64,000 nucleotides of DNA from Thermogemmata fonticola (GTDB lineage Bacteria > Planctomycetota > Planctomycetia > Gemmatales > Gemmataceae): contig NZ_JACEFB010000002.1 of the NCBI RefSeq assembly GCF_013694095.1, positions 124,001 to 188,000 of the forward strand. The letters run 5' to 3'. A model generated the notes under the pieces. It saw nothing but the letters and a program-made list of their open reading frames with translations, made no database searches and was not told where the DNA came from. How positions within the stretch are numbered: position 1 is the first letter of the stretch; each line of letters opens with the position of its first letter. A program made the translations under genes and the position numbers. Positions 1-64,000 of this stretch are shown here, piece after piece.

Positions 1-1
1 T

Positions 2-559
2 TCTGTGTACCAAGGGAAAAACCCCATGGCGGACTTGTTTGCGGCGGAAGCGATTCGTCTGATTGGCCGTTATCTGATGGCGGCTGTTGCTCATGGGGAG
101 GATTTACAAGCCCGTGAAGGGATGGCCCTGGCAGCGACCTTGGCGGGACTGGCCTTTTCCAATGCGGGTGTGGCCTTGGTCCATGCTATGGAATATCCTG
201 TGGGCGGAGCGGTCCATATCTCCCACGGGGCCGGTAACGGCTTACTGCTTCCGTATGTCTTGCGCTACAATCTGCCGGTTCGCCTGCGGGAAATCGCTCA
301 GATCGGAGCGTGGTTATCCGGTATTCCCCTGTCCGAATCTCTGCCTTTAGGGGAAGCCGCAGAGCAGGCTATTGAGTCGATAGCACAACTCCGTGCCCGG
401 ATTGGTATCCCTCTGCGCTTGAGGGACGTGGGCGTCCAGGCGGATATGCTGCCAGCCTTTGCAGAAAAAGCCTTTGCCATTACCCGCTTGTTGCGTGTCA
501 ACCCTCGCCGCCCCGCTAGTGCCGAGGAGATCCTTGCGATCTACCAGGCGGCCTACTAA
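2..559 (+). CDS. Iron-containing alcohol dehydrogenase, C-terminal part (5' truncated by window edge)
   Basis: This is the C-terminal helical half of a group III metal-dependent alcohol dehydrogenase, an NAD(P)-linked oxidoreductase of alcohols or aldehydes. The frame is already open at the first base, so the N-terminal nucleotide-binding half lies outside the window. The GTG at position 5 is probably internal. Counting from it, the fragment shows the family's metal-site segment LVHAMEYPVGG...HISHG, with His60 and His74 spaced 14 residues apart as in FucO-type enzymes. The His normally found four residues after the first ligand is Tyr here. The end (YQAAY) looks natural. Family assignment is secure; the substrate cannot be told. 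Confidence 0.85.
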   Translation, partial: SVYQGKNPMADLFAAEAIRLIGRYLMAAVAHGEDLQAREGMALAATLAGLAFSNAGVALVHAMEYPVGGAVHISHGAGNGLLLPYVLRYNLPVRLREIAQIGAWLSGIPLSESLPLGEAAEQAIESIAQLRARIGIPLRLRDVGVQADMLPAFAEKAFAITRLLRVNPRRPASAEEILAIYQAAY

Positions 560-771
560 ACCCGGAAGTGATCCCAACCATCCAGGGCAGGCAAGTATTC
601 AATAAATCGTCGGGTGCGGCTGAGATTTTCGGGCTAAAAGGGGTGGGAGTTTTACCGTCCCAATGCCTTTCGCAAATCATCTTCAGGATTTCTGGGGGAT
701 AATAGTCAGGAGAAGTTATTGAAACAGCAGGGGGCGGTGCAGTGCCTGAGGTTGCGTTTCAGGAAAGCCGA

Positions 772-1956
772 ATGAATTCAGAAGCCGCCGTGATTCGGAA
801 TCCGATTCCGAAGCGGGTACTCTGGTGGTTGTTCTTCCTCTTGCTGCTGGTAACGGGAATCGCTGCGATTCGCGTGTATCGAGGCGTCATGTCTCCAGAA
901 TTGCCCAAGGATTTTGTGCAGTATTGGGCCGTGGGGCGCCTGGTGCTGGAAGGAGAGAACCCTTACGCCCCCGCATTGCAACTGCGCGAACAACAGCATG
1001 TTTACCCAGAGCGGGACATCGCTCTGATGATGTGGAATCCGCCGCCTGCCTTACCCCTGTATGCCCCGTGGGGGCTGTTACCGGCCCGACTCGCAGCTTG
1101 GTTATGGAACGGACTGCAACTTGGGGCAGTACTGGCGGCATCCTTCCTTTTGGTTCGTGTCTATGCTTCTGACTCGGCGTGGTGGTGGTTTCTGCCTCTG
1201 TCCCTTGGCTTTGCTGGGACAGTTTGGCTATTGCTCTATGGGCAGAATACAGGGTGGATCCTGTTCGGATTGGCGGGGTTTGCCTGGGGACAGCATCGAG
1301 GGCAGCCCTGGCTGGCGGGATGCTGCGGCGCTTTGACTGTGCTCAAACCGCATTTGCTCGTCGGTTTCGGTCTGGTCTGGATTTGGGACGTGTGGCATCG
1401 CGGGCAGCGCCGCATTGCCCTGTTGGCCGGCGTGGCTGCGGTTTTGCTGGCCACCGCGTTGGCTCATCTGAGCGACCCCCAAGTCTTGCCGCATTACTTG
1501 ACAGCCCTGCGGGAGCCTTCACCCTATGCTGTCTCTCCCAAGGACTGGATGTTGCCGACGGCCAGCTACTGGTTGCGGCATTATCTGGCACCCGAATCGA
1601 TGGCCTGGCAATTTCTACCCTCCATCCTGGCGGCACTCGCCTTATTGCTATGGCGGTTGAGATGGGGGGAGAAGTGGTCTTGGCCGCAGGCGTTACCTAT
1701 CGTGGTCGCTGTCTCAGTGTTGACTACTGGCTATGGGGGTTGGATTTTTGACCTTCCCGTGTTACTGGTATCGCTGATCGCCTTAGCAGCCCGGATGTAC
1801 CAAGTCAGGCCCATGCTTCTGGTGTACCTGACCGTCTGGCAGTTTCTTGTTACCTGGGCCACATTCGTTTATGGATACACGTTGCATGGTTTTTGGTGGG
1901 TAGCTCCAGCCGTTCTTGGCCCGTGCCTATTCCTACCTTTTCTCAAGACCGATTGA
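772..1956 (+). CDS. GT87/DUF2029-like polytopic membrane glycosyltransferase
   Basis: This encodes an integral membrane protein of about 394 residues with roughly ten hydrophobic segments. After the first membrane helix comes the motif KDFVQYWAVGRLVLEGENPY, typical of the DUF2029 / GT87 family of polyprenyl-phosphate-dependent mannosyltransferase-like proteins. An Asp in this first periplasmic loop is the usual catalytic candidate. The ATG at 772 is preferred because AGGAAAG lies just upstream; a GTG at 742 behind GGGGG would add ten residues. The gene stands alone, with a 200-base gap before it and a convergent gene after it. The family call is by motif and topology; donor and acceptor are unknown. 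Confidence 0.7.
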   Translation: MNSEAAVIRNPIPKRVLWWLFFLLLLVTGIAAIRVYRGVMSPELPKDFVQYWAVGRLVLEGENPYAPALQLREQQHVYPERDIALMMWNPPPALPLYAPWGLLPARLAAWLWNGLQLGAVLAASFLLVRVYASDSAWWWFLPLSLGFAGTVWLLLYGQNTGWILFGLAGFAWGQHRGQPWLAGCCGALTVLKPHLLVGFGLVWIWDVWHRGQRRIALLAGVAAVLLATALAHLSDPQVLPHYLTALREPSPYAVSPKDWMLPTASYWLRHYLAPESMAWQFLPSILAALALLLWRLRWGEKWSWPQALPIVVAVSVLTTGYGGWIFDLPVLLVSLIALAARMYQVRPMLLVYLTVWQFLVTWATFVYGYTLHGFWWVAPAVLGPCLFLPFLKTD

Positions 1957-2010
1957 GAGATTGTTGGGGCGGGGTCTTCTGTGTAAGTCAGAGAATCCTT
2001 CGTTCTTCCA

Positions 2011-3564
2011 TCATTTGCTACGACTGCGCCGCTGGAAGTCCTGGCCAAAGAGGGTCATGCCTCCAACTTCACCGTTGGAACGTAGCCAGAACTGCACCTC
2101 GAAGATGCTCCGGTCAAATGTGATGATTTCCTCAGCCGGCTGGATAGGAACGGCGGTGAAGGTGTCGTAGTGATAATGATCCAGGCGGAAGAGGTAGCGC
2201 CCCCAGCGAAGATGGAGTAGTCCTTCGCGGAGTATCACTTCTGCGGTCCCGTAAGCGGATTGCTCGTAATGTCCGCAATAGTCAGCCAGGGGGAGTGTGG
2301 GTCGTGTGTTCGGTTTGCGAGCTTTGGCCCGCTTCTGGAAGGCGATGGCATTCTGGAAGTCGAAATAATCCATTTGCTCTTTGCAGATTTTGATCCAGTC
2401 CAACGTAGGCAGGCCCAGCATTCGATCGAGGATGGAGCGGGCAATGGCTTCCGTCAGCAGCGAGGGGCGGAGGTTAGCCAGGACACAGATGCCGATTTTC
2501 GCGTCGGGTACCAGCATGCATTGAGCGCGGGTGCCGGAGAGGGTGCCCCCGTGGGAGACGCACACGACGCCGCGGTAGTCATGGACGAACCATCCCAAGC
2601 CGTAAGTGGTGAATCGCGTCGTCGCGGCGGGAAAGTAGTAAGTCCAGACACCTTCTGGTCGGAAGAGCATCTGCGGAGTGTGGGTTTCACGGAGGTGGCG
2701 CTCGGCTAGCAGCCGCCGGCCATTATGGACACCGCCGTTGAGTTGAAAGCGAAGCCACTGGCCCATGTCTTCTGCTGTGGAGTAGATGCCTCCGGCGCCG
2801 CCCACATGTTCCACCTCATCATCTTTGACCGGCAGGATTTTCTTGTCGAAGGTAAAGTAGTGGGGCGTGGCTCGGTTCTCGCAGGCCAGTGCCAATTCCC
2901 GTCGGCCTGTACTGTGGCGCATACCTAAAGGCTCGAAGATGCGCCGCTGAACGGTCCCAGCCCAGTCGCTTTGGTGATAGCGCGCGGCAATCAGACCGGC
3001 CACCGTGAAAGGGACGTTGGTGTATTCCCATGTACTTCGGAACGACGTGGACGGCTTGGCGCGGCCCCAGCGGCGAATCAAATCCTCACTGTTGTGCGTC
3101 AAGCCGGCCCAGAGTAAGTCATGGCGCGGCATGCCCGTCCGGTGGCAGAGCAAGTCCCGGATGGTCACTTCGCGATCTGCCAACTCGTCGTTGAGCCGAA
3201 AGATTTCCAAATGGTCCCGAACTTTGTCATCCCATTTCACCTGCCCTTGATCCACCAACATCGCCACGAGGGTCGAAGTGAATGCCTTGGAACATGAAGC
3301 GATCGGGAAAAGTGTCTGTGGGGTGACCGGTTGATTCTGGCCCTGGGTTCGCACGCCAAAGCCTTTCAGGTACACGACTTGATCACCGCGAACGACCACC
3401 ACCGCAACGCCCGGAACTTTCATCTCCCGCAATGCCTGTTCGATCAATGTGTCCAGCATGGCGGGATCGAAGTCGGCCGCCGTCACCGATCCACCACCGC
3501 AGAGGATCCAGACGCACGCCCAAAGTGTTCTCCACAGCCATCGATTCCGCTGGCGGCTGCCCAT
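2011..3564 (-). CDS. Secreted serine hydrolase of the beta-lactamase (class C / PBP-like) family
   Basis: This is an exported hydrolase of about 517 residues with a signal peptide (Arg-rich start, hydrophobic stretch, cleavage near SVTAAD). Counting from the upstream ATG at 3591, the active-site signature S99-C-S-K102 (SxxK) and Y190-T-N192 (YxN) are present, and SHGGTLSG fits the third conserved box. About 120 residues follow, including a DUF3471-like tail. Such proteins act as esterases, D-aminopeptidases or DD-peptidases; the substrate is unknown. The ATG at 3564 has the better Shine-Dalgarno (GGGAGAG); the ATG at 3591 would add nine residues. It is convergent with the GT87 gene. Confidence 0.85.
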   Translation of the reverse strand: MGSRQRNRWLWRTLWACVWILCGGGSVTAADFDPAMLDTLIEQALREMKVPGVAVVVVRGDQVVYLKGFGVRTQGQNQPVTPQTLFPIASCSKAFTSTLVAMLVDQGQVKWDDKVRDHLEIFRLNDELADREVTIRDLLCHRTGMPRHDLLWAGLTHNSEDLIRRWGRAKPSTSFRSTWEYTNVPFTVAGLIAARYHQSDWAGTVQRRIFEPLGMRHSTGRRELALACENRATPHYFTFDKKILPVKDDEVEHVGGAGGIYSTAEDMGQWLRFQLNGGVHNGRRLLAERHLRETHTPQMLFRPEGVWTYYFPAATTRFTTYGLGWFVHDYRGVVCVSHGGTLSGTRAQCMLVPDAKIGICVLANLRPSLLTEAIARSILDRMLGLPTLDWIKICKEQMDYFDFQNAIAFQKRAKARKPNTRPTLPLADYCGHYEQSAYGTAEVILREGLLHLRWGRYLFRLDHYHYDTFTAVPIQPAEEIITFDRSIFEVQFWLRSNGEVGGMTLFGQDFQRRSRSK

Positions 3565-4096
3565 CGTCGTGTCTCTCCCGGTTGTTTCCATCTTGTCAAA
3601 TCCTATCGCTTACTGCCGGATTAGCCATTCCTATGATACCGCCATCATCGCCGTGCTTCTCGGCTTTGGGCTTGGCTCTCCCTGCTTGCGGGCTAGCAAA
3701 TCCACCGCCATCCACCGCTTGGGGCGATTGTCTAAACTTATCGTCACTCGTGGTGGGGACCGACCGTGTCCTCTGGCGATCGCCGGCCTCCTGCACCCAA
3801 CTGTTTTGTATCTCCTGGGGTGGAAGCTGCCATGGTCCTGTAAGCCCCACAGAATGCCACGCGGACCACTCTATCCAAGAAAGTTCGTCCCCTGGTTGCC
3901 TCCATCTCGATGCGTAGCCGGGGAGGCGCATAAATCCGATCGCTTCTCCTTCCATCGTGTCGGGGAACACAGAGGTGCCTCAAATGACGCAGGCCGTGGT
4001 TGGTGGTAACCACGGCCTGCTGCTTGCTCTGAGGGTGCACGTCCCAGGTGCTATTCCACGTTGGCTGATAGCGTACTTGTCATGGGCGGTGCAGCA
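3565..4096. other. Intergenic region, no convincing gene
   Basis: About 500 bases lie between the divergently placed start of the serine hydrolase and the end of the DUF1501 gene. Open frames of 120-190 codons exist on both strands, but their products are compositionally odd, rich in Pro, Ser and Trp with no recognisable motif, and they overlap each other. None has a clear ribosome binding site. The only structured element is the hairpin at 3989-4020. Confidence 0.5.
3989..4020 (-). terminator. Strong hairpin downstream of the DUF1501 gene
   Basis: There is a perfect 13-bp inverted repeat, GCAGGCCGTGGTT / AACCACGGCCTGC, with a six-base loop. It starts about 75 bases beyond the DUF1501 stop codon. 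No long T-run follows on the minus strand, so it may be a terminator or an mRNA 3'-end stabilising hairpin. Confidence 0.6.
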
Positions 4097-5398
4097 TTAG
4101 CCGACCAGTTCCTTGATCCAGCGGGGGTTCTCGCCCGCGATGTAGTAGGGCCGGCCAATGTTGTCGCGGATGCTGGCGTTGGTTTCCGGAGTGGGATCGA
4201 TGCCCAAACCGCGATAGAGGGTGGCGTAGAGTTCCAAGACGCCGACTTCATCCTTGGTGGCTGAGGTGCCATCCTTGTCCGTTTCGCCATACACGACTCC
4301 GCCTTTGATGAGGCCGCCGCCAAGGACCACGGACCAAGCACGGGAGTAATGGTCGCGCCCGGCATTGGCATTGATCCGCGGGGTACGCCCGAAATCCCCC
4401 ATCCAGACGATGACCGTGTCTTGCAGTTTGCCCCGCTGATACAAGTCCTTCACCAGCGTAGCAAAAGCGGAGTCCAGCGTCGGAAGCATGCGCGTGAGCG
4501 CGGCATGGGTGTTGTTGTGGAGGTCCCAGCCACCCATAGTGATCTGAACGCAAGCCACACCTGCCTCCACCAGCTTGCGAGCGAGCAAGGCAGAGCGGCC
4601 AAAGGGCGTGTTACCGTATTCCTCTTTCAGCTTCGGGTCGATCGGCTTGCCATCAATTTCCTTGTCGAGACTGAAAACATCCTTGCGGGTGGAGACCACC
4701 ATGTTGAGGGCTTTCTCGTATACCTCGCGGTGAGCGGTCGCAGCATCGCCGGGGACGTTGGTGGTGAAACCATTTTCGATACGCGCAAACAAGGCAGCCC
4801 GGCGAGCTGTGCGCCCATCATCCACCGGGGAGTTCACATTCTCCGGCGGCTGACCCGGATTCTGTATGTTGAACGGAGCGTAGCGCATGCCCAAAAAGCC
4901 AGCGCCGCCTCGCGGTCCGCCAACGGAAATGAAAGCGGGCAGATCGGCGTTCCGCATCGCCTCAATATCCATCGCCTGATAGTAAGCGAGCACGGAGCCG
5001 ATAGAAGGATAGTCCAGAAGCGGATTGCGCTGCCGACCGGTGTTCATTATGTAGGTGCCGCGATCATGATCCCCTTCGCGGGAGTTGAGCGAGCGGATGA
5101 TCGACAAGTGATTGAAGACTTTCGCCAATTTGGGCAGATATTCCGAAATCTGGATGCCGCTGACCACGGTGTTGATCGGCTTATGAGGGCCGCCATTGGG
5201 GCTGCCCGGCTTCATGTCGAACATGTCAATCGTCGGCGGTCCACCGGCCATCCAGAGGATGATGAGGCTTTTCTGCTTTTTCCGCATTTCTGGAGCCGCG
5301 GCCCGAACTTTAGCCAGAAACTCCAGCCCCGGCAGTGTCAAGCCCGCAGAGGCAATACTGTGTTGCAGAAAATGGCGGCGATCTGTGATTCCGAACAT
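4097..5398 (-). CDS. DUF1501 domain-containing exported protein
   Basis: This encodes 433 residues of the DUF1501 family, which is greatly expanded in planctomycetes, often alongside DUF1549/DUF1553 cytochrome-like proteins. The N-terminus (DRRHFLQHSIASAGLTLPG) resembles a Tat-type export signal with a single Arg pair. Sulfatase/alkaline-phosphatase-like fold segments follow: LIILWMAGGPPTIDMFD near the start, SLNSREGDHDRGTY, and VIVWMGDFGRTPRINANAGR near residue 340. The biochemical function of the family is not established. No DUF1549 partner is adjacent. The hairpin at 3989-4020 probably ends its transcript. Confidence 0.9.
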   Translation of the reverse strand: MFGITDRRHFLQHSIASAGLTLPGLEFLAKVRAAAPEMRKKQKSLIILWMAGGPPTIDMFDMKPGSPNGGPHKPINTVVSGIQISEYLPKLAKVFNHLSIIRSLNSREGDHDRGTYIMNTGRQRNPLLDYPSIGSVLAYYQAMDIEAMRNADLPAFISVGGPRGGAGFLGMRYAPFNIQNPGQPPENVNSPVDDGRTARRAALFARIENGFTTNVPGDAATAHREVYEKALNMVVSTRKDVFSLDKEIDGKPIDPKLKEEYGNTPFGRSALLARKLVEAGVACVQITMGGWDLHNNTHAALTRMLPTLDSAFATLVKDLYQRGKLQDTVIVWMGDFGRTPRINANAGRDHYSRAWSVVLGGGLIKGGVVYGETDKDGTSATKDEVGVLELYATLYRGLGIDPTPETNASIRDNIGRPYYIAGENPRWIKELVG

Positions 5399-5885
5399 GG
5401 CAAAGGCTCCGTGTCACACAACAATCGGGGTGCTACCGCGTTATCCACATCCTCACTCAAACAGCGGATACATTAACCTAGCACAGCTTTGGGAAACGTC
5501 ACCGTGCTCGTCGAGGGGAACCTCTTCCCCCTCATTTGCCGCTGCTATAGACTATGACGCCAATCCCCCGCCCAAGTTCCGAAAAAACTCCTCCGTAGCC
5601 GACAAGTCTGATCAAGAAATGGACCTCAAGCTCTTGTTTGTCTTGCTCAGGGAATTGGCCAGAGGGCATGCCAAACCACCGCAGGCTGAATTCCTCTGCC
5701 TGGTTTTGCCACCCGATCTTCGATTCTTATGTATGTCAGCAGATATCCAGGTTGCTTTGGCTTGGAAGAGGGAAAAGTTTTTACTATGATGTGCGACTGT
5801 CCCGCTTGTGAGACCTAATCAGATGGTTGGCCAGGCTGGTCCGACTTGGGCCGCAGTGAGCTGAACACAGTTTCTGGAGGTTGTT
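5399..5885. other. Divergent intergenic region
   Basis: About 490 bases separate the DUF1501 gene (minus) from the small exported protein (plus). It should hold both promoters. I see no convincing small gene, structured RNA or repeat; open frames here are fragmentary and without family resemblance. Confidence 0.4.
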
Positions 5886-6284
5886 ATGCGCCCAACACGT
5901 TACCTGATGGGAGTGCTCGCGGGGGTAGGTCTCTGCCTTTTGCTGAAGGCAGGCGCGCCAGCGGAGGTGTTGGCTCAGGCTGCATCCGCGGGTCAGAAAG
6001 ACAAGCAGAAGGTGGAGAAAAAAGAGAATGGAAGCAAAGCACCTGCCACCATAAGGGAACCCGGCCAGACCAAGGAGGTGGGGAAGGCAGGAGCGAGTGG
6101 TGGAGTCGTTGAGGTCTACCAGGCCAAAGATGGCTGGCGGTTCCGCATCAAAAATGCTCAAGGGAAATCCCTGGCCATCGGTGTGGTGGGGTATTCCACC
6201 AAAGAGGAAGCGTTGCAGGTGGTCCAACAGGTACAAGGGATACTCAACAGTCAAAAGGTAGTCACGGTAGAAGGGAAGAAGTGA
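5886..6284 (+). CDS. Exported protein with a DUF1508 (YegP-like) domain
   Basis: This is a small 132-residue protein with a signal peptide (RYLMGVLAGVGLCLLLKAGAPAEVLAQA). A Lys-rich linker follows, then a C-terminal stretch of about 45 residues: VEVYQAKDGWRFRIKN, GYSTKEEALQVVQQVQ. This matches the pattern of DUF1508/YegP repeats (xxGxxRFRLxxxNG...GYxxKxxAxxxI). One repeat is present, whereas E. coli YegP has two. The ATG is preceded by GGAGGTT. It ends two bases before the stop of the convergent gene. The function of DUF1508 is not well defined; the assignment is by pattern only. Confidence 0.65.
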   Translation: MRPTRYLMGVLAGVGLCLLLKAGAPAEVLAQAASAGQKDKQKVEKKENGSKAPATIREPGQTKEVGKAGASGGVVEVYQAKDGWRFRIKNAQGKSLAIGVVGYSTKEEALQVVQQVQGILNSQKVVTVEGKK

Positions 6285-6285
6285 C

Positions 6286-7131
6286 CTAGCGGAATTCGCG
6301 GGGAATCCGCTCTCCCGGAAGCCGGCGGACAAAAGGGTAGCGGTCCAAGCCGATGACAGGTATGAGCCAATCGTGAGTAATTTCCGGCTGGAGAAATGCG
6401 CCGGCGCGGACGTACATCATCGCGAGTCGGCTAGTGCCCGGTTCCCCCACACGTACCACCGGCTGAATCCGGCGGTACAGATCGGGATCCGCGTAAGTGA
6501 CGGCATGGACGCAATGGGCGATCCGTGGGTTGTACCAAAGCGTATCTAATACACGATAGCGAACTTGGCCGGAATTAAGTTGGAAAAACCATTGCCGGGC
6601 TAGCTCATAGCGTAAGGCCGAGATTTCGTAAGGTCCCCACATCGAGATGCGGTCCTTCTGCTCCGCAGCCCGCTGCATCGTTTCCTCAAGCGTATAGTTT
6701 TTCCCCGGCTGAGGCCACAGGCGCAGGGGCCGGACGGGTCCTTCGGCTGGAAGCCAACTGATTGTGAACCATTCGACGGCCAGGGTACCATCTGCCTGCC
6801 GGCTGGCCTTGGCAAAAATGGCCCATGTATGTGCCGTACGCGGTCGGAAAGGGATCGCCTGACCGCCGAAGAGAATCATGTAATGCCGGTTCTGGCCAAT
6901 AGCTTGAGGAGGAGCGGCATTCCCCAAGGGAAGGACCAAACCCACGTCAACAGAATTCCTGTCCAACTCCAAGGCCGCGCGTGGAAAAGCAGCAGGATGA
7001 AGTACGTTGGGGCGTATCCGCTTTTCATCCTCTGCCTTCGCCTCGCCAAACGGCAGCGCCAACCACAAAATCCCCACCCAAGGGGAGAAATAGACACGTG
7101 ACCGATCCAGAATACCCGTCTTGCTATTCAT
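6286..7131 (-). CDS. Hypothetical exported protein
   Basis: This encodes about 281 residues beginning with a hydrophobic stretch (VYFSPWVGILWLALPFGEAKA) that reads as a signal peptide, followed by a soluble domain. Visible segments are NRHYMILFGGQAIPFRPRTAHTW and VEWFTISWLPAEGPVRPL. A histidine (HTW) and a Tyr/Trp-rich middle suggest a folded enzyme or binding domain, but I do not recognise the family. The ATG at 7131 is used; a TTG six bases upstream is possible. It follows the lpdA end by about 250 bases on the same strand, so cotranscription with the sucA operon is conceivable but unproven. Confidence 0.6.
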   Translation of the reverse strand: MNSKTGILDRSRVYFSPWVGILWLALPFGEAKAEDEKRIRPNVLHPAAFPRAALELDRNSVDVGLVLPLGNAAPPQAIGQNRHYMILFGGQAIPFRPRTAHTWAIFAKASRQADGTLAVEWFTISWLPAEGPVRPLRLWPQPGKNYTLEETMQRAAEQKDRISMWGPYEISALRYELARQWFFQLNSGQVRYRVLDTLWYNPRIAHCVHAVTYADPDLYRRIQPVVRVGEPGTSRLAMMYVRAGAFLQPEITHDWLIPVIGLDRYPFVRRLPGERIPREFR

Positions 7132-7383
7132 CTGCAACGCTCATTCTCTCAGGGATGCGAAGGGAGGAGGGTTGGAAACGGAGAGGAGGGTCCCCACCAA
7201 CTCTTCCCATGGAACTCCCATCGGTTGTCGCTCAGGGAAGTATGACTTTACTTCCCCACATCTTGAGATGAAAGGAAGGGAGGGAACGTTACTTCGGATG
7301 GAAGCGGCAAGAGGCGTACTGCGGAGTCGCTTGGCAGGGTATGCTGTCGCATCCAAAGCGGGAAAGAGAGTGCGAACCGATTT

Positions 7384-8793
7384 TCAGGAATGCAAGGGTT
7401 TGCCGGCCCATGCCATACGAGCGGCTTCGGCGAGGACTTCACTGAGGGACGGATGGGGATGGATGCACCGGGCCACATCTTCGGCAGAAGCGTGAAACTC
7501 CAGAAGAGTAGCGCACTCCGCAATCAACTCTGAGGCTTGAGGACCGATAATGTGCACGCCCAACAGCCGGTCTGTGTCCTCCTCAGCGAGTACTTTGACC
7601 CAGCCGGTCGTATCGCCGAGGGCTTTGGCCCGCCCATTAGCCGAGAAAGGGAATCGCCCAACGCGGTAGCGGATGCCTTTCTGTTGCAGCTCCTGTTCTG
7701 TCGCACCGACGCTAGCCACCTCTGGATGAGTGTAGATCACGCTGGGAATGGCGGAGTAGTTGACGCGGGGCTTCATTCCGGCTAGGCGTTCTGCCACGAC
7801 TACGCCTTCGGCACTGGCTTTGTGGGCCAGCATCGGACCAGCAATCAAATCGCCTACCGCCAAGATGTGCGGCACCGCCGTGCGATAGTCAGCATCGACA
7901 GCCAGGCGTCCACTTGCCGGGTCCAGGCGTAAGCCCACAGTTTCCAAGCCTAATCCCTCAGTGTAAGGCTTGCGCCCGACGGCAACGAGAACGCGATCGC
8001 CCCGGAAGGTTCGGCGTGTGCCATCGGCTAAAGAAGCCACGAGAGTGATCCCGTTGCCATCTGCTTGGGCTTCGATGACGCGTGTTTGAAAATGGAATTG
8101 CATTCCCTGACGTGTCAATTGCTTGAGAAGCTCCCCGGCGATTTCGCTATCCGTGTGGGGTAATAGGCGAGGCAGCGCTTCCAGTACGGTGACCTCGGCT
8201 CCCAACCGGCGCCAGACGGAACCAAGTTCCAATCCGATATATCCCGCGCCGATAATCAGCAGATGCTGCGGAACAGTGGTGAAATGGAGGGCCTCGGTTG
8301 AGCTGACAACGACTTGGCCATCGAAGGGGAGAAAAGGCAGTTCTACGGGAACACTTCCCGTTGCCAGAAGGATATGACGTCCTTGCAAGGGGAGTGCCGT
8401 CCCTTCCGCCTGTTGCACGACCACTTGATGACCGCCGTTCAAGCGGGCCACGCCGTGATAGGAATCAACGCCATATTTCTTGAACAGGAATGCGATGCCT
8501 TGGGTCAGTTCATGGACGATGCGGTCTTTGCGAGCCAGCAGAGTTGCCAGATCAAGAGTAACGCCGGAGAGCCGCACGCCGTGGCTGGCCAAGTGCTGCT
8601 GCGCTTGGACGTACCAATAGCTAGAATCGAGGAGCGCTTTGGACGGAATACACCCGATATTCAGGCAGGTGCCGCCTAGTTGCTTACGTTTGTCCACACA
8701 TGCCACTCGCAGCCCCAGTTGTGCGGCACGGATCGCGGCCACATATCCTCCTGGACCCGCGCCAATGACCAACAGATCGTAAGTTTCTGCCAT
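7384..8793 (-). CDS. lpdA: Dihydrolipoyl dehydrogenase (E3)
   Basis: This 469-residue flavoprotein reoxidises dihydrolipoamide with NAD+ as the E3 component of 2-oxo acid dehydrogenase complexes. Features in order are the FAD-binding GAGPGG at residues 11-16, the redox disulfide GGTCLNIGC (Cys43, Cys48), the NAD-binding GAGYIGLELG near 185, the second FAD segment ILAVGDLIAGPMLAHKAS, and a C-terminal HPHPSLSE carrying the catalytic His-Glu dyad. Length is normal. It is the third gene after sucA and sucB, 84 bases behind sucB, so it most likely serves the 2-oxoglutarate complex and perhaps others in the cell. Confidence 0.96.
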   Translation of the reverse strand: MAETYDLLVIGAGPGGYVAAIRAAQLGLRVACVDKRKQLGGTCLNIGCIPSKALLDSSYWYVQAQQHLASHGVRLSGVTLDLATLLARKDRIVHELTQGIAFLFKKYGVDSYHGVARLNGGHQVVVQQAEGTALPLQGRHILLATGSVPVELPFLPFDGQVVVSSTEALHFTTVPQHLLIIGAGYIGLELGSVWRRLGAEVTVLEALPRLLPHTDSEIAGELLKQLTRQGMQFHFQTRVIEAQADGNGITLVASLADGTRRTFRGDRVLVAVGRKPYTEGLGLETVGLRLDPASGRLAVDADYRTAVPHILAVGDLIAGPMLAHKASAEGVVVAERLAGMKPRVNYSAIPSVIYTHPEVASVGATEQELQQKGIRYRVGRFPFSANGRAKALGDTTGWVKVLAEEDTDRLLGVHIIGPQASELIAECATLLEFHASAEDVARCIHPHPSLSEVLAEAARMAWAGKPLHS

Positions 8794-8877
8794 AAAATGA
8801 GCATCCAGAAGAATTCAGGGGAAGGCACAATTAAGGTCAACAATGTAGATTATATCTACGTATATCTGTATTTCCAA

Positions 8878-10281
8878 TTACGGCAAGTCTAACATCAGAA
8901 CTGCAGGATTTTCGATACATTCCTTCACACGGACGAGGAACTGAACGGCTTCGCGACCGTCGATCAACCGGTGATCGTAACTCAAAGCCAGATACATCAT
9001 GGGGCGGATTGCGATCTGGTCTTGGACAACGACTGCTCGCTTCTGGATAGCATGCATTCCCAAAATGGCTGACTGGGGGGGATTGAGAATCGGTGTGCTG
9101 AGCAAAGAGCCAAATACCCCGCCGTTGGTAATCGTAAATGTGCCCCCCTCCAAATCCTGGAGTGTGATTCGGCCCTCACGAGCTTTGCGTGCCAATTCGG
9201 CGATGGCGGATTCAATCTGCGCAAAACTGAGGCGATCCGCATCTCGGATCACCGGCACTATCAATCCACGATCTGTACTCACGGCTACACCAATGTCATA
9301 ATAATGATGATATACAATATGTTGTCCATCAATTCTAGCATTGATGATGGGAAATGCTTTCAATGCTTCCACAACAGCTTTCACAAAAAATGACATAAAT
9401 CCCAGCTTGACTCCATGCCTTTTTTCAAATCGTTCATTATAACGTTGCCGCAGTTCGATGATGGTGGACATGTCGGCTTCGTTGAAGGTGGTCAGCGTCG
9501 CGGTCGTTTGCTGGCTTTCCAGAAGCCGCTCGGCAATGCGGCGGCGGATGTGACTCATCGGTTCGCGCGTGACAGACCGCCCAGTAGGAGTAGCTCCAGC
9601 CGAGGGAGCGGAAACAGAAGGGGGAGAAAGAGACGGGGCTAACGAGGCGGAGGCTGAAGGCGGAGCTAGAGGACCTGGAGTGGAGCCGTCGCCGCCAGGA
9701 GAGGGAGGGAGAGTGGAAGCTCCAGCGCTCGTAGCCGCGGGGGTGCGCTGGGCCATAGCCGCGAGCACATCCCCCTTGGTGATTCGCCCTCCCGGTCCGG
9801 TTCCCGTGACTTCAGCAGCGCTAAGTTGGGCTTCCGCGAGCAGTCGCGCGGCCGCCGGCGAAGAACGAGGAGTCACCGGAGAAGGTGAAAGCGGTGGCGG
9901 AGGCACCGGGCCGCTTGACGGACCAATTCCAGGGGCTGTTACTGGGGGAACGGTGCTCTTTTCAGCTTGTGCCGATCGGTCCGGAGGGAGTGTTTCAGCC
10001 AGGGGTGGGATATCTGCGGGGCGGGACTCAGCCGATGCTGTCGCTTCCGTGTCAATTACAGCGAGGACTGTACCAATGCGTACTGTTTCCCCTTCACGCA
10101 CGCGCCAGCTTAGCTTACCAGCCGCGGGAGCGGGAAGTTCCTGAGTGGCTTTATCGGTTCCCAATTCGGCCACAGGTTCATCCGCACGGACCCAAGCGCC
10201 ATCCGGTTTCAACCAGCGGTTCAGTGTCACCTCGCTGATCGATTCACCCAGGGCAGGAACGACTAGCTCGATCTGAGGCAT
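8878..10281 (-). CDS. sucB: Dihydrolipoyllysine-residue succinyltransferase (E2 of 2-oxoglutarate dehydrogenase)
   Basis: This 467-residue E2 core forms succinyl-CoA from succinyl-dihydrolipoamide. It has one N-terminal lipoyl domain with the lipoylated Lys44 in GTDKATQ. A long Pro/Ser/Ala linker follows, then a peripheral-subunit-binding domain ([14 protein letters not shown]...[12 protein letters not shown]), a second Pro-rich linker, and the C-terminal acyltransferase domain ending in the catalytic [13 protein letters not shown]. The ATG at 10281 has AGAGGAG upstream. It lies 49 bases after sucA. A segment around 9290-9450 is visibly more AT-rich than its surroundings, but the frame and motifs are intact. 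Confidence 0.95.
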
Positions 10282-10330
10282 GAAAGTTGGCTCCTCTGGT
10301 GCAATAGCTGGCTTGTGATGGTGTGGTTGG

Positions 10331-13300
10331 TCAGGAAGTCGATCCTTCGTTAGCGATTATTATGGGTTGGGGTGATGGTGCCTGCGATATCTCGGAAACC
10401 AGGGCGAGAGGAGACTCCGCGCCTGGGGGGCCGTTGGCCGATTGAGGAGTAGGAGTGATCCACCCGACCGAGCCAGGGCCGATTGGACTGGGGGGAGTGG
10501 TTGCGAAGGCTCCTTCCACCAGAAGCTGTTGCTCTCGCTGATGGACGTGGAACGAACCCGTGGCTGGGCTGGCTCCGGCATCCCGCCCGACGTATTCCAC
10601 GGGGAAACCCATCGCTCGCAAGCGTGGTTCCACGAACGACCACGCGCCCATGTTCTGGGGTTCCTCTTGGACCCAGAGCCACTCCCGGCAGCGTCGATAA
10701 CGGCCCAGAACGGTCCCCAATTGTTCTCCGGGCCAGGGATACAATTGCTCCAGCCGTACCAAGGCCACACTGACGGTTTGCAGGTGTTCCCGGTGGCGGA
10801 GGAGTTCGTAGTAAATCTTCCCGGAACACAGGAGCACACGCGTTACCACCTCCGGATTGGCTGACGCATCATCGAGCACTTCGTGAAAATGTCCGGCTTC
10901 CAGCTCCGTGACGGGGGATTGCGCTTGGGGCAGGCGGAGCAGACTCTTGGGTGTCATCACCACGAGCGGCTTGCGAAATGGCCGCTTCACCTGCCGGCGC
11001 AGAAGGTGGAAGTACTGGGCAGGAGTGGTGGGATAACACACCTGGATGTTGTCTTCCGCACACATTTGCAGGAAGCGTTCCAGTCGGGCGGAGGAGTGCT
11101 CCGGCCCTTGCCCTTCATACCCGTGAGGCAGCAGCAGAACCAAGCCGCTGGAACGGTTCCACTTCGATTCCCCGGAGACGAGGAATTGATCGATGATGAC
11201 TTGGGCACCATTAGCGAAGTCGCCGAATTGGGCTTCCCATAACACCAGAGTGTACGGATCATCGAGGGAGTAACCATATTCGAATCCCAGGATGGCCGCT
11301 TCGGACAAGCTGCTATCGTAGACCTCGAACACGGCTTGTTTCGGGGATAAATGGGCCAAAGGGTAGTACTCGGCACCGGTGTGATAATCTACGAGCACAG
11401 CGTGACGCTGGGAGAAAGTGCCGCGGCGGCTGTCTTGACCGCTGAGGCGAACAGGAATCCCCTCTAGCAGCAATGTGCCGAAGGCTAGGGCCTCGGCTGT
11501 CGCCCAGTCTACGGACTTGCGCTGCCGAACCGCTTCGTGTCGGCTGTGCAGCAATTTGATCAGTTGCGGGTGGACAGTGAACCCTTCCGGAAGATGCACA
11601 AAAGCATCAGCCACGGTATCCAGATGTCGACCTGCGGCGCCGGTTTCTACCACCGTGTGCGTGTACTGGCGTTGCAAGCCGCGCCAGCGCCCCCCAAACC
11701 CTTCCATGCCCCGGCGGCGGGATTGTCCCAACGCCACCTGGCCGCGGACCTCTTTCAACGTGCTTTCCAGCTTCTGCCGGTACTCCGCAACGGCGACATC
11801 GGCATGCCGTAAGGCTTCGACCAGCCTGTCCTGAAACTCGGCATCCAAGGCGGCGGACACTTCCGCAGTGAGCGATTCCTGAGAAGGCTCAGCCGACAGT
11901 TCGGCTAACTTCTGGGCATAGATCTGGGAGATGGGCCGCTTCTGCTCGATGATGCGGCATTGCAGCGGTTGGGTGAAACTGGGATTATCTCCCTCGTTGT
12001 GGCCCCATTTGCGGTAGCAAACCAGGTCGATGACCACATCGCGTTGGAATTGTTGCCGGAACTCCAAAGCCAAATGAGCAACCGCGACGCAGGCTTCTGG
12101 GTCCTCCGCATTGACGTGAAAGATCGGCACCTGGACGAATTTGGCGATGTCCGTGCAGTACTGTGTCGAACGGGCATCGCGGGGATTGGTCGTGAAGCCG
12201 ATTTGGTTGTTCACCACAATGTGGAGAGTGCCGCCTGTGCGATAACCTGCCAGGTTCATCAGATTGAACGTTTCCATGACGATGCCCTGACCCGCAAAGG
12301 CGGCATCGCCGTGGATGAGAATCGGTATGCCTCGCTTCCGCTCGCGATCCTGGTGCAGCCGTTGCTTACAACGCACTCGCCCTTGAACCACCGGATCGAT
12401 AATTTCCAAATGGCTCGGATTGGGGGTCAGCGAGATATGCACCTTCTGACCGGCTGAGGTTTCCACATCGGCAGAGAATCCCAAATGATACTTGACATCG
12501 CCGTCTCCGTCGATGGTAGACTGCGGCAGATAATTGTCCTCGAACTCAAAGAAGATTTCCGCCAAGGGTTTGTTGAGGATATTGGCCAGAACGTTCAAGC
12601 GACCGCGGTGGGCCATACCGAGCACGTATTCGCGCACGCCTAGTTCCGGACCTTTCTCGATGAGGGCATCAAGGATTGGAATAAGCGTTTCTCCGCCTTC
12701 CAGGGAGAAACGTTTCTGTCCCACGTATTTGGTGTGCAGGAACCGTTCAAAGGTCTCGGCCTGAAGCAGAGTGATGAGGATGCGATAGCGTTGCCGCAGA
12801 CCCAGCCGCCATTGCCCTCGCTGGGTTTCTAGACGCTGAGCGATCCAGTTGCGGATGTCCAGCGAGTCGATGTGCATGAATTCCACGCCCACACTGCCGC
12901 AGTAGCTGGCCTGAAGATGTTCCAGCAATTGACGCAAGCGGACCGGCCCGCCCAAGCCCCACACTGATGAAGCATCGACGGTTTGGTCCAAATCCGCCGC
13001 CGTTAGGCCAAAATTGGCTAGGTCGAGAAGGGGTGAGGGAGGCGGCGGACCGGCAGACAAGGGATCGATATGAGCTTGCAAGTGACCCGCTTGGCGGTAC
13101 CAGTGGATCAGCCTTTCAACACCCGTTTGCCGGCGCAGTTCGTCGCTTCCAGAAACGACCCGGCGTTCATCTTCCCCTCGGCTGGCAAACTCCATCCCTG
13201 AGAAAAAGGCGGCCCAACTCGAATCGACTGACGATGGATTGTCACGCCAGCGGCGGTACAACTCTTCGAGAAGCGGTCCATTTTCGCTGTACATTGGCAA

Positions 13301-13363
13301 TCTCCAGCCCCTGTCAGCGTAATTATAAGTAGAAACAAAGCTATCCGAGAAAGTCGGACTCAT
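10331..13363 (-). CDS. sucA: 2-oxoglutarate dehydrogenase E1 component
   Basis: This is the thiamine-diphosphate-dependent E1 of the TCA-cycle 2-oxoglutarate dehydrogenase complex, about 1010 residues. The N-terminus has the E2-binding type segment [19 protein letters not shown]. The ThDP site is clear: [17 protein letters not shown] followed by NNQIGFTT. The transketolase-like C-terminal domain includes [20 protein letters not shown]. The ATG at 13363 is chosen because AGGGG lies nine bases upstream and family similarity begins there; the open frame runs 57 codons further up without recognisable protein. It is first in the sucA-sucB-lpdA operon and divergent from the TlpA-like gene. Confidence 0.95.
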
Positions 13364-13558
13364 GTTGACCCCTGCTACAAGCCAGCTTTTCCGGGTTGCT
13401 TTCCTTCTCATGGCCGAGGGCGAGCTGAGACTACGTCTGCCTGGAGAGAATGACCTGGAGAAACAGGTATCAAATACCAAGCAGAGACGATATGATAGCG
13501 AAAACGTGGCGGAGGAAGTGACGGACGATATCACGTAACCTTTGCAAGGGGGATTCCC

Positions 13559-14638
13559 ATGTTGCGCTCAGGACACAAAGTGTTAGGAGGAATCGTGGGG
13601 GTGATCGCTGCATTCATGCTGGCGCCGACTCCCCAAGCCGCCGGTCAACCTGGTGTTCCCAAAGCAGGAGCGACCCTAAAAGCTGGCGATCCAGCCCCTG
13701 ATCTCAAAGCCGATAAGTGGTGGAATGGCGATCCCGTTACCCAATTGAAGAAGGGGAATGTGTATGTGGTCGAATTCTGGGCTACCTGGTGCGGTCCCTG
13801 CATCGTGATGATGCCCCATTTGAGCGAATTGCAGGAGAAGTATAAGGACCAGGGAGTGATTTTCATCGGTTACACGGCCCGTGATCCCAATAACACCCTG
13901 GCTAAGGTGACTAGCTTTGTCGAGAAGCGGGGACGAAAGTTGAAATACCGCTTGGCCTACAGCGAGGACCGCGGCACTTATGATGCGTGGATGAAGGCGG
14001 CGGGTCGCGGTGGTATTCCTTGTTGCTTCGTGGTGGATCGCCAAGGCAAGATCGCTTACATCGGCCATCCCATGTATCTGGATGTCGTTCTGCCTAAAGT
14101 GGTGGCGGACAAGTGGAAGCTGGACGACTTAGCAGAAGTCGAAAGGGTCGAGCAGGAGGTTGATAGCATCTTTGCCGCCTCCCGGAACCCCGAAGAGTTT
14201 CTCAAAAAGCTAGAAGCGTTCGAGAAAAATCATCCGGAGATGGGAGGGATTCCTTACTTCAATGCCCCCCGGATTCTCAGTTTGCTGCAACTCAAGAGGG
14301 TCGAACAGGCTCAGAAGACGGCGGAACAGATCCTCGAACAAGCGCTCCGCCGCGAGGACCCCGCCGCCTTGCAGAGCCTGACCGCCCTACTCACCAACTC
14401 GTCCCAAGCGAACCAACATAAAGAACTGGTGGCTCTCGCATTGCGCAGTGCCCAAGGATTGCTGAAACTCAACGGCGATAAGGACCCCATTGCCCTCTAC
14501 TTTGTGGCGGAAGCCCACTTCGCCTCCGGTGATGTTGCCAAGGCCAAAGAATGGGGGGCTAAGGCCTTGGAAGCGGCCGAGCAGGAACCTCAGCTTAAAC
14601 GGCAAATCCAGCAACGGATCAGCCGTTACGACAAATGA
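13559..14638 (+). CDS. Exported TlpA/ResA-like thioredoxin-fold protein with C-terminal helical repeats
   Basis: This 359-residue protein has a signal peptide (VLGGIVGVIAAFMLAPTPQAAG) and a thioredoxin-fold domain at about residues 40-185. The redox motif is WATWCGPC (Cys78, Cys81), and the cis-proline is in GRGGIPCCFVV. The remaining 170 residues are helical and TPR-like (QLKRVEQAQKTAEQILEQAL...YFVAEAHFASGDVAKAKEWG). It probably acts as an extracytoplasmic thiol-disulfide reductase or chaperone. AGGGGG precedes the ATG. The partner protein is unknown, and nothing ties it to the divergent sucA operon except a shared promoter region. Confidence 0.85.
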   Translation: MLRSGHKVLGGIVGVIAAFMLAPTPQAAGQPGVPKAGATLKAGDPAPDLKADKWWNGDPVTQLKKGNVYVVEFWATWCGPCIVMMPHLSELQEKYKDQGVIFIGYTARDPNNTLAKVTSFVEKRGRKLKYRLAYSEDRGTYDAWMKAAGRGGIPCCFVVDRQGKIAYIGHPMYLDVVLPKVVADKWKLDDLAEVERVEQEVDSIFAASRNPEEFLKKLEAFEKNHPEMGGIPYFNAPRILSLLQLKRVEQAQKTAEQILEQALRREDPAALQSLTALLTNSSQANQHKELVALALRSAQGLLKLNGDKDPIALYFVAEAHFASGDVAKAKEWGAKALEAAEQEPQLKRQIQQRISRYDK

Positions 14639-14837
14639 ATTCTTCTGCCTTCCCAAGCTCTCATTGAAATCCACCACCTTCCCCAGGAGGGGGTGGAAGG
14701 GATTATTATGGATTGGCGCCGCTGAGACGATCCAGCGGTCTCGTTGTCACTACCCATTGCCTTGGGTCGGAGCAAGGCTGAGGAATGATCCGGTAATTCG
14801 CAGCAGGGAGCGTCGGTAATGAGCCTCTTGTGGCAAG

Positions 14838-15332
14838 TCAGGAAGACGTGCCAGAGGGGGGAGAGGGAATGGCGGACTCGGCTTGACGCAGGAGGTGCGC
14901 GAGTTCACCACGGAAGACGAATTGAGGGTCGTCGAGTTCGGGAGGGAGTTGCTCCCGGCCCACGTGCGCGAACATGATGTCAGCCTCGGCAATCAATTCC
15001 TGTCCGCTGTGGGCTGTGCCCCGGACCCGTGCGCCGGCTTCGCTGAGGTCGAGCAGTTCGGCTTGGTAGGTCAATTGTTCGCCGGGGTGGGCTTCCCGCT
15101 GGAAATGCGCTGTGATTTTGGCCAGAACGACATTCTTCTGGAAGTTGTGGGCGTGGCCGACCAAGATGCCGCCCGTTTGTGCCAGTCCTTCGAGAATCAG
15201 CGAGGCCGGCATGACGGGATAGCCGGGGAAGTGATCGGCGAAGTAGTCCTCAGCCCAACTGAGGTTTTTGACAGCGATGGCCCGGCGTCCGGGTTCCAGA
15301 CGGAGAAAGCGATCGATCCAGGTCCAGCGCAT
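14838..15332 (-). CDS. FabZ-like 3-hydroxyacyl-ACP dehydratase (hot-dog fold), catalytic residues intact
   Basis: This protein of about 164 residues is of the FabZ/FabA-like hot-dog family. The active-site segment DHFPGYPVMPASLILEG keeps both catalytic positions of FabZ: His34 and, 14 residues on, Glu48. It would dehydrate 3-hydroxyacyl-ACP. The ATG at 15332 is chosen because similarity to the paralogue at 16603-17124 (MRWTWIDR versus MRFHLIDR) starts exactly there; the open frame extends upstream. It is the last of four genes read in one direction (FabZ-like, FabG, ACP, FabZ-like), suggesting a dedicated acyl-chain pathway. No ketosynthase lies in the window. Confidence 0.85.
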   Translation of the reverse strand: MRWTWIDRFLRLEPGRRAIAVKNLSWAEDYFADHFPGYPVMPASLILEGLAQTGGILVGHAHNFQKNVVLAKITAHFQREAHPGEQLTYQAELLDLSEAGARVRGTAHSGQELIAEADIMFAHVGREQLPPELDDPQFVFRGELAHLLRQAESAIPSPPSGTSS

Positions 15333-15396
15333 GGCAAGAGTCTCGGCGCCGTCGTGGGAGAAGCAAGGCGGAACACACCGGCCTCGATCTCGAGCG

Positions 15397-15792
15397 TTAC
15401 TGGGCGGGGGTGGCCAGGCGAGATTGCAAGTAACGCACAATCAGGTCCACGGTGAAGAGGTCTTCGATCCGGTCGAGGCGCGGATTCTCCCGGAAGGAAG
15501 TGAGATCGGCGTAGGGCATGCGGCGCTGCAACTCGGCCAGACCCTCGGCGGTGACCTGTCCGTTGGCCACGAAGCGAGGATCACCCTGGAAGATCGATTC
15601 GGGGAAGAGGTCTTCGCGGGGGATGCGCAGGCCGAACTGCTTTTCCAGCCGGAAGACAATGTCGAGGAAGTCGATGGACTCTGCGTTGAGATCGGCTTTG
15701 AGACGTGAGGTGGGGGTCACCTCATCTTCCTCAACATTGAGGGCCTCGACCAGAATGGAACGAACTTTGGTAAAGATGTCATCGTAGGTCAT
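15397..15792 (-). CDS. Long acyl carrier protein
   Basis: This 131-residue ACP carries acyl chains on a 4'-phosphopantetheine arm. The attachment site is Ser39 in LNAESIDFLDIVFRLE, where the usual DSL is ESI. It is about 50 residues longer than a typical AcpP because of an insertion after about residue 60 (DLFPESIFQGDPRFVANG...). The final helix RIEDLFTVDLIVRYLQ is normal. The gene lies 23 bases after fabG and 64 bases before the next FabZ-like gene, so all four are probably one transcript. It is likely a specialised ACP rather than the housekeeping one. Confidence 0.88.
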   Translation of the reverse strand: MTYDDIFTKVRSILVEALNVEEDEVTPTSRLKADLNAESIDFLDIVFRLEKQFGLRIPREDLFPESIFQGDPRFVANGQVTAEGLAELQRRMPYADLTSFRENPRLDRIEDLFTVDLIVRYLQSRLATPAQ

Positions 15793-15815
15793 AAGTCAGG
15801 TTCTCCGCGAATCGA

Positions 15816-16583
15816 TCAGGCATGGGCGGCCCCCAGGCTCAACCCGCCATCCACTGTGATGACCTGTCCGGTGATGTAAGCCGCTCCGGGACCAGCCAAG
15901 AAGAGGACCACGGCGGCCACATCTTCGGGCTGTCCCAAGCGACGTACCGGAATCCACTTCTTCAGATTGTCCTCCCCCGCGAGGGAACGCACAGCTTGGC
16001 TCATGTCCGTCTCGATGAAACCGGGAGCCACGGCGTTGACCAACACATTACGCCGAGCCAATTCCACGGCCAATGCCCGGGTGAAGCTGTTGAGCGCTCC
16101 TTTGCTGGCCGCATAATTGGTCTGGCCGGGATTCACGTGTTCGGCAGCGACGCTGGAGATATTGATAATTCGTCCTGAGCGCTGCTTGAAGGCCATCTGC
16201 CGGGCCACGGCTTTGCAGAAGGCGAATGCTCCGCCCAAGTTGGTTTGCAACACCGTGTTCCAATCCTCAGCCTCCATCTGGAGGAAGAGCTTGTCCCGGA
16301 TGATTCCTGCGTTGTTGACCAGAATATCGACTCGGCCCCATTCTGCCACTACGGCTTCCACAATCCTTTCGGCTGTGGCGGGATCGCTGACATCTCCTTG
16401 ATACGCTTTGGCTATCCCGCCCTGTTGGGCAATTTCGGTTTCCAAAGTTTGGGCGGCTTCCACATTGCCTCGGTAGACAAAGGCCACCTTAGCTCCTTCA
16501 CGGGCCAACGCAGAGACGATGGCTCGGCCGATTCCCCGGCTGCCGCCGGTTACAAGAGCGACCTGGTTCTGGAGCTGCCCCAT
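15816..16583 (-). CDS. fabG: 3-oxoacyl-ACP reductase (FabG family SDR)
   Basis: This classical short-chain dehydrogenase of 255 residues reduces 3-oxoacyl-ACP to 3-hydroxyacyl-ACP with NADPH. It shows the cofactor motif TGGSRGIGRA (residues 12-21), NNAG at 90-93, and the catalytic Ser144, Tyr157 and Lys161 (YAASK). The C-terminal segment GPGAAYITGQVITVDGG is typical of FabG. The ATG at 16583 starts immediately before the Rossmann fold; the open frame continues upstream into the preceding gene. It sits between the two hot-dog dehydratases and the ACP, so it should act in the same pathway. Confidence 0.92.
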   Translation of the reverse strand: MGQLQNQVALVTGGSRGIGRAIVSALAREGAKVAFVYRGNVEAAQTLETEIAQQGGIAKAYQGDVSDPATAERIVEAVVAEWGRVDILVNNAGIIRDKLFLQMEAEDWNTVLQTNLGGAFAFCKAVARQMAFKQRSGRIINISSVAAEHVNPGQTNYAASKGALNSFTRALAVELARRNVLVNAVAPGFIETDMSQAVRSLAGEDNLKKWIPVRRLGQPEDVAAVVLFLAGPGAAYITGQVITVDGGLSLGAAHA

Positions 16584-16602
16584 GGTAATTAATCCCAGTT
16601 TA

Positions 16603-17124
16603 TCAGTTCGCTGCACTCCGGGCATGTGTAGGGGAAGGTATCGGACCCCACCATTGTCCCGTCAATGCCAGCCAGCGTTTCTGCCAATAATCCCGCAGGA
16701 GTGCATCCTGTTCGGCTCCCGTGGGTGTATGTTGTGCTAGACTATAACCGAAGAGGGTCAACTGCGCAAAGACCGTTTGTTCGCCGGCATCGTTTCGGCC
16801 CCTGGCTCTGAAAGTGGCCAGCGAGTCCTGAAGTTGCGTCAGTTCCACGCTGACCTGCAACTGCCGTCCGGGGGTCATGAACGCGCCGAACTTAACTTGC
16901 TTCGCCTCCCGCAGGACTATCACGGGATAACGGAATTCGGTGCTGATGTGCCAAAGCCACCCCGCGGCTTCCACACAGGCTTGCAGCATCAAAACACCCG
17001 GCATGATCGGAAAGCGTGGGAAATGGTCCGCCAGATATTCCTCGCCCAAAGCCAAGAGTTTGATCGCAGTGAGCGATTGGCCAGGGGTCCACGAAACAAT
17101 CCGATCGATCAAATGAAACCGCAT
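16603..17124 (-). CDS. FabZ-like hot-dog protein lacking the catalytic glutamate
   Basis: This protein of about 173 residues is homologous to the FabZ-like protein at 14838-15332. The signature DHFPRFPIMPGVLMLQA keeps His34, but residue 48, the catalytic Glu of FabZ, is Gln. It may therefore be catalytically weak, act on a different substrate, or form a mixed dimer with its neighbour. The ATG at 17124 aligns with the paralogue's start; the open frame continues upstream without similarity. It is the first gene of the four-gene cluster, ending 20 bases before fabG. The hot-dog call is firm; the functional role is inference. Confidence 0.78.
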   Translation of the reverse strand: MRFHLIDRIVSWTPGQSLTAIKLLALGEEYLADHFPRFPIMPGVLMLQACVEAAGWLWHISTEFRYPVIVLREAKQVKFGAFMTPGRQLQVSVELTQLQDSLATFRARGRNDAGEQTVFAQLTLFGYSLAQHTPTGAEQDALLRDYWQKRWLALTGQWWGPIPSPTHARSAAN

Positions 17125-17438
17125 AAGGCTCGATGGCTCCGCCGTCAGGTCTACGAAACGCCGGGCGATTCTTCCCTTCTGCCGGCTTTTTCGAGGAAGT
17201 ACAGCCGGCTGCTGCCTCCAGAAGAGGCAGAGGGGGGAAAACTCCGCCACCCCCTGATCTTCACTCCCCACTTGCGGGAGGCGGGACTATTTGCTGCAAA
17301 AGCGGGATAGGCTCCGGCCAGTGTCCCGCCTGTAAGAATAGGCAGTATAGTCATCCTACCCGCCTCTGGACAGGGGAGGAAATGGCGGATTCTCCCTCGT
17401 GGGCGGAGGACGTTCCGAAGAAGACGGAGGGCCGGAGA
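17125..17438. other. Intergenic region between thiC and the fatty-acid-type cluster
   Basis: About 314 bases with no gene. It contains a 9-bp perfect inverted repeat, AGGCGGGAC (17279-17287) and GTCCCGCCT (17323-17331), separated by 35 bases. It lies after the thiC stop and before the FabZ-like start on the same strand, but has no T-run, so a terminator role is uncertain. It must also hold the cluster's promoter unless thiC reads through. Confidence 0.4.
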
Positions 17439-18794
<1,356 letters not shown>

Positions 18795-18896
18795 TTAGCC
18801 ACGCGCTGAGGGCCAAGGGAACATCTCCATGCCGCCGGAATGCTTCCAGATCTCTGGACCAGTGCATGGAAGGTGTAAAGCGGCCCGAAGAAGGGA

Positions 18897-18978
18897 TCGC
18901 CTCCCTCAACGGCATGACCCGTTCAGGTTCCAAGGGTATAATCTCAGCCCGTGCCCCGTGCACAGGCACCCCCGGCGA
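18897..18978 (-). promoter_or_regulatory. TPP riboswitch (THI element) upstream of thiC
   Basis: Read on the minus strand, the leader shows the TPP aptamer core: GGGGGTGCC near the 5' side, then GGGCTGAGATTATACCC, CTTGGAACCTGAACGGGTCA, and TGCCGTTGAGGGA. The outer P1 stem is TCGCC/GGCGA (18974-18978 with 18897-18901). About 130 bases separate it from the thiC ATG. They contain short hairpins such as CTTCCA...TGGAAG but no U-run, so translational control is more likely than transcription termination. The aptamer match is very strong; the expression mechanism is inferred. Confidence 0.93.
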
Positions 18979-19130
18979 GTTACTATCGTTGTAGATAATC
19001 CGCTAGGTCATCGGCCAGCCAGGGTGGCGATCACCATCGCGGCGGCACTTGACCGGCTCCAGTCTGGCGGTTCAGCCTCTTAGTCATTAATTAGATTGGC
19101 GTTTGCTTACGGTTTGTGTCTTGCCCAGAC

Positions 19131-19787
19131 TCATTTCTCGCCCGCCGCGCGAGCCAGGTCTTCGTCTCGGCCGGCGACCAGAAGTGTTTCCGAACCTTTC
19201 AGGACAGTGTCGGGATCGGGAGTGGAGATGATTTTGTCATGCAGGACGTCATGCATGGCAATCACGGTGATCCCGTAGCGGCGGGGCAATTCCAGTTCCC
19301 GGAGTGACTTGCCCACCCATTCATCGCGCACCGCCATTTCCTGCATGCTGAAGCCAGACGCTAAGCGCACGTAGTTGAGGATGGCCGCTCCGGACAGGCG
19401 GGAAGCCAGCTCCAAGGCGGTGTCCCGTTCCGGAAACACGGTTTCTGTAGCTCCGACACGCTCCATGACTCGAGCATGGTCCCGTGACACCACTTTGACG
19501 TACACATCCTTGACGCCCAAGTCCCGCAGAGCCAGAGTCGCCAGGATGCTGGCCGTGATATCGTCTCCCGTGCTGACAATCCCCACATCAGCATTGCGAG
19601 CGCCCACCCGCTCTAGGGCTTCAACGCTGCGGCCATCCGCGACAACAGCGCGGGTCACAAACGGAGCAATGCGGTCCACTGCCTCTTCCCGAGGATCGAT
19701 TGCAATGACTTCATGCCCTTTCGCATGTAACGCCTCCGCGGCACTGGAACCGAAATTGCCCAAACCAATGACCACAAATCGCTTCAT
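19131..19787 (-). CDS. ktrA: KtrA/TrkA-type potassium uptake regulatory subunit (RCK domains)
   Basis: This cytoplasmic protein of about 218 residues gates a K+ channel-like partner in response to nucleotides. It starts with the RCK-N Rossmann motif VVIGLGNFGSS, followed by the acidic end of strand 2 (IAIDPREE), and a C-terminal RCK-C domain from about residue 135 (MAVRDEWVGKSLRELELPRR...). Its single-RCK length matches KtrA rather than the doubled TrkA of E. coli. The ATG at 19787 is placed at the start of the Rossmann fold. It lies 206 bases after the membrane subunit gene on the same strand, so a K+ uptake operon is likely. Confidence 0.9.
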   Translation of the reverse strand: MKRFVVIGLGNFGSSAAEALHAKGHEVIAIDPREEAVDRIAPFVTRAVVADGRSVEALERVGARNADVGIVSTGDDITASILATLALRDLGVKDVYVKVVSRDHARVMERVGATETVFPERDTALELASRLSGAAILNYVRLASGFSMQEMAVRDEWVGKSLRELELPRRYGITVIAMHDVLHDKIISTPDPDTVLKGSETLLVAGRDEDLARAAGEK

Positions 19788-19993
19788 GCGGCTACCCTCA
19801 CGATGGCGCTTTGCGAGAATGCATCGATGTCCCCGGAGAATCGCCCTCTGGCGCCTTTGTACCATCCAGGCGCAGGCATTCCCAGAGCCGCATGCCTCCC
19901 ATTCCCCCAGGACATCGCCAGGTCATACCTGAAGGCGTTCCAAGGCAGAGAGCCAGACCAGCCACTCGGCGGTGATCCAAGCAGGGTGTGCTT

Positions 19994-21457
19994 TCAACCG
20001 ACGGCAACTTCCTCATACGCGTAGCGGAACTTGCCAGGCAGGCGCGCTTGGACCGCCAAGGCTGCAGCGAGGGCGAGCGGACCAACTCGTCCCAGGTACA
20101 TTAGTCCGATGACAATGCACCGCCCGGCGGATGACAACTGAGGCGTCAAACCCATGGACAATCCGACCAGATTGAAGGCACTGACGGCCTCGAACATGCG
20201 CGGCAAAAAACCGCCGTTGCTGCCACGAGCTTCTGTAATGGACAGTAACAAAATGCCACACGTGACCGCAATAAAACCGATCACAAACAAGCCAATGGCC
20301 CGGTCCGTGGTCTGTTTGCGCAAGGAGCGGCCCCAGACGCTGGCTACTTCCCAACCACGAAAGCGGGACCAGGCCAGAACCATCAACAGGGCCAGCGTCG
20401 TGGTTTTCATCCCTCCCGCCATGCTGCCAGGAGAACCCCCGACGGACATCAGCAGGATGAGCAGGAAGTTGGCGGCATCGCTCCCTTGGCCATGATCGAC
20501 TGTGTTGAATCCACACGTCCGGGTGTTGACACAGATAAAAAAGGCGTTGATACACTTGTCGAGCCAGGACATGTCTTTCAGAGTGGTGTCCCATTCCAGC
20601 CAGATCAGAACGGGTGTGGGGAGGAGCAGTAACATGGCTGTGGTGGTCAATACGAGGCGGGAGTGCAGAGACAGGGTGAAGCGATGGGTCGCTCGCCGCC
20701 GCCAGTATAAGTAGAGTTCCTCCCAGGTCAGGAAGCCTAATCCGCCGGAGATGACCAAAGCGCAGACCACCAGCAAGGTCGGAACATCCTGGCGAAAAGG
20801 AACGAGATTGTCACTGAAGGTGGAAAAACCGGCATTGCAGAAGGCACTGATGGCGTGGAAGAGGGCAGGCCAGGCTGCCCCTTCCCACCCGAACCGAGGA
20901 ACCCAAAGCAGGTATAACAGAATCGCTCCAATCCCCTCAAAGGTCAAAGTGAAGAGGACGATGTGGCGAGTCAATTGCCGGGCATCAATCCGGTGGTAGC
21001 CGATTTCCAGAGGGTTGCCGACAGCAGAGGCTTCCTGGCGCAGTGAGGGACGCCCCCCCAACGCGGTGATCACCAGAGTCGTGAAGGTCAAGATGCCAAT
21101 GCCACCACTCTGAATGAGCAGCAAGAGCCAGGCTTGACCCAGCGGAGTGAATGCGGTTGCAGTATCGACCACCACCAGGCCCGTCGTGCAGACGGCGCTA
21201 GTCGCTGTGAAGCAGGCCTCCAGCCAGGAAAGGCGTACACCTTCATGACAAATGCCCGGCAGCCACTTCAAGCCAACGGTGCCCAAAGCGATCAGCAGGA
21301 TAAACGAGCCGGCGAGCATCTGGGGAGGAGTGCGGCGCTGCCACCACGACGGACGCTGGCCGATTGGTACATCCCAGAGTGGACGCATGGATACTTTCAC
21401 AAACTCAGACTCAAATCTCCTCGACCAGTCCCTACTTTCTCCAGTACTTTGGGCCAT
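19994..21457 (-). CDS. ktrB: KtrB/TrkH-type potassium uptake membrane subunit
   Basis: This K+-translocating membrane protein of about 487 residues has many hydrophobic segments arranged as four M1-P-M2 repeats. Selectivity-filter-like loops can be seen: TSAVCTTGLVVVDT in the first repeat, SAFCNAGFSTFSDN in the second, NTRTCGFNTVDHG in the third, and SAFNLVGLSMGLT in the fourth. These match the SuperK family TrkH/KtrB. Start choice is uncertain: ATG at 21457 is used, with ATG at 21388 possible. Together with the RCK protein downstream it should form a complete Ktr-type K+ uptake system, probably Na+- or H+-coupled. Confidence 0.92.
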   Translation of the reverse strand: MAQSTGESRDWSRRFESEFVKVSMRPLWDVPIGQRPSWWQRRTPPQMLAGSFILLIALGTVGLKWLPGICHEGVRLSWLEACFTATSAVCTTGLVVVDTATAFTPLGQAWLLLLIQSGGIGILTFTTLVITALGGRPSLRQEASAVGNPLEIGYHRIDARQLTRHIVLFTLTFEGIGAILLYLLWVPRFGWEGAAWPALFHAISAFCNAGFSTFSDNLVPFRQDVPTLLVVCALVISGGLGFLTWEELYLYWRRRATHRFTLSLHSRLVLTTTAMLLLLPTPVLIWLEWDTTLKDMSWLDKCINAFFICVNTRTCGFNTVDHGQGSDAANFLLILLMSVGGSPGSMAGGMKTTTLALLMVLAWSRFRGWEVASVWGRSLRKQTTDRAIGLFVIGFIAVTCGILLLSITEARGSNGGFLPRMFEAVSAFNLVGLSMGLTPQLSSAGRCIVIGLMYLGRVGPLALAAALAVQARLPGKFRYAYEEVAVG

Positions 21458-21508
21458 GCTGTTATTGGGCAATACCGTTAAATTGCTGGTGAGGAGTGTT
21501 CAGCAGCC

Positions 21509-22462
21509 CTAGCGTAAAGTTTCTGGGTCCAGCCGCACGTGCTTGATGTGTGTGCGCCGCCAAGTGTAGGTGATTTCCAATAGCCCCGACGAGGCGGCAA
21601 TCATGGCGGGATAGGAGTACTCCCCGGCTTCCGTTTCGAGATCATAGACCTTTTTCCAGGTTTTGCCGTCATCGCGAGAACGGGCTAGGCTCAGGGGCGT
21701 GCGGGTCAGCACCGTCGGGTTGTAAATTAGGATCAAGTCTCCGTTTTTGCACCGCACCACATCGATGCCAGAGTTAGGGTTGGGCAAATCTGTTTCCGCG
21801 GCTGGAGAAAATGTCAATCCGCCGTCACGGGATTCGGCCCGGCAGATTTTTCGCGGCTCACGGGAACGCAGCAAAGCAACGATCTGTCCCTCGGCCGTCT
21901 CGAACAACGTCGGTTGAATCTGGTGATGCTTCCCGGGCAAGGGGAAGGCATTCGAGCGCCGCCAGGTTTTACCGTCATCCCGCGAACTATCCACATAGGG
22001 CGTCCAGTTGCGATAACTTTCGATCGAGGTTCCAGCCAAAATGGTTCCATCGGCCCGCTGGATCGGCTTGGCTCGAACGGGGCCAAATTGTCCGGCGGGT
22101 AACATTTCGGGCGGGGACCAGCTTTTCCCGTTATCCGAAGAGGTCCGGACATAGCCGCTCCACTGCTGGGGATTCGGACCGGCCTTATACCAGAGGTACA
22201 GAGTTCCTTTAGCCGTGCGAAACAGGACCGGATTCCAGCAGGGTTGGCCCGGCTCACTGCCCCAAACCCGCGGCTCGCTCCAGCGCTGCCCGTCAAAAAT
22301 ACTGCCCCAGATCTGCACGTCCTTAGCTCCTTCATCTTTGCCGCCAAACCATGCGGCCAAGAGCCGCCCCCCTTCCACTTCCACGATCGTGGAAGCATGA
22401 CAGGAGGCGAAGGGGGCCTTCTCGAAGATCAACCGACTTTCCACCGACACAGTGCGTATCAT
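21509..22462 (-). CDS. Sialidase-like BNR-repeat protein (exo-alpha-sialidase family)
   Basis: This 317-residue beta-propeller protein has several Asp-box (BNR) motifs: SSDNGKSW, SRDDGKTW (twice) and SRDGGLTF. The N-terminal block with SCHASTIVEVEGGRLLAAWFGG resembles the BNR_2 / neuraminidase-like family. No signal peptide is seen, so it is probably cytoplasmic. Such proteins include true sialidases and other glycoside hydrolases; the substrate cannot be stated. The ATG at 22462 has GGAGG-rich sequence upstream. It is the last gene before a long non-coding stretch carrying the MITE-like element. Confidence 0.8.
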   Translation of the reverse strand: MIRTVSVESRLIFEKAPFASCHASTIVEVEGGRLLAAWFGGKDEGAKDVQIWGSIFDGQRWSEPRVWGSEPGQPCWNPVLFRTAKGTLYLWYKAGPNPQQWSGYVRTSSDNGKSWSPPEMLPAGQFGPVRAKPIQRADGTILAGTSIESYRNWTPYVDSSRDDGKTWRRSNAFPLPGKHHQIQPTLFETAEGQIVALLRSREPRKICRAESRDGGLTFSPAAETDLPNPNSGIDVVRCKNGDLILIYNPTVLTRTPLSLARSRDDGKTWKKVYDLETEAGEYSYPAMIAASSGLLEITYTWRRTHIKHVRLDPETLR

Positions 22463-23294
22463 GATCCATCCTCCCCGCCTTCCAATGCACAGTCTGTACC
22501 ATCTCCTTCACACTTCACAGGTCTGGACTCCGGGATCACCCACTTAGCACTCGTTCTTTCCGCCAACGCGCTCCAGCTTTTCATCTGACACTTCAGGAGA
22601 AACAACTCTATAGGATAGGAGTCTGGAAAATTCCCGCAAGCAGATCATGGCGAAACTCCGTCAGGTCGGGTGTAACCAAATTCTCTTGGGGACTATTTGT
22701 ACAGTTGATAGCTCAGTCGCCGAGTGTAAGTCGTCGGATTGAATGCAAAGCAAGGGGTTGAATTGTCTGTCACCGCAAAGTCTTGCCCTCCCAGTGTCTG
22801 CGGGAAACTAGATGGACCCCAGAAAATCTGGTTACACCCAGTCAGGTCGGGGAACCCTCCCCCAATTTGCTGGCAAACTGTTGGTTGGTCAACATGTCCT
22901 GGAATTGACCTGAAGTTGTTGAGAGAATACCATACCAGTGTGGTGGAAGATGAGGCAGGGCACAGGAGCACATCTACGATTAGTTGAAGACGAACCGGTG
23001 ATCAATCGAATGGGTATTTCGGGATCACGGAACGCTGGACGAGGGCACGTATTGGGTGTTCCTTTGGAAAGTTCTAGGTGACATGATGGATGGCTCTACG
23101 CCTTTTGGTCCACAGGGAGAAAAGGTTCTTGAATCTGAGGGGGAAGAATTCTATTCCAGTTTCTGGGAGAAGTGGCCCCAGCCGGGAAAGGAATGACGGC
23201 AGCAGGTGCTGGCGTTGAGGCCGCTGCCGGTAAGGTAGGCCCGAACTTGGTGGAGGACGAATTGCCCGTCTCTGACGCGGCGGTTTGTGTATAA
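22463..23294. other. Long intergenic region holding a MITE-like element
   Basis: About 830 bases without a convincing gene lie between the sialidase-like gene and rsmE. The reading frames here are short and lack motifs. The only clear structure is the element with inverted ends and target duplication at 22660-22847. The stretch is more AT-rich and less coding-like than its neighbours. Confidence 0.5.
22660..22847. mobile_element. Miniature inverted-repeat element with 7-bp target site duplication
   Basis: The left end begins CGGGTGTAACCAAATTC (from 22667) and continues TCTTGGGG. The right end, read as reverse complement from 22840, begins TGGGTGTAACCAGATTT and continues TCTGGGG. The first 10 bases after the outermost one (GGGTGTAACC) are identical and the inner part is imperfect. 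The direct repeat GTCAGGT flanks both sides (22660-22666 and 22841-22847). If C is counted, the duplication is 8 bp. The interior, about 120 bases, has no transposase fragment, so it would need an enzyme supplied in trans. Confidence 0.7.
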
Positions 23295-24101
23295 ATGGCA
23301 GAACGATTCTTTTGCCCCGATCCATTGGAAGTTGGCGACTACGTTCTGACTGGTCCGGAAGCGCACCACCTGGCCCACGTCCGGCGCATCGAGTTGGGGG
23401 AACGTGTGGTGCTCTTCAACGGGGACGGACGAGAATACCCCGCGGAAGTGATATCCGTGGGGCGGCGATGTGTTGTTCTGAGTATTCTCTCTGTTGAGGA
23501 GGCCGAACGGGAGTTGCCTGTTCCGATCTGGGTGGCCTCGGCACTCCCCAAGGCGGATCGGACGGACTTTCTCGTGGAGAAATTGACAGAGTTGGGCGTT
23601 ACCCGCTTCATTCCCCTCCTGACAGCACGGAGCGTCGTGATCCCGCGGGAAGGTGCGGTCGAGCGCTTCGAGCGCGCCGTCATCGAAGCCAGTAAACAGT
23701 GTGGTCGCAATCGTTTGATGCATATTGATCCGCCGCAGCGATGGGAACAGTTTGTTGGGCGTACCGATCTGCCTCCATGCAAGGTGCTGTTGCATCCGAA
23801 CACGAGCTTGCCGCCGTTATCAGGAGTGTCCGCGGCAGGTGGCGTGTTGGCGGTTGGTCCGGAAGGAGGGTTTACCGCCGAGGAAATCACCGCCGCTCGA
23901 GAGAACGGCTGGGAACTCATGAATCTCGGCCCGCGCACTCTACGGATTGAGACCGCTGCCCTGACGGCTGTTGCCCGTTGGAGCGACCCCCTCCGCCTGA
24001 GTCCTTCACCCCCGTCGGCTGCTGCCGCTGAGAGCCAAGCAGCTTCAGATGGTACCCCTTTGGAGACAGGATTAGACCGCGCTGGGTTACGCAGTCCGTG
24101 A
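23295..24101 (+). CDS. rsmE: 16S rRNA (uracil(1498)-N(3))-methyltransferase RsmE
   Basis: This 268-residue SPOUT-class methyltransferase modifies U1498 of 16S rRNA with SAM. It has an N-terminal PUA-like domain (EAHHLAHVRRIELGERVVLFNGDG) and a C-terminal knotted SPOUT domain. Conserved blocks are ALPKADRTDFLVEKLTELGV, EASKQCGRNRLM, GPEGGFTAEEI and NLGPRTLRIETAAL. A Ser/Pro/Ala-rich tail of about 30 residues follows. It starts at ATG 23295 and is convergent with the DinB-like gene. Confidence 0.95.
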   Translation: MAERFFCPDPLEVGDYVLTGPEAHHLAHVRRIELGERVVLFNGDGREYPAEVISVGRRCVVLSILSVEEAERELPVPIWVASALPKADRTDFLVEKLTELGVTRFIPLLTARSVVIPREGAVERFERAVIEASKQCGRNRLMHIDPPQRWEQFVGRTDLPPCKVLLHPNTSLPPLSGVSAAGGVLAVGPEGGFTAEEITAARENGWELMNLGPRTLRIETAALTAVARWSDPLRLSPSPPSAAAAESQAASDGTPLETGLDRAGLRSP

Positions 24102-24125
24102 CGGAAGATCAGGACGAATCACGGC

Positions 24126-24617
24126 TCAGGACGAAAGCACGGGCAAACCCAAGGCGCGCCGCTTCTCTGCCACGAAGGCCAAGTGATGCGGGATGTGATT
24201 GATGATCGTACGGATTACCTTTTCCAGTGTTTGCAGGCCGCGGAGATTGTGGCACCCTGTCTTTTGCAACTGCTCCGGACTCAAATGGCGGATGATCCGG
24301 GCCACATCCCGCCGGGTCGCTTCAATTAACTGGAGTTGTTCTTCCAGATCGCGTTCGTGGTAGGCGAGGGCTTGAACGTAGAGATTTTCATCGGCTGCCA
24401 GATAGAGCGGAGGTTCTGGCAGAGCGATGATTCGCTTGATCCGATCGGCGAATACCTGTTCAAAGTCGGCTAGATGGCAGACCACTTCCATGGTGCTCCA
24501 GCGACCAGGGATTGGCCGCGCCAGTAATTGCTCCCGGCTCATATCCGCCACAGCGGCCCGGACCGCGAAGGCACCAGCGAGGTATTCGTCCGCTAAAGCG
24601 TGGGCTGGAGAAGTCAT
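24126..24617 (-). CDS. DinB/YfiT-like four-helix-bundle protein
   Basis: This 163-residue protein matches the DinB superfamily of putative metal-dependent four-helix bundles. The likely metal ligands are His48 in MEVVCHLADFE and the His pair H141/H145 in NHIPHHLAFV, the family's usual triad arrangement. The first helix (EYLAGAFAVRAAVADMSREQL) and GRWSTMEVV fit the pattern. Relatives are thiol-transferase or hydrolase-like enzymes, but most have no known substrate. It ends 24 bases from the convergent rsmE stop. Confidence 0.83.
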   Translation of the reverse strand: MTSPAHALADEYLAGAFAVRAAVADMSREQLLARPIPGRWSTMEVVCHLADFEQVFADRIKRIIALPEPPLYLAADENLYVQALAYHERDLEEQLQLIEATRRDVARIIRHLSPEQLQKTGCHNLRGLQTLEKVIRTIINHIPHHLAFVAEKRRALGLPVLSS

Positions 24618-24702
24618 GGCGATTCCCCCAGAATCGAGGAGCTATTCTCATTGAACGTTCTCATTTTGAGCCGAGATGTTCGATCCCGAAAGTCAAGTCG
24701 GT

Positions 24703-27700
24703 TTAGTTCCGACTCCTGTCCTTGAGTTCTTCCAGATCGTCATTGTCATTATCCTGCCGAGGGTACCTTTCCTCTTCTTCTTCCTCCTCAAAATGAGGAG
24801 TCGGCAAGTCGAAGGAGATGATGGCGCGCGGATCGGCCTTGGGATCATTCTCCACGATCAGGGGCTGCGAATAATCCTTGCCATCCACTGTTAGGACCAC
24901 GCGGTAGGTTCCAGCGGGGATGGCGACGCCAAGTCCGGCACCGCGGCCGGTGCGACCCGTGCCCCTGCTGGCACTGAGATTCCACGTGACCCGATGGAAA
25001 CCAGGCTCGGCGGACAAATTGCGGAAATCTCGCAAGGTATTGCCGCTGATATCGGTGACTTTGAGGCTGATCGTTTTCGCAGGACGGGTAAGCAGGTAGT
25101 CGATGATGGCTCCGCGGACCGGATTTTCGCCAGCGAATTTGCGCACTTCACGCGAGTAAGGCGAAAGCCGGCCCGTTTCGAGCTTCCAGCGAACAACAGG
25201 GGCGGGAGCAAATAGGGTCGCCGGCTCCTGGAACGGTTGAGAGACTGTGCGGGTCGTACTCGTGGTCGCGCTTGCAGCCGAAGCAGCCGAGGTGGAGTCG
25301 GGCGGTGCCAATTGACGCAATGTCGTTACGTCCAGGATCCAAATGCTCCGGCCATGGGTTGCCACCACGATTTCACCGGCTGTTGTCGGTTGGGCCACCT
25401 CGTGAATGGCGACGGTGGGCAGATTGTTGTTAAGTTTCGTCCAATGTCCACCGCGATCGAGGGAGACAAAAATGGCGAATTCCGTGCCGCAGTAAAGGAT
25501 GTTGGGGTTGGTGATATCCTCCCGCAACACACGGGTGGAACCGAATGGGGGCAGGTTGGCCGTGATCGCTTTCCAGCTCTGGCCGTAATCCTCGGTGACA
25601 AACAGGTAAGGTTTATCATCATCAGAGCGATGGGCATCGATGGCAACGTAACACCGTCCTTCCACGAAGCGGCTGGGTTCGATACTACTGATCCAGCGGG
25701 GACCCGGCAGGCCCGCAGAACGAAGTTTGTCCGCTACGTTGGTCCATTTCTGGCCGCCATCACGAGTGATCCAGAGATTACCGTCGTCGGTACCGGCCCA
25801 GAGCAGATCAGGAGAACGCGGGCTTTCAGCGATGGCGGAAATGGTGCCCTTTTTGCTGGCGGTCAAATCAGGACTGATCGCCTTGAGGTCGGCGCCGCGG
25901 TTGATCGAGCGGAAGACGTACTGAGCGCCGCAGTAGAAGATGGCCGGGTTGTGATGCGAGAGGATGAAGGGAGTGTTCCAATTCCAGCGCAACGGCTCGT
26001 TGGGAGTCACAGGCCGGGCACCGATGCGAGCCACTTCTCCGGTGCGGAGGTTGCGTCGGATCATACCGCCATTCTGGCTGGTGGCATACACAATGTCCGG
26101 GTCGGACAGATCGACTCGGCAGGTGAATCCGTCGCCTCCGTTGAGGAAAAGCCAATCTTCATTACTCGGCCCAGTAGGCCGCATCGTCTGGCTAGGACCG
26201 CCCCAGGAGCCGTTATCTTGCAGGCCGCCATAGACGTTGTAGGGTGTCCGGTTATCCACACAGACGTGATAGAACTGGCCCAGAGCTAGGACGTTGAGGT
26301 GGTCCCAGTTGTCACCCCGGTCATACGTGACGTAGAAACCGCCATCCGTGCCAATGAGCATGTGCCGGCTGTCCTTGGGATTGATCCAGAGGGCGTGGTG
26401 ATCGGGATGCAGACCCCGCGCTGGGGCAGCCGCGAAGCGTTCCCCACCGTTTGTAGAACGCCACAGAGTCGTATCACCGAGCACATAGAGTGTCTTGTCG
26501 TCGTTGGGATCGACCCGGATGACCGAAAAGTAGAAGGGGCGGGGATTGAGGCTATTGACGCGCCGCCAGGTCTCTCCCCCATCCCGCGAGACGAAAACTC
26601 CACCGGTCTGGTAGCCATCCTTGCCTTGGTCCCGCTGGACGTTGGGCTGCTGGCCGCCCACGGCAGGACTGAGCAAAAAGGGGCGTGCAGAAGCGACCGG
26701 TGGGGCTAAAACCACCTCCACTTGCTTGCTCTCTTTTCCGCGAAGGTAAACAAGGGGGACTTTGTCGCCAGGGGAAAACTCTTGGAGGACCGCTCGCAAC
26801 GACTTTTGATCCGTGACACTCTTGCCCGCGATCTTGCTGATGACGTCTCCTGCTTGCATACCAGCCTTGGCGGCAGGTCCATCGGGGCTGACGCTTTCAA
26901 TGGCAATTCCACCAATGGCGGGACCGCGGGCCAAGGTGACTCCTAAAGCAGGCGGCGGTGCATCCGGACGTCGGCCCAACGTCACCACAAAGCGCACCTC
27001 TTTTTTGTCCCGCACCACTGTGAATTCCACTTTGTCGCCTGGTTTCTTCGTGCCGATGTAGTCCAGCATCGCTTCATAGTCTGCGATCTTTTTGCCGTCT
27101 AAAGCTACAATGATATCTCCGTTTTTTCCTCCTCCTTTTGCTACAGGTCCATCTCCCACTTCTTCAATTTTGACTCCGCCTCCGGAAGCTGTATCACTGG
27201 AAATACCCATATAAGCAGTAATCGGAGTGCGGCCTTTACCCACATTTTCTGTGTCGATGATAGCGTAGATCAGCCCTTTGGTTTTCCGAGAGGCATCGAG
27301 GCCGATCCGTCCGAGTTTGACGGTGGGCAGTCCGTTAGGTTTGCTGGGATCATTCAATTTTTTCCAGGTTTTTCCTCCGTCCGTTGTCTTGTAAAGCCCG
27401 CTACCGCTTCCGTGGGTGATCACTGGGCCGTACTGGTCGGTCGTGGGCCACGTGGTATTGGGGCCGTAAAAGCCATCGAATTCATCCCGCCGCCGTTCCC
27501 ATGTGGCAACGATCAGTGTCTCGGGATCAAAGGGATCCATAATCATATCGATGACGCCAGTTCTGTCATCGACATAAAGGATTTTATTCCAGGTCTTACC
27601 GCCATCCGTTGTTTTGAAAAGTCCTCTCTCAGGATTCGGACCATACAAACGTCCCAACGCTCCTACATAGACGATATCGGGGTTTCTGGGATGAATGAGG

Positions 27701-28269
27701 ATTTTGCCAATTTGGAACGAGTGTTTCAATCCCATATGGCGCCAAGTCTTACCACCATCAGTGCTTTTGTAAACTCCATCTCCATATGAGACCGAGTTAC
27801 GCGGATTGGCCTCACCTGTGCCGACCCACACGATGTTCGGATTGCTCGGAGCCACAGCCACATCCCCAATGGACACTGTGTTCTCTCGATCGAAAAGGTG
27901 GGTAAAGGTGGTGCCGTTGTTGGTGGTTTTGATCAATCCTCCGGAGGCGGTGGCAACGTAATAAGTCGTGGGGTCGCTTTCGACGACAGCGATGGCGGTG
28001 ATGCGCCCTCCCATGTTAGCGGGTCCGATGCAGCGCCAGGTCAGCTTCTGGATGACCGTCTCCAGAGTGACGGAGGGACGGGCCGCCGAGGCCTTGCGGA
28101 GCGCATCCAGTTTTTTTTGCAGCTCGGCGATCTGCCGTTCCAGATCGGCAATCTGCTTTTGAGTGTCCTCAGCAGGCAGTGGTTGCTGGGAACGGGCAAG
28201 TTCGGGCAGAGTGATGAGTCCGATGAACAGCCAAAAGAAGGCCCACGCACGCAGAAACCGGTTACTCAT
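24703..28269 (-). CDS. Large exported BNR/VPS10-like beta-propeller protein with tandem PDZ domains
   Basis: This 1188-residue protein begins with a signal peptide (FLRAWAFFWLFIGLITLPELARS) and a short coiled coil at residues 33-60. A sortilin-like propeller follows with repeated Asp-box motifs (STDGGKTW, TTDGGKTW, SRDGGETW, TRDGGQKW). Two PDZ domains, at about 351-432 and 440-523, are inserted into the propeller. The second has the classic GPAAKAGMQAGDVISKIAGKSV. After the propeller, a C-terminal immunoglobulin-like region (ISLKVTDISGNTLRDFRNL...) resembles FlgD-Ig folds. It probably binds peptides or sugars outside the cell. The function of this architecture is unknown to me. Confidence 0.85.
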   Translation of the reverse strand: MSNRFLRAWAFFWLFIGLITLPELARSQQPLPAEDTQKQIADLERQIAELQKKLDALRKASAARPSVTLETVIQKLTWRCIGPANMGGRITAIAVVESDPTTYYVATASGGLIKTTNNGTTFTHLFDRENTVSIGDVAVAPSNPNIVWVGTGEANPRNSVSYGDGVYKSTDGGKTWRHMGLKHSFQIGKILIHPRNPDIVYVGALGRLYGPNPERGLFKTTDGGKTWNKILYVDDRTGVIDMIMDPFDPETLIVATWERRRDEFDGFYGPNTTWPTTDQYGPVITHGSGSGLYKTTDGGKTWKKLNDPSKPNGLPTVKLGRIGLDASRKTKGLIYAIIDTENVGKGRTPITAYMGISSDTASGGGVKIEEVGDGPVAKGGGKNGDIIVALDGKKIADYEAMLDYIGTKKPGDKVEFTVVRDKKEVRFVVTLGRRPDAPPPALGVTLARGPAIGGIAIESVSPDGPAAKAGMQAGDVISKIAGKSVTDQKSLRAVLQEFSPGDKVPLVYLRGKESKQVEVVLAPPVASARPFLLSPAVGGQQPNVQRDQGKDGYQTGGVFVSRDGGETWRRVNSLNPRPFYFSVIRVDPNDDKTLYVLGDTTLWRSTNGGERFAAAPARGLHPDHHALWINPKDSRHMLIGTDGGFYVTYDRGDNWDHLNVLALGQFYHVCVDNRTPYNVYGGLQDNGSWGGPSQTMRPTGPSNEDWLFLNGGDGFTCRVDLSDPDIVYATSQNGGMIRRNLRTGEVARIGARPVTPNEPLRWNWNTPFILSHHNPAIFYCGAQYVFRSINRGADLKAISPDLTASKKGTISAIAESPRSPDLLWAGTDDGNLWITRDGGQKWTNVADKLRSAGLPGPRWISSIEPSRFVEGRCYVAIDAHRSDDDKPYLFVTEDYGQSWKAITANLPPFGSTRVLREDITNPNILYCGTEFAIFVSLDRGGHWTKLNNNLPTVAIHEVAQPTTAGEIVVATHGRSIWILDVTTLRQLAPPDSTSAASAASATTSTTRTVSQPFQEPATLFAPAPVVRWKLETGRLSPYSREVRKFAGENPVRGAIIDYLLTRPAKTISLKVTDISGNTLRDFRNLSAEPGFHRVTWNLSASRGTGRTGRGAGLGVAIPAGTYRVVLTVDGKDYSQPLIVENDPKADPRAIISFDLPTPHFEEEEEEERYPRQDNDNDDLEELKDRSRN

Positions 28270-28631
28270 GGCGGCATCTCACAAAAAGGGAGGGGTATAC
28301 CTCGGATGAGTCGCACAATTTACCTAGGTACCCGATTTTAGCAGGTTGCCTAGTGGGTCAGCAAGGGTTCGGGTTGCCTTGCCAGCTCGATTCATGTCAA
28401 GGAACGGGACTGTAGCGGATGGGACGGGAATGCGGGTTTTCCGCTATGACAGCGGAGTGGTATAACAGGGAAGCGCAGTGTGAAGCCAGAGGGAGTCAGC
28501 AACAGCGGATCATGTGCTCGGAACAGAGGGTGTGAGGCGGCAAAACCGATTTCCGACGGTGGCCGGCAGTCGCGAGTTTCCAGAATCAGTGATAGAGGTG
28601 ACGGATTGAAAAATCAGGAAGGGGAATAGGG
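28270..28631. other. Divergent intergenic region
   Basis: About 360 bases between the large PDZ/BNR protein and the kinase-like gene. It contains no recognisable RNA or small gene. GAAGGGGA just before 28632 is the ribosome binding site of the next gene. Confidence 0.4.
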
Positions 28632-29567
28632 ATGGCTGTGGGAAGATGGGTGCTGGGAGTCGATGGCGGTGCGACGACGACAACTGCCTTGCTGGCGGAA
28701 TTGGAGACAGGCCAAGTGGTTGGTCGTGGGACAGGAGGTTCCTCAAACATTCAAGCGGTGGGTGAAACAGCAGCCTTGCGAGAGCTGAACACGGCAGTGG
28801 CAGCCGCATTTGCAGCGGCGGGCCTGCGTCGGCAACCTGTAACGGCAGCCGCCTTGGGGTTAGCGGGGATCGATCTAGACGGCGAGGATGTGATCCGAGG
28901 GTGGGCGGACCTGGTCGATCTTGCGGAGCGGCTTCTGGTGGTCAACGATGCACGCCTGTTATTCGCCGCCGGAACGCCACAAGATTGGGGGTTAGCTATC
29001 ATTGCGGGCACTGGCTCGATTGCTTACACGCGTACTCCGGAAGGAAACAACAACCGGACCGGCGGGTGGGGTTGGCTGCTGGGAGATGAAGGAAGCGCTT
29101 TCCAAATCGGTTTGCGTGCCCTGCGAGCGGTATGCCGGACCGCGGATGGCGTGGGACCGCCTAGCCGGCTGAGCCAAATTGTTCTGGAGAAACTCGGATC
29201 GAGTCAAATTCGGGACTTGATCCCCGCGGTGTACCGGGGAAGTTGGGACAAAGCGTTCATCGCTCGGTTGGCCCCCGTGGTGCTGGATTGTGCCCAACAC
29301 GACGAGGTGGCAGAGCAGATTGTGGCTTCGCAGGCTCAGGCCTTGGCACGGACGGCAGCAGCGGCCGTGCGGCAGATGCACTGGTCAGAACACCTTATTC
29401 CCACAGCCCTAAGTGGCGGGTTGTTCCTTCATAGCGAAATGTATCGAGCACGGTTCCTGGAATATCTCCGCCGAGAAGGTGTTCATCCGGAACCAGTGAC
29501 GCTGGTGGAGGAACCCGCACGGGGAGCCGTCCTGCTGGCTCGACAACTTTGTACCGATCTCGCTTAA
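28632..29567 (+). CDS. BadF/BadG/BcrA/BcrD-type ATPase, N-acetylglucosamine-kinase-like
   Basis: This 311-residue member of the ASKHA sugar-kinase fold has an N-terminal phosphate-1 loop VLGVDGGATTTTALLAE. The second nucleotide motif is IIAGTGSIAYTR, followed by GGWGWLLGDEGSAFQIG, the hallmark of the GlcNAc kinase (NAGK) branch of the BcrAD family. A C-terminal adenosine motif (LSGGLFLHS) is present. It probably phosphorylates GlcNAc or another amino sugar, perhaps in cell-envelope recycling. It is not linked to obvious amino-sugar genes. Confidence 0.85.
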   Translation: MAVGRWVLGVDGGATTTTALLAELETGQVVGRGTGGSSNIQAVGETAALRELNTAVAAAFAAAGLRRQPVTAAALGLAGIDLDGEDVIRGWADLVDLAERLLVVNDARLLFAAGTPQDWGLAIIAGTGSIAYTRTPEGNNNRTGGWGWLLGDEGSAFQIGLRALRAVCRTADGVGPPSRLSQIVLEKLGSSQIRDLIPAVYRGSWDKAFIARLAPVVLDCAQHDEVAEQIVASQAQALARTAAAAVRQMHWSEHLIPTALSGGLFLHSEMYRARFLEYLRREGVHPEPVTLVEEPARGAVLLARQLCTDLA

Positions 29568-29984
29568 GCCCCCTTCGTCGTCGGACACCGATCTTGAACT
29601 TTGGTTTCCCTTCGGAAGAATAAACATATGTGCGTCGTCCTCATCTGCTTTGGGATGGAAGGTGCCTTGCCTGTGGGAATAGTCCCAGAGGAAACACACG
29701 GGTGTTGTGGGGGGCCAACACGCTGTCCCCATTCTGGTCGAAAAAGGGGTTTTCATAGTCCTGGGATCACAAAATGCTCTGGACTCAGAGTCATACGAAT
29801 GTAGAAAGAGTAATAAAGCACCACTGCCTCTGGGCTGATTGAGCCGTAATGAGGACCTTGTTTGTAGAGGTGCAAGTTCGGCGGTTCCCACTGAGTAAGA
29901 AAGTAGCGGTCGAGGGTCGAAGATTCCACGTGTCCAGTATGTTGGCTGGGGTATGTGCTGAACAGGGATTGAAGGAGCAAGAAC
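29568..29984. other. Intergenic region with possible gene remnant
   Basis: About 417 bases with no intact gene. On the minus strand, one frame (about 30028-29753) and a shifted frame below it read as fairly natural protein sequence, for example DRYFLTQWEPPNLHLYKQG and ENPFFDQNGDSVLAPHN. They are broken by a frame change and overlap rpmG. This may be a decayed gene. Confidence 0.3.
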
Positions 29985-30158
29985 ATGGCCAAGAAAGGGA
30001 AAGAAGCCCGGCATATTGTCAAACTCAAAAGTGAAGTCAGCGAGCATTGTTATTACACCGAGAAGAACAAGAACAACACCAAAGAGCGCTTGCAGTTGCG
30101 TAAGTATGATCCGACGGTGCGCAAGCATGTGATTTACAAGGAAGCTAGCAAGCTATAA
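29985..30158 (+). CDS. rpmG: 50S ribosomal protein L33
   Basis: This short gene encodes 57 residues starting MAKKGKEARHIVKLKSEVSE and ending YKEASKL. The core segments TEKNKNNTKERLQLRKYDP and VRKHVIYKEA are diagnostic for L33. Only one cysteine (Cys22) is present, so this is the zinc-free type rather than the four-cysteine type. AAGGAG (29971-29976) lies eight bases upstream of the ATG. A strong Rho-independent terminator follows at 30180-30220, so it is probably transcribed alone. Confidence 0.95.
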   Translation: MAKKGKEARHIVKLKSEVSEHCYYTEKNKNNTKERLQLRKYDPTVRKHVIYKEASKL

Positions 30159-30179
30159 GGGTGGCAAGAGAGAGGGAAC

Positions 30180-30220
30180 AATCCGTCGGGGTCGTGGACC
30201 ACCCGGCGGATTTTCTGTTT
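30180..30220 (+). terminator. Rho-independent terminator of rpmG
   Basis: The 5' arm AATCCGTCGGG (30180-30190) pairs with CCCGGCGGATT (30202-30212) over 11 bp, with one G-U pair. The loop is 11 bases and is followed by TTTTCTGTTT. It lies 21 bases after the rpmG stop codon. Confidence 0.9.
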
Positions 30221-30249
30221 GTGAACGCACCTCCGGTGAGGGGGCGAAA

Positions 30250-31011
30250 ATGGCTCAGCATACCGACGGGGTGGAGGCCTCGTTGTTGACATGCTGGGAG
30301 GTACGGTGCAAGGTTGCAGGATTACTAGGTGCAGCAGTAGGAGTGGCCTTGCTGCGCGATTGGCGTCCTTCCCTGGCGGCATGGGGAGTGGCCCTGATCC
30401 TGAGTGTCGTCGGTCAACTTCGTTGGCGCCGGCTTTGCGCTCACTTGTTCTTGTTGGGTGGAGCCGCATTGCCTTTTGCTCTGGTGTTGCCGTGGACCTT
30501 GGCCGATGAACGTTCCCCTTGGTGGGAGTGGGGGCCGTTGGCGTTGCATCCCTACGGTGTGGAGGTGGGTGCAGCGATTACTTTGCGGCTCTGGGCGATC
30601 GGTTTGCTCGCGGCCCTCCTGATCCACACGACCCGATGGTCCGAATTGCTCGCAGCGCTGCGACGCCTGGGTTTGCCGGCTTCGTTAGTGTGGATCATCG
30701 CTTTGGCACGGCAGTATGCGCACGTGCTGGCTCAAGAGTATCGCCGTCTGCGTTCCGCCCTGCGATCGCGTGGATTTCGCATGCGGCGAACAGGGCACAG
30801 CTATCGCACCTTGGGCTATGCCTGCGGCGCTCTGGTCGTCCAAAGTGTCGAACGGGCGGAACGGGTCTGGGCTGCCATGCGCTGCCGGGGATTCCAGGGA
30901 GATTTTACTCCCCTGATGTCGCGTGCTTCCTGCCGTTTCCGGGACATTGCCGTCTGCGCCTCGCTTTGGAGCATTATGTTGCTCTTGTGGCTCTGGGATA
31001 CCCAATGGTGA
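30250..31011 (+). CDS. Energy-coupling factor transporter transmembrane (T) component, CbiQ/EcfT-like
   Basis: This 253-residue membrane protein has about five hydrophobic segments and the two cytoplasmic coupling motifs of EcfT/CbiQ: LRSRGF and MRCRGFQG (Ala-Arg-Gly-like boxes). These dock to the ATPase subunits. The segment WIIALARQYAHVLAQEYRRL is typical of the family. GAGGGGG precedes the ATG. The ATPase gene starts right after its stop codon, so the two are translationally linked. No substrate-binding S component (CbiM, BioY, ThiT etc.) is adjacent, so the transported substrate is open. Confidence 0.85.
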   Translation: MAQHTDGVEASLLTCWEVRCKVAGLLGAAVGVALLRDWRPSLAAWGVALILSVVGQLRWRRLCAHLFLLGGAALPFALVLPWTLADERSPWWEWGPLALHPYGVEVGAAITLRLWAIGLLAALLIHTTRWSELLAALRRLGLPASLVWIIALARQYAHVLAQEYRRLRSALRSRGFRMRRTGHSYRTLGYACGALVVQSVERAERVWAAMRCRGFQGDFTPLMSRASCRFRDIAVCASLWSIMLLLWLWDTQW

Positions 31012-31920
31012 ATGCGAGTGGGTGAGGAGCGAAAAAGCATCAGAAGTAGTTCTTCCGAGGGAGTCCTTGCATTGTCTGAGCCAGCACCGCCGGCAAGCGA
31101 GATTGTGGTGCGGGTGGAGCACCTGTCCCATGCTTACCGCCCTTCCGGATGGGTCTTGAAAGACATAAGTTTCCAGGTCCAAGCGGGAGAATGCGTGGCC
31201 GTGGTGGGGCCGAATGGTGCGGGCAAAACAACTCTGTTTTTGCGCTTGGCTGGCCTGCTCCCTGGCGAGGGAGGACAGGTCAACGTTTGCGGTTGGGACC
31301 CTGCAGACCCGCACCAGCGTGCCCAACTTCCGAGCGTGTTGGGAATGGTCTTCCAAAATCCGGAAGACCAGTTGTTTGCTCCCAGCGTTCTGGAGGACGT
31401 GGCTTTTGGACCGCTGAACCTGGGATTATCACCGGATGAGGCCCAAGAACGGGCTTTGACAGCACTGGCTTCCGTGGGGTTCCCTGCCGATAAAGTTCAC
31501 GCACCGCCCTTCCAACTTTCTGGTGGAGACAAACGCCGAGCGGCTCTGGCTGGTGTTCTGGCGATGCAACCGAAGGTCTGGCTTCTGGACGAACCGACCG
31601 CATTTCTGGACCCTCGTGGGCGGCGGGAATTGCTCGCCTTATTGCGAACGTTGCCGGGAGCCAAACTCATCGCTACCCATGATCTGGATTTCGTCCTGGA
31701 GTTGTGCTCGCGGGTTCTGCTCCTCGATGGCGGCCAATTGATGGCTGATGGACCGATCGAGGAGATCTTCGCCGACGATGAGTTGTTAGAGCGCCACGGT
31801 TTGGAAATACCCTGCCGGCGGCGCTGGTTCCAGAGCACGAGCATGACTGCGGATGGGACAAAAACAGGCGCTTCGCTTCGACGCAGTCAAACGACTGCAT
31901 CTCGGAGTGAGGAGCATTGA
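31012..31920 (+). CDS. ECF-type ABC transporter ATP-binding (A) component, CbiO-like
   Basis: This 302-residue ATPase powers the adjacent EcfT-like protein. It has Walker [10 protein letters not shown] (residues 66-74), the Q-loop with [14 protein letters not shown] characteristic of CbiO/EcfA, the signature [12 protein letters not shown] (LSGGQ variant), Walker [14 protein letters not shown] and the H-loop ATHD. The first 30 residues are unlike the family, so the true start may be slightly downstream. It abuts the T-component stop (30250-31011). A Ser/Thr-rich tail of about 25 residues overlaps the next open frame. Confidence 0.9.
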
Positions 31921-31969
31921 CGGTTGGGTATTAACCGGTCTAGCTGGGATGGAAAAAGGAAGTGTTACT

Positions 31970-32878
31970 ATGCCGTCCGTATTGTTGACCGAGCCGCCGT
32001 TGCAGCCGCATCATGAGCCGTTTTCGGTGGAGCGCATTTTGCGCCCGTGGCGTGAGATGCCCCGGCGGAGGCACAAAATCATCGCTGTGCTGCCAGCTTA
32101 CAACGCCGAACAGACCCTGGCCGCCACTCTAGCCGACTTCCCGCCCGGTTGCGTGGACGACATCCTGTTGGTCGATGACGGCAGCACGGACGGAACAGTG
32201 GCCCTGGCACGCCGCATGGGACTGAACGTGCTCGTCCATGAACGCAATCGCGGCTACGGTGCGAACCAGAAGACCTGTTATCGTTATTGCTTGGAGCAGG
32301 GGGCGGACATCATTGTGATGATTCACCCCGACTATCAGTACGACGCGCGGATCATACCTCATGCTGTGGCCTTTATCGAGCTGGGGATTTGCGACATCGT
32401 CCTGGGAAACCGAGTCCGCGGGCGGCGGGAGACGCTCCGCTGCGGTATGCCCTGGTGGAAGTACATTAGCAACCGGGCTTTGACCATCTTCGAGAACCTC
32501 TGCTTAGGTCAGAATCTTGGCGAATTCCACAGCGGCTTCCGCGTGTATCGCCGCCAAGTCTTGGAAATGATACCGTTTGAACGAAACAGCGATGACTTCG
32601 TCTTCGACACCCAACTCCTAGTACAAGCGGTGCATTTTGGCTTCCGCCTTGGAGATGTGCCGGTACCTGTGCGATATTTTCCTCAAGCCAGCCAGATCAA
32701 TTTCCGCCGCAGCCTGCGTTACGGCCTACAGACAGTTATGACGGTGGTGCAATATGGCCTGCATCGCCTGCGTTTATGGCGGAGTCCCTTGTTTGAACTA
32801 GCTCGTCGGACAGCAAGCCCAGACAGGGAAGTCAGACCCCCGGACCCCGAACCTGGACAGTGCCGCTCTCTCCTCTAA
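31970..32878 (+). CDS. Family 2 glycosyltransferase
   Basis: This GT-A fold transferase of about 302 residues is of the DPMS/polyprenyl-phosphate-sugar or polysaccharide-synthase type. Motifs are [16 protein letters not shown] at the start, [16 protein letters not shown] (donor-binding DD), [11 protein letters not shown], and [13 protein letters not shown] (DxD-like). No C-terminal membrane helices are evident. The ATG at 31970 is chosen for AAGGAAG seven bases upstream; the open frame starts further up, inside the ATPase gene. Its stop codon overlaps that of the convergent kinase gene (shared CTAA at 32875-32878). Confidence 0.88.
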
Positions 32879-35331
32879 GGGGCCGCCATCGGAATGACTA
32901 CACGGAAGCTGGTATAAGGACTGCGGCTGCCAGCGTATTGTCGTTGGGGCAAGGTTTGTTCGGAGCGGAGGTGGTCGAAAGTCAGCGGATTAGGGAGAGT
33001 GAAGTTGCGGCCCCGCAGGATGATCGCGTCCTGATCGGCAGGAGGATGCTCCAGGTCCCACGGTTGCAGTGCAGCTTGCGAATCGCCGGACAGGAGCATG
33101 CAGGTCCATTCACGGCCATTACCGGCCATGTCCCGTAATCCCAATTCGTTGACATCGCTGTTTCCAGTATCCGCAAGGGTGGGCCGCGGACGGGATTGGG
33201 CGACCCAGACTTGGCTGCCGGGACGGCTGACCGAGGCTCGCTCCAGAGCCAGGTATAACCCCGCTGCGTAGTCCCACTCTGGGGGTGTCGGCAGCCGGCC
33301 GCCGAAGACATTTTGGGCGAAACGCGCCGCTTCCAGGGCAGTCACCCCCGTGACGGGCGCATGCTCTCCGTGCGCCTGTGAATCCGGAGGAACTGTGCCG
33401 CCACCGGCGGCATAAAGCTTATTCCAGACCTTAGTTTCCAGCATGTAAAACGGTGCTGGCATGTTTGGCCCGCTGGCAGGGGCAATGAGCCGGAAATAAG
33501 CCCGTTCTTCACCTACGGGGATGACAATTCTCTCCGCCAGTCGCCGCCCATCGGCCAGTGTGATGACGGCAGATTCCGCGACTGCCTTCGCTCTGGCATG
33601 CGGCAGTGTTAGAGCCAAGGATGATGTGTCCGCGCCTTGGGGGCTGGAAATATCCCGTGAAATGCCATCGCGGCTGTTCTTGGATGGCCCATCGCTGTTT
33701 GAAGTCACTGCTTCGGTCTGGAAGAAGGACAGCCAAGAAGGGAATGTCCACCGGCTGGCAATGGCGGCGGCACCACCGAGAAAAAGCACCACCATACCCA
33801 ATAGGGTAAGCCGCAGTTTCTTCCTCCAGCTCTTCGGCGGCAGGCTGGGTGCTCCGAGTTGAGGAAGCGGCGTCAGCGCTTCTGGGGAGGAGAGTGTGGC
33901 GTCGGGTGTTGCCGCGCTTTGGAAGGTGGAGGCAGAAGCGGGTGATGATCCTGGACGCAGTGTCGAAGAGCGTGGGAACGCAGCCGATTTCTCGCTAGTG
34001 TGGGGCGGCGTCTGGCTAGTCGCGGGGGCTGAGGAGGCCGTGTCAAGGGCAGCGTGGGACGGAGCAGCAATACTAGCGCTCGATACAGCGGCGGCCAAGG
34101 CGCTGACAAAGGCCGTGCAAGTGGGGAATCGTTGGTGAGGATCACGGGCCAACGCCCGTCGCAACACCGCTTGCTCGGTAGGGGAAATCAACGGCTCGAA
34201 TTGATAGTTACCTTCGAGGTGGGCTGCCATCAACTCTTGGAGAGGCAGGAGAGGGAGAGGGGGATGGCCTTGACGCATCTCGATATAAGTGATGGCCAAG
34301 GCGTATTGATCACTCGGTGGGCCGCCCTCTTGCGACCACACTTCCGGGGCCATGTACACTGGGGTGCCGGCGAAGGTATGCATGCTGGCGACGGTTCTGT
34401 CTTGGTGCCAGGCCAGACCGAAATCGCCGACCTTGGCATGCCCATGCAAGAGCAGAATGTTGTCGGGTTTGATATCCCGGTGCACAATGGCGTGTTTGTG
34501 GAGAAAATCCAGCCCTTCCGCGGCCTCCCGGAAGTAACGCAGCAATTCATCGACAGGTATGCCGGGCCGCTGTTCCTCCCGGCAGGCTTGCAGCCGCTTG
34601 CGCAACGTCCCCTCGGCCAGCTCCATCACTATGTACAGCCGCTGTTCGCTGATCCAAAAGTCCTCCGTGGCCAACAGGTAGGGGTGGCGGAGATTTTTGA
34701 TCAACTCCAGGGCGCGGCGTTCGCGGCGGCTCCCGGAATGTTCCGTCGTGTAGGGCAGGATTTTGATCGCCTTTTCGATGCCGCTAGTCTTTTTTCGTGC
34801 AAGCCAGACTTCTCCAAAAGCTCCTCGACCCAATAAGCGGAGCATCTCATATTGGGCGGCAATCACTGTCTCCGATTCCGCGGAAATATCAGACCCCTTC
34901 TCGTGAGGCGCCGACAAAGGAGGGGGCGAAGGGGGACGCGTTGGCGATAGCAAGCGTTCCAAGGCTGGGCGGACTCGCGGAAATTGCAACGGGAAGCGCC
35001 GTTCGATCTCCTGCAATGGGATTGTCTGACCGGCTTGCCGCCGGCAACGATATTCTTCGATGATCAATTGATCAGGGATGTTTTCCAGTGGGCCCAAGAG
35101 CGGAAAACGGTGAATGTAGTCCTCGATGCAGGGGTTTTCCCCTTCCCGCCAGCGATACTCCAAGTCAATGATGACGAGTTCCACCAGGGCTTCCCGCCGA
35201 AGATGCTCCGGAACAGCGGCCAGGTAGATCGTCCAATCGGCTACACTGCCTTTCTGTCGAGCCGCATGGAAGGCATCGGCCGCCATCGAGATTCGGGCGT
35301 TAGGGTCCCAAGACTCAGGAGTGGAGGTCAT
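32875..35331 (-). CDS. Membrane Ser/Thr protein kinase with C-terminal SUMF1-like domain
   Basis: This protein of about 818 residues starts with a planctomycete-type helical N-terminal region (to about 125). A Hanks-type kinase domain follows: GRGAFGEV at 168-175, Lys190 in [13 protein letters not shown] with Asp286, DFG at 303-305 and APE near 328. A long Pro/Ser/Ala linker and one membrane helix ([19 protein letters not shown]) lead to a C-terminal formylglycine-generating-enzyme/SUMF1-like fold: [43 protein letters not shown], and SPYTSFRVV. It probably senses ligands outside via the SUMF1 fold. Catalytic kinase residues are complete. The ATG at 35331 is used. Confidence 0.9.
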
Positions 35332-35462
35332 AGCCAATTCAGAGCCTGCGCGTTGGACATCGCCCCCGGTGATTAGAGATTTTCGCTAGTTTCCCTTTCA
35401 TCTTATCACAGATTATGCCAGAGATGCCGAGCCGGGGCGTCAACCGACTTAAGATGATCGGA

Positions 35463-35501
35463 GGCTCCCCCTGCTGACAGAACAAGGGAACAAGGGGAGC
35501 C
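35463..35501 (-). terminator. Possible terminator hairpin after the DUF3467 gene
   Basis: An 8-bp perfect inverted repeat GGCTCCCC / GGGGAGCC with a 23-base loop lies about 30 bases beyond the DUF3467 stop. No T-run follows, so the call is weak. Confidence 0.3.
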
Positions 35502-35530
35502 GGAGGGGGAAATGTGTATATTGTCCCCGC

Positions 35531-35905
35531 TCAGCCGAGAGGTGGCGCAGTGGCCTGCGGATTGTAACGGAGCCGGCGGTTGGGGTCCACCTCGACATAA
35601 CCGAAGACTTGCTCGTGGCGTTGGACCACGACCCGGAGCACTTCGGCTAGCTTCTTCGCCGTTACATAGTTCATGATCAAGCGATGCTTCAGATGGACCG
35701 GTTCGGGTCCATTCGGGCCGATCACCTGAGAATAAACACCGAAGTCCATGAGTACCTCATCCGGATTGCCGGTAACCCGGAAAAAGTTGACGTAGATACT
35801 TTGCATGTCGGTGTCGATGATCGGCACTTGGATCTGTTGTTGTCCCGCCCCTGGATTGGTCTGCGGCGTAGCACCTGGGTTGTTGGCCAGCGATTCTTCG
35901 GTCAT
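35531..35905 (-). CDS. DUF3467 domain protein
   Basis: This small 124-residue protein has a Gln/Pro-rich N-terminus and a core matching DUF3467: YVNFFRVTGNPDEVLMDFG, HLKHRLIMNYVTAKKLAEVL and VVQRHEQVFGYVEVD. Family members are widespread in bacteria, small and cytoplasmic, with no established function. The ATG at 35905 has AAAGGAG upstream. It stands alone between the kinase gene and the esterase-like gene, all on the minus strand. Confidence 0.85.
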   Translation of the reverse strand: MTEESLANNPGATPQTNPGAGQQQIQVPIIDTDMQSIYVNFFRVTGNPDEVLMDFGVYSQVIGPNGPEPVHLKHRLIMNYVTAKKLAEVLRVVVQRHEQVFGYVEVDPNRRLRYNPQATAPPLG

Positions 35906-36017
35906 GTGCGAACTCCTTTCCGGTATGAGGATAAGCCGTCTTTGCTACTATACCACTTTTCCGCCGCATTGCCGAGAAAAGGCAGCGGTTGCCAGGGAAC
36001 AGTCCCGCCTGCAATCG

Positions 36018-38219
36018 TTATTCTCCGACCACTTTGACGCGGAGGAAAGATTGGCCCATTGCCTTCTGCCATTGCAAGGTCCAGCGCCAGTGGTCTTGAT
36101 CGGAGGCTTGCGCCAAATGCAGGACGATCGGCCGAGGCGCCAGCAGCGCCAAAGCTTGCGGCACATCGAGGACGCGCAGCACGTTTAGGAAAATGGGTTC
36201 CTCGCGATGGGAGGGAGGCAGGTACCACAAATCTAAGCTGGATACGGCGGGTTCAAAGAGAGCGGCGTACAGGGCCAGACCTGCTGCGGTGCGTTCCCCT
36301 TGCAAAGTCAGGCGTGCCTTCCGGCAATCCTCCAAGCTTTGCAGGGCCGCCAATGCGCGGCGGACATCCCAGACCCGCTGCCCGTCCACGGTTTGTCCCA
36401 ACAGGGCAAAGCGCCGGCGGATTTGCGTGTCCGTAACGCTGCCGGCTTCGGCCCAGCGTGTGACACCGATGCCGCGGGGGGCGATAGCGGCAAAGGCCAC
36501 CTTCTGTTGCAGCACCACGGCCCGGTTTTGCTGATAAAGCTTATCATCGCGGCGAAACTTGGGCCGGACTTGCAGCACGGCAGCGTATTCCGGTCCCAAG
36601 CTAGCACACCAGCGATGCCAACCAGCCTCATCGAGGACACTTAGAATCACCTCCTGCGGCGGCGGTCCCTCAGCGGCAGTGAGCACAAACAACCTCAAGC
36701 GAATGGCGGGTTCGGGGGTGAAGTCCATGGCGCGGAGGCGCAAGCCATCGTGGCGCACATCCGCCACAAGCTCTGCATCCAGCGGACCTGGCTGGGTTGG
36801 CCAGCCCGCGAAGACCTGCTCCTGCAATTGTTTCAGCCATTGCGGCCGTTTCTGTTGCCACCATGCGGCAGTGGCTTCCGGCTTATCCGGTAGGGTGTTT
36901 TCGGCCACAGGGACGAATGACTCGTGAATCTTCTCATTGCGGCGCTGTTGGGGCAGTTGGTCGAAAACTTTTAGTTTCTGGGGTGGCAGCGGCGGGGGCA
37001 GATCATCTTGCACCATGGTTGTGGTGTCATTGCGGAGCCAGCGCTGCATCCATCGGTTGATACCGATACGAAGTTCGGGGGTGTCTTTGTGGGGGCCGCG
37101 GGTTTCCAGCAACTGGAACTTTTCCTCGGCGTTGTAGAGGGCATAAACCTTGCGGACTTTCTCCGCGAGACGCCGATAGCCGGCGACGGGGAAGATGTCA
37201 TCATTGTCCGAGTTGCCGAGCAGCAGAGGTCGGGGTGCCACCAGGGCTGCTACTTGGGCAAAATCCCAGCGATAAGTGTTGATGAAGAACATGCAATCGC
37301 AATGGCCGGCGATTACGCCAGTGGCCAGACGAGGTACCGCCCCTTCGCAAACCTGGGCTTGTAAATCGGCAATACCCGCGACGGGAACGGCACAGGCTAC
37401 ACGCTCATCGGCAGCAGCTAGCCACCAACTGTAGGCTCCTCCGCCACTGCGGCCAGTGATCCCGATGCGCCGCCGATCCACTTCCGGTCGGCTTTCCAGA
37501 TAGTCCAAGGCGCGCATTCCGTTCCACAATTCCACTCCCGCGGGCGTGTACCCACGAGCTTGCCACCACCACATCTTTTCCCGGTACGTGCCGTGATGCA
37601 GACCCTGAATCTCCCCTAATTGCAACGTGTCAATGACTAGACAAACATACCCATGGGCTGCAAACCACGCCGGATGGTACTGATAATAGACCTTGCTTCC
37701 ATAGGAGATACCATCTTGAACCACATTCCCATGACCGCACAAATACAGGATCGCAGGATACTTCTCCAAGGGATTCCCCGACGCCGGCCGTTTCGGTAGA
37801 TACAGGTTGGCTGTCACATATAGGCCAGGTAACGACTGGAAATGGAGCTTCTCGACGATGTACAGATCGGCCTCGATCCGGCCTGTGATCACCGGCAGGA
37901 GGGGTGTTTTCTCAGGCAAAGGCCATAGTCCCATCATGTCGAGGAATTGCTGGCGCAATTGGAGCCGGCGTTTTTCCCACTCCTGCCGTGTGGTCAGATC
38001 GGACAAGCATTTCTGCTGGATTTGGCGCACCTGATTGCGGAAGTATTCCGCAATCATGGCAGCGCCCCGGCCATAGGGGTCAGGGGTACCTGCGCTTTCC
38101 CCGCTCTCTGGCCCCGGAGGTTGAGCACGAAGTGTAGATAATAGCCAGCACGAGCCAAATGCCAACAGCAACGGGATCCAGCGCACGGGCCAGACTTTCG
38201 TGAGGAAGCAGCGATTCAT
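36018..38219 (-). CDS. Exported alpha/beta-hydrolase (acetyl-xylan-esterase/dienelactone-hydrolase-like), possibly two-domain
   Basis: This protein of about 733 residues has a signal peptide (VWPVRWIPLLLAFGSCWLLSTLRAQ). The alpha/beta-hydrolase domain carries GHGNVVQDG as the oxyanion region, GITGRSGGGAYSWW with the nucleophile Ser258, DNDDIFPVAG with the candidate acid, and GPHKDTPE with the candidate His. This resembles the acetyl-xylan-esterase-like and BAAT-related families common in planctomycetes. After about residue 430, a second region (FDFTPEPAIRLRL-like, ending with ALLAPRPIVLHLA) looks like a degenerate repeat of the fold without a clear nucleophile. The ATG at 38219 begins just before the signal peptide. 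Confidence 0.8.
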   Translation of the reverse strand: MNRCFLTKVWPVRWIPLLLAFGSCWLLSTLRAQPPGPESGESAGTPDPYGRGAAMIAEYFRNQVRQIQQKCLSDLTTRQEWEKRRLQLRQQFLDMMGLWPLPEKTPLLPVITGRIEADLYIVEKLHFQSLPGLYVTANLYLPKRPASGNPLEKYPAILYLCGHGNVVQDGISYGSKVYYQYHPAWFAAHGYVCLVIDTLQLGEIQGLHHGTYREKMWWWQARGYTPAGVELWNGMRALDYLESRPEVDRRRIGITGRSGGGAYSWWLAAADERVACAVPVAGIADLQAQVCEGAVPRLATGVIAGHCDCMFFINTYRWDFAQVAALVAPRPLLLGNSDNDDIFPVAGYRRLAEKVRKVYALYNAEEKFQLLETRGPHKDTPELRIGINRWMQRWLRNDTTTMVQDDLPPPLPPQKLKVFDQLPQQRRNEKIHESFVPVAENTLPDKPEATAAWWQQKRPQWLKQLQEQVFAGWPTQPGPLDAELVADVRHDGLRLRAMDFTPEPAIRLRLFVLTAAEGPPPQEVILSVLDEAGWHRWCASLGPEYAAVLQVRPKFRRDDKLYQQNRAVVLQQKVAFAAIAPRGIGVTRWAEAGSVTDTQIRRRFALLGQTVDGQRVWDVRRALAALQSLEDCRKARLTLQGERTAAGLALYAALFEPAVSSLDLWYLPPSHREEPIFLNVLRVLDVPQALALLAPRPIVLHLAQASDQDHWRWTLQWQKAMGQSFLRVKVVGE

Positions 38220-38374
38220 GGCGGGAACTCCGTGACCAGGTTTATCAGGGGGGATGTTCCCGATGGTACAACCTATGCGGACGAAATGAAAGAGGGGAAG
38301 TGGAAAAAAGCGTTGCTGCTCAGGCAATGACACGATGGCAGCTAGAATTCTTCCTCGCCTGTGGTCCCTGTTAC

Positions 38375-39109
38375 TCATTTCTTGCTGGCAGCCGAGATGT
38401 ACTTTTCCGGATTGGCGTAGAACTCGTCACGGCACCCTGTGCAACAGACAAAGTACTGCTTGCCTTGGTAGGTGACGGGAATAGTTGCCGCTCCTCCGGA
38501 AACAATGCATTCCGGGGCCTTTTTGCCCGCGGCGAACGACTCTCCCACTCGATTCCCCTGGAATCCCAAGACATTCAGGAATATCCCTCGCCCTCCTTCT
38601 TGCCGGTCATAGCGAACCTGGAAGCGTACTCCCTCGGCCAGTGTAGTCATCGTGATGCGATGGACATCTCCGGCAGCATCTTTACTCTCGACTTTGAGGG
38701 TGCCACGAATGACTTTGCCTCGAAGGTCAAGCTTTTTTTTCTCCACGGTCTGGAGCAAAAGGCGGTATTGCTTCGCTGCCACATCGTAGGTCACTTGCCC
38801 CGAAGTGAAATACTTGCCTTTGCCCTGAGCAAATTCCACTTTCAGGCATGGCCCCGCAGGTGGAAAGTGCCAGTTCCAGCGGACAGTTTCCTTCCAGGCT
38901 TCCAGTTTCCCTCCCGTCTTCCGGGTCGCTTCCAAATTCCATTCCCCGATGAAGCCTTGTAATTCTTGCAAGGCGAGCTTGATGGCTTCGACTTCCTGAG
39001 GCGTGGCTGGACGGCTTGTTTGGGCTACGCCGTTGCTTCCAGCACACAGGAAGACCCAAAAGCCAGAAGCAACTCCCAAGGACAGGTGGGCAAACCAGCG
39101 AGCCAGCAT
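38375..39109 (-). CDS. Exported protein with C-terminal YHS metal-binding-like domain
   Basis: This protein of about 244 residues has a signal peptide (WFAHLSLGVASGFWVFLCAGSNGVAQ). A lipocalin/DUF1579-like middle part follows (LQGFIGEWNLEATRKTGGK...). The C-terminal 45 residues carry a YHS/TRASH-type pattern: PECIVSGGAATIPVTYQGK, then FVCCTGCRDEFYANPEKYI. The three cysteines in CIV and CCTGC could bind Cu or another soft metal. The ATG at 39109 is chosen for GGAG seven bases upstream. Function of the combination is unknown to me; the YHS call is by pattern. Confidence 0.75.
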   Translation of the reverse strand: MLARWFAHLSLGVASGFWVFLCAGSNGVAQTSRPATPQEVEAIKLALQELQGFIGEWNLEATRKTGGKLEAWKETVRWNWHFPPAGPCLKVEFAQGKGKYFTSGQVTYDVAAKQYRLLLQTVEKKKLDLRGKVIRGTLKVESKDAAGDVHRITMTTLAEGVRFQVRYDRQEGGRGIFLNVLGFQGNRVGESFAAGKKAPECIVSGGAATIPVTYQGKQYFVCCTGCRDEFYANPEKYISAASKK

Positions 39110-39389
39110 GGTTATTCTCCGCTCAAGCCCGAAGACTAACTCTTTCCTCACTAGTTATAGGACGGCCAATCAGCAATTTTTGTTCCTGCGTTCTCCTCAG
39201 TCCTGGGGAAATGGGGTGCATCTGTAAGTCAAGGAGATCCCTGAACCGACTTAGTTAGCATCACAGAACAAATGCCCTGCGAAGGTGGGTTGGTCGCTGA
39301 AGATGTATCCTGGAGCTGAACCCCGTGGTTGCATCCGTGCATAGCAAGGGAAACCGAGGCAGAAAGAGAACGTGTTGGGGAGGGGGAGG

Positions 39390-40136
39390 TCACTCCTCAG
39401 GTTCTGTCAGAGCACGGCTGTAACGAGCCAGAAGCATTTGGACCGCTTGGATAGTTTGCCATTCGCCAAAGCCCAGGCGGACTTCAGTACCGTCTTCATT
39501 GGCGTCGATGTTTTCCACGGCCAAGGTGAGGCCGCGATGGAGGTAGTCGAAAATCTCCACGAGGCGCGCCACCTGAGCAGGAGTCAGCTTGAGCGGCAAA
39601 GGTGGGATTTCGTCATCTAAAGGGCACCACGGAAGGTGGGCTGTGTGGCCCACGGTAGGGTCGTCATTGTCGATGCGGGGAGCGACGGGAAACGAGTCAT
39701 CTACCTTGATCGTGGGTTCTCTAGGACGTGTTGATGCAGGAATCACCGCGGATTTCTGGGCAGCAATTTCCTCCTTAGAAGCAGTCCGCCGAGAACTCGG
39801 CCCTGAGCGGTCCATTTTCTCGGCTCTACGGGCAGCAATTTCTTCCATCGATCCGAACAATATTATGGTACGACCAACGCAGATTTGGTCTCCCGCTCGC
39901 AGTCGGCGGATCTGAATTGGCATGCCGTTGACCCGTGTTCCGTTCGTGCTGTCCAAGTCCGTGATGATGATGTCGTCATCTTCCATTTGGACTTTGGCAT
40001 GGAAGCGACTGACACGTTCATCGTTGAGACGCAGGGAGTTGCCTTCCTCCCGACCGATGGTCACCGGTATAGGCAAGTCCCGGAAGACGCGTCCCTTGTC
40101 TACGCCTTCGAGTACCAAAAAGGTGACCTTGCGCAT
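39390..40136 (-). CDS. FHA domain protein
   Basis: This 248-residue cytoplasmic protein has an N-terminal forkhead-associated phosphothreonine-binding domain (residues 1-95). The binding residues are Arg29 in IGRE, Ser43 and His46 in RVSRFHA, and Asn65/Asn70 in STNGTRVNG. A charged linker (MEEIAARRAEKMDRSG...) leads to a C-terminal helical segment of unknown role (LTPAQVARLVEIFDYLHRGL). It is probably a reader for Hanks-type kinase signalling. No kinase is adjacent, although one lies about 5 kb away. Confidence 0.9.
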   Translation of the reverse strand: MRKVTFLVLEGVDKGRVFRDLPIPVTIGREEGNSLRLNDERVSRFHAKVQMEDDDIIITDLDSTNGTRVNGMPIQIRRLRAGDQICVGRTIILFGSMEEIAARRAEKMDRSGPSSRRTASKEEIAAQKSAVIPASTRPREPTIKVDDSFPVAPRIDNDDPTVGHTAHLPWCPLDDEIPPLPLKLTPAQVARLVEIFDYLHRGLTLAVENIDANEDGTEVRLGFGEWQTIQAVQMLLARYSRALTEPEE

Positions 40137-40380
40137 CGGTAGACCCTCGGAAATGCTTAGCCTGTGCCTGCAATTTTTTCTGAGTCAGCGGAACTTCCGG
40201 CTTTGGGATACCGCTGGAATCGATGCCGTATCTCGGCGAGGACACCAAACTTTCCAGGCATCTCGGTGGTTCCGTGCTTCTTACCTATAGCATAAACCCT
40301 AGCGGCTGTCAGGAGAATACCGAGTCTTTGCAGAGCTGAAAGGGAGAATAATGTGTCCAATTCAGCTTATAGCAGAAAAA

Positions 40381-41343
40381 TTATGCTAAAACAGGAAAAT
40401 TTTCCCATCGCTGGAGGATTTGTGAGATAACGTCTGACTCTTCACCGGAGACCGGAATCAACTGGGGAATGTGGCGAAACCAGGTAAGCTGGTGTTTGGC
40501 GAATTGGCGAGTCCGGGTGCGGATGCATTCGACGGTTTGGGACCAATCGGAGAGCCGTCCCTCCAGATAGTCCAGGATTTGCCGGTAGCCGAGAGCTTGC
40601 CGGGCCTCTCGGCTAAGGGGATAGGGCAGGTCACGCAGGCGCCGGACCTCGTCGAGCCAGCCGGCTTGGAGCATGCGGTCGATCCGTTGCTCGATCCGGC
40701 GGTAAAGAGTGTCTCGGGGCAGTGTCAGAACGACCGCGGGAATGCGACGGCTCACAGGTGCTCGTTCGGGTGAAGCAAAGGCTGGGGTGTCCCAGGTCGT
40801 TTGCCAAGCGGAAATGGGGCGGCCGGTCAGGTGGAACACCTCCAGAGCGCGGATGACGCGGCGCAGATCGTTCGGATGTAAACGGGCCGCTGTTTTCGGG
40901 TCGACTTGAGCTAAGCGGGCATGCAGAGCAGCGTGCCCGTATTGTTCCGCCTCGCTTTGGAGTTGCCGGCGTAACTGTTCATCCGCTGGAGGACCAGGAA
41001 ACAAGCCATACAGCAATACTTTCAGATACAAGGGGGTGCCGCCAACGAAGATGGGCCGTCGGCCGCGCGCGAGAATCTCCCGGCAGGCGACTTCGGCTTG
41101 TTCTAGCCACCAGGCCACGCTCAACCCTTGCCAGGGATCCAGAACATCAATGAGGTGATGCGGGACGCGCCTCCGTTCTTCAAGACTCGGTTTTGCAGTA
41201 CCTATGTCCAGACCACGATAGACGGTCATTGAGTCCAAGGCGATGATTTCGCCGCCGATTCGTTCGGCCAGTTCCAGGGCCAAGGCGGATTTCCCACTAG
41301 CGGTCGGGCCGGTCAGAATGTAGGCTTGCTCGAAGGGGTCCAT
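40381..41343 (-). CDS. miaA: tRNA dimethylallyltransferase MiaA
   Basis: This enzyme of 320 residues transfers dimethylallyl to A37 of tRNAs reading U-starting codons. It has the P-loop LTGPTASGKSALALELA at the N-terminus, DSMTVYRGLDIGTAKP, HHLIDVLDPWQ, FVGGTPLYLKVLLYG, and DLRRVIRALEVFHLTGRP. The segment LSREARQALGYRQILDYLEG and the ending TRQFAKHQLTWFRH are typical. The ATG at 41343 is where family similarity begins; the open frame continues 133 codons upstream without it. Confidence 0.95.
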   Translation of the reverse strand: MDPFEQAYILTGPTASGKSALALELAERIGGEIIALDSMTVYRGLDIGTAKPSLEERRRVPHHLIDVLDPWQGLSVAWWLEQAEVACREILARGRRPIFVGGTPLYLKVLLYGLFPGPPADEQLRRQLQSEAEQYGHAALHARLAQVDPKTAARLHPNDLRRVIRALEVFHLTGRPISAWQTTWDTPAFASPERAPVSRRIPAVVLTLPRDTLYRRIEQRIDRMLQAGWLDEVRRLRDLPYPLSREARQALGYRQILDYLEGRLSDWSQTVECIRTRTRQFAKHQLTWFRHIPQLIPVSGEESDVISQILQRWENFPVLA

Positions 41344-41477
41344 AGCTACAGGCGAGTCGTGGATCCGATATTTGGGAGTGCGCGCCGGTATTGTACGGCG
41401 GAGGGTCAAAGGGAGAGCGAGTCGACTGGCACAACTTGAGGCTGAGGGTACGACGAAGCCCGCATGTGGAGTGACAT

Positions 41478-42266
41478 ATGAATCGCATAACGGCCGCAGC
41501 GGATTATCTGATGGGTTTGCGGCGTGGCCGACGGCAGGTTCCCCATTTGCCGGAGGAGATCGCACCCCGAAACCTTCAGGAAGGGTATCAGGTGCAGAAT
41601 GCCTTTGTGGGCCGATTGCTCGCCTGGCATGGTGGTAAGACCTGCGGTTACAAAATCGCCTGTACCAGCCGCGTGGCTCAGGAAGCACTTGGGGTGTCCA
41701 CACCGCTGTTCGGCCGGCTCCTGACTGCGACATCCTACGCATCAGGGATCACTTTGCCTGCGGATGATTTTCTGGTGCGTTGTGCCGAGGTCGAATTCGG
41801 TTTTTTACTTGGCGAGGATTTGCCGCCCGATCGCGATTACACTGTCGAATCGATACGGCCTTGGGTAGCCGCCGTCGTACCAGCCCTGGAGATTGTGGAT
41901 CATCGCTTCGTGGATTGGCAAAAGGTCGGGGCGGCGACTCTGGCGGCTGATAATGCTATTCATGGGGCCTGGATTTCCGGTCCCCCTGTAACTGACTGGC
42001 ACCGCTTCGATCTGGCTCAGCAAGCGACTGCCTTGATTGTCAATAGCCAGAGGTGCTTTCCCGGTTCTGGAGCGGCGGTGCTTGGGCATCCGCTGGCTGC
42101 CTTGGCCTGGCTGGCCAACGAACTTCCTCGTTACGGCTTGTCACTGCGCGCCGGTGATTATGTATCCACCGGTTTGACCACGGCCATCTATCTGGCCCAA
42201 CCGGGGGACCATCTCCGGGGCGACTTTGGTCCTTTGGGCCAAGTGGAAGTAAGATTCACCTCATAG
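41478..42266 (+). CDS. 2-keto-4-pentenoate hydratase family protein (MhpD-like)
   Basis: This 262-residue protein is of the fumarylacetoacetase superfamily, hydratase/decarboxylase branch. It shows YKIACTSRVAQEALGVSTPLFGRL at the start and CAEVEFGFLLGEDLP with the metal-binding Glu pair. PALEIVDHRFVDW and DNAIHGAWISG follow, then HPLAALAWLANEL and LRAGDYVSTGLTT, which are typical of MhpD/DmpH. No other aromatic-degradation gene is nearby, so the substrate may be unrelated to meta-cleavage pathways. GGAG lies six bases before the ATG. It is divergent from miaA. Confidence 0.88.
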   Translation: MNRITAAADYLMGLRRGRRQVPHLPEEIAPRNLQEGYQVQNAFVGRLLAWHGGKTCGYKIACTSRVAQEALGVSTPLFGRLLTATSYASGITLPADDFLVRCAEVEFGFLLGEDLPPDRDYTVESIRPWVAAVVPALEIVDHRFVDWQKVGAATLAADNAIHGAWISGPPVTDWHRFDLAQQATALIVNSQRCFPGSGAAVLGHPLAALAWLANELPRYGLSLRAGDYVSTGLTTAIYLAQPGDHLRGDFGPLGQVEVRFTS

Positions 42267-42380
42267 CGGTTTCCTGAGATCGATGAGCCGAGAGAGCGAA
42301 TGGACTGAACTCTGGCGTAGTGTGGTATTTGGAACGTGGCCGAAGAAGTTCGGACCTTTTGGGCCGTCGGTATTGGCAGG

Positions 42381-43271
42381 CTATGATTCCGGCAGGGATG
42401 GCGCTGGGGGTGGCGGCTGGTGGACATCGATGAGCAGGGGCAGCAGTGCCAACTGGTCAGGCTGCTGGTTCGAGAAAGGGGACGGGGCGGTAAGGGGGAG
42501 CGCTCTACACCATGGTGACATGGCGAGGTCAGTTTCATAGCGGACTTTTAGGAGAAACAGCCCTTGCGGCGGTGCAGTTGGGCCGGCCGATCGGCGGTCG
42601 CGACGGAACAGAACTTCCTGCAGGCGGCTGATAGGCCATTTTCCTCGCCCGACTTCGATCAGGCTGCCGACGATGGTGCGAACCATGTTGTAGAGGAAGC
42701 CGTCGGCTTCCACCTCGATAAAAAGGCAATGTGCTACGGTGTAGAGATCAACGGCCAGTACGGTTCGCCGGGTGCTGAGCCGTTCGGAACCGGAGGTGGC
42801 GAACGCGGAGAAATCATGGCGGCCCAGAAGGGCGCGGGCGGCTTCCTGCATGGCGGCCACATCTAGTTTGCCGCGCACATACCAGGCATAGCGGCGGAGA
42901 AACGGGTCCGGTTGGTCTCCTGTCTGCACTACATAGCGATAACGCTTGGAGCGGGCATCCTTGTTAGCATCGAAGCTTTGGGGCACTTCCACCAGGCATG
43001 TCACTGCCACATCAGGAGGTAATTGGGAATTGACGCCCCGCAGGAGCGTAGAACAGTTCAAACGTGTCTGGCTGAAGAAATTGGCTACTTGGCTGAGCGC
43101 ATGAACTCCAGCATCTGTACGACCGCTGCCATTGAGACGCAGGGCAGGCTCCTGAGTGATGGCCGCTATCGCCCGCTCGACCGTTTCCTGGACACTCCGT
43201 TGTCCTGGCTGTCTTTGCCAGCCACAGAAATCGGTACCGTCATAACGGAGAGTGATGGCAAAGTTGCGCAC
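42381..43271 (-). CDS. truA: tRNA pseudouridine(38-40) synthase TruA
   Basis: This protein of about 296 residues isomerises U38-U40 of tRNA anticodon arms. Motifs in order are ITLRYDGTDFCGWQRQPGQRSVQ, the catalytic GSGRTDAGVHALSQVA (Asp53), SKRYRYVV, HDFSAFATSG, and EADGFLYNMVRTIVGSLIEVG. The GTG at 43271 is taken as the start because similarity begins there and the upstream ATG would overlap the asd gene. A Pro/Leu-rich tail of about 50 residues follows the conserved end (FLLKVRYE) and is unusual for TruA. It lies 29 bases after asd on the same strand. Confidence 0.93.
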   Translation of the reverse strand: MRNFAITLRYDGTDFCGWQRQPGQRSVQETVERAIAAITQEPALRLNGSGRTDAGVHALSQVANFFSQTRLNCSTLLRGVNSQLPPDVAVTCLVEVPQSFDANKDARSKRYRYVVQTGDQPDPFLRRYAWYVRGKLDVAAMQEAARALLGRHDFSAFATSGSERLSTRRTVLAVDLYTVAHCLFIEVEADGFLYNMVRTIVGSLIEVGRGKWPISRLQEVLFRRDRRSAGPTAPPQGLFLLKVRYETDLAMSPWCRALPLTAPSPFSNQQPDQLALLPLLIDVHQPPPPAPSLPES

Positions 43272-43300
43272 AGCTCGTGCCGGCCCTGGGAGCAGGGAGT

Positions 43301-44401
43301 TCAGTTGCGGGGTGTGACAATCCCGCGGCGCAGCAACTCTTCTGCACATTGAACAGCATTGGTGGCGGCCCCTTTACGCAGATTGTCTGCGACCAGCCAC
43401 AAACACAAAGCCTGGGGATGGCTGGGGTCTTGCCGGACCCGGCCCACATAGGTCAGGTCTGTCCCGGCGGCATGGATTGGTTGGGGCACTTCTCCCTGCC
43501 GTTCATCCAGCAAGCGGACACCTGGTGCCTGGCGGAGGGCTTCCCGTGCTTCCTCCACTGAAGGTGTGCGGTGAAACTCCACGGTCACCGCCTCACTATG
43601 GGCCACCTTCACGGGGACGCGGACACAGGTGGCACACACTCCGATTCCCGTATCGCCCAGGATCTTCTTCGTTTCCTGAATGACCTTGTTTTCCTCTTCC
43701 GTGAATCCGTTGGTATCGAGAGTCCAATCCAGGGTCAGGACATTGCCAGCAAGTTGGCCGCGGTGGGCTGCAGGAGGGGGGATAGGTTCCCCACGCACCC
43801 AGGCTTGCAATTGCGCCTCGAAATCCACCAACCCTTTGGCGCCTTTCCCGGACGAGGATTGATACGTGGCGACGACCACCCGTTTGACCCGCCAGCGATC
43901 ATGGAGGGGCTTGAGAGCCACACACAAAGGAATCGCCGCACAATTCGGGTTAGCGACAATACCCTTTTTGATTTGGTGCAACTGCTCAGCGTTGACCTCC
44001 GGCACGACGAGTGGGCAATCGGGGTCCATTCGCCAAGCTGAGGAATTGTCGATGACGATCGCTCCAGCGCGAGCGGCCAGAGGGGCATATTCCCGGCTCA
44101 CTGCGCTTGGAGTGCTTCCCAGGACAATCTGAACCCCCTCGAAAGCCTCGGCGCGAATGGCTTCCACAGGGTAGATTTGCCCTCCGAATTCAACGGTTTT
44201 GCCAGTACTGCGAGCCGACGCTAGGAACTTGATCGAGCGTACGGGAAACTTTCGTTCCAGCAGCACGCGCCGCATCAGGTCTCCCACGGCTCCTGTTGCC
44301 CCGACGATCGCGACATCCACACCCGCCACGCTGGTCGCCCCCGATAATTCTGCCTTTATGCTTGTTTCAGTCCCATACCATCTGTTTGGAAGCAGACCCA
44401 C
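43301..44401 (-). CDS. asd: Aspartate-semialdehyde dehydrogenase
   Basis: This 366-residue enzyme reduces aspartyl phosphate to aspartate semialdehyde with NADPH for lysine/DAP, threonine and methionine synthesis. It has the Rossmann motif AIVGATGAVGDLMRRVL, VIDNSSAWRMDPDCPLVVPEVN, the active-site Cys154 in IVANPNCAAIPL, YQSSSGKGAKG, and CVRVPVKVAHSEAV with the catalytic His. The start is a GTG at 44401, with about 25 extra residues before the Rossmann fold. TruA follows closely. dapA lies about 3.6 kb further along the window. Confidence 0.95.
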   Translation of the reverse strand: MGLLPNRWYGTETSIKAELSGATSVAGVDVAIVGATGAVGDLMRRVLLERKFPVRSIKFLASARSTGKTVEFGGQIYPVEAIRAEAFEGVQIVLGSTPSAVSREYAPLAARAGAIVIDNSSAWRMDPDCPLVVPEVNAEQLHQIKKGIVANPNCAAIPLCVALKPLHDRWRVKRVVVATYQSSSGKGAKGLVDFEAQLQAWVRGEPIPPPAAHRGQLAGNVLTLDWTLDTNGFTEEENKVIQETKKILGDTGIGVCATCVRVPVKVAHSEAVTVEFHRTPSVEEAREALRQAPGVRLLDERQGEVPQPIHAAGTDLTYVGRVRQDPSHPQALCLWLVADNLRKGAATNAVQCAEELLRRGIVTPRN

Positions 44402-44519
44402 TTAATACATCACATTAGTGAATCGAAACCTTTTCGGGAATGTGGGTCCCAGGAATTGGCGGGCATTGGGAGAGCAGGGATCGGCATCATGCCCCGACTG
44501 CCGGGGGGAGGTCGATGAA

Positions 44520-46007
44520 ATGCGTGTGGCTGTGGCGGGTTGCCTGCACGAGTCCAACACTTTTGTGGGAAGCTGGACCGATCGCCGCTGCTTTGTCGAA
44601 GGCTATCTGGGTTGGGGGGAGGCGTTGATACCCGTCTGGGGTCCTGCCCATCATGAAGTGGGTGGCTTTTTGGCTGCCTTGGCGCAGGAAGGTGTGGATA
44701 CAATCCCGATCGGAATGGCTTGGGCCACGCCGGGAGGCCCGGTGACCGATGCGTTCTTTGATGAGGTTTGCGATCGGTTCTGCACGGAATTGCGTCGTTG
44801 TCGTCCCGATGGCATCCTCCTGGCGCTCCACGGCGCAATGGTCACGCCCCGTTTCCATAGCGCTGACACCGAACTCTTGTCCCGCGTCCGGTCTGCTGTC
44901 GGCGATGACATTCCTGTAGCTGTTACTTTGGATTTCCATGCCAATGTCACCGCGGAAATGGCTGACTTGGCCGACATCATCGTTGCCTATCAGACTTATC
45001 CTCACGTGGATCAATGGCAGTGCGGATACAAGGCAGCCCAACTTCTCATAAGTGCCCTTCGGCAGAAACGCCGTCCCGTGACAGTTGTGGCCAAACCTCC
45101 GTTATTCATTCCCATTTTGGCTCAGGAGACGCAACAGCCACCGATGAGCGAACTCCTGGAGCAGGCCCGGCAACTCGAACAACGTCCGGGAGTGCTGGCG
45201 GTCAGCCTTGTGGCGGGGTTCCCCTATGCAGATGTGCCGGCGATGGGAGCCTCGGTGGTGGTGGTGGCCCAAGGAGACCAGCGTCCCGCAGCCGCCGAAG
45301 CGGCGGAAGAATTGGCTGCCTCTTTGTGGTCCCGACGTCACCAACTCCAGGTTCCGGCATATACGATCCCGGAGGCGGTCCAGCGGGGGTGCACGGCTCC
45401 GAGCACGCCTGTTCTCCTCATCGACCTGGGAGATAACATCGGAGGCGGTACAGCGGGGGATGGCACCCGATTACTGGAAGAGTTGCTCCGCCAGAAAGTG
45501 CAGGGGTTCCTGGCTGTACTCTGGGCACCTGAGGCTGTGGCCATGGCCCGTCAGCGAGGTGTGGGTGCTTCGTTAACCGTCACGGTGGGCGGTACAGACC
45601 CCCGCCAGGGTTCTCCCCTGACCCTGCATGGGATTGTGCGCGCGCTGCATGATGGTCGCTGGATCGAACCGGACCCTCGTCATGGCGGTCGGCGCTTTCA
45701 TGACCAAGGCCCCACGGCCGTTCTGGAACTCGACGATGACAATCTGCTGGTTCTCAATTCGCTCCGCACGCCGCCCTTCAGTTTGGGCCAATTGACGAGC
45801 CTGGGTCTGGAGCCGGCTCGGCGGCGGATGATCATCGTCAAGGCAGCCATCGCATATAAGGCGGCCTATACATCAATCGCTGGGACGATCCTGCCAGTCG
45901 ACACTCCCGGACCGACCGCTGCGCAACCCCATCTCTGGCCTGAACATTTTCCCTATGCTCGGATCTCCCGCCCTTTATTCCCCTTGGATGCGGAAGCGCT
46001 CTGGTAA
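44520..46007 (+). CDS. M81 family metallopeptidase (MlrC-like)
   Basis: This 495-residue protein is related to microcystinase C (MlrC, DUF1485/MlrC_C). It shows MRVAVAGCLHESNTF at the start, LALHGAMVTPRFHSADTELL, VAVTLDFHANVTAEMADLADIIVAYQTYPHVD with likely zinc ligands, and a C-terminal domain with DLGDNIGGGTAGDGTRLLEELL. Such peptidases usually cleave small peptides. The ATG at 44520 is preceded by GGGGGAGG. The open frame starts further upstream, but that part is unlike the family. It is divergent from asd and convergent with the RraA-like gene. Confidence 0.9.
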   Translation: MRVAVAGCLHESNTFVGSWTDRRCFVEGYLGWGEALIPVWGPAHHEVGGFLAALAQEGVDTIPIGMAWATPGGPVTDAFFDEVCDRFCTELRRCRPDGILLALHGAMVTPRFHSADTELLSRVRSAVGDDIPVAVTLDFHANVTAEMADLADIIVAYQTYPHVDQWQCGYKAAQLLISALRQKRRPVTVVAKPPLFIPILAQETQQPPMSELLEQARQLEQRPGVLAVSLVAGFPYADVPAMGASVVVVAQGDQRPAAAEAAEELAASLWSRRHQLQVPAYTIPEAVQRGCTAPSTPVLLIDLGDNIGGGTAGDGTRLLEELLRQKVQGFLAVLWAPEAVAMARQRGVGASLTVTVGGTDPRQGSPLTLHGIVRALHDGRWIEPDPRHGGRRFHDQGPTAVLELDDDNLLVLNSLRTPPFSLGQLTSLGLEPARRRMIIVKAAIAYKAAYTSIAGTILPVDTPGPTAAQPHLWPEHFPYARISRPLFPLDAEALW

Positions 46008-46023
46008 TCGAAAGCAGAACCGT

Positions 46024-46692
46024 CTAGAGGATGCCAAAACGCTGGAAAGCCTGGGTGGCGCTCATTCCTGCCGCCAAGGCCTTACGGACTTGATTTTCCC
46101 CGCTGACCTTCTCCTCGGCACGACGAAGAACTTCCTCGGCGATACTCTGAGGAATAGCCACGATACCATCGTGGTCCGCCAGGATCAGATCTCCCGGATA
46201 GACCAGCACTTCCCCGCAAGAAATGGGGACATTATGGGCAATTACCTCCAGCCGTCCCCGACTGTCAGCGGGGTGACAACCTACGTGGAACACCGGAAAT
46301 TGCATTTGCTGGATGGCTCGGCTGTCCCGTGTCGGACCATCGAGAATCACTCCCCGGCAACCGCGGTAGCGGGCAGCGGTCGAAAGCAATTCCCCCCAGA
46401 AACTCCACTGGCAAGGGGATACTACCAGAACATCATCCGGTTGCAAAGTATCGACGGCGGCTAGTTCGCCAGCATAGGGGTGGGCGGGGTCTCGCTCGCG
46501 TGCGGGAGCCGTTTGCACCGTTAATGCGAAACCGGCACAACGGGCCTCCGGCCAGAGAGGACGGATCCGAGGGTGGAATGCCTGTTGGCGGTATCCCAGA
46601 CTATCGAGAATGTCGCACACCACCGCCGTGTACAACCGGCCTAACCGCTCCACCCAGTCCTGCCGCTGAGAATGATTCCCTGGGGTTGTCAT
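46024..46692 (-). CDS. RraA family protein
   Basis: This 222-residue protein has the RraA / HMG-CHA aldolase fold: TAVVCDILDSLGYRQQAF, CAGFALTVQTAPARERD, GVILDGPTRDSRAIQQMQFPVF, and PGDLILADHDGIVAIPQ. The GD(x)RD-like motif here reads DGPTRDSR, and DHDG supplies the second metal-site segment. Members include 4-hydroxy-4-methyl-2-oxoglutarate/4-carboxy-4-hydroxy-2-oxoadipate aldolases and RNase E regulators. As a stand-alone gene, an aldolase or dehydratase role is more likely than RNase E control, but this is unresolved. Confidence 0.88.
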   Translation of the reverse strand: MTTPGNHSQRQDWVERLGRLYTAVVCDILDSLGYRQQAFHPRIRPLWPEARCAGFALTVQTAPARERDPAHPYAGELAAVDTLQPDDVLVVSPCQWSFWGELLSTAARYRGCRGVILDGPTRDSRAIQQMQFPVFHVGCHPADSRGRLEVIAHNVPISCGEVLVYPGDLILADHDGIVAIPQSIAEEVLRRAEEKVSGENQVRKALAAGMSATQAFQRFGIL

Positions 46693-46794
46693 GGTGGTCT
46701 TACCTATTGGTGGGGGGATGCGTCAGGTTGGATTCTTTTCCGCCGTTCTTCGTGGTTTCTCATAGCAGTTTGCCGGCAGTTTGCCGGTCGTTCA

Positions 46795-47844
46795 TCAACT
46801 GGAGGCGAGGATGTGGATGATGTCCCCGTCCTGAACGATATACGTTTTTCCTTCAGTGCGCATAAGGCCGCGGGTTTTGGCTTCTTTTTCCGAATATCCG
46901 CAGGCGAGGAAATCCGCATAGCTGATGACATTGGCCCGGACGAACTTCTCCGCCAGGTCTGTGTGGATGCAGGCGGCTGCTTCCAGAACTGTGGCCCCGA
47001 CCGGGATGGCCCAAGAGCGGCATTCATCTTCCCCAACCGTGAAGAAGACTTGCCGGCCGGCCCCGTAGAAAATGCCGCGGATCACCTCCTCGCGCTGCAA
47101 CTGTTGCAAACCCAGTTCCTGCATGAACACTCGGCGATCGTCCTCCGGGAGGGCTTGCAGCTCTAGCTCAAGTTTCGCGGGGGCGTGCAAGACGGTGGGT
47201 GACAACCGCTTCAACTCCGCTAGCTCTGGCTCTGGGATGGGTGTTTCCCCGCGGTTGATCAGTACGATTTCCGGCTTGAGCGTCAGCAACTGGAAGCTCC
47301 GCACCATCTTTTCCTCGTCTGGGTTCAGACCCAAGGCGGAGGCGGGTTGACCTTGTTCCAGCGCCTGTCCGATGCGTTGCAGCAGGCGTAGTTCGGCTTC
47401 ATCGGCTTCGATTTCCTTGGGGGGGCGAGCGCGTTTTTTCAGTTGCAACTCTAGCCGACTCATGCGATTGCTGACCACTTCCAGGTCTGCCAAAAGGCAT
47501 TCCTCCCGGAATCGCCGCCATTGTTCCACCCAGTCACGACGGCTGAAACCGTCCAGCACCACGACTATGGCGCCTGCCTCGCGGATGATGGCCAACCGGC
47601 GAGGGTTGTCCTTACGCTCTTCGGTGAGAAGGCCTGGCGTATCCAGCAGCGCTAGCTTGGCGAACACCGGTTCCGGTTTCTTGGGTCGATACCGAGCCGT
47701 GATGGCGCGCAGTCGGTCGTCTGGTACGTCCACCATCGCCGTTTGGCCCTGTTGTACCTTGGCAGGGTCCGGCCTTTCCCCACTGAGCCACTCGAAAACC
47801 GTGCTCTTTCCCGAACCGGCAAATCCGACTAGCCCGACTTTCAT
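46795..47844 (-). CDS. YchF/OLA1-type P-loop ATPase (divergent)
   Basis: This 349-residue Obg-related P-loop protein has G1 GFAGSGKST (where YchF usually has NVGKST), G3 LLDTPGLL, and a NxxE-type base-recognition motif in INRGE that fits ATP-preferring YchF. A coiled-coil insertion (LEVVSNRMSRLELQLKKRARPPKEIE) is present. The C-terminal TGS/DUF933 domain has QVFFTVGEDECRSWAIPVGATVLEAA, ISYADFLACGYSEKEAK and EGKTYIVQDGDIIHI. The ATG at 47844 has AAAGTC-rich context without a strong SD. It may be a second, divergent YchF-like protein rather than the housekeeping one. Confidence 0.85.
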   Translation of the reverse strand: MKVGLVGFAGSGKSTVFEWLSGERPDPAKVQQGQTAMVDVPDDRLRAITARYRPKKPEPVFAKLALLDTPGLLTEERKDNPRRLAIIREAGAIVVVLDGFSRRDWVEQWRRFREECLLADLEVVSNRMSRLELQLKKRARPPKEIEADEAELRLLQRIGQALEQGQPASALGLNPDEEKMVRSFQLLTLKPEIVLINRGETPIPEPELAELKRLSPTVLHAPAKLELELQALPEDDRRVFMQELGLQQLQREEVIRGIFYGAGRQVFFTVGEDECRSWAIPVGATVLEAAACIHTDLAEKFVRANVISYADFLACGYSEKEAKTRGLMRTEGKTYIVQDGDIIHILASS

Positions 47845-47996
47845 GCCTTGCTATCCGTGGGTTCCTGCGATAACCCGGCTACATACTTCCCGGCGAGGGT
47901 TTACTTTCCGATGGAAAAAACACAATGCCGCCTGTCGTTCTACGAGCTGGGCGGGGAAGTGGCTGGCGATCCGCTGAAAGGAACGACAGATTTGGC

Positions 47997-48890
47997 TCAG
48001 AGCAAGCCGTAGTTGATCAGGGTTTGCCGGATCCGTTGTTCACCGGCAGCGTCCAACGGACACATGGGCAAGCGCAATTCTCCAGTCCCGCGTCCGAGGA
48101 GCTTCATGGCGGTTTTGATGGGGATCGGGTTGGTGGCTACACTGAGCATATCCCGGCAGAGGGGGAAGAGTTTGTGATGCCAGCGTTGCGCTTCAGCGAT
48201 CTGGCCCCGATTGAAAGCATGGACCAAGGCCATCATGTCTTGTGGGACGATATTGCCCACCACACTGACCACGCCGCGTCCTCCGATGCTCATGAGGGGG
48301 AGTGTCAGGCTGTCGTCTCCGCTCAGCAGCGTTAGATCGCACAAAGCGGCAATCTGGCTAGCTTGGTCGAGGGAACCCGAGGCTTCTTTGACCGCCACGA
48401 CGTGGGGAAAAGCCTGAGCGAGACGGGCGATAGTTTCTGGGAGGATATTGGAGCCAGTGCGGCCTGGGATGTTATACAGCACCATGGGCAGGTCCACCGC
48501 TTCCGCGATGGCCGCAAAGTGACGGTAGTATCCTTCCTGCGTCGGCTTGTTGTAATAGGGACCGACTTGGAGGGTGCCATCTGCCCCGGCCTTCTTGGCC
48601 GCTTTGGTCATGCGGATAGCCTCAGCCGTACAATTGGAGCCGGTACCCGCCATCACCTTGAGCCGCCCGCGTGCCCGCTCGCAAACATAGGCCACGACCC
48701 GTTCATGCTCCTCGTGACTGAGGGTCGGGGATTCTCCCGTGGTCCCGCAGGGTGCCAAGGCCGGCGTGCCTTGCTCGCAGTGCCAGTCCACTAGCCGTCC
48801 CAATTCCGACCAATCGATTTCGCCGTTGCGGAATGGCGTCACGAGCGCTACCGTGACTCCTGCGAACATTTCCCCGCGTGTCGTGGCCAT
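47997..48890 (-). CDS. dapA: 4-hydroxy-tetrahydrodipicolinate synthase
   Basis: This 297-residue TIM-barrel aldolase condenses pyruvate with aspartate semialdehyde in lysine/DAP synthesis. It shows [54 protein letters not shown], Tyr139 in [11 protein letters not shown], the Schiff-base Lys168 in VVAVKEASG, and [21 protein letters not shown]. All catalytic residues are present. Its substrate comes from asd, encoded at 43301-44401. The selenoprotein-like gene lies 380 bases upstream on the same strand. Confidence 0.95.
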
Positions 48891-49270
48891 GACCTCGTCC
48901 TCGTCGATTGCCTGCTACCCTCTCTTGTGTTCCCGCTCGGAGAATCAGCTCGAACAGATGTCGCGCCCCGATCCTTTCGGTTCTTGCTGCTCTTTCTGCC
49001 TAGTACATCTTTATTCCCTGGCTGGCAGACATCCAAGGGGGAAACGAGAGGGATGTTCAGGCTTTGCAGCCTCGGCTGGGAATCGATGGCATATCTTTCT
49101 GAACAACAGCTCGGATTATCCCAGATGGTGAGAACTAAGAGACTCTCAGCGATGGCTCCCCATACACTGGCAGGGCTGGTCGTGTCAAAAAGTCACTAGG
49201 ATGAATGGGGGTTATTCCCAACGTTGTTCGTGCCGATGGTTGCCGGGAGTGTCATTCCCCCCTTCCGCGT
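48891..49270. other. Intergenic region upstream of dapA
   Basis: About 380 bases between the selenoprotein-like gene and dapA, both on the minus strand. I see no open frame with family features, no clear RNA and no strong hairpin. It probably carries the dapA promoter. Confidence 0.4.
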
Positions 49271-49639
49271 CTATTGAGTGGTCGGTCCTACCAGAACCTT
49301 GACCCCCGGTGCATACTGAGAGCCTAGGGCGTTTTTGACTTTGTCCAGATCAAACGCCTCGCGGGACGTTACGGTGAATCGGACCTGTCGTTTGCGGCGA
49401 TCCGCTTGGATGGAGCCTGCCTCTACCCACGGTAGAGTTGTGAGTGCCGCCCTCACATTGTCCGGTCAACTCGCTCAGGTCATGCGGGGTACTTTAAGGA
49501 CGACCTGATTGGGGCCGTCGGTGGGCAGCGGTTCATCTACTTGATTCTGCGAGCTGCAACTGAGCAGGATAGCTCCCAATGTACCCACCATAGCGAGGTA
49601 AGTTGCAGCTTGAACTAGCCGATGTGGCGTGGCTAACAC
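49271..49639 (-). CDS. Putative selenoprotein: lipoprotein with HMA domain, UxxU in place of CxxC (two in-frame TGA codons)
   Basis: Reading from GTG at 49639, a 122-residue protein results if two TGA codons (49475-49477 and 49466-49468) are decoded as selenocysteine. It has a lipoprotein signal (AMVGTLGAILLSC, Cys28), a short linker, and one heavy-metal-associated domain: NQVVLKVPRMT, then U55-A-S-U58, then PDNVRAALTTLPWVEAG and RQVRFTVTS. The HMA family has MTCxxC exactly here, so both TGA codons replace the two metal-binding cysteines. AAGGAGAT sits seven bases before the GTG. A SECIS-like hairpin follows (49435-49472). Other stop codons are absent from the frame. The alternative is a pseudogene with two TGA changes. 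Confidence 0.82.
49435..49472 (-). promoter_or_regulatory. Candidate bacterial SECIS element inside the HMA gene
   Basis: Starting two bases after the first TGA, the minus strand shows a lower stem GAGTTG/CAACTC (49467-49472 with 49435-49440). An upper stem TGAG/CTCA sits above it, alternatively TGTGAG/CTCACA (49452-49457 with 49439-49444). The apical loop is GGCGGCA, beginning with G as in bacterial SECIS elements. The loop starts 23 bases after the first TGA and 14 after the second. The second TGA overlaps the lower stem. The fold is by eye and not energetically evaluated. Confidence 0.6.
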
Positions 49640-49840
49640 CTTCGATCTCCTTGATGACGAGTTGAGGTAGGGGTCTTGCAGTCTGTTTTCTATCTTATAC
49701 TAGAGTTCCCGGAGAGCACAAGAACAGATGAATCCAGCTTGGCGGGGAAGCGCGGGTTTGTTCCGAGAACACTGTCAGCCGGCAGGGGTGTCTGCTAAGC
49801 TGATGCATCGAGGGGTCATGCAAGTGATACGAGGCTGGAA

Positions 49841-51430
49841 ATGTATCCCGATCGTGTTCTGGTTGTAATTGGCCGGACCCGGCACAAGATGGTGGTGGCG
49901 GAGCTTCAGGAGGCCGTCAAGCGAGGGGCGAAGTTCATCGAGCTGCGCCTGGACTTTCTAGCCAAAGCGGTGGAATTCAAGCGCCTGACGCCCTACAAGC
50001 AGTGTGCGTGGGTGGCCACGTTACGCCGGCCTGCCGATGGTGGGCGCTTCACAGGTACGGAAAACGAACGGCAGATGATCCTGCGGCAAGCCATTGTGTC
50101 CGGGGCGTTTGAATGGGTCGATCTGGAAACCGACATCGCCTCGACCATTCCCCGATACGGTTCGGTCAAGCGGATCATCAGTTATCACAACGTCAGCGAG
50201 ACACCGGCGGCACTGGAGGATATTTACGCGGGGATGCTGAAGCAGGACGGGGATGTTTACAAAATCGCCGTGGCGGCCCAGCGCCCGGAGGATGTGGCCC
50301 GCGTTCTGAAATTGCAGCAGAGCGCTCCCAAGCCGACGGTGGCGTTTTGCCTGGGAGATATAGGCCAGCCCAGCCGCTTCCTATCGCTCCGCTGGGGGGC
50401 ACCGTGGATCTATGCCGCTTTCAACAAGGAGCGAGGAATCGCTCCCGGTTTGCCCAATTGGGACGAGTTCCGCTACAACTACCCGGTTGCGACACTCCAG
50501 CGGAATACCCGAGTGTTCGGCGTTTTGGGAGACCCGGTCGATCACAGTCTCAGTCCGCTGCTGCACAATCAACTGTTCCGTCGCATGGGAGTGGATGCCA
50601 TTTATTTGCCCTTCCGTGTTCCTAAGGGGATGCTGGCCGAGGCGTTGCAGGCCTACGGCAGCGTACCGGTCAGCGGCTATAGCGTGACCATCCCTCACAA
50701 GGAAATGGCAGCGACCCTGGCCCGCGAAAAACAAACCGAGGTGGAAGTGACCGCGGCAGCGAACACCCTGGTACGACGCTCAGACGGTCAATTTGTGGCC
50801 TACAACACCGACTATTCCGCAGCCGTGGAATCCCTCCGCGCTCACTTCCAGGAACGAGCCAAGGATGGACCGGTTCCTCAATTTGGTCAACTTACCTTCT
50901 TGATCCTCGGAGCGGGCGGAGTGGCGCGTGCCATCGCCCACGCTTTGCATCGCGAAGGAGCGCACCTGACTATCACGAGTCGGACCTATGAACGTGCCCA
51001 ACGCTTGGCTGAGGAAGTCCACTGCCGGGTCGTGGATTGGCAGGCCCGCCATAGCGTCAGTTGTGATGTCCTGATCAACTGCACCCCAGTCGGGATGCAT
51101 CCGAACGTGGATGAAGCTCCCATCCACTTCAGCTTCCTCAATCCTGGCATGACCGTGTTTGATACCATCTACCGTCCGGAGACGACGCTGCTCATCCGCG
51201 AAGCGCGTAGCCGGGGATGCCATACGATCACGGGTGTGGACATGTTCGTGCGGCAGGCGGCACGCCAATTCGAGTTGTTCACCGGCTTGACCCCGGACTT
51301 AGAATTGATGCGTGATATCGTACGCAGGGCCCTCTCACCCCTCACTCACGCTTTCGATGAACCGATTGGCTCCGCCGCTCCTTCCACCACGGCTCCTTCC
51401 TCGGCGGAAAAGCCGGACAGCACAGGCTGA
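49841..51430 (+). CDS. aroDE: Bifunctional 3-dehydroquinate dehydratase / shikimate dehydrogenase
   Basis: This 529-residue fusion performs two consecutive shikimate-pathway steps. The N-terminal type I dehydroquinase (about 1-220) has the catalytic His116 in ISYHNVSE and the Schiff-base Lys141 in VYKIAVAA. The C-terminal shikimate dehydrogenase has FGVLGDPVDHSLSPLLHN, SVTIPHKEMA with the catalytic Lys, NTLVRR, YNTD, the NADP-binding LILGAGGVARAIAHAL, and NCTPVGMHP. The fusion is known in plants and some bacteria including planctomycetes/chlamydiae. A Ser/Thr/Pro tail of about 25 residues follows. aroK lies 93 bases downstream. Confidence 0.95.
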   Translation: MYPDRVLVVIGRTRHKMVVAELQEAVKRGAKFIELRLDFLAKAVEFKRLTPYKQCAWVATLRRPADGGRFTGTENERQMILRQAIVSGAFEWVDLETDIASTIPRYGSVKRIISYHNVSETPAALEDIYAGMLKQDGDVYKIAVAAQRPEDVARVLKLQQSAPKPTVAFCLGDIGQPSRFLSLRWGAPWIYAAFNKERGIAPGLPNWDEFRYNYPVATLQRNTRVFGVLGDPVDHSLSPLLHNQLFRRMGVDAIYLPFRVPKGMLAEALQAYGSVPVSGYSVTIPHKEMAATLAREKQTEVEVTAAANTLVRRSDGQFVAYNTDYSAAVESLRAHFQERAKDGPVPQFGQLTFLILGAGGVARAIAHALHREGAHLTITSRTYERAQRLAEEVHCRVVDWQARHSVSCDVLINCTPVGMHPNVDEAPIHFSFLNPGMTVFDTIYRPETTLLIREARSRGCHTITGVDMFVRQAARQFELFTGLTPDLELMRDIVRRALSPLTHAFDEPIGSAAPSTTAPSSAEKPDSTG

Positions 51431-51523
51431 CGGCTTCAACGACATCCATCGTCGGCTCTTTCAATGACATCCACCCTCTGTCGGCTTTCGCTTGAGGGGT
51501 ATTTCCTAAGAAGCTAGCCAGTT

Positions 51524-52138
51524 ATGAGCGAACCGGAACCACCGCTGCCTGCTGCTTCCCCCTTCCCCTACCGGCTTGAGTCTGTTCCGCAGGTGCAGCC
51601 GAGGACTCCTCGCATCCTGCTCGTCGGCTACCGTGGCACAGGCAAGAGTACAGTGGGGCGCAGTTTGGCGGCGGCGTTGAAATGGAGCTTCGTCGATTGT
51701 GACGAAGAAGTGGAACGTCTGGCAGGACGGAGCATCGCGGACATTTTCGCCCAAGAGGGAGAAGAAAGGTTTCGCGAGCGCGAAGCAGCGGTGCTCCGCG
51801 AGGTCTGCCAGCAGCAGGAGTGCGTCATCGCAACGGGCGGAGGTGTGGTCCTGCGGGAATCTAATCGCTTGTTGCTACGTCAAGCGGGGTGGGTCGTCTG
51901 GTTACGGGCGGAACCGGAAATCATCCTGAGTCGCCTTCAGAGGGATCCATGGACGGCGGCGCGCCGACCGGCTCTGACAGAGCAAGGGGGGCTAGCGGAA
52001 ATCTGTACACTGCTCGTCCAAAGAACGCCGTTGTATGCGGCAGTGGCCGACCATGTCGTGGACACAGATCGCCTATCGCCGCAGGCAGTGGTCGCTGCTA
52101 TCCTCACGGCATGGAGTGGTGGAACATGGCGCCGCTGA
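51524..52138 (+). CDS. aroK: Shikimate kinase
   Basis: This 204-residue enzyme phosphorylates shikimate at the 3-OH. A Pro-rich N-terminal extension of about 28 residues precedes the Walker A GYRGTGKST (35-43). DCDEEVERLAGRSIADIFAQEGEERFREREAAVL carries the shikimate-binding Asp and Arg, ATGGGVVLRESN is the GGG substrate loop, and RRPALTE is the lid. VQRTPLYAAVADHVVDTD completes the family pattern. It follows aroDE and overlaps the start of the prepilin peptidase gene by 13 bases, so the three are probably one operon. Confidence 0.95.
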   Translation: MSEPEPPLPAASPFPYRLESVPQVQPRTPRILLVGYRGTGKSTVGRSLAAALKWSFVDCDEEVERLAGRSIADIFAQEGEERFREREAAVLREVCQQQECVIATGGGVVLRESNRLLLRQAGWVVWLRAEPEIILSRLQRDPWTAARRPALTEQGGLAEICTLLVQRTPLYAAVADHVVDTDRLSPQAVVAAILTAWSGGTWRR

Positions 52139-53349
52139 TCCTCTGGTGCTGCTTCGCCCTGGTTTTGGGGCTGGCGGTCGGCTCGTTCCTCAATGTGCTT
52201 ATCGCTCGACTGCCCTACGAAAAAAGTATACTCTGGCCGGGGTCACATTGCCTCCACTGCTATCGGCCGATCCGCCGCTGGGACAACATACCAGTGCTGG
52301 GATACCTTCGGCTCCGCGGGCGTTGTCGTTGGTGTGGAACGCCTTTCGGGAGCCGCTATCTCTGGGTGGAATTGGGCACAGGTTTTGCCTTCCTGCTATT
52401 GTTTGTTCTGGAAGTGCTGGTCAATTGGTATGACATCCCCCAGATGCGCGTTGATCTCCGCCGGGGTTTCTCGGTTTTGCCGCCTGGGCCGGCCTTGGCT
52501 TTGTTTTTCTACCACAGTGTGCTGATCAGTGCCCTGATTGCTGCCGCCGTAATCGATGCTGAGCATCGTATCATTCCCCCTTTGATTCCCTACAGTGGGC
52601 TAGTTGTTGGTGTGATCGGCGGGGCCTGTATGCCGTGGCCATGGCCCCAGCCTCCAGAAACAGCTCAGCGCCTGCCGGAAAACATCCCTTGGATTTTCCC
52701 GGAAATGTGGGGATTGATTCCTCTGGGTGTTCAACCCTGGCCTGTGTGGGGACCTCTGCCACATTGGGCGCCTGCGGGAAGCTGGCAGTTGGGACTACTT
52801 AACAGCCTAATCGGAGCTTTTGCAGGTTCGATCACAGTTCGCTTGATCCGCTGGCTCTTCAGTACCGGTTTTGGCCGTGAGGCCCTCGGCTTAGGGGATG
52901 CAGATCTGCTCATGATGGCTGGCGCCTTTTTAGGCTGGCAGATTGCCGTCCTGTCTTTGTTCGTCGGGTCCATCGTGGCTTTGGTGATGTTCGTGGTCGC
53001 ACTGCTGTTTGTGCCGGGGAATGGCCAGTCGGCGACACAAACCAGCGGGCCATCGGCCAGTCAGGCTTTGTCACCGACGGCGGGAACGAGCGGTCGGGAG
53101 ATTCCGTTCGGTCCCGGCTTAGCCGTAGGGGTAGTGCTGACGTGGCTAGCCTGGCCGTGGCTCGGCCCGCGTGTGCAGTTCATCTTTTTCGACGCCGTCA
53201 TCTTCGGTCTCGCGGCCTTCATCATCTGCATGGGCATGTTGGCCGCCGGCTTGCTCCTGCGCCGCCCGGCGGAAGATTCCTTGGGGACAACTGCCTCGCC
53301 GTTACCTTCTGCCAAAACTCCCGCCTCGGATCGCCCTTCGACACGATAG
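52126..53349 (+). CDS. Prepilin peptidase (A24 leader peptidase / N-methyltransferase)
   Basis: This polytopic membrane protein of about 407 residues removes leader peptides of type IV pilins or type II secretion pseudopilins. It begins GLAVGSFLNVLIARLPYEKS. The zinc-binding tetracysteine CLHC...CRWC of the N-methyltransferase domain follows. The two catalytic aspartates are in AAAVIDAEHRIIPP and GLGDADLLMMAGAFLGW. About 110 residues with a Trp/Pro-rich insert separate them, longer than usual. A further membrane pair and a Ser/Pro tail follow. The ATG at 52126 has GGAG nine bases upstream; an ATG at 52111 is possible. Confidence 0.93.
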   Translation: MAPLILWCCFALVLGLAVGSFLNVLIARLPYEKSILWPGSHCLHCYRPIRRWDNIPVLGYLRLRGRCRWCGTPFGSRYLWVELGTGFAFLLLFVLEVLVNWYDIPQMRVDLRRGFSVLPPGPALALFFYHSVLISALIAAAVIDAEHRIIPPLIPYSGLVVGVIGGACMPWPWPQPPETAQRLPENIPWIFPEMWGLIPLGVQPWPVWGPLPHWAPAGSWQLGLLNSLIGAFAGSITVRLIRWLFSTGFGREALGLGDADLLMMAGAFLGWQIAVLSLFVGSIVALVMFVVALLFVPGNGQSATQTSGPSASQALSPTAGTSGREIPFGPGLAVGVVLTWLAWPWLGPRVQFIFFDAVIFGLAAFIICMGMLAAGLLLRRPAEDSLGTTASPLPSAKTPASDRPSTR

Positions 53350-53447
53350 GAAGGATCCCTTGCCGCTGGCGTCGGATAAGAAATCTACCGCACGCAAACT
53401 CGAATACGATGACCCTGAGACCCCTTCGGGTACAGGATGGGGAAGCC

Positions 53448-54074
53448 ATGAATGCGATGGTGATTGTGGATTACGGGATGGGCAATCTCCGCAGCGTGCA
53501 GAAGGCCCTGGAATGCCTGGGCTACCCAGCACAAATCACTAGCGATCCGGAGGAAGTCCGCCGGGCTGGCAAAGTCATTCTGCCGGGAGTTGGTGCATTT
53601 GCGGATGCTATGACCCGCCTGCGGGAGAGCGGCTTGGACGAAGCCCTCCGGCACTTCGTGGCCACGGGACGCCCGCTGCTTGGGATTTGTCTGGGATTGC
53701 AACTGTTATTCAGCCGAAGCCATGAAGATGGCCTCCATGAGGGACTGAACCTTCTGGCGGGAGAGGTGGTCCGATTCGCGAGTGCTCCGCGCCTGAAAGT
53801 TCCGCACATGGGGTGGAACACACTGAGGCTCCAGCAGCCAACCTGTCCCCTGTTTCGCGGTCTGACTCCTGAACCCACAGTCTATTTCGTGCATTCTTAT
53901 TACGCTATGCCCGCGGACCCCTCCATCGTTGCAGCGACCGCCGATTATCCGACTCCCTTTGCCGCTGTAGTCTGGAAGGATAACCTGGTGGCAACGCAAT
54001 TCCATCCGGAAAAGAGCCAGCGAGTCGGCTTACAGATGCTGGCCAACTTTGCACAATGGAAAGGCGAAGCTTGA
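53448..54074 (+). CDS. hisH: Imidazole glycerol phosphate synthase subunit HisH
   Basis: This 208-residue class I glutamine amidotransferase supplies ammonia to HisF in histidine synthesis. It shows IVDYGMGNLRSVQKALE, VILPGVGAFADAM, the nucleophile Cys81 in LLGICLGLQLLF, HMGWNTL, YFVHSYYA, and the catalytic His-Glu in ATQFHPEKSQ. The ATG at 53448 has GGGGAAG upstream; the open frame starts earlier, inside the peptidase gene. hisF is not in the window, so the his genes are scattered. Confidence 0.95.
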   Translation: MNAMVIVDYGMGNLRSVQKALECLGYPAQITSDPEEVRRAGKVILPGVGAFADAMTRLRESGLDEALRHFVATGRPLLGICLGLQLLFSRSHEDGLHEGLNLLAGEVVRFASAPRLKVPHMGWNTLRLQQPTCPLFRGLTPEPTVYFVHSYYAMPADPSIVAATADYPTPFAAVVWKDNLVATQFHPEKSQRVGLQMLANFAQWKGEA

Positions 54075-54232
54075 ATCCTCGATTATTTTCCCGCGGTAGG
54101 GTGAAACAGGCCACCAAGGCTGTAAAAGGACCCAATTTGAGGCCCAGGCCGTTGCTGCCGCGGGAAACGCTGCCACTGAAGTTCAGGCTGACACCGCGGC
54201 AGGAGGAGGACACCATTGAGGTTTGGACGGTC

Positions 54233-55303
54233 TCAAAAGCCGAGTCCTTTCGTTGTGGTTTTGATGCGGACGATCTTGTCATTCGCGCAGATGTAAAGCA
54301 CAGAGCCATCGTTGCCGAAAGCGCAGTTGGCATTACGGTCGCCGATGACGATCTTGCCCAGGTAGGTGAAGTCGGGAGCAAAGACAAAAACTCCGTCCGG
54401 CCCGGTGGCAAAGATGTTTCCCTTTTGGTCCACTTTCAATCCGTCCGGCAAACCGGGTTTCCCCGCCTTGACTTCCGCCGTCGCGTCGTGAATGACTTTC
54501 CCTGGTCCCAAAGTGCCGTCGTCCTTGATTGGGAAAGCCATCCAGACGGCTCGTTCTGGGTCCGAATTGGCGACGTATAGCGTCTTTTCATCCGGTGACA
54601 GTCCAATGCCGTTGGGTCGGCTCATCTCCTTGGTCAGTAAGGTCAAATCCCCTTTGGCCGAGAGGCGGAAGACTCCCTGAAAATCAAGTTCCTTAGCCGG
54701 GTCCTTAACTCCTTGGGGAAGGCCGTAGGGTGGATCGGTGAAATACAGATCGCCGTTTCGAGCGAAGACCAGATCGTTAGGGCTATTGAAGCGCTTACCC
54801 ATGTAGCGATCGACGAGGGTTTCAAAGGTTCCGTTTTTATAGCGTGCGATACGTCGGTCTCCATGCTGGCACAGGATCAGGTAACCGTCCTTGTCGAAGG
54901 CTAGGCCGTTGGCCCCCGGTTCATAACCCGTGAACTTGTTCTTGCCGGTATAACCGCTGGGTTCCAGATAAGTTTTGACCCCCTCCCGCTCGGACCAGAT
55001 CATCACGCGGTTGTTGGGAATGTCCGTAAACAGCAGAGCATTGTTCTTTTTGTCCCAAACAGGACCCTCGGTCCATTTGAAGCCGGCCGCTAGAACCTCG
55101 ATGACGGCATCTTTGGGGATGAGGGCATCGATGCGGGGGTCCTTGCGTTCGACACGGCCGATTGTCCCTTGCTTTTTCCCTTGGGCCAAGGCGGCAGGGT
55201 GGGGGATTCCTGCACTTCCAATCGCAGCGAGCATTCCACCCATCCAGAAAGTGACAGGAATGGCCAACGGTGAGAAGCGGCGGAAGGCGGTCAGGTTGAT
55301 CAT
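54233..55303 (-). CDS. Exported SMP-30/gluconolactonase/LRE-like protein
   Basis: This 356-residue six-bladed propeller protein has a signal peptide (SPLAIPVTFWMGGMLAAIGSAG). Family segments are AGFKWTEGPVWDKKNNALLFTDIPNNRV, EPGANGLAFDKDGYLILCQHGDRRIARY, FNSPNDLVFARNGDLYFTDPPYGLPQG, SRPNGIGLSPDEKTLYVANSD, and GLPDGLKVDQKGNIFATGPDGVFVF. The Glu (WTEGP), Asn (SPND) and Asp (LPDG) metal ligands of SMP-30 lactonases are present. It probably acts as a lactonase in the periplasm or outside; the substrate is unknown. Confidence 0.88.
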   Translation of the reverse strand: MINLTAFRRFSPLAIPVTFWMGGMLAAIGSAGIPHPAALAQGKKQGTIGRVERKDPRIDALIPKDAVIEVLAAGFKWTEGPVWDKKNNALLFTDIPNNRVMIWSEREGVKTYLEPSGYTGKNKFTGYEPGANGLAFDKDGYLILCQHGDRRIARYKNGTFETLVDRYMGKRFNSPNDLVFARNGDLYFTDPPYGLPQGVKDPAKELDFQGVFRLSAKGDLTLLTKEMSRPNGIGLSPDEKTLYVANSDPERAVWMAFPIKDDGTLGPGKVIHDATAEVKAGKPGLPDGLKVDQKGNIFATGPDGVFVFAPDFTYLGKIVIGDRNANCAFGNDGSVLYICANDKIVRIKTTTKGLGF

Positions 55304-55641
55304 GGGTAGGACTCCGGAATGAAGCTGGAATTCCTTCTTGGCGGGGCGGCGACAACGAGCCGCACGTCAAACATCGTAACGTTCCCGGCCTCGGAGACAA
55401 GCACCTTGCGGAGAGCTGGAGGGATAGGACCTGTAAGTCTGCAATCCCGTTTCCCAGCGGCAAGACTCTTGTCCTATATCATGTCTAAGCGGTCAGACAT
55501 AATCTGGCAGGGGATGCAGGAGCATACCAGTTTTCCCACAATAAAGAGCGTTGTCCCTGTGGAGGGGTTCTCCTGGTTCTCCCTCGTGCAGGAGTAGGGA
55601 GATTTGCAACCCGGCAGTGGGACCAGTAACGGGAGTAACCT
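55304..55641. other. Divergent intergenic region with a short palindrome
   Basis: About 338 bases between the SMP-30-like gene and glyQS. I see no T-box-like core. The clearest element is the dyad at 55481-55500. GGGAG just before 55642 is the glyQS ribosome binding site. Confidence 0.4.
55481..55500. promoter_or_regulatory. Dyad-symmetric possible operator
   Basis: ATGTCT (55481-55486) and AGACAT (55495-55500) form a perfect 6-bp inverted repeat around an 8-base spacer. A TATATC-like -10 candidate lies just before it. It may bind a dimeric regulator of glyQS or the SMP-30-like gene. The match is short and could be chance. Confidence 0.3.
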
Positions 55642-57117
55642 ATGTCCGCGAAGATCGACATGGCTCGGTTTGCCCGGTTCTGCAAGGATATGGGATTTAT
55701 CTATCAATCCTCGGAGATTTATGGGGGAATCAATGGCTTTTGGGACTATGGTCCTCTCGGCGTCGAGTTGAAGCGCAACATCAAAGAGGCTTGGTGGCAT
55801 GACATGGTACGCCATCCGCCGGTCGGACCGGATGGACGGGACCTGCGGATGGTCGGTCTCGATTGTGCGATCATCATGAATCCGCGGGTCTGGGAAGCCA
55901 GCGGGCACGTGGCCGGTTTCAGTGATCTGATGGTGGATTGCAAGGAATGCAAGGGCCGCTTCCGGGCCGACCAGATTCAGGATATTCCTTGCCCTCTCAA
56001 ACCCAGCCTGATGGTTGGAAAATATGAGAAATGCCAGTTGACTGAGCCGCGGGCCTTCAACCTTATGTTCCAAACCTATGTCGGAGCGGTGCAAAGCCCG
56101 GAAAACGTGGCCTATCTCCGCCCGGAGACCGCCCAAGGTATCTTCGTCAACTTCAAAAACGTTCTGGACTCCAGCCGTCTGAAACTCCCTTTCGGAATCG
56201 CGCAAATTGGCAAGGCCTTCCGCAATGAGATCAATCCGCGCAATTACACTTTCCGCAGCCGAGAATTCGAGCAGATGGAAATCGAGTTTTTCTGCCACCC
56301 TAAGGACTCGATGATGTGGTACGAATACTGGCGGGAGGTTCGCAAACAATGGTACGTCCGCTTAGGCTTGACCAGCGACAAGCTCCGGGCACGCGAGCAA
56401 TCCCGTGAAGAGTTGGCCCATTACTCTTGCGGTACGACAGATATCGAATATCTCTTCCCCTTCGCGGACGAACCCCAAGAGTTGGAAGGCGTAGCGCATC
56501 GGGGGGACTTCGATCTCAAGGCTCACGCCCAGCACAGTGGTAAGGATCTGAGTTATTTTGACGAGGACGGATGGAATGCTCTGCTGGCGGAGCGGCTTGC
56601 CCCCTTTCAACAGGATAAACCCCGCCGAGAGGAGGAAAAGAAGCGCTTGGAGCGGGAAGAGAAGCCCAAGTTCCAGTTCCTGCCGCATGTCATCGAGCCG
56701 TCCGCCGGCGTGGACCGCTTCCTGTTGGCGGTACTCTGCGAAGCCTACACGGAAGATCAGGTGCCTGATGCTAAGGGAAACCTGGAAAGCCGGACGGTGA
56801 TGCGCTTCCATCCCCGCTTGGCCCCGATCAAAGCGGCCGTCTTTCCCTTGGTCAATAAGGATGGTATGGACGAAATCGCCTACAAACTCTACCGGGAGTT
56901 GAAGGCGCATTTCCCCGTGGTGTACGACCACAGTGGAGCGATCGGGCGGCGCTACCGGCGGCAGGACGAAGCAGGGACGCCCTTCTGCATTACCATCGAT
57001 GGGGAAACGCTACAGAACAGCTCCGTCACCATCCGGGATCGGGATACTTTGCGGCAGATTCGCATCAATCTCAGTGAGGTGCGTTCCTGGTTGGCCGACG
57101 CCTTGCGCCCCGCATGA
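55642..57117 (+). CDS. glyQS: Glycine--tRNA ligase (dimeric, eukaryote/archaea-like type)
   Basis: This 491-residue class II synthetase charges tRNA-Gly. It begins FARFCKDMGFIYQSSEIYGGINGFWDYGPLGVELK. Motif 2 and the adenylate segments are visible: YLRPETAQGIFVNFKNVLDSSRLKLPFGIAQIGKAFRNEINPRN and FRSREFEQMEIEFF. Motif 3 follows near VIEPSAGVDRFLLAVL, then the anticodon-binding domain. DCKECKGRFRAD is a partial zinc-like element. The alpha2 beta2 GlyQ/GlyS type is not used. GGGAG precedes the ATG. Confidence 0.95.
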   Translation: MSAKIDMARFARFCKDMGFIYQSSEIYGGINGFWDYGPLGVELKRNIKEAWWHDMVRHPPVGPDGRDLRMVGLDCAIIMNPRVWEASGHVAGFSDLMVDCKECKGRFRADQIQDIPCPLKPSLMVGKYEKCQLTEPRAFNLMFQTYVGAVQSPENVAYLRPETAQGIFVNFKNVLDSSRLKLPFGIAQIGKAFRNEINPRNYTFRSREFEQMEIEFFCHPKDSMMWYEYWREVRKQWYVRLGLTSDKLRAREQSREELAHYSCGTTDIEYLFPFADEPQELEGVAHRGDFDLKAHAQHSGKDLSYFDEDGWNALLAERLAPFQQDKPRREEEKKRLEREEKPKFQFLPHVIEPSAGVDRFLLAVLCEAYTEDQVPDAKGNLESRTVMRFHPRLAPIKAAVFPLVNKDGMDEIAYKLYRELKAHFPVVYDHSGAIGRRYRRQDEAGTPFCITIDGETLQNSSVTIRDRDTLRQIRINLSEVRSWLADALRPA

Positions 57118-57212
57118 TGTCTACCATTCCAGAGACAATTCTCTAAAGCCTTTCTGGCGTTGAAACCAATCGGTTTCTGGTGTTACAAGCGAAGTCTCGG
57201 ACCTCGTATCTG

Positions 57213-57230
57213 AGCCTCTGCTGAGGCTTT
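57213..57230. terminator. Possible bidirectional terminator between glyQS and the S9 peptidase
   Basis: AGCCTC (57213-57218) pairs with GAGGCT (57223-57228) across a four-base loop, followed by TT on the plus strand. A second small hairpin GAAACC/GGTTTC lies at 57162-57177. They sit between convergent genes. T-runs are short, so the call is tentative. Confidence 0.4.
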
Positions 57231-57234
57231 GAGG

Positions 57235-59361
57235 CTAACGACCCCCTGGCGGGCAGTATTTCTTCAACCAGGCGAAGACCTCCTCGTGCCAATAGTGGCT
57301 GTTACGCGGCTTGAGAACCCAGTGTCCCTCATCAGGGAAGTTGACCATGCGGGACGGCACACCGAGACGTTGCAACGTGGTGAACAATTCATGCCCCTGC
57401 CCAATCGGGCAGCGAAAGTCCAGATCATTGTGGATGACCAGCATGGGGACTTTGTACCGGGCGAGATTACCCGCTTTTTTGTGAGGAGAAAACTCGGCAT
57501 ATTTGCCGGGAACCTCCCAGGGCAGGCCGCCGTGTTCGTATTCATCGAACCAGAGTTCATCCGTCGTGCCCCACATGCTCTCGAAATTCCACACGGAACA
57601 GTGGGTGATGATGCAGCAGAGGTCCTTGGCGATGTCGTTGACGGCGAACCAATTCATCATATATCCGCCGAAGCTGGCTCCCGCCGCCGCTAGTCGCTGA
57701 GAATCGACGTAAGGTAATTTCTTGACGTATTCCAGTCCTGCCACCAGATCGCGGTAGCATTTTCCTCCCCAGTCGCCGCTAATTTCATCCGTGAACTTCT
57801 GGCCAAAGCCTGTACTCCCGCGAGGATTGGGTAGGACGACAATATACCCTTGGGCTGCCCAGAGCGAGGGATTCCAACGCCAGCTCCAGCCATCCTCCCA
57901 GGCCCCTTGCGGCCCGCCGTGCACCAAATAAGCAACCGGCCATTTTTTCTGAGGATCGAACCCCGGCGGCTTGAGCAACCACATCTGCATGCGCACTCCG
58001 CCTTCAACCGGAACTTCCACCTCTTCCGGCCGGGGCAGGTTCAGCCGGGCGAGCTGTTCTGTGTTGGCTTGGCTGATGTTGACGCCCCGGCCATCCGGAC
58101 GTGTCAAACACACTTCGGCGGGCATGGTCATCGTGGAACGTAAATAGACCCATTGGGCGGGCTGACCCCGCACAGTAAGCTGGCTAACTTTTCCAATCCC
58201 CCGCGGGGCAATCCGGTTCCACTCCCCTTGCGCGGAAAGGGAGAAAAAGGCGCTTTCCGCCCGTTCTTCAGCAACGTAGTAAAGGTTTCCTTGGGGAGCG
58301 AAAACGATTTCATCCACAGAATGCGGTATTCTTTCGGTGAGGCAGCGGACCGGACCGGTGAGACGGCCATCCGGTTGCACCTCGGCGATGTGAATGTGCC
58401 ACTGGTCCGCCTCGTAACCAGCTCGCTTCTGAGCACGCCAAGCCAAACGCTTCCCATCGGGACTGAATAACGGTCCGCTATCCGCCGCTGGGTTGTCCCG
58501 TGTTATAGTTTCCCACTGGGTGGAACGATTGGTGACACTCACCCGACACAGATCGTAATTGGTGCTCCAGGCTTCGTTCTTTGCGGGTACGGCTGTAAAC
58601 ACGAGGTGTTGACTGTCGGGCGTAAAGGTGAAGTTCTGCACGCTGGCGAAAGTCGAGCTGGTGGGATAAGCATCCCGATCTCCCGGTGTAACATCGCGGC
58701 ATTCCGAGCCATCAGGTCGGCAGACGAAAATATGCCAGCGTTTGTCCTCTACATAACTATCCCAGTGTCGGAAGAACAGGCGTGTAAAGACACGGGCTTT
58801 GACCGGGTTCTTCTCCCGTGCTTCGTCCCGTTCTCGGTTGCGACGATCGCTTTCTGCAAATGGCAGGGTGCTGAACTCAGGATAAACGGCGGACACAAAA
58901 GCGATCAACCGGCCATCTGGCGACCAAATCGGATCGCTGGCACCCGTGCTGATGTTCGTGATCCGTTGGGGCGTTCCTCCTGGCATGGCCACTCGCCACA
59001 CTTGCGAAGACCCCTCGCGATTGGATTCAAAGAGAATGTGGCGGCCATCTGGCGACCAGCGCGGCTGGCTGTCCCGCTTGCCCGGCGGAGGATCGGTCAA
59101 GCGCCGGGGCGGTACCGTTTCATCGGTGGAAGCTAGCCATAACGCGGTGGTGATCCGATTTTCCGAGAGATCCACTTCGCCCACCGTGTACACCACCCAC
59201 CGCCCATCGGGGCTGACTTGGGGGGAGCTAACCCGCCGCAAAGCAAACAGGTCCTCTACAGTCATCGACCGTTTCTGAGCAGGCGCTTGTCCTAGGACAT
59301 ATCCTGGCACTGCGAAGAATAGAGCCGGGATGAGCCATCCAAGTCTAAGGGCAGTCGCCAT
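57235..59361 (-). CDS. Exported S9 family peptidase (prolyl-oligopeptidase/acylaminoacyl-peptidase-like)
   Basis: This protein of about 708 residues has a signal peptide (LRLGWLIPALFFAVPGYVLGQ). An N-terminal beta-propeller of WD40/TolB-like repeats follows (SPDGRWVVYTVGEV, RWSPDGRHILFESNREG, SPDGRLIAFVSA). The C-terminal alpha/beta-hydrolase domain has PVAYLVHGGPQGAWEDGWS, NPRGSTGFGQKF, the nucleophile Ser in AAGASFGGYMMNW, and the catalytic Asp and His near VIHNDLDFRCP and DEGHWVLKP. It should cleave short peptides outside the cytoplasm. The ATG at 59361 has GGGAG upstream and begins just before the signal peptide. Confidence 0.93.
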   Translation of the reverse strand: MATALRLGWLIPALFFAVPGYVLGQAPAQKRSMTVEDLFALRRVSSPQVSPDGRWVVYTVGEVDLSENRITTALWLASTDETVPPRRLTDPPPGKRDSQPRWSPDGRHILFESNREGSSQVWRVAMPGGTPQRITNISTGASDPIWSPDGRLIAFVSAVYPEFSTLPFAESDRRNRERDEAREKNPVKARVFTRLFFRHWDSYVEDKRWHIFVCRPDGSECRDVTPGDRDAYPTSSTFASVQNFTFTPDSQHLVFTAVPAKNEAWSTNYDLCRVSVTNRSTQWETITRDNPAADSGPLFSPDGKRLAWRAQKRAGYEADQWHIHIAEVQPDGRLTGPVRCLTERIPHSVDEIVFAPQGNLYYVAEERAESAFFSLSAQGEWNRIAPRGIGKVSQLTVRGQPAQWVYLRSTMTMPAEVCLTRPDGRGVNISQANTEQLARLNLPRPEEVEVPVEGGVRMQMWLLKPPGFDPQKKWPVAYLVHGGPQGAWEDGWSWRWNPSLWAAQGYIVVLPNPRGSTGFGQKFTDEISGDWGGKCYRDLVAGLEYVKKLPYVDSQRLAAAGASFGGYMMNWFAVNDIAKDLCCIITHCSVWNFESMWGTTDELWFDEYEHGGLPWEVPGKYAEFSPHKKAGNLARYKVPMLVIHNDLDFRCPIGQGHELFTTLQRLGVPSRMVNFPDEGHWVLKPRNSHYWHEEVFAWLKKYCPPGGR

Positions 59362-59453
59362 CGCTTGGGTCTCCCAAAGAGTTGTTCCGGACGGCAATAG
59401 TGCGGGTCTTCAAAAGGCCCCTGACTGGGACCTCTTCCAGTCCATCGTAAGAA

Positions 59454-59483
59454 AAGCCTCTGGGGGAGTCATCCCAGAGGCTT
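59454..59483 (-). terminator. Rho-independent terminator downstream of the 813-residue protein gene
   Basis: A perfect 11-bp inverted repeat AAGCCTCTGGG / CCCAGAGGCTT with an 8-base loop. On the minus strand the stem is followed by TTCTTAC, giving a T-rich tract. It lies about 70 bases beyond the stop at 59551. Confidence 0.8.
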
Positions 59484-59550
59484 GGGGGGATTTCGAGGTG
59501 TGTTACATGCTTGCGTCAGAAAAAGGCAATGGAGAACACCCGTGAGCTGT

Positions 59551-61992
59551 TTAGGGGCTGGAGCCACCAGGCGGGGTGCGGGGCGAGAAGCCACCGCCGG
59601 GGGTCGAACCTTCATCGACCTGTCTCTTCTCGGCGGCTTTCACCCACTTGTTCCACATCTCCGCGATCTTCTTGCGGACCGGGTCATTCTGATCGATCTG
59701 ACTTTTACGCACTTCCAATTTGCCATCGGCTCGCAGGACGAGCATTTCATTCGCGGCTTCTTCGTTGACATCCTTGTTCCCCACACGTCCCCGGAAGATG
59801 CCGCCTTCAAAATCCACCAGAATGGCCGGGGTGGAGAATTCGACCATCCACCCTTTCGGTTGGCTGGCCTCTTTCTGGCCGGGACGGGTGGGAATCACTT
59901 TATCTGGAATTTCCCGAAGGACGTAGGCCTGGGCCACACTCGACCAGAGGGGGAGTTTGATGTAATGTTTCCGGCCGATGTATTCACCGCGGCCTGTGGG
60001 AATTTCGGCGAGCACCCACGCACCTACGGGTTCGCGTTTCCCTCCGCTGTCCGTGCGCACCTGTTCCATCCACGTGGCCAACTCCACGACAGCTTGGGAC
60101 TCTTTGACCTGGAGCAATTCCCTCAACTCGCGGACGTTGCGATCCTTGCCGTATTCCTCATCGATCCGCTTACGGTAGTCCGAGACATCGCCGGCAAAAA
60201 GGAACGATTCCGGCGGCACCGTGATCGGACGGTCGAGCGTTGTCCAAGGACTTTCCAGGAATTCGACCTTGGCATCCGCGGGGTTTGCTACATCATTGGG
60301 ACGATTGAAGTTGGGATTGCGCAGACGCAGGCGGATCCGATACTCGTAGGTGAAACCCGGTTGCACGTCGACGTCGATGAATCGCAGGAGTAGATGTTCG
60401 ATTTCCACCTTTTTCGGCATGCCGGCGTAGAACTGAGACGGATCATATCCCCCCGCACCGGGCAGGCCGGCACCTGGGGGTCCCATTGGTCCTCCGGCTG
60501 GCGGGAAGGGGGGCTGAGGCCCAACAGGCGGAGGCGGAAAGCCGGTGCCGCCTGCGGCATCATCCGGTGTTCCCGGACCTGTGAAACCAGAACCGTAAAG
60601 CGTAGCTGCACCCGTGGAGCGCCCCGTCTCAGGCTTGTACAAATCCCGGCGCGTTGCCGTGCCTTGCAGCCGCTTGAGGGTTTCCGAAGCTTGAACCGGT
60701 TTCTCGTCCGCCTTTTGCAGCTTCTGAATCGTTTCCACGATCGAGGGCAAGCGCACCTCGGGATAGGTGCCAAGCTCTTCCACAATTTGCGGCAAGGGCA
60801 AGGCGAGGGCCATGTCATAGCGAACGAAGTAGGCGATATACCCTTCCTCGATATGGTCGGCCAATTTGCGCGGCCAAATAATCTCCATGTAGAGCTTTTC
60901 GAAGTCATAGTCGGCCCAGTCCTGGCGCACGATGACTTTGCCATCCTTCGGGTTGATCTGCGTGATACGACGCTGGACCACGAATCCATCGTAAACCGGG
61001 CCGTAGCGAGCTGCTTCGCTAATGTCCTTTAGCCGCAGGGCACGTTTGAACTCTTCCCGTTGCAGCTTGAGGGGAACTTCAGCATGCACGATGATGGCCC
61101 GCAACGGCATCACCGTCATGGCCGGCACTTTGCCTTTGGATAAGGCGTCATTGAGCGTACCCTCTTCCAGCGGGATGTATTCGAGAACTTTTTCGACCCG
61201 CTGAGCGGAAGTGTCATAGCGCCCTCCCATAGAGCCATAGGGGTTGTAACCGCCTATCTCATCGCCTGGACCACCCGGAGGGAGCCCCGGGGGACCGCCA
61301 CCCGGAGGCAAGCCCGGCGGACCACTTCCAGGAGGAAGCCCCGGGGGACCGCCCATCGGAGGAAAACCGGGAGGGCCAAAGCCGGGAGGACCAAAACCAC
61401 CGCCGGGTTGTTTAGGCTGCGGAGCGTCTTTCTTCGGTTTCACACGCCCGCGGCTCGCCAGAAGCCGAGCGATGTCCTTAGCTTTGCTCTTGTCGTGGCT
61501 GCCGGCCTTTTTTTCCGACATCACTCCGATCAAAGACTTGCCGGTGCTGGGGTCAGTGATGATGTCATAAGAATACATTGCTCCGCGGAACAGATCGACC
61601 TGGTACTGCCGGATGGGAACGACGAAGGGACGTTCCTTGCGTGGGTCCGGCTTGGCAACTGTATCAAACAACGGTGTGTGGACAGGAAAATCCCGTACAT
61701 CCGCTGGTTTGAAAACCATTCCCTTTTCGACCCAATCCGGAACCTGGACCGCTTCCAGGTCCTGTGGGGTCGGCTGGGCATTCGGATCATTGATGCGACT
61801 ACGCAGGCTGGTGGCCTTCTGCGTGAGGTCCTTGGCGATCTTTTGCGGGTCTTCGGTCTGGGCCAGAGTCATGACCCCCAAGATCAGCAAGACCAGCAGG
61901 GCGAAACCGCCGATACCCAGGGCCAGATATTCGCCTTTGTTCAGGAGCAATTGCTTAGGGTCCATCTTGGGTTTGCTTGAACTTTTCGCCAT
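59551..61992 (-). CDS. Membrane-anchored Pro/Gly-rich protein of unknown function
   Basis: This 813-residue protein has a short cytoplasmic start (Lys/Ser-rich), one membrane helix (YLALGIGGFALLVLLILGVMTLA) and a large soluble part. Residues about 200-250 are a collagen-like low-complexity block built on GGPPGLPPG units. A second Gly/Pro-rich block with PPFPPAGGPMGPPGAG follows near 500. Between and after are ordered segments (FTYEYRIRLRLRNPNFNRP..., GAWVLAEIPTGRGEYIG). I do not recognise a family. It is followed on the same strand by a similarly built gene upstream (62088-64000), so the two likely form a cell-envelope complex, perhaps pilus- or secretion-related. Confidence 0.75.
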   Translation of the reverse strand: MAKSSSKPKMDPKQLLLNKGEYLALGIGGFALLVLLILGVMTLAQTEDPQKIAKDLTQKATSLRSRINDPNAQPTPQDLEAVQVPDWVEKGMVFKPADVRDFPVHTPLFDTVAKPDPRKERPFVVPIRQYQVDLFRGAMYSYDIITDPSTGKSLIGVMSEKKAGSHDKSKAKDIARLLASRGRVKPKKDAPQPKQPGGGFGPPGFGPPGFPPMGGPPGLPPGSGPPGLPPGGGPPGLPPGGPGDEIGGYNPYGSMGGRYDTSAQRVEKVLEYIPLEEGTLNDALSKGKVPAMTVMPLRAIIVHAEVPLKLQREEFKRALRLKDISEAARYGPVYDGFVVQRRITQINPKDGKVIVRQDWADYDFEKLYMEIIWPRKLADHIEEGYIAYFVRYDMALALPLPQIVEELGTYPEVRLPSIVETIQKLQKADEKPVQASETLKRLQGTATRRDLYKPETGRSTGAATLYGSGFTGPGTPDDAAGGTGFPPPPVGPQPPFPPAGGPMGPPGAGLPGAGGYDPSQFYAGMPKKVEIEHLLLRFIDVDVQPGFTYEYRIRLRLRNPNFNRPNDVANPADAKVEFLESPWTTLDRPITVPPESFLFAGDVSDYRKRIDEEYGKDRNVRELRELLQVKESQAVVELATWMEQVRTDSGGKREPVGAWVLAEIPTGRGEYIGRKHYIKLPLWSSVAQAYVLREIPDKVIPTRPGQKEASQPKGWMVEFSTPAILVDFEGGIFRGRVGNKDVNEEAANEMLVLRADGKLEVRKSQIDQNDPVRKKIAEMWNKWVKAAEKRQVDEGSTPGGGFSPRTPPGGSSP
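61268..61400 (-). repeat. Degenerate tandem repeat encoding GGPPGLPPG units
   Basis: About four to five imperfect 27-base units encode GGPPGLPPG-like blocks within the 813-residue protein. Units share the core AAGCCCGGCGGACC / AGCCCCGGGGGACC seen on the plus strand. The array is in frame and has probably arisen by slippage. Confidence 0.75.
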
Positions 61993-62087
61993 GGCCAGGT
62001 CCCTTCGGAGCTATGAATTCGTGTTTGTCTTTAATCAGTTTTTCCCTCAAAAGACTCCAGAGTGGAATCCTCGCTCACTTTGTGATG

Positions 62088-64000
62088 TCACGGCACGGGA
62101 GCCTGCTTTGGAGCAGGAGTAGTGTTGGCTGGCGGAGAGCCAGTAGCGGGTTTGGCCTCGACATTCCCGTTGCTACTCGGTGAGGTTCCAGAAACTGGGG
62201 TATTAGGATTATCCAGACTCTTCCCCGGAGCCGAGGACGAGGGTGGTAGCGTTTTGTTGTCCTCCTTCGTGGAGGTTGGAGGAGTGGGGGTGTTATTGGT
62301 CGGGGTGCTGCCGGACGGGGGTGTGCCACTATTGGGAGAGGAGGGGTCTCCCGCCGGCGGAGTCGAAGTCCCGGCGGATGGTGTGGAGGCGTTGCTGGCC
62401 GGTGTTGTGGGAGTCGACGGAGTCGGGGGTGGTGTGCCAGCCGGCGGAGTGGTGGTTTCTGCGGGGGGCGTGTATTTTTCGTAAAGGGAAACGATGCCGT
62501 AGATGCTCAGTTCGATCAGGCCGGAGGTGAGTTGAGCTTCCGAGAGTACGCCGCCGCTGCCGGGGAATGCGGGGCCATAGGGGTTGTAACCACCTGTTCC
62601 CGGAACGCCCAAACCCGGCGGGCCGCTAAAGCCGCTACTGCCGATACCCGGTGGAACACCGATTCCTGGAGGAACGCCCGGAGGCGTGCCGACGCCGCTG
62701 GTACCATCCGGCGATCCTGTAAAGCCGCCACTGCCGGGATAGCCGATGCCCGGGGCCAAACCGAAACCTTCGCCTAGCTCTCCCGGTCCGCTGAAGAGAA
62801 TCTCATCGCCACTACGGAAACCGCCTCCTCCGGGACCGTAGTCGAGCTTGCCGCGGAACCGATTCCACGTCACTTGGGTCACCTGGAAGCGTAACGGGGA
62901 GTTGGCGAGGGACAGGAGCACATCTTGCATATAGTCCTGATCCACCACGATGACCAAGGCTACGGGCATACGGCGAACTTGGTCTGTGACATCTACATAC
63001 CGGCGGCGGTTAGCATCCACCACCGATTCCAACGTTCCCGCTCCCATGAGAGTGCCTTGCCGGGCAGTTCCGGTGCCTCCCATACCCGGCATGCCCGCAT
63101 ATTCCCCGTCCGGGCTGCCGACGCCGGTGCTGGTTGTTCCAGGAGGCGGGCCACTCAAGCTTGAACCAACCGCGCCTGTTCCACCGCCGGGAGGTGCACC
63201 AGGAGTCGAGCCACTGCTCGTGGCCTCTTCATCTTTTTCAAAGGCCGGGAATTTCGGCTTGACCAACTTGGTTTTCATGGCCCAACGGCTGTCGGTGTAA
63301 CCGAGCGCCAAGGCATCAATGCGGCGGATCGGCACCGTGGTGGTATCGAAGACTTGCTCCACCTTGACGATCCGGGTGACGTTGGTTCCTGGAGGGATGA
63401 CGTTGGGGTATTTGCTGAGATTGGCATCATTGGCATCGGGTTTGATTACGATCCGGTCGGCGGGAATGGCCACGTCCTTACCTTGAGAATCCTTGGCGAA
63501 GCGGGTGGCCCCCCGTCCGGGGACATACTCGCCGCCAATCTTGAACTCCACCGGCTGGATGCCGTCTACCGACCCATTAGGACCGGCGTCCAGCCAAACT
63601 TTTAGCGTCATGGACCGGTTGATTCCCAGAATCTGGACCCGATCGGTTAGATTACGTAATTCCCCTTCCAAATACCTCTGGTTTCCCCGTTGTTTGACTT
63701 CGAGAGTCACCTCCCAAATGCGGCTTTGGAAGCGGCGGCGCAAGGGATTCTGCGGCCCTTGGGGATTTTGGGGATCGTCAATGACTTGACCGTTATCTTC
63801 ATAGCGGACCGGCGTGAAGGAAGCGATTTGATCATTGACCCTCTTGAGGTCAAGTAACAGGGCGCGCTGGACCCAGTAATCTTCCATCAGCAGCCAAATC
63901 TGTTCCGAGGTGAGTTGTCGCTCCGGGAAGGCGGCAACGTGGCGCAGAACGTTCTGCCAACCGCCGAGGAATTGCGTGGGAGCGACCGTGTCGGCGATTC
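62088..64000 (-). CDS. Pro/Gly-rich exported or membrane protein, N-terminus beyond the window
   Basis: The open frame continues past the window edge: 5' to the ATG at 63887 the same frame reads WQNVLRHVAAFPERQLTSEQIWLLM, so that ATG is internal and the gene is truncated. The visible 637 residues contain ordered segments (RRFQSRIWEVTLEVKQRGNQRYLEG, NRSMTLKVWLDAGPN, VTDQVRRMPVALVIVVDQDYMQDVLLSL). Two low-complexity blocks are present: a Gly/Pro-rich one with GGYNPYG, also found in the neighbouring protein, and a C-terminal one rich in Thr, Pro and Ser. I do not recognise the family. It is upstream of, and 95 bases from, the 813-residue gene, so they are probably cotranscribed. Confidence 0.7.
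   Translation of the reverse strand, partial: IADTVAPTQFLGGWQNVLRHVAAFPERQLTSEQIWLLMEDYWVQRALLLDLKRVNDQIASFTPVRYEDNGQVIDDPQNPQGPQNPLRRRFQSRIWEVTLEVKQRGNQRYLEGELRNLTDRVQILGINRSMTLKVWLDAGPNGSVDGIQPVEFKIGGEYVPGRGATRFAKDSQGKDVAIPADRIVIKPDANDANLSKYPNVIPPGTNVTRIVKVEQVFDTTTVPIRRIDALALGYTDSRWAMKTKLVKPKFPAFEKDEEATSSGSTPGAPPGGGTGAVGSSLSGPPPGTTSTGVGSPDGEYAGMPGMGGTGTARQGTLMGAGTLESVVDANRRRYVDVTDQVRRMPVALVIVVDQDYMQDVLLSLANSPLRFQVTQVTWNRFRGKLDYGPGGGGFRSGDEILFSGPGELGEGFGLAPGIGYPGSGGFTGSPDGTSGVGTPPGVPPGIGVPPGIGSSGFSGPPGLGVPGTGGYNPYGPAFPGSGGVLSEAQLTSGLIELSIYGIVSLYEKYTPPAETTTPPAGTPPPTPSTPTTPASNASTPSAGTSTPPAGDPSSPNSGTPPSGSTPTNNTPTPPTSTKEDNKTLPPSSSAPGKSLDNPNTPVSGTSPSSNGNVEAKPATGSPPANTTPAPKQAPVP

Follow-up and report, generated by a model that had tools for sequence, protein, structure and literature searches.

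Selenoproteins of the MerP and MerT type have already been published (PMC13188914, PMC9312934, PMC2398784), and with NF041115 (UxxU_metal_bind) NCBIfam holds a UxxU metal-binding selenoprotein, the 'putative mercuric reductase' of review tables. For bacterial selenocysteine (Sec) insertion elements, the bSECIS model describes a hairpin with a loop of 3-9 nt, a G within the first two loop positions, a stem of 4-16 bp and a distance of 16-37 nt between the UGA and the apical loop (PMC13188914). Among planctomycetes, genes for Sec insertion were previously known from G. obscuriglobus and I. pallida, and selenoproteins of other planctomycetes have been listed (PMC4807772). Here, we analysed a stretch of 64,000 nucleotides from Thermogemmata fonticola (assembly GCF_013694095.1, contig NZ_JACEFB010000002.1, positions 124,001 to 188,000), hereafter called the window, for which an 'unannotated UxxU selenoprotein' had been predicted. 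The wording is right with regard to standard ORF calling, but NF041115 and the published MerP- and MerT-type selenoproteins show that an HMA selenoprotein with UxxU has predecessors. The lipoprotein encoded in the window is a new subfamily of this known UxxU kind, and the two-hairpin element that accompanies it is the more novel part; a survey of the main texts of open-access papers yielded no report of either the lipoprotein family or the double hairpin. Taken as a whole, the sequence data make it very probable that the gene encodes a lipid-anchored HMA protein with an MTUxxU motif, in which both UGAs are decoded as Sec and recoding is brought about by two hairpins.

The gene occupies positions 49271..49639 on the minus strand and codes for 122 residues, MLATPHRLVQAATYLAMVGTLGAILLS-C-SSQNQVDEPLPTDGPNQVVLKVPRMT-U-AS-U-PDNVRAALTTLPWVEAGSIQ.... 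Coordinates and translation bear out the predicted frame, which runs from a GTG start (49639-49637) to a TAG stop (49273-49271), is interrupted only by two TGA codons and contains neither TAA nor TAG in the window sequence; the protein string originally given around both TGAs is exact. UGA 1 (49475..49477) corresponds to residue 55, the first metal ligand, and UGA 2 (49466..49468) to residue 58, the second, so that the two lie nine nucleotides apart in the mRNA. The predicted Shine-Dalgarno sequence, AAGGAGAT, is present at 49645..49652, yet it is placed 5 bases ahead of the GTG and not 7, a spacing obtained only when counting from GGAG. Standard calling indeed reports nothing but a 61-residue fragment behind the second TGA (ORF 49271..49456), and in the whole bacterial family it yields only such a headless fragment. 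Residues 1-28 (49556..49639) form a putative signal peptide with a lipobox, which was read by eye as ILLS-C with Cys28 and agrees with L-x-[GAS]-C; its Cys is nearly invariant across the aligned family, as would suit the proposed surface or periplasmic anchoring. The gene is solitary, flanked by an aroD/aroE-like fusion and by a dapA-like gene (dihydrodipicolinate synthase, 47997..48890, minus strand) that follows 380 bp downstream on the same strand and is probably not functionally linked to it. Elsewhere in the window, a TPP riboswitch (18885-18983, minus strand) exceeds the Rfam gathering score.

The genes that should accompany a true selenoprotein, named as a check in the original prediction, were all found in the same genome, a Gemmataceae assembly of 4.81 Mb and 97% completeness. 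It encodes selA (532.6 bits), selB (396 bits), selD (291 bits) and a tRNA-Sec (74.9 bits; tRNA-SeC(tca) with a uca anticodon according to ARAGORN), which together are the four components that mark a Sec-using genome. The selD gene (L126, G000:C3:143392-144300) lies within an open frame of 776 aa whose N-terminal part is pyridine-nucleotide oxidoreductase-like, and this frame looks like the known NDH-SelD fusion type. The genome also has two genes of the redoxin family (L196, G000:C15:40500-43000; L197, G000:C1:566000-568500) that contain one in-frame TGA each, within SLTUPP and HLTUTAC, respectively. One of them is followed by a single SECIS hairpin GUCGCC-AGUCU-GGCGAC with its loop about 16 nt past the UGA, the other by CCACCUC-GGC-GAGGUGG with its loop about 22 nt past the UGA. 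Given these ordinary elements, the organism seems to use Sec beyond the lipoprotein gene. As an aside, roughly one in three Gemmataceae genomes (G008, G014, G016, G017, G020, G032, G036 and others) match the selB profile over no more than its first ~350 of 581 positions, so that the C-terminal part, which binds the SECIS, may be divergent in them; among the Gemmataceae genomes, we saw no simple link between the shortened match and hairpin B, described below.

Homologues are numerous within the family. A protein search of 59 relatives led to 21 places, 19 of which contain one or two TGA and none an internal TAA or TAG, and a profile built from 17 of these places matched in 63 of 95 Gemmataceae genomes, the weaker matches being ordinary Cys HMA proteins. 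In at least 40 other genomes, a homologue likewise has TGA at one or both of these ligands. Across 55 aligned members, the ligands are Sec/Sec in 23, Sec/Cys in 26 and Cys/Cys in 6 cases; hence, all 49 U-containing loci have TGA at the first ligand, and the second is split between TGA (23 loci) and Cys (26 loci). Ligand spacing varies between UxxU in some members and UxxxU or UxxxC in others. The homologue search that had been suggested thus returned relatives with Sec or Cys at the ligand positions and never with another stop codon, and the Cys homologues sought exist in G032, G075, G112 and G116, such that the in-frame UGAs align with conserved Cys residues of homologues. Among 392 genomes sampled from the phylum, with only 11 candidates scored in each so that rare members may have been missed, we found only two further weak matches, one of a Cys form and one that is not clearly related. 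Plasmid records gave no match to the lipoprotein.

Could the locus simply be a Cys-type HMA lipoprotein gene broken by two stops, either as a pseudogene or through sequencing error? Two in-frame stops in one assembly, taken in isolation, would suggest as much. However, the same TGAs recur in dozens of independent assemblies with never a TAA or TAG at the ligands, the full Sec machinery is present, and the sequence around the stops is under purifying selection. Compared with its nearest relative, the genus-mate G001, the window gene has a dS of 1.23 and a dN/dS of 0.046 over 89 shared codons, and G001 keeps both TGAs. The comparative data refute decay or error, whose probability we regard as negligible. 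A reading of UGA as Trp or Cys through a changed code or a near-cognate tRNA would account for no more than the fact that the frame stays open if TGA is read through. It is nevertheless highly improbable, as TGA is an ordinary terminator in this bacterial family and even ends several of the lipoprotein genes themselves, the gene itself uses TGG for Trp, Cys is the only alternative at the positions in question, and a tRNA-Sec(uca) is available. The low dN/dS and the retention of both TGAs in G001 speak against all of these readings, be it pseudogene, error or changed code. Every sequence test named in the original prediction came out in its favour, and the data strongly support that both UGAs are read as Sec by SelB and tRNA-Sec.

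That both TGAs fall on metal ligands of an HMA domain proved correct, since the protein with C for U reaches 28.8 bits against HMA (PF00403), above the Pfam gathering cut-off of 24.8; the MTCxxC loop would accordingly read MTUxxU. An AlphaFold2 model (mean pLDDT 84) has the beta-alpha-beta-beta-alpha-beta order of the HMA fold, and among PDB structures MerP (1osd), which carries mercury in the periplasm, is the best match; HMA domains of ATPases were matched as well. When the organism's genome was searched in six frames with the HMA model, nothing exceeded the threshold, and the lipoprotein gene itself was missed, presumably because the two stops lower its score; possibly, the organism has no HMA protein besides the lipoprotein.

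How does the protein relate to the described families? Like NF041115, it has a small domain of the HMA type in which Sec replaces both ligand cysteines, but its score is 29.9 bits where the cut-off is 95, none of the 95 Gemmataceae genomes passes this cut-off, and its own family consists of lipoproteins, some of which have UxxxU or UxxxC. MerP is its best structural match and has, like it, an HMA domain, probably extracytoplasmic here as well, whereas the TIGR02052 score of 31.6 bits stays below the cut-off of 92.55. Membership in NF041115 or MerP was rejected on these curated cut-offs. From the MerP- and MerT-type selenoproteins of marine metagenomes and other bacteria it differs by its predicted lipid anchor, its two Sec residues and the lack of adjoining mer genes.

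We suggest that the single HMA domain, of ferredoxin-like fold, is held outside the cytoplasm in the periplasm or at the cell surface, where its selenol pair or diselenide may coordinate a soft metal ion, for instance Hg(II), Cu(I) or Ag(I), in the way MerP-like proteins do with thiols, and that the bound metal is sequestered or handed to efflux. In one sub-branch of the family (L074, L079, L080, L084, L087 and L090), the lipoprotein gene lies directly upstream of a gene that codes in L084 for a CusB-like adaptor carrying a heavy-metal-binding domain (HMBD) and in the others for its homologue, as in CusB-linked copper-silver efflux systems. For this sub-branch at least, the arrangement favours a part in the handling of soft metals. 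The window gene, in contrast, lies outside such an operon, and the lack of a metal-related neighbour beside it (dapA- and aroDE-like genes) counts against a metal role. CusF has another fold and other ligands than the HMA lipoprotein. A selenol/thiol redox protein, for instance a diselenide oxidoreductase, in place of a metal carrier appears unlikely: redox enzymes are considered to make up the majority of selenoproteins (PMC13188914), and the UxxxU and UxxxC forms need not match a single metal geometry, but the HMA fold with MerP as closest structure, the absence of a thioredoxin fold and the CusB-like genes beside one branch argue for metal binding. A metal-binding role would add to the list of selenoproteins an extracytoplasmic lipoprotein with an all-selenium ligand pair that occurs across a bacterial family.

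To our knowledge, it is an open question in bacteria how two UGAs only a few bases apart are decoded when one SECIS is rightly spaced for only one of them. Past the UGAs of the lipoprotein gene, the DNA is conserved beyond what the protein requires, and two adjacent hairpins, missed by the original prediction, are found there. Hairpin A (49439..49457, minus strand; UGUGAG-GGCGGCA-CUCACA) resembles a bSECIS and varies in sequence and register among members, and hairpin B (49421..49437, minus strand; CUCUACC-GUG-GGUAGAG) is nearly invariant, its few changes covarying. With a loop of GGCGGCA, 6 bp and a distance of 23 nt, A agrees with the bSECIS model for UGA 1, and at 14 nt it is too near UGA 2; B, with a loop of GUG and 7 bp, lies 44 nt past UGA 1 and agrees with the model for UGA 2 at 35 nt. 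By these distance and loop rules, A suits UGA 1 only and B suits UGA 2 only. Compared to the classical bacterial SECIS (E. coli fdhF type; consensus of Zhang and Gladyshev), hairpin A of a sister clade without B is alike in having a GGUCU/AGUCU-type apex 22-23 nt past the UGA, whereas the clade of the window gene has two adjacent hairpins, the near-invariant second of which follows UGA 1 at a distance of 44-47 nt and UGA 2 at one of 35 nt.

Several observations show that both structures are real and depend on Sec. When each gene was compared with 300 synonymous recodings, the double-Sec members gave mean z values of -2.2 at hairpin A and -2.7 at hairpin B, as opposed to +0.2 for A in the six Cys members. 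Between the window gene and G001, the 12 codons over A and B show zero synonymous change (P about 7e-5 at the whole-gene rate). In 35 aligned members, 97% of the cells of hairpin B are paired and 4 of its 7 pairs are changed on both sides; the alignment was picked for forming B, which inflates the paired percentage, but the two-sided changes are harder to explain in this way. These amount to 19 cells against 4.0 +/- 1.6 in shuffles, none of 500 of which reached the observed number, and sliding the pairing by 1-3 columns leaves at most 51% paired. Compensation goes along with changes in the protein: E to K is matched by leucine CTA to TTA (CUUUACC/GGUAAAG), V to A by TTA to TTG (CUUUGCC/GGCAAAG), and a change to R and one from E to D occur with CCUUACC/GGUAAGG and GUCUGCC/GGUAGAC, respectively. 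In L082, L083, L087 and L112, the Trp of LPWV is replaced by Cys or Gly, by which the innermost pair of B opens and the outer six stay.

A covariance model of A and B produced 37 strong matches in 95 genomes (at least 36.9 bits; the next at 27.7), each of which falls by its coordinates inside a gene of the family. As the model matches nothing but the lipoprotein family, B was rejected as a general element of these genomes or of other selenoproteins. The exact 18-mer of hairpin B was found in 84,980 species genomes at 13 loci of Planctomycetota, all of them the lipoprotein gene, and at nine others (eight Clostridia, one Dojkabacteria), at which no lipoprotein gene was found. The clostridial occurrences (contigs L129, L131, L136, L140-L143 and L149), some of which are the core of a longer palindrome, e.g. 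GGACTCTACCGTGGGTAGAGTCC, are probably unrelated to the lipoprotein element.

The conserved hairpin pair probably directs the reading of both stop codons as Sec, but what does each hairpin contribute? The likeliest scheme, to which we would give an even chance, is a tandem SECIS with divided labour. Hairpin A, or A stacked with B, would serve UGA 1; once UGA 2 enters the ribosome, A would be opened, leaving B as the sole folded hairpin to serve UGA 2. Hairpin B would then constitute a new class of bacterial Sec-insertion element, one specific to the Gemmataceae lipoprotein family, whose near-invariant ACCGUGGGU apex is farther from UGA 1 than is usual.

Hairpin B is present in all 23 double-Sec members, in 13 of 26 single-Sec members and in none of the six Cys members. 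On the member tree, which rests on few columns and has many weak forks, about ten exchanges of Sec and Cys are counted at the second ligand and only about three changes of hairpin B. A service of B to UGA 2 only was therefore rejected as the whole story, given that 13 members with a single Sec retain the hairpin and that it is far more stable on the tree than the second residue; as judged from these sequences, B belongs to Sec decoding and not to UGA 2 alone. The apex of A is linked to B as well: a canonical [AG]GU[CU] apex occurs in 13/13 single-Sec members without B and in 2/36 members with B (Fisher P 4e-10, for related and hence non-independent sequences), and in L094 and L105 the canonical apex and B are found together. 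As the canonical apex is missing in 34 of the 36 B-bearing members, A itself may not bind SelB.

In a close rival to the favoured tandem scheme, SelB would bind B only, which would act as SECIS for either UGA, and A would be a folded spacer that sets its distance. We consider it possible, though the less expected of the two. It would explain why B is conserved in sequence like a protein-binding site and A varies in sequence and register, why the canonical apex of A is missing in nearly all members with B and present in all single-Sec members without it, and why B is retained in single-Sec members and gone in Cys members. On the other hand, the loop of A in the window gene (GGCGGCA, at 23 nt) obeys ordinary bSECIS rules, another selenoprotein gene of this organism has a GGC loop, and L094 and L105 combine a canonical A with B. 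About 50 natural variants with two, one or no Sec, with and without B, allow the need for each hairpin to be tested directly, be it in the tandem scheme or in its rival.

Beside the main gene, L070, L097 and L099 represent a tandem paralogue, a second HMA lipoprotein with the motif M[TA][ED]RLxL[TV]UxxUP, which is apparently a second double-Sec subfamily. It has two UGAs and lacks hairpin B, indicating that B is not needed for every UxxU.
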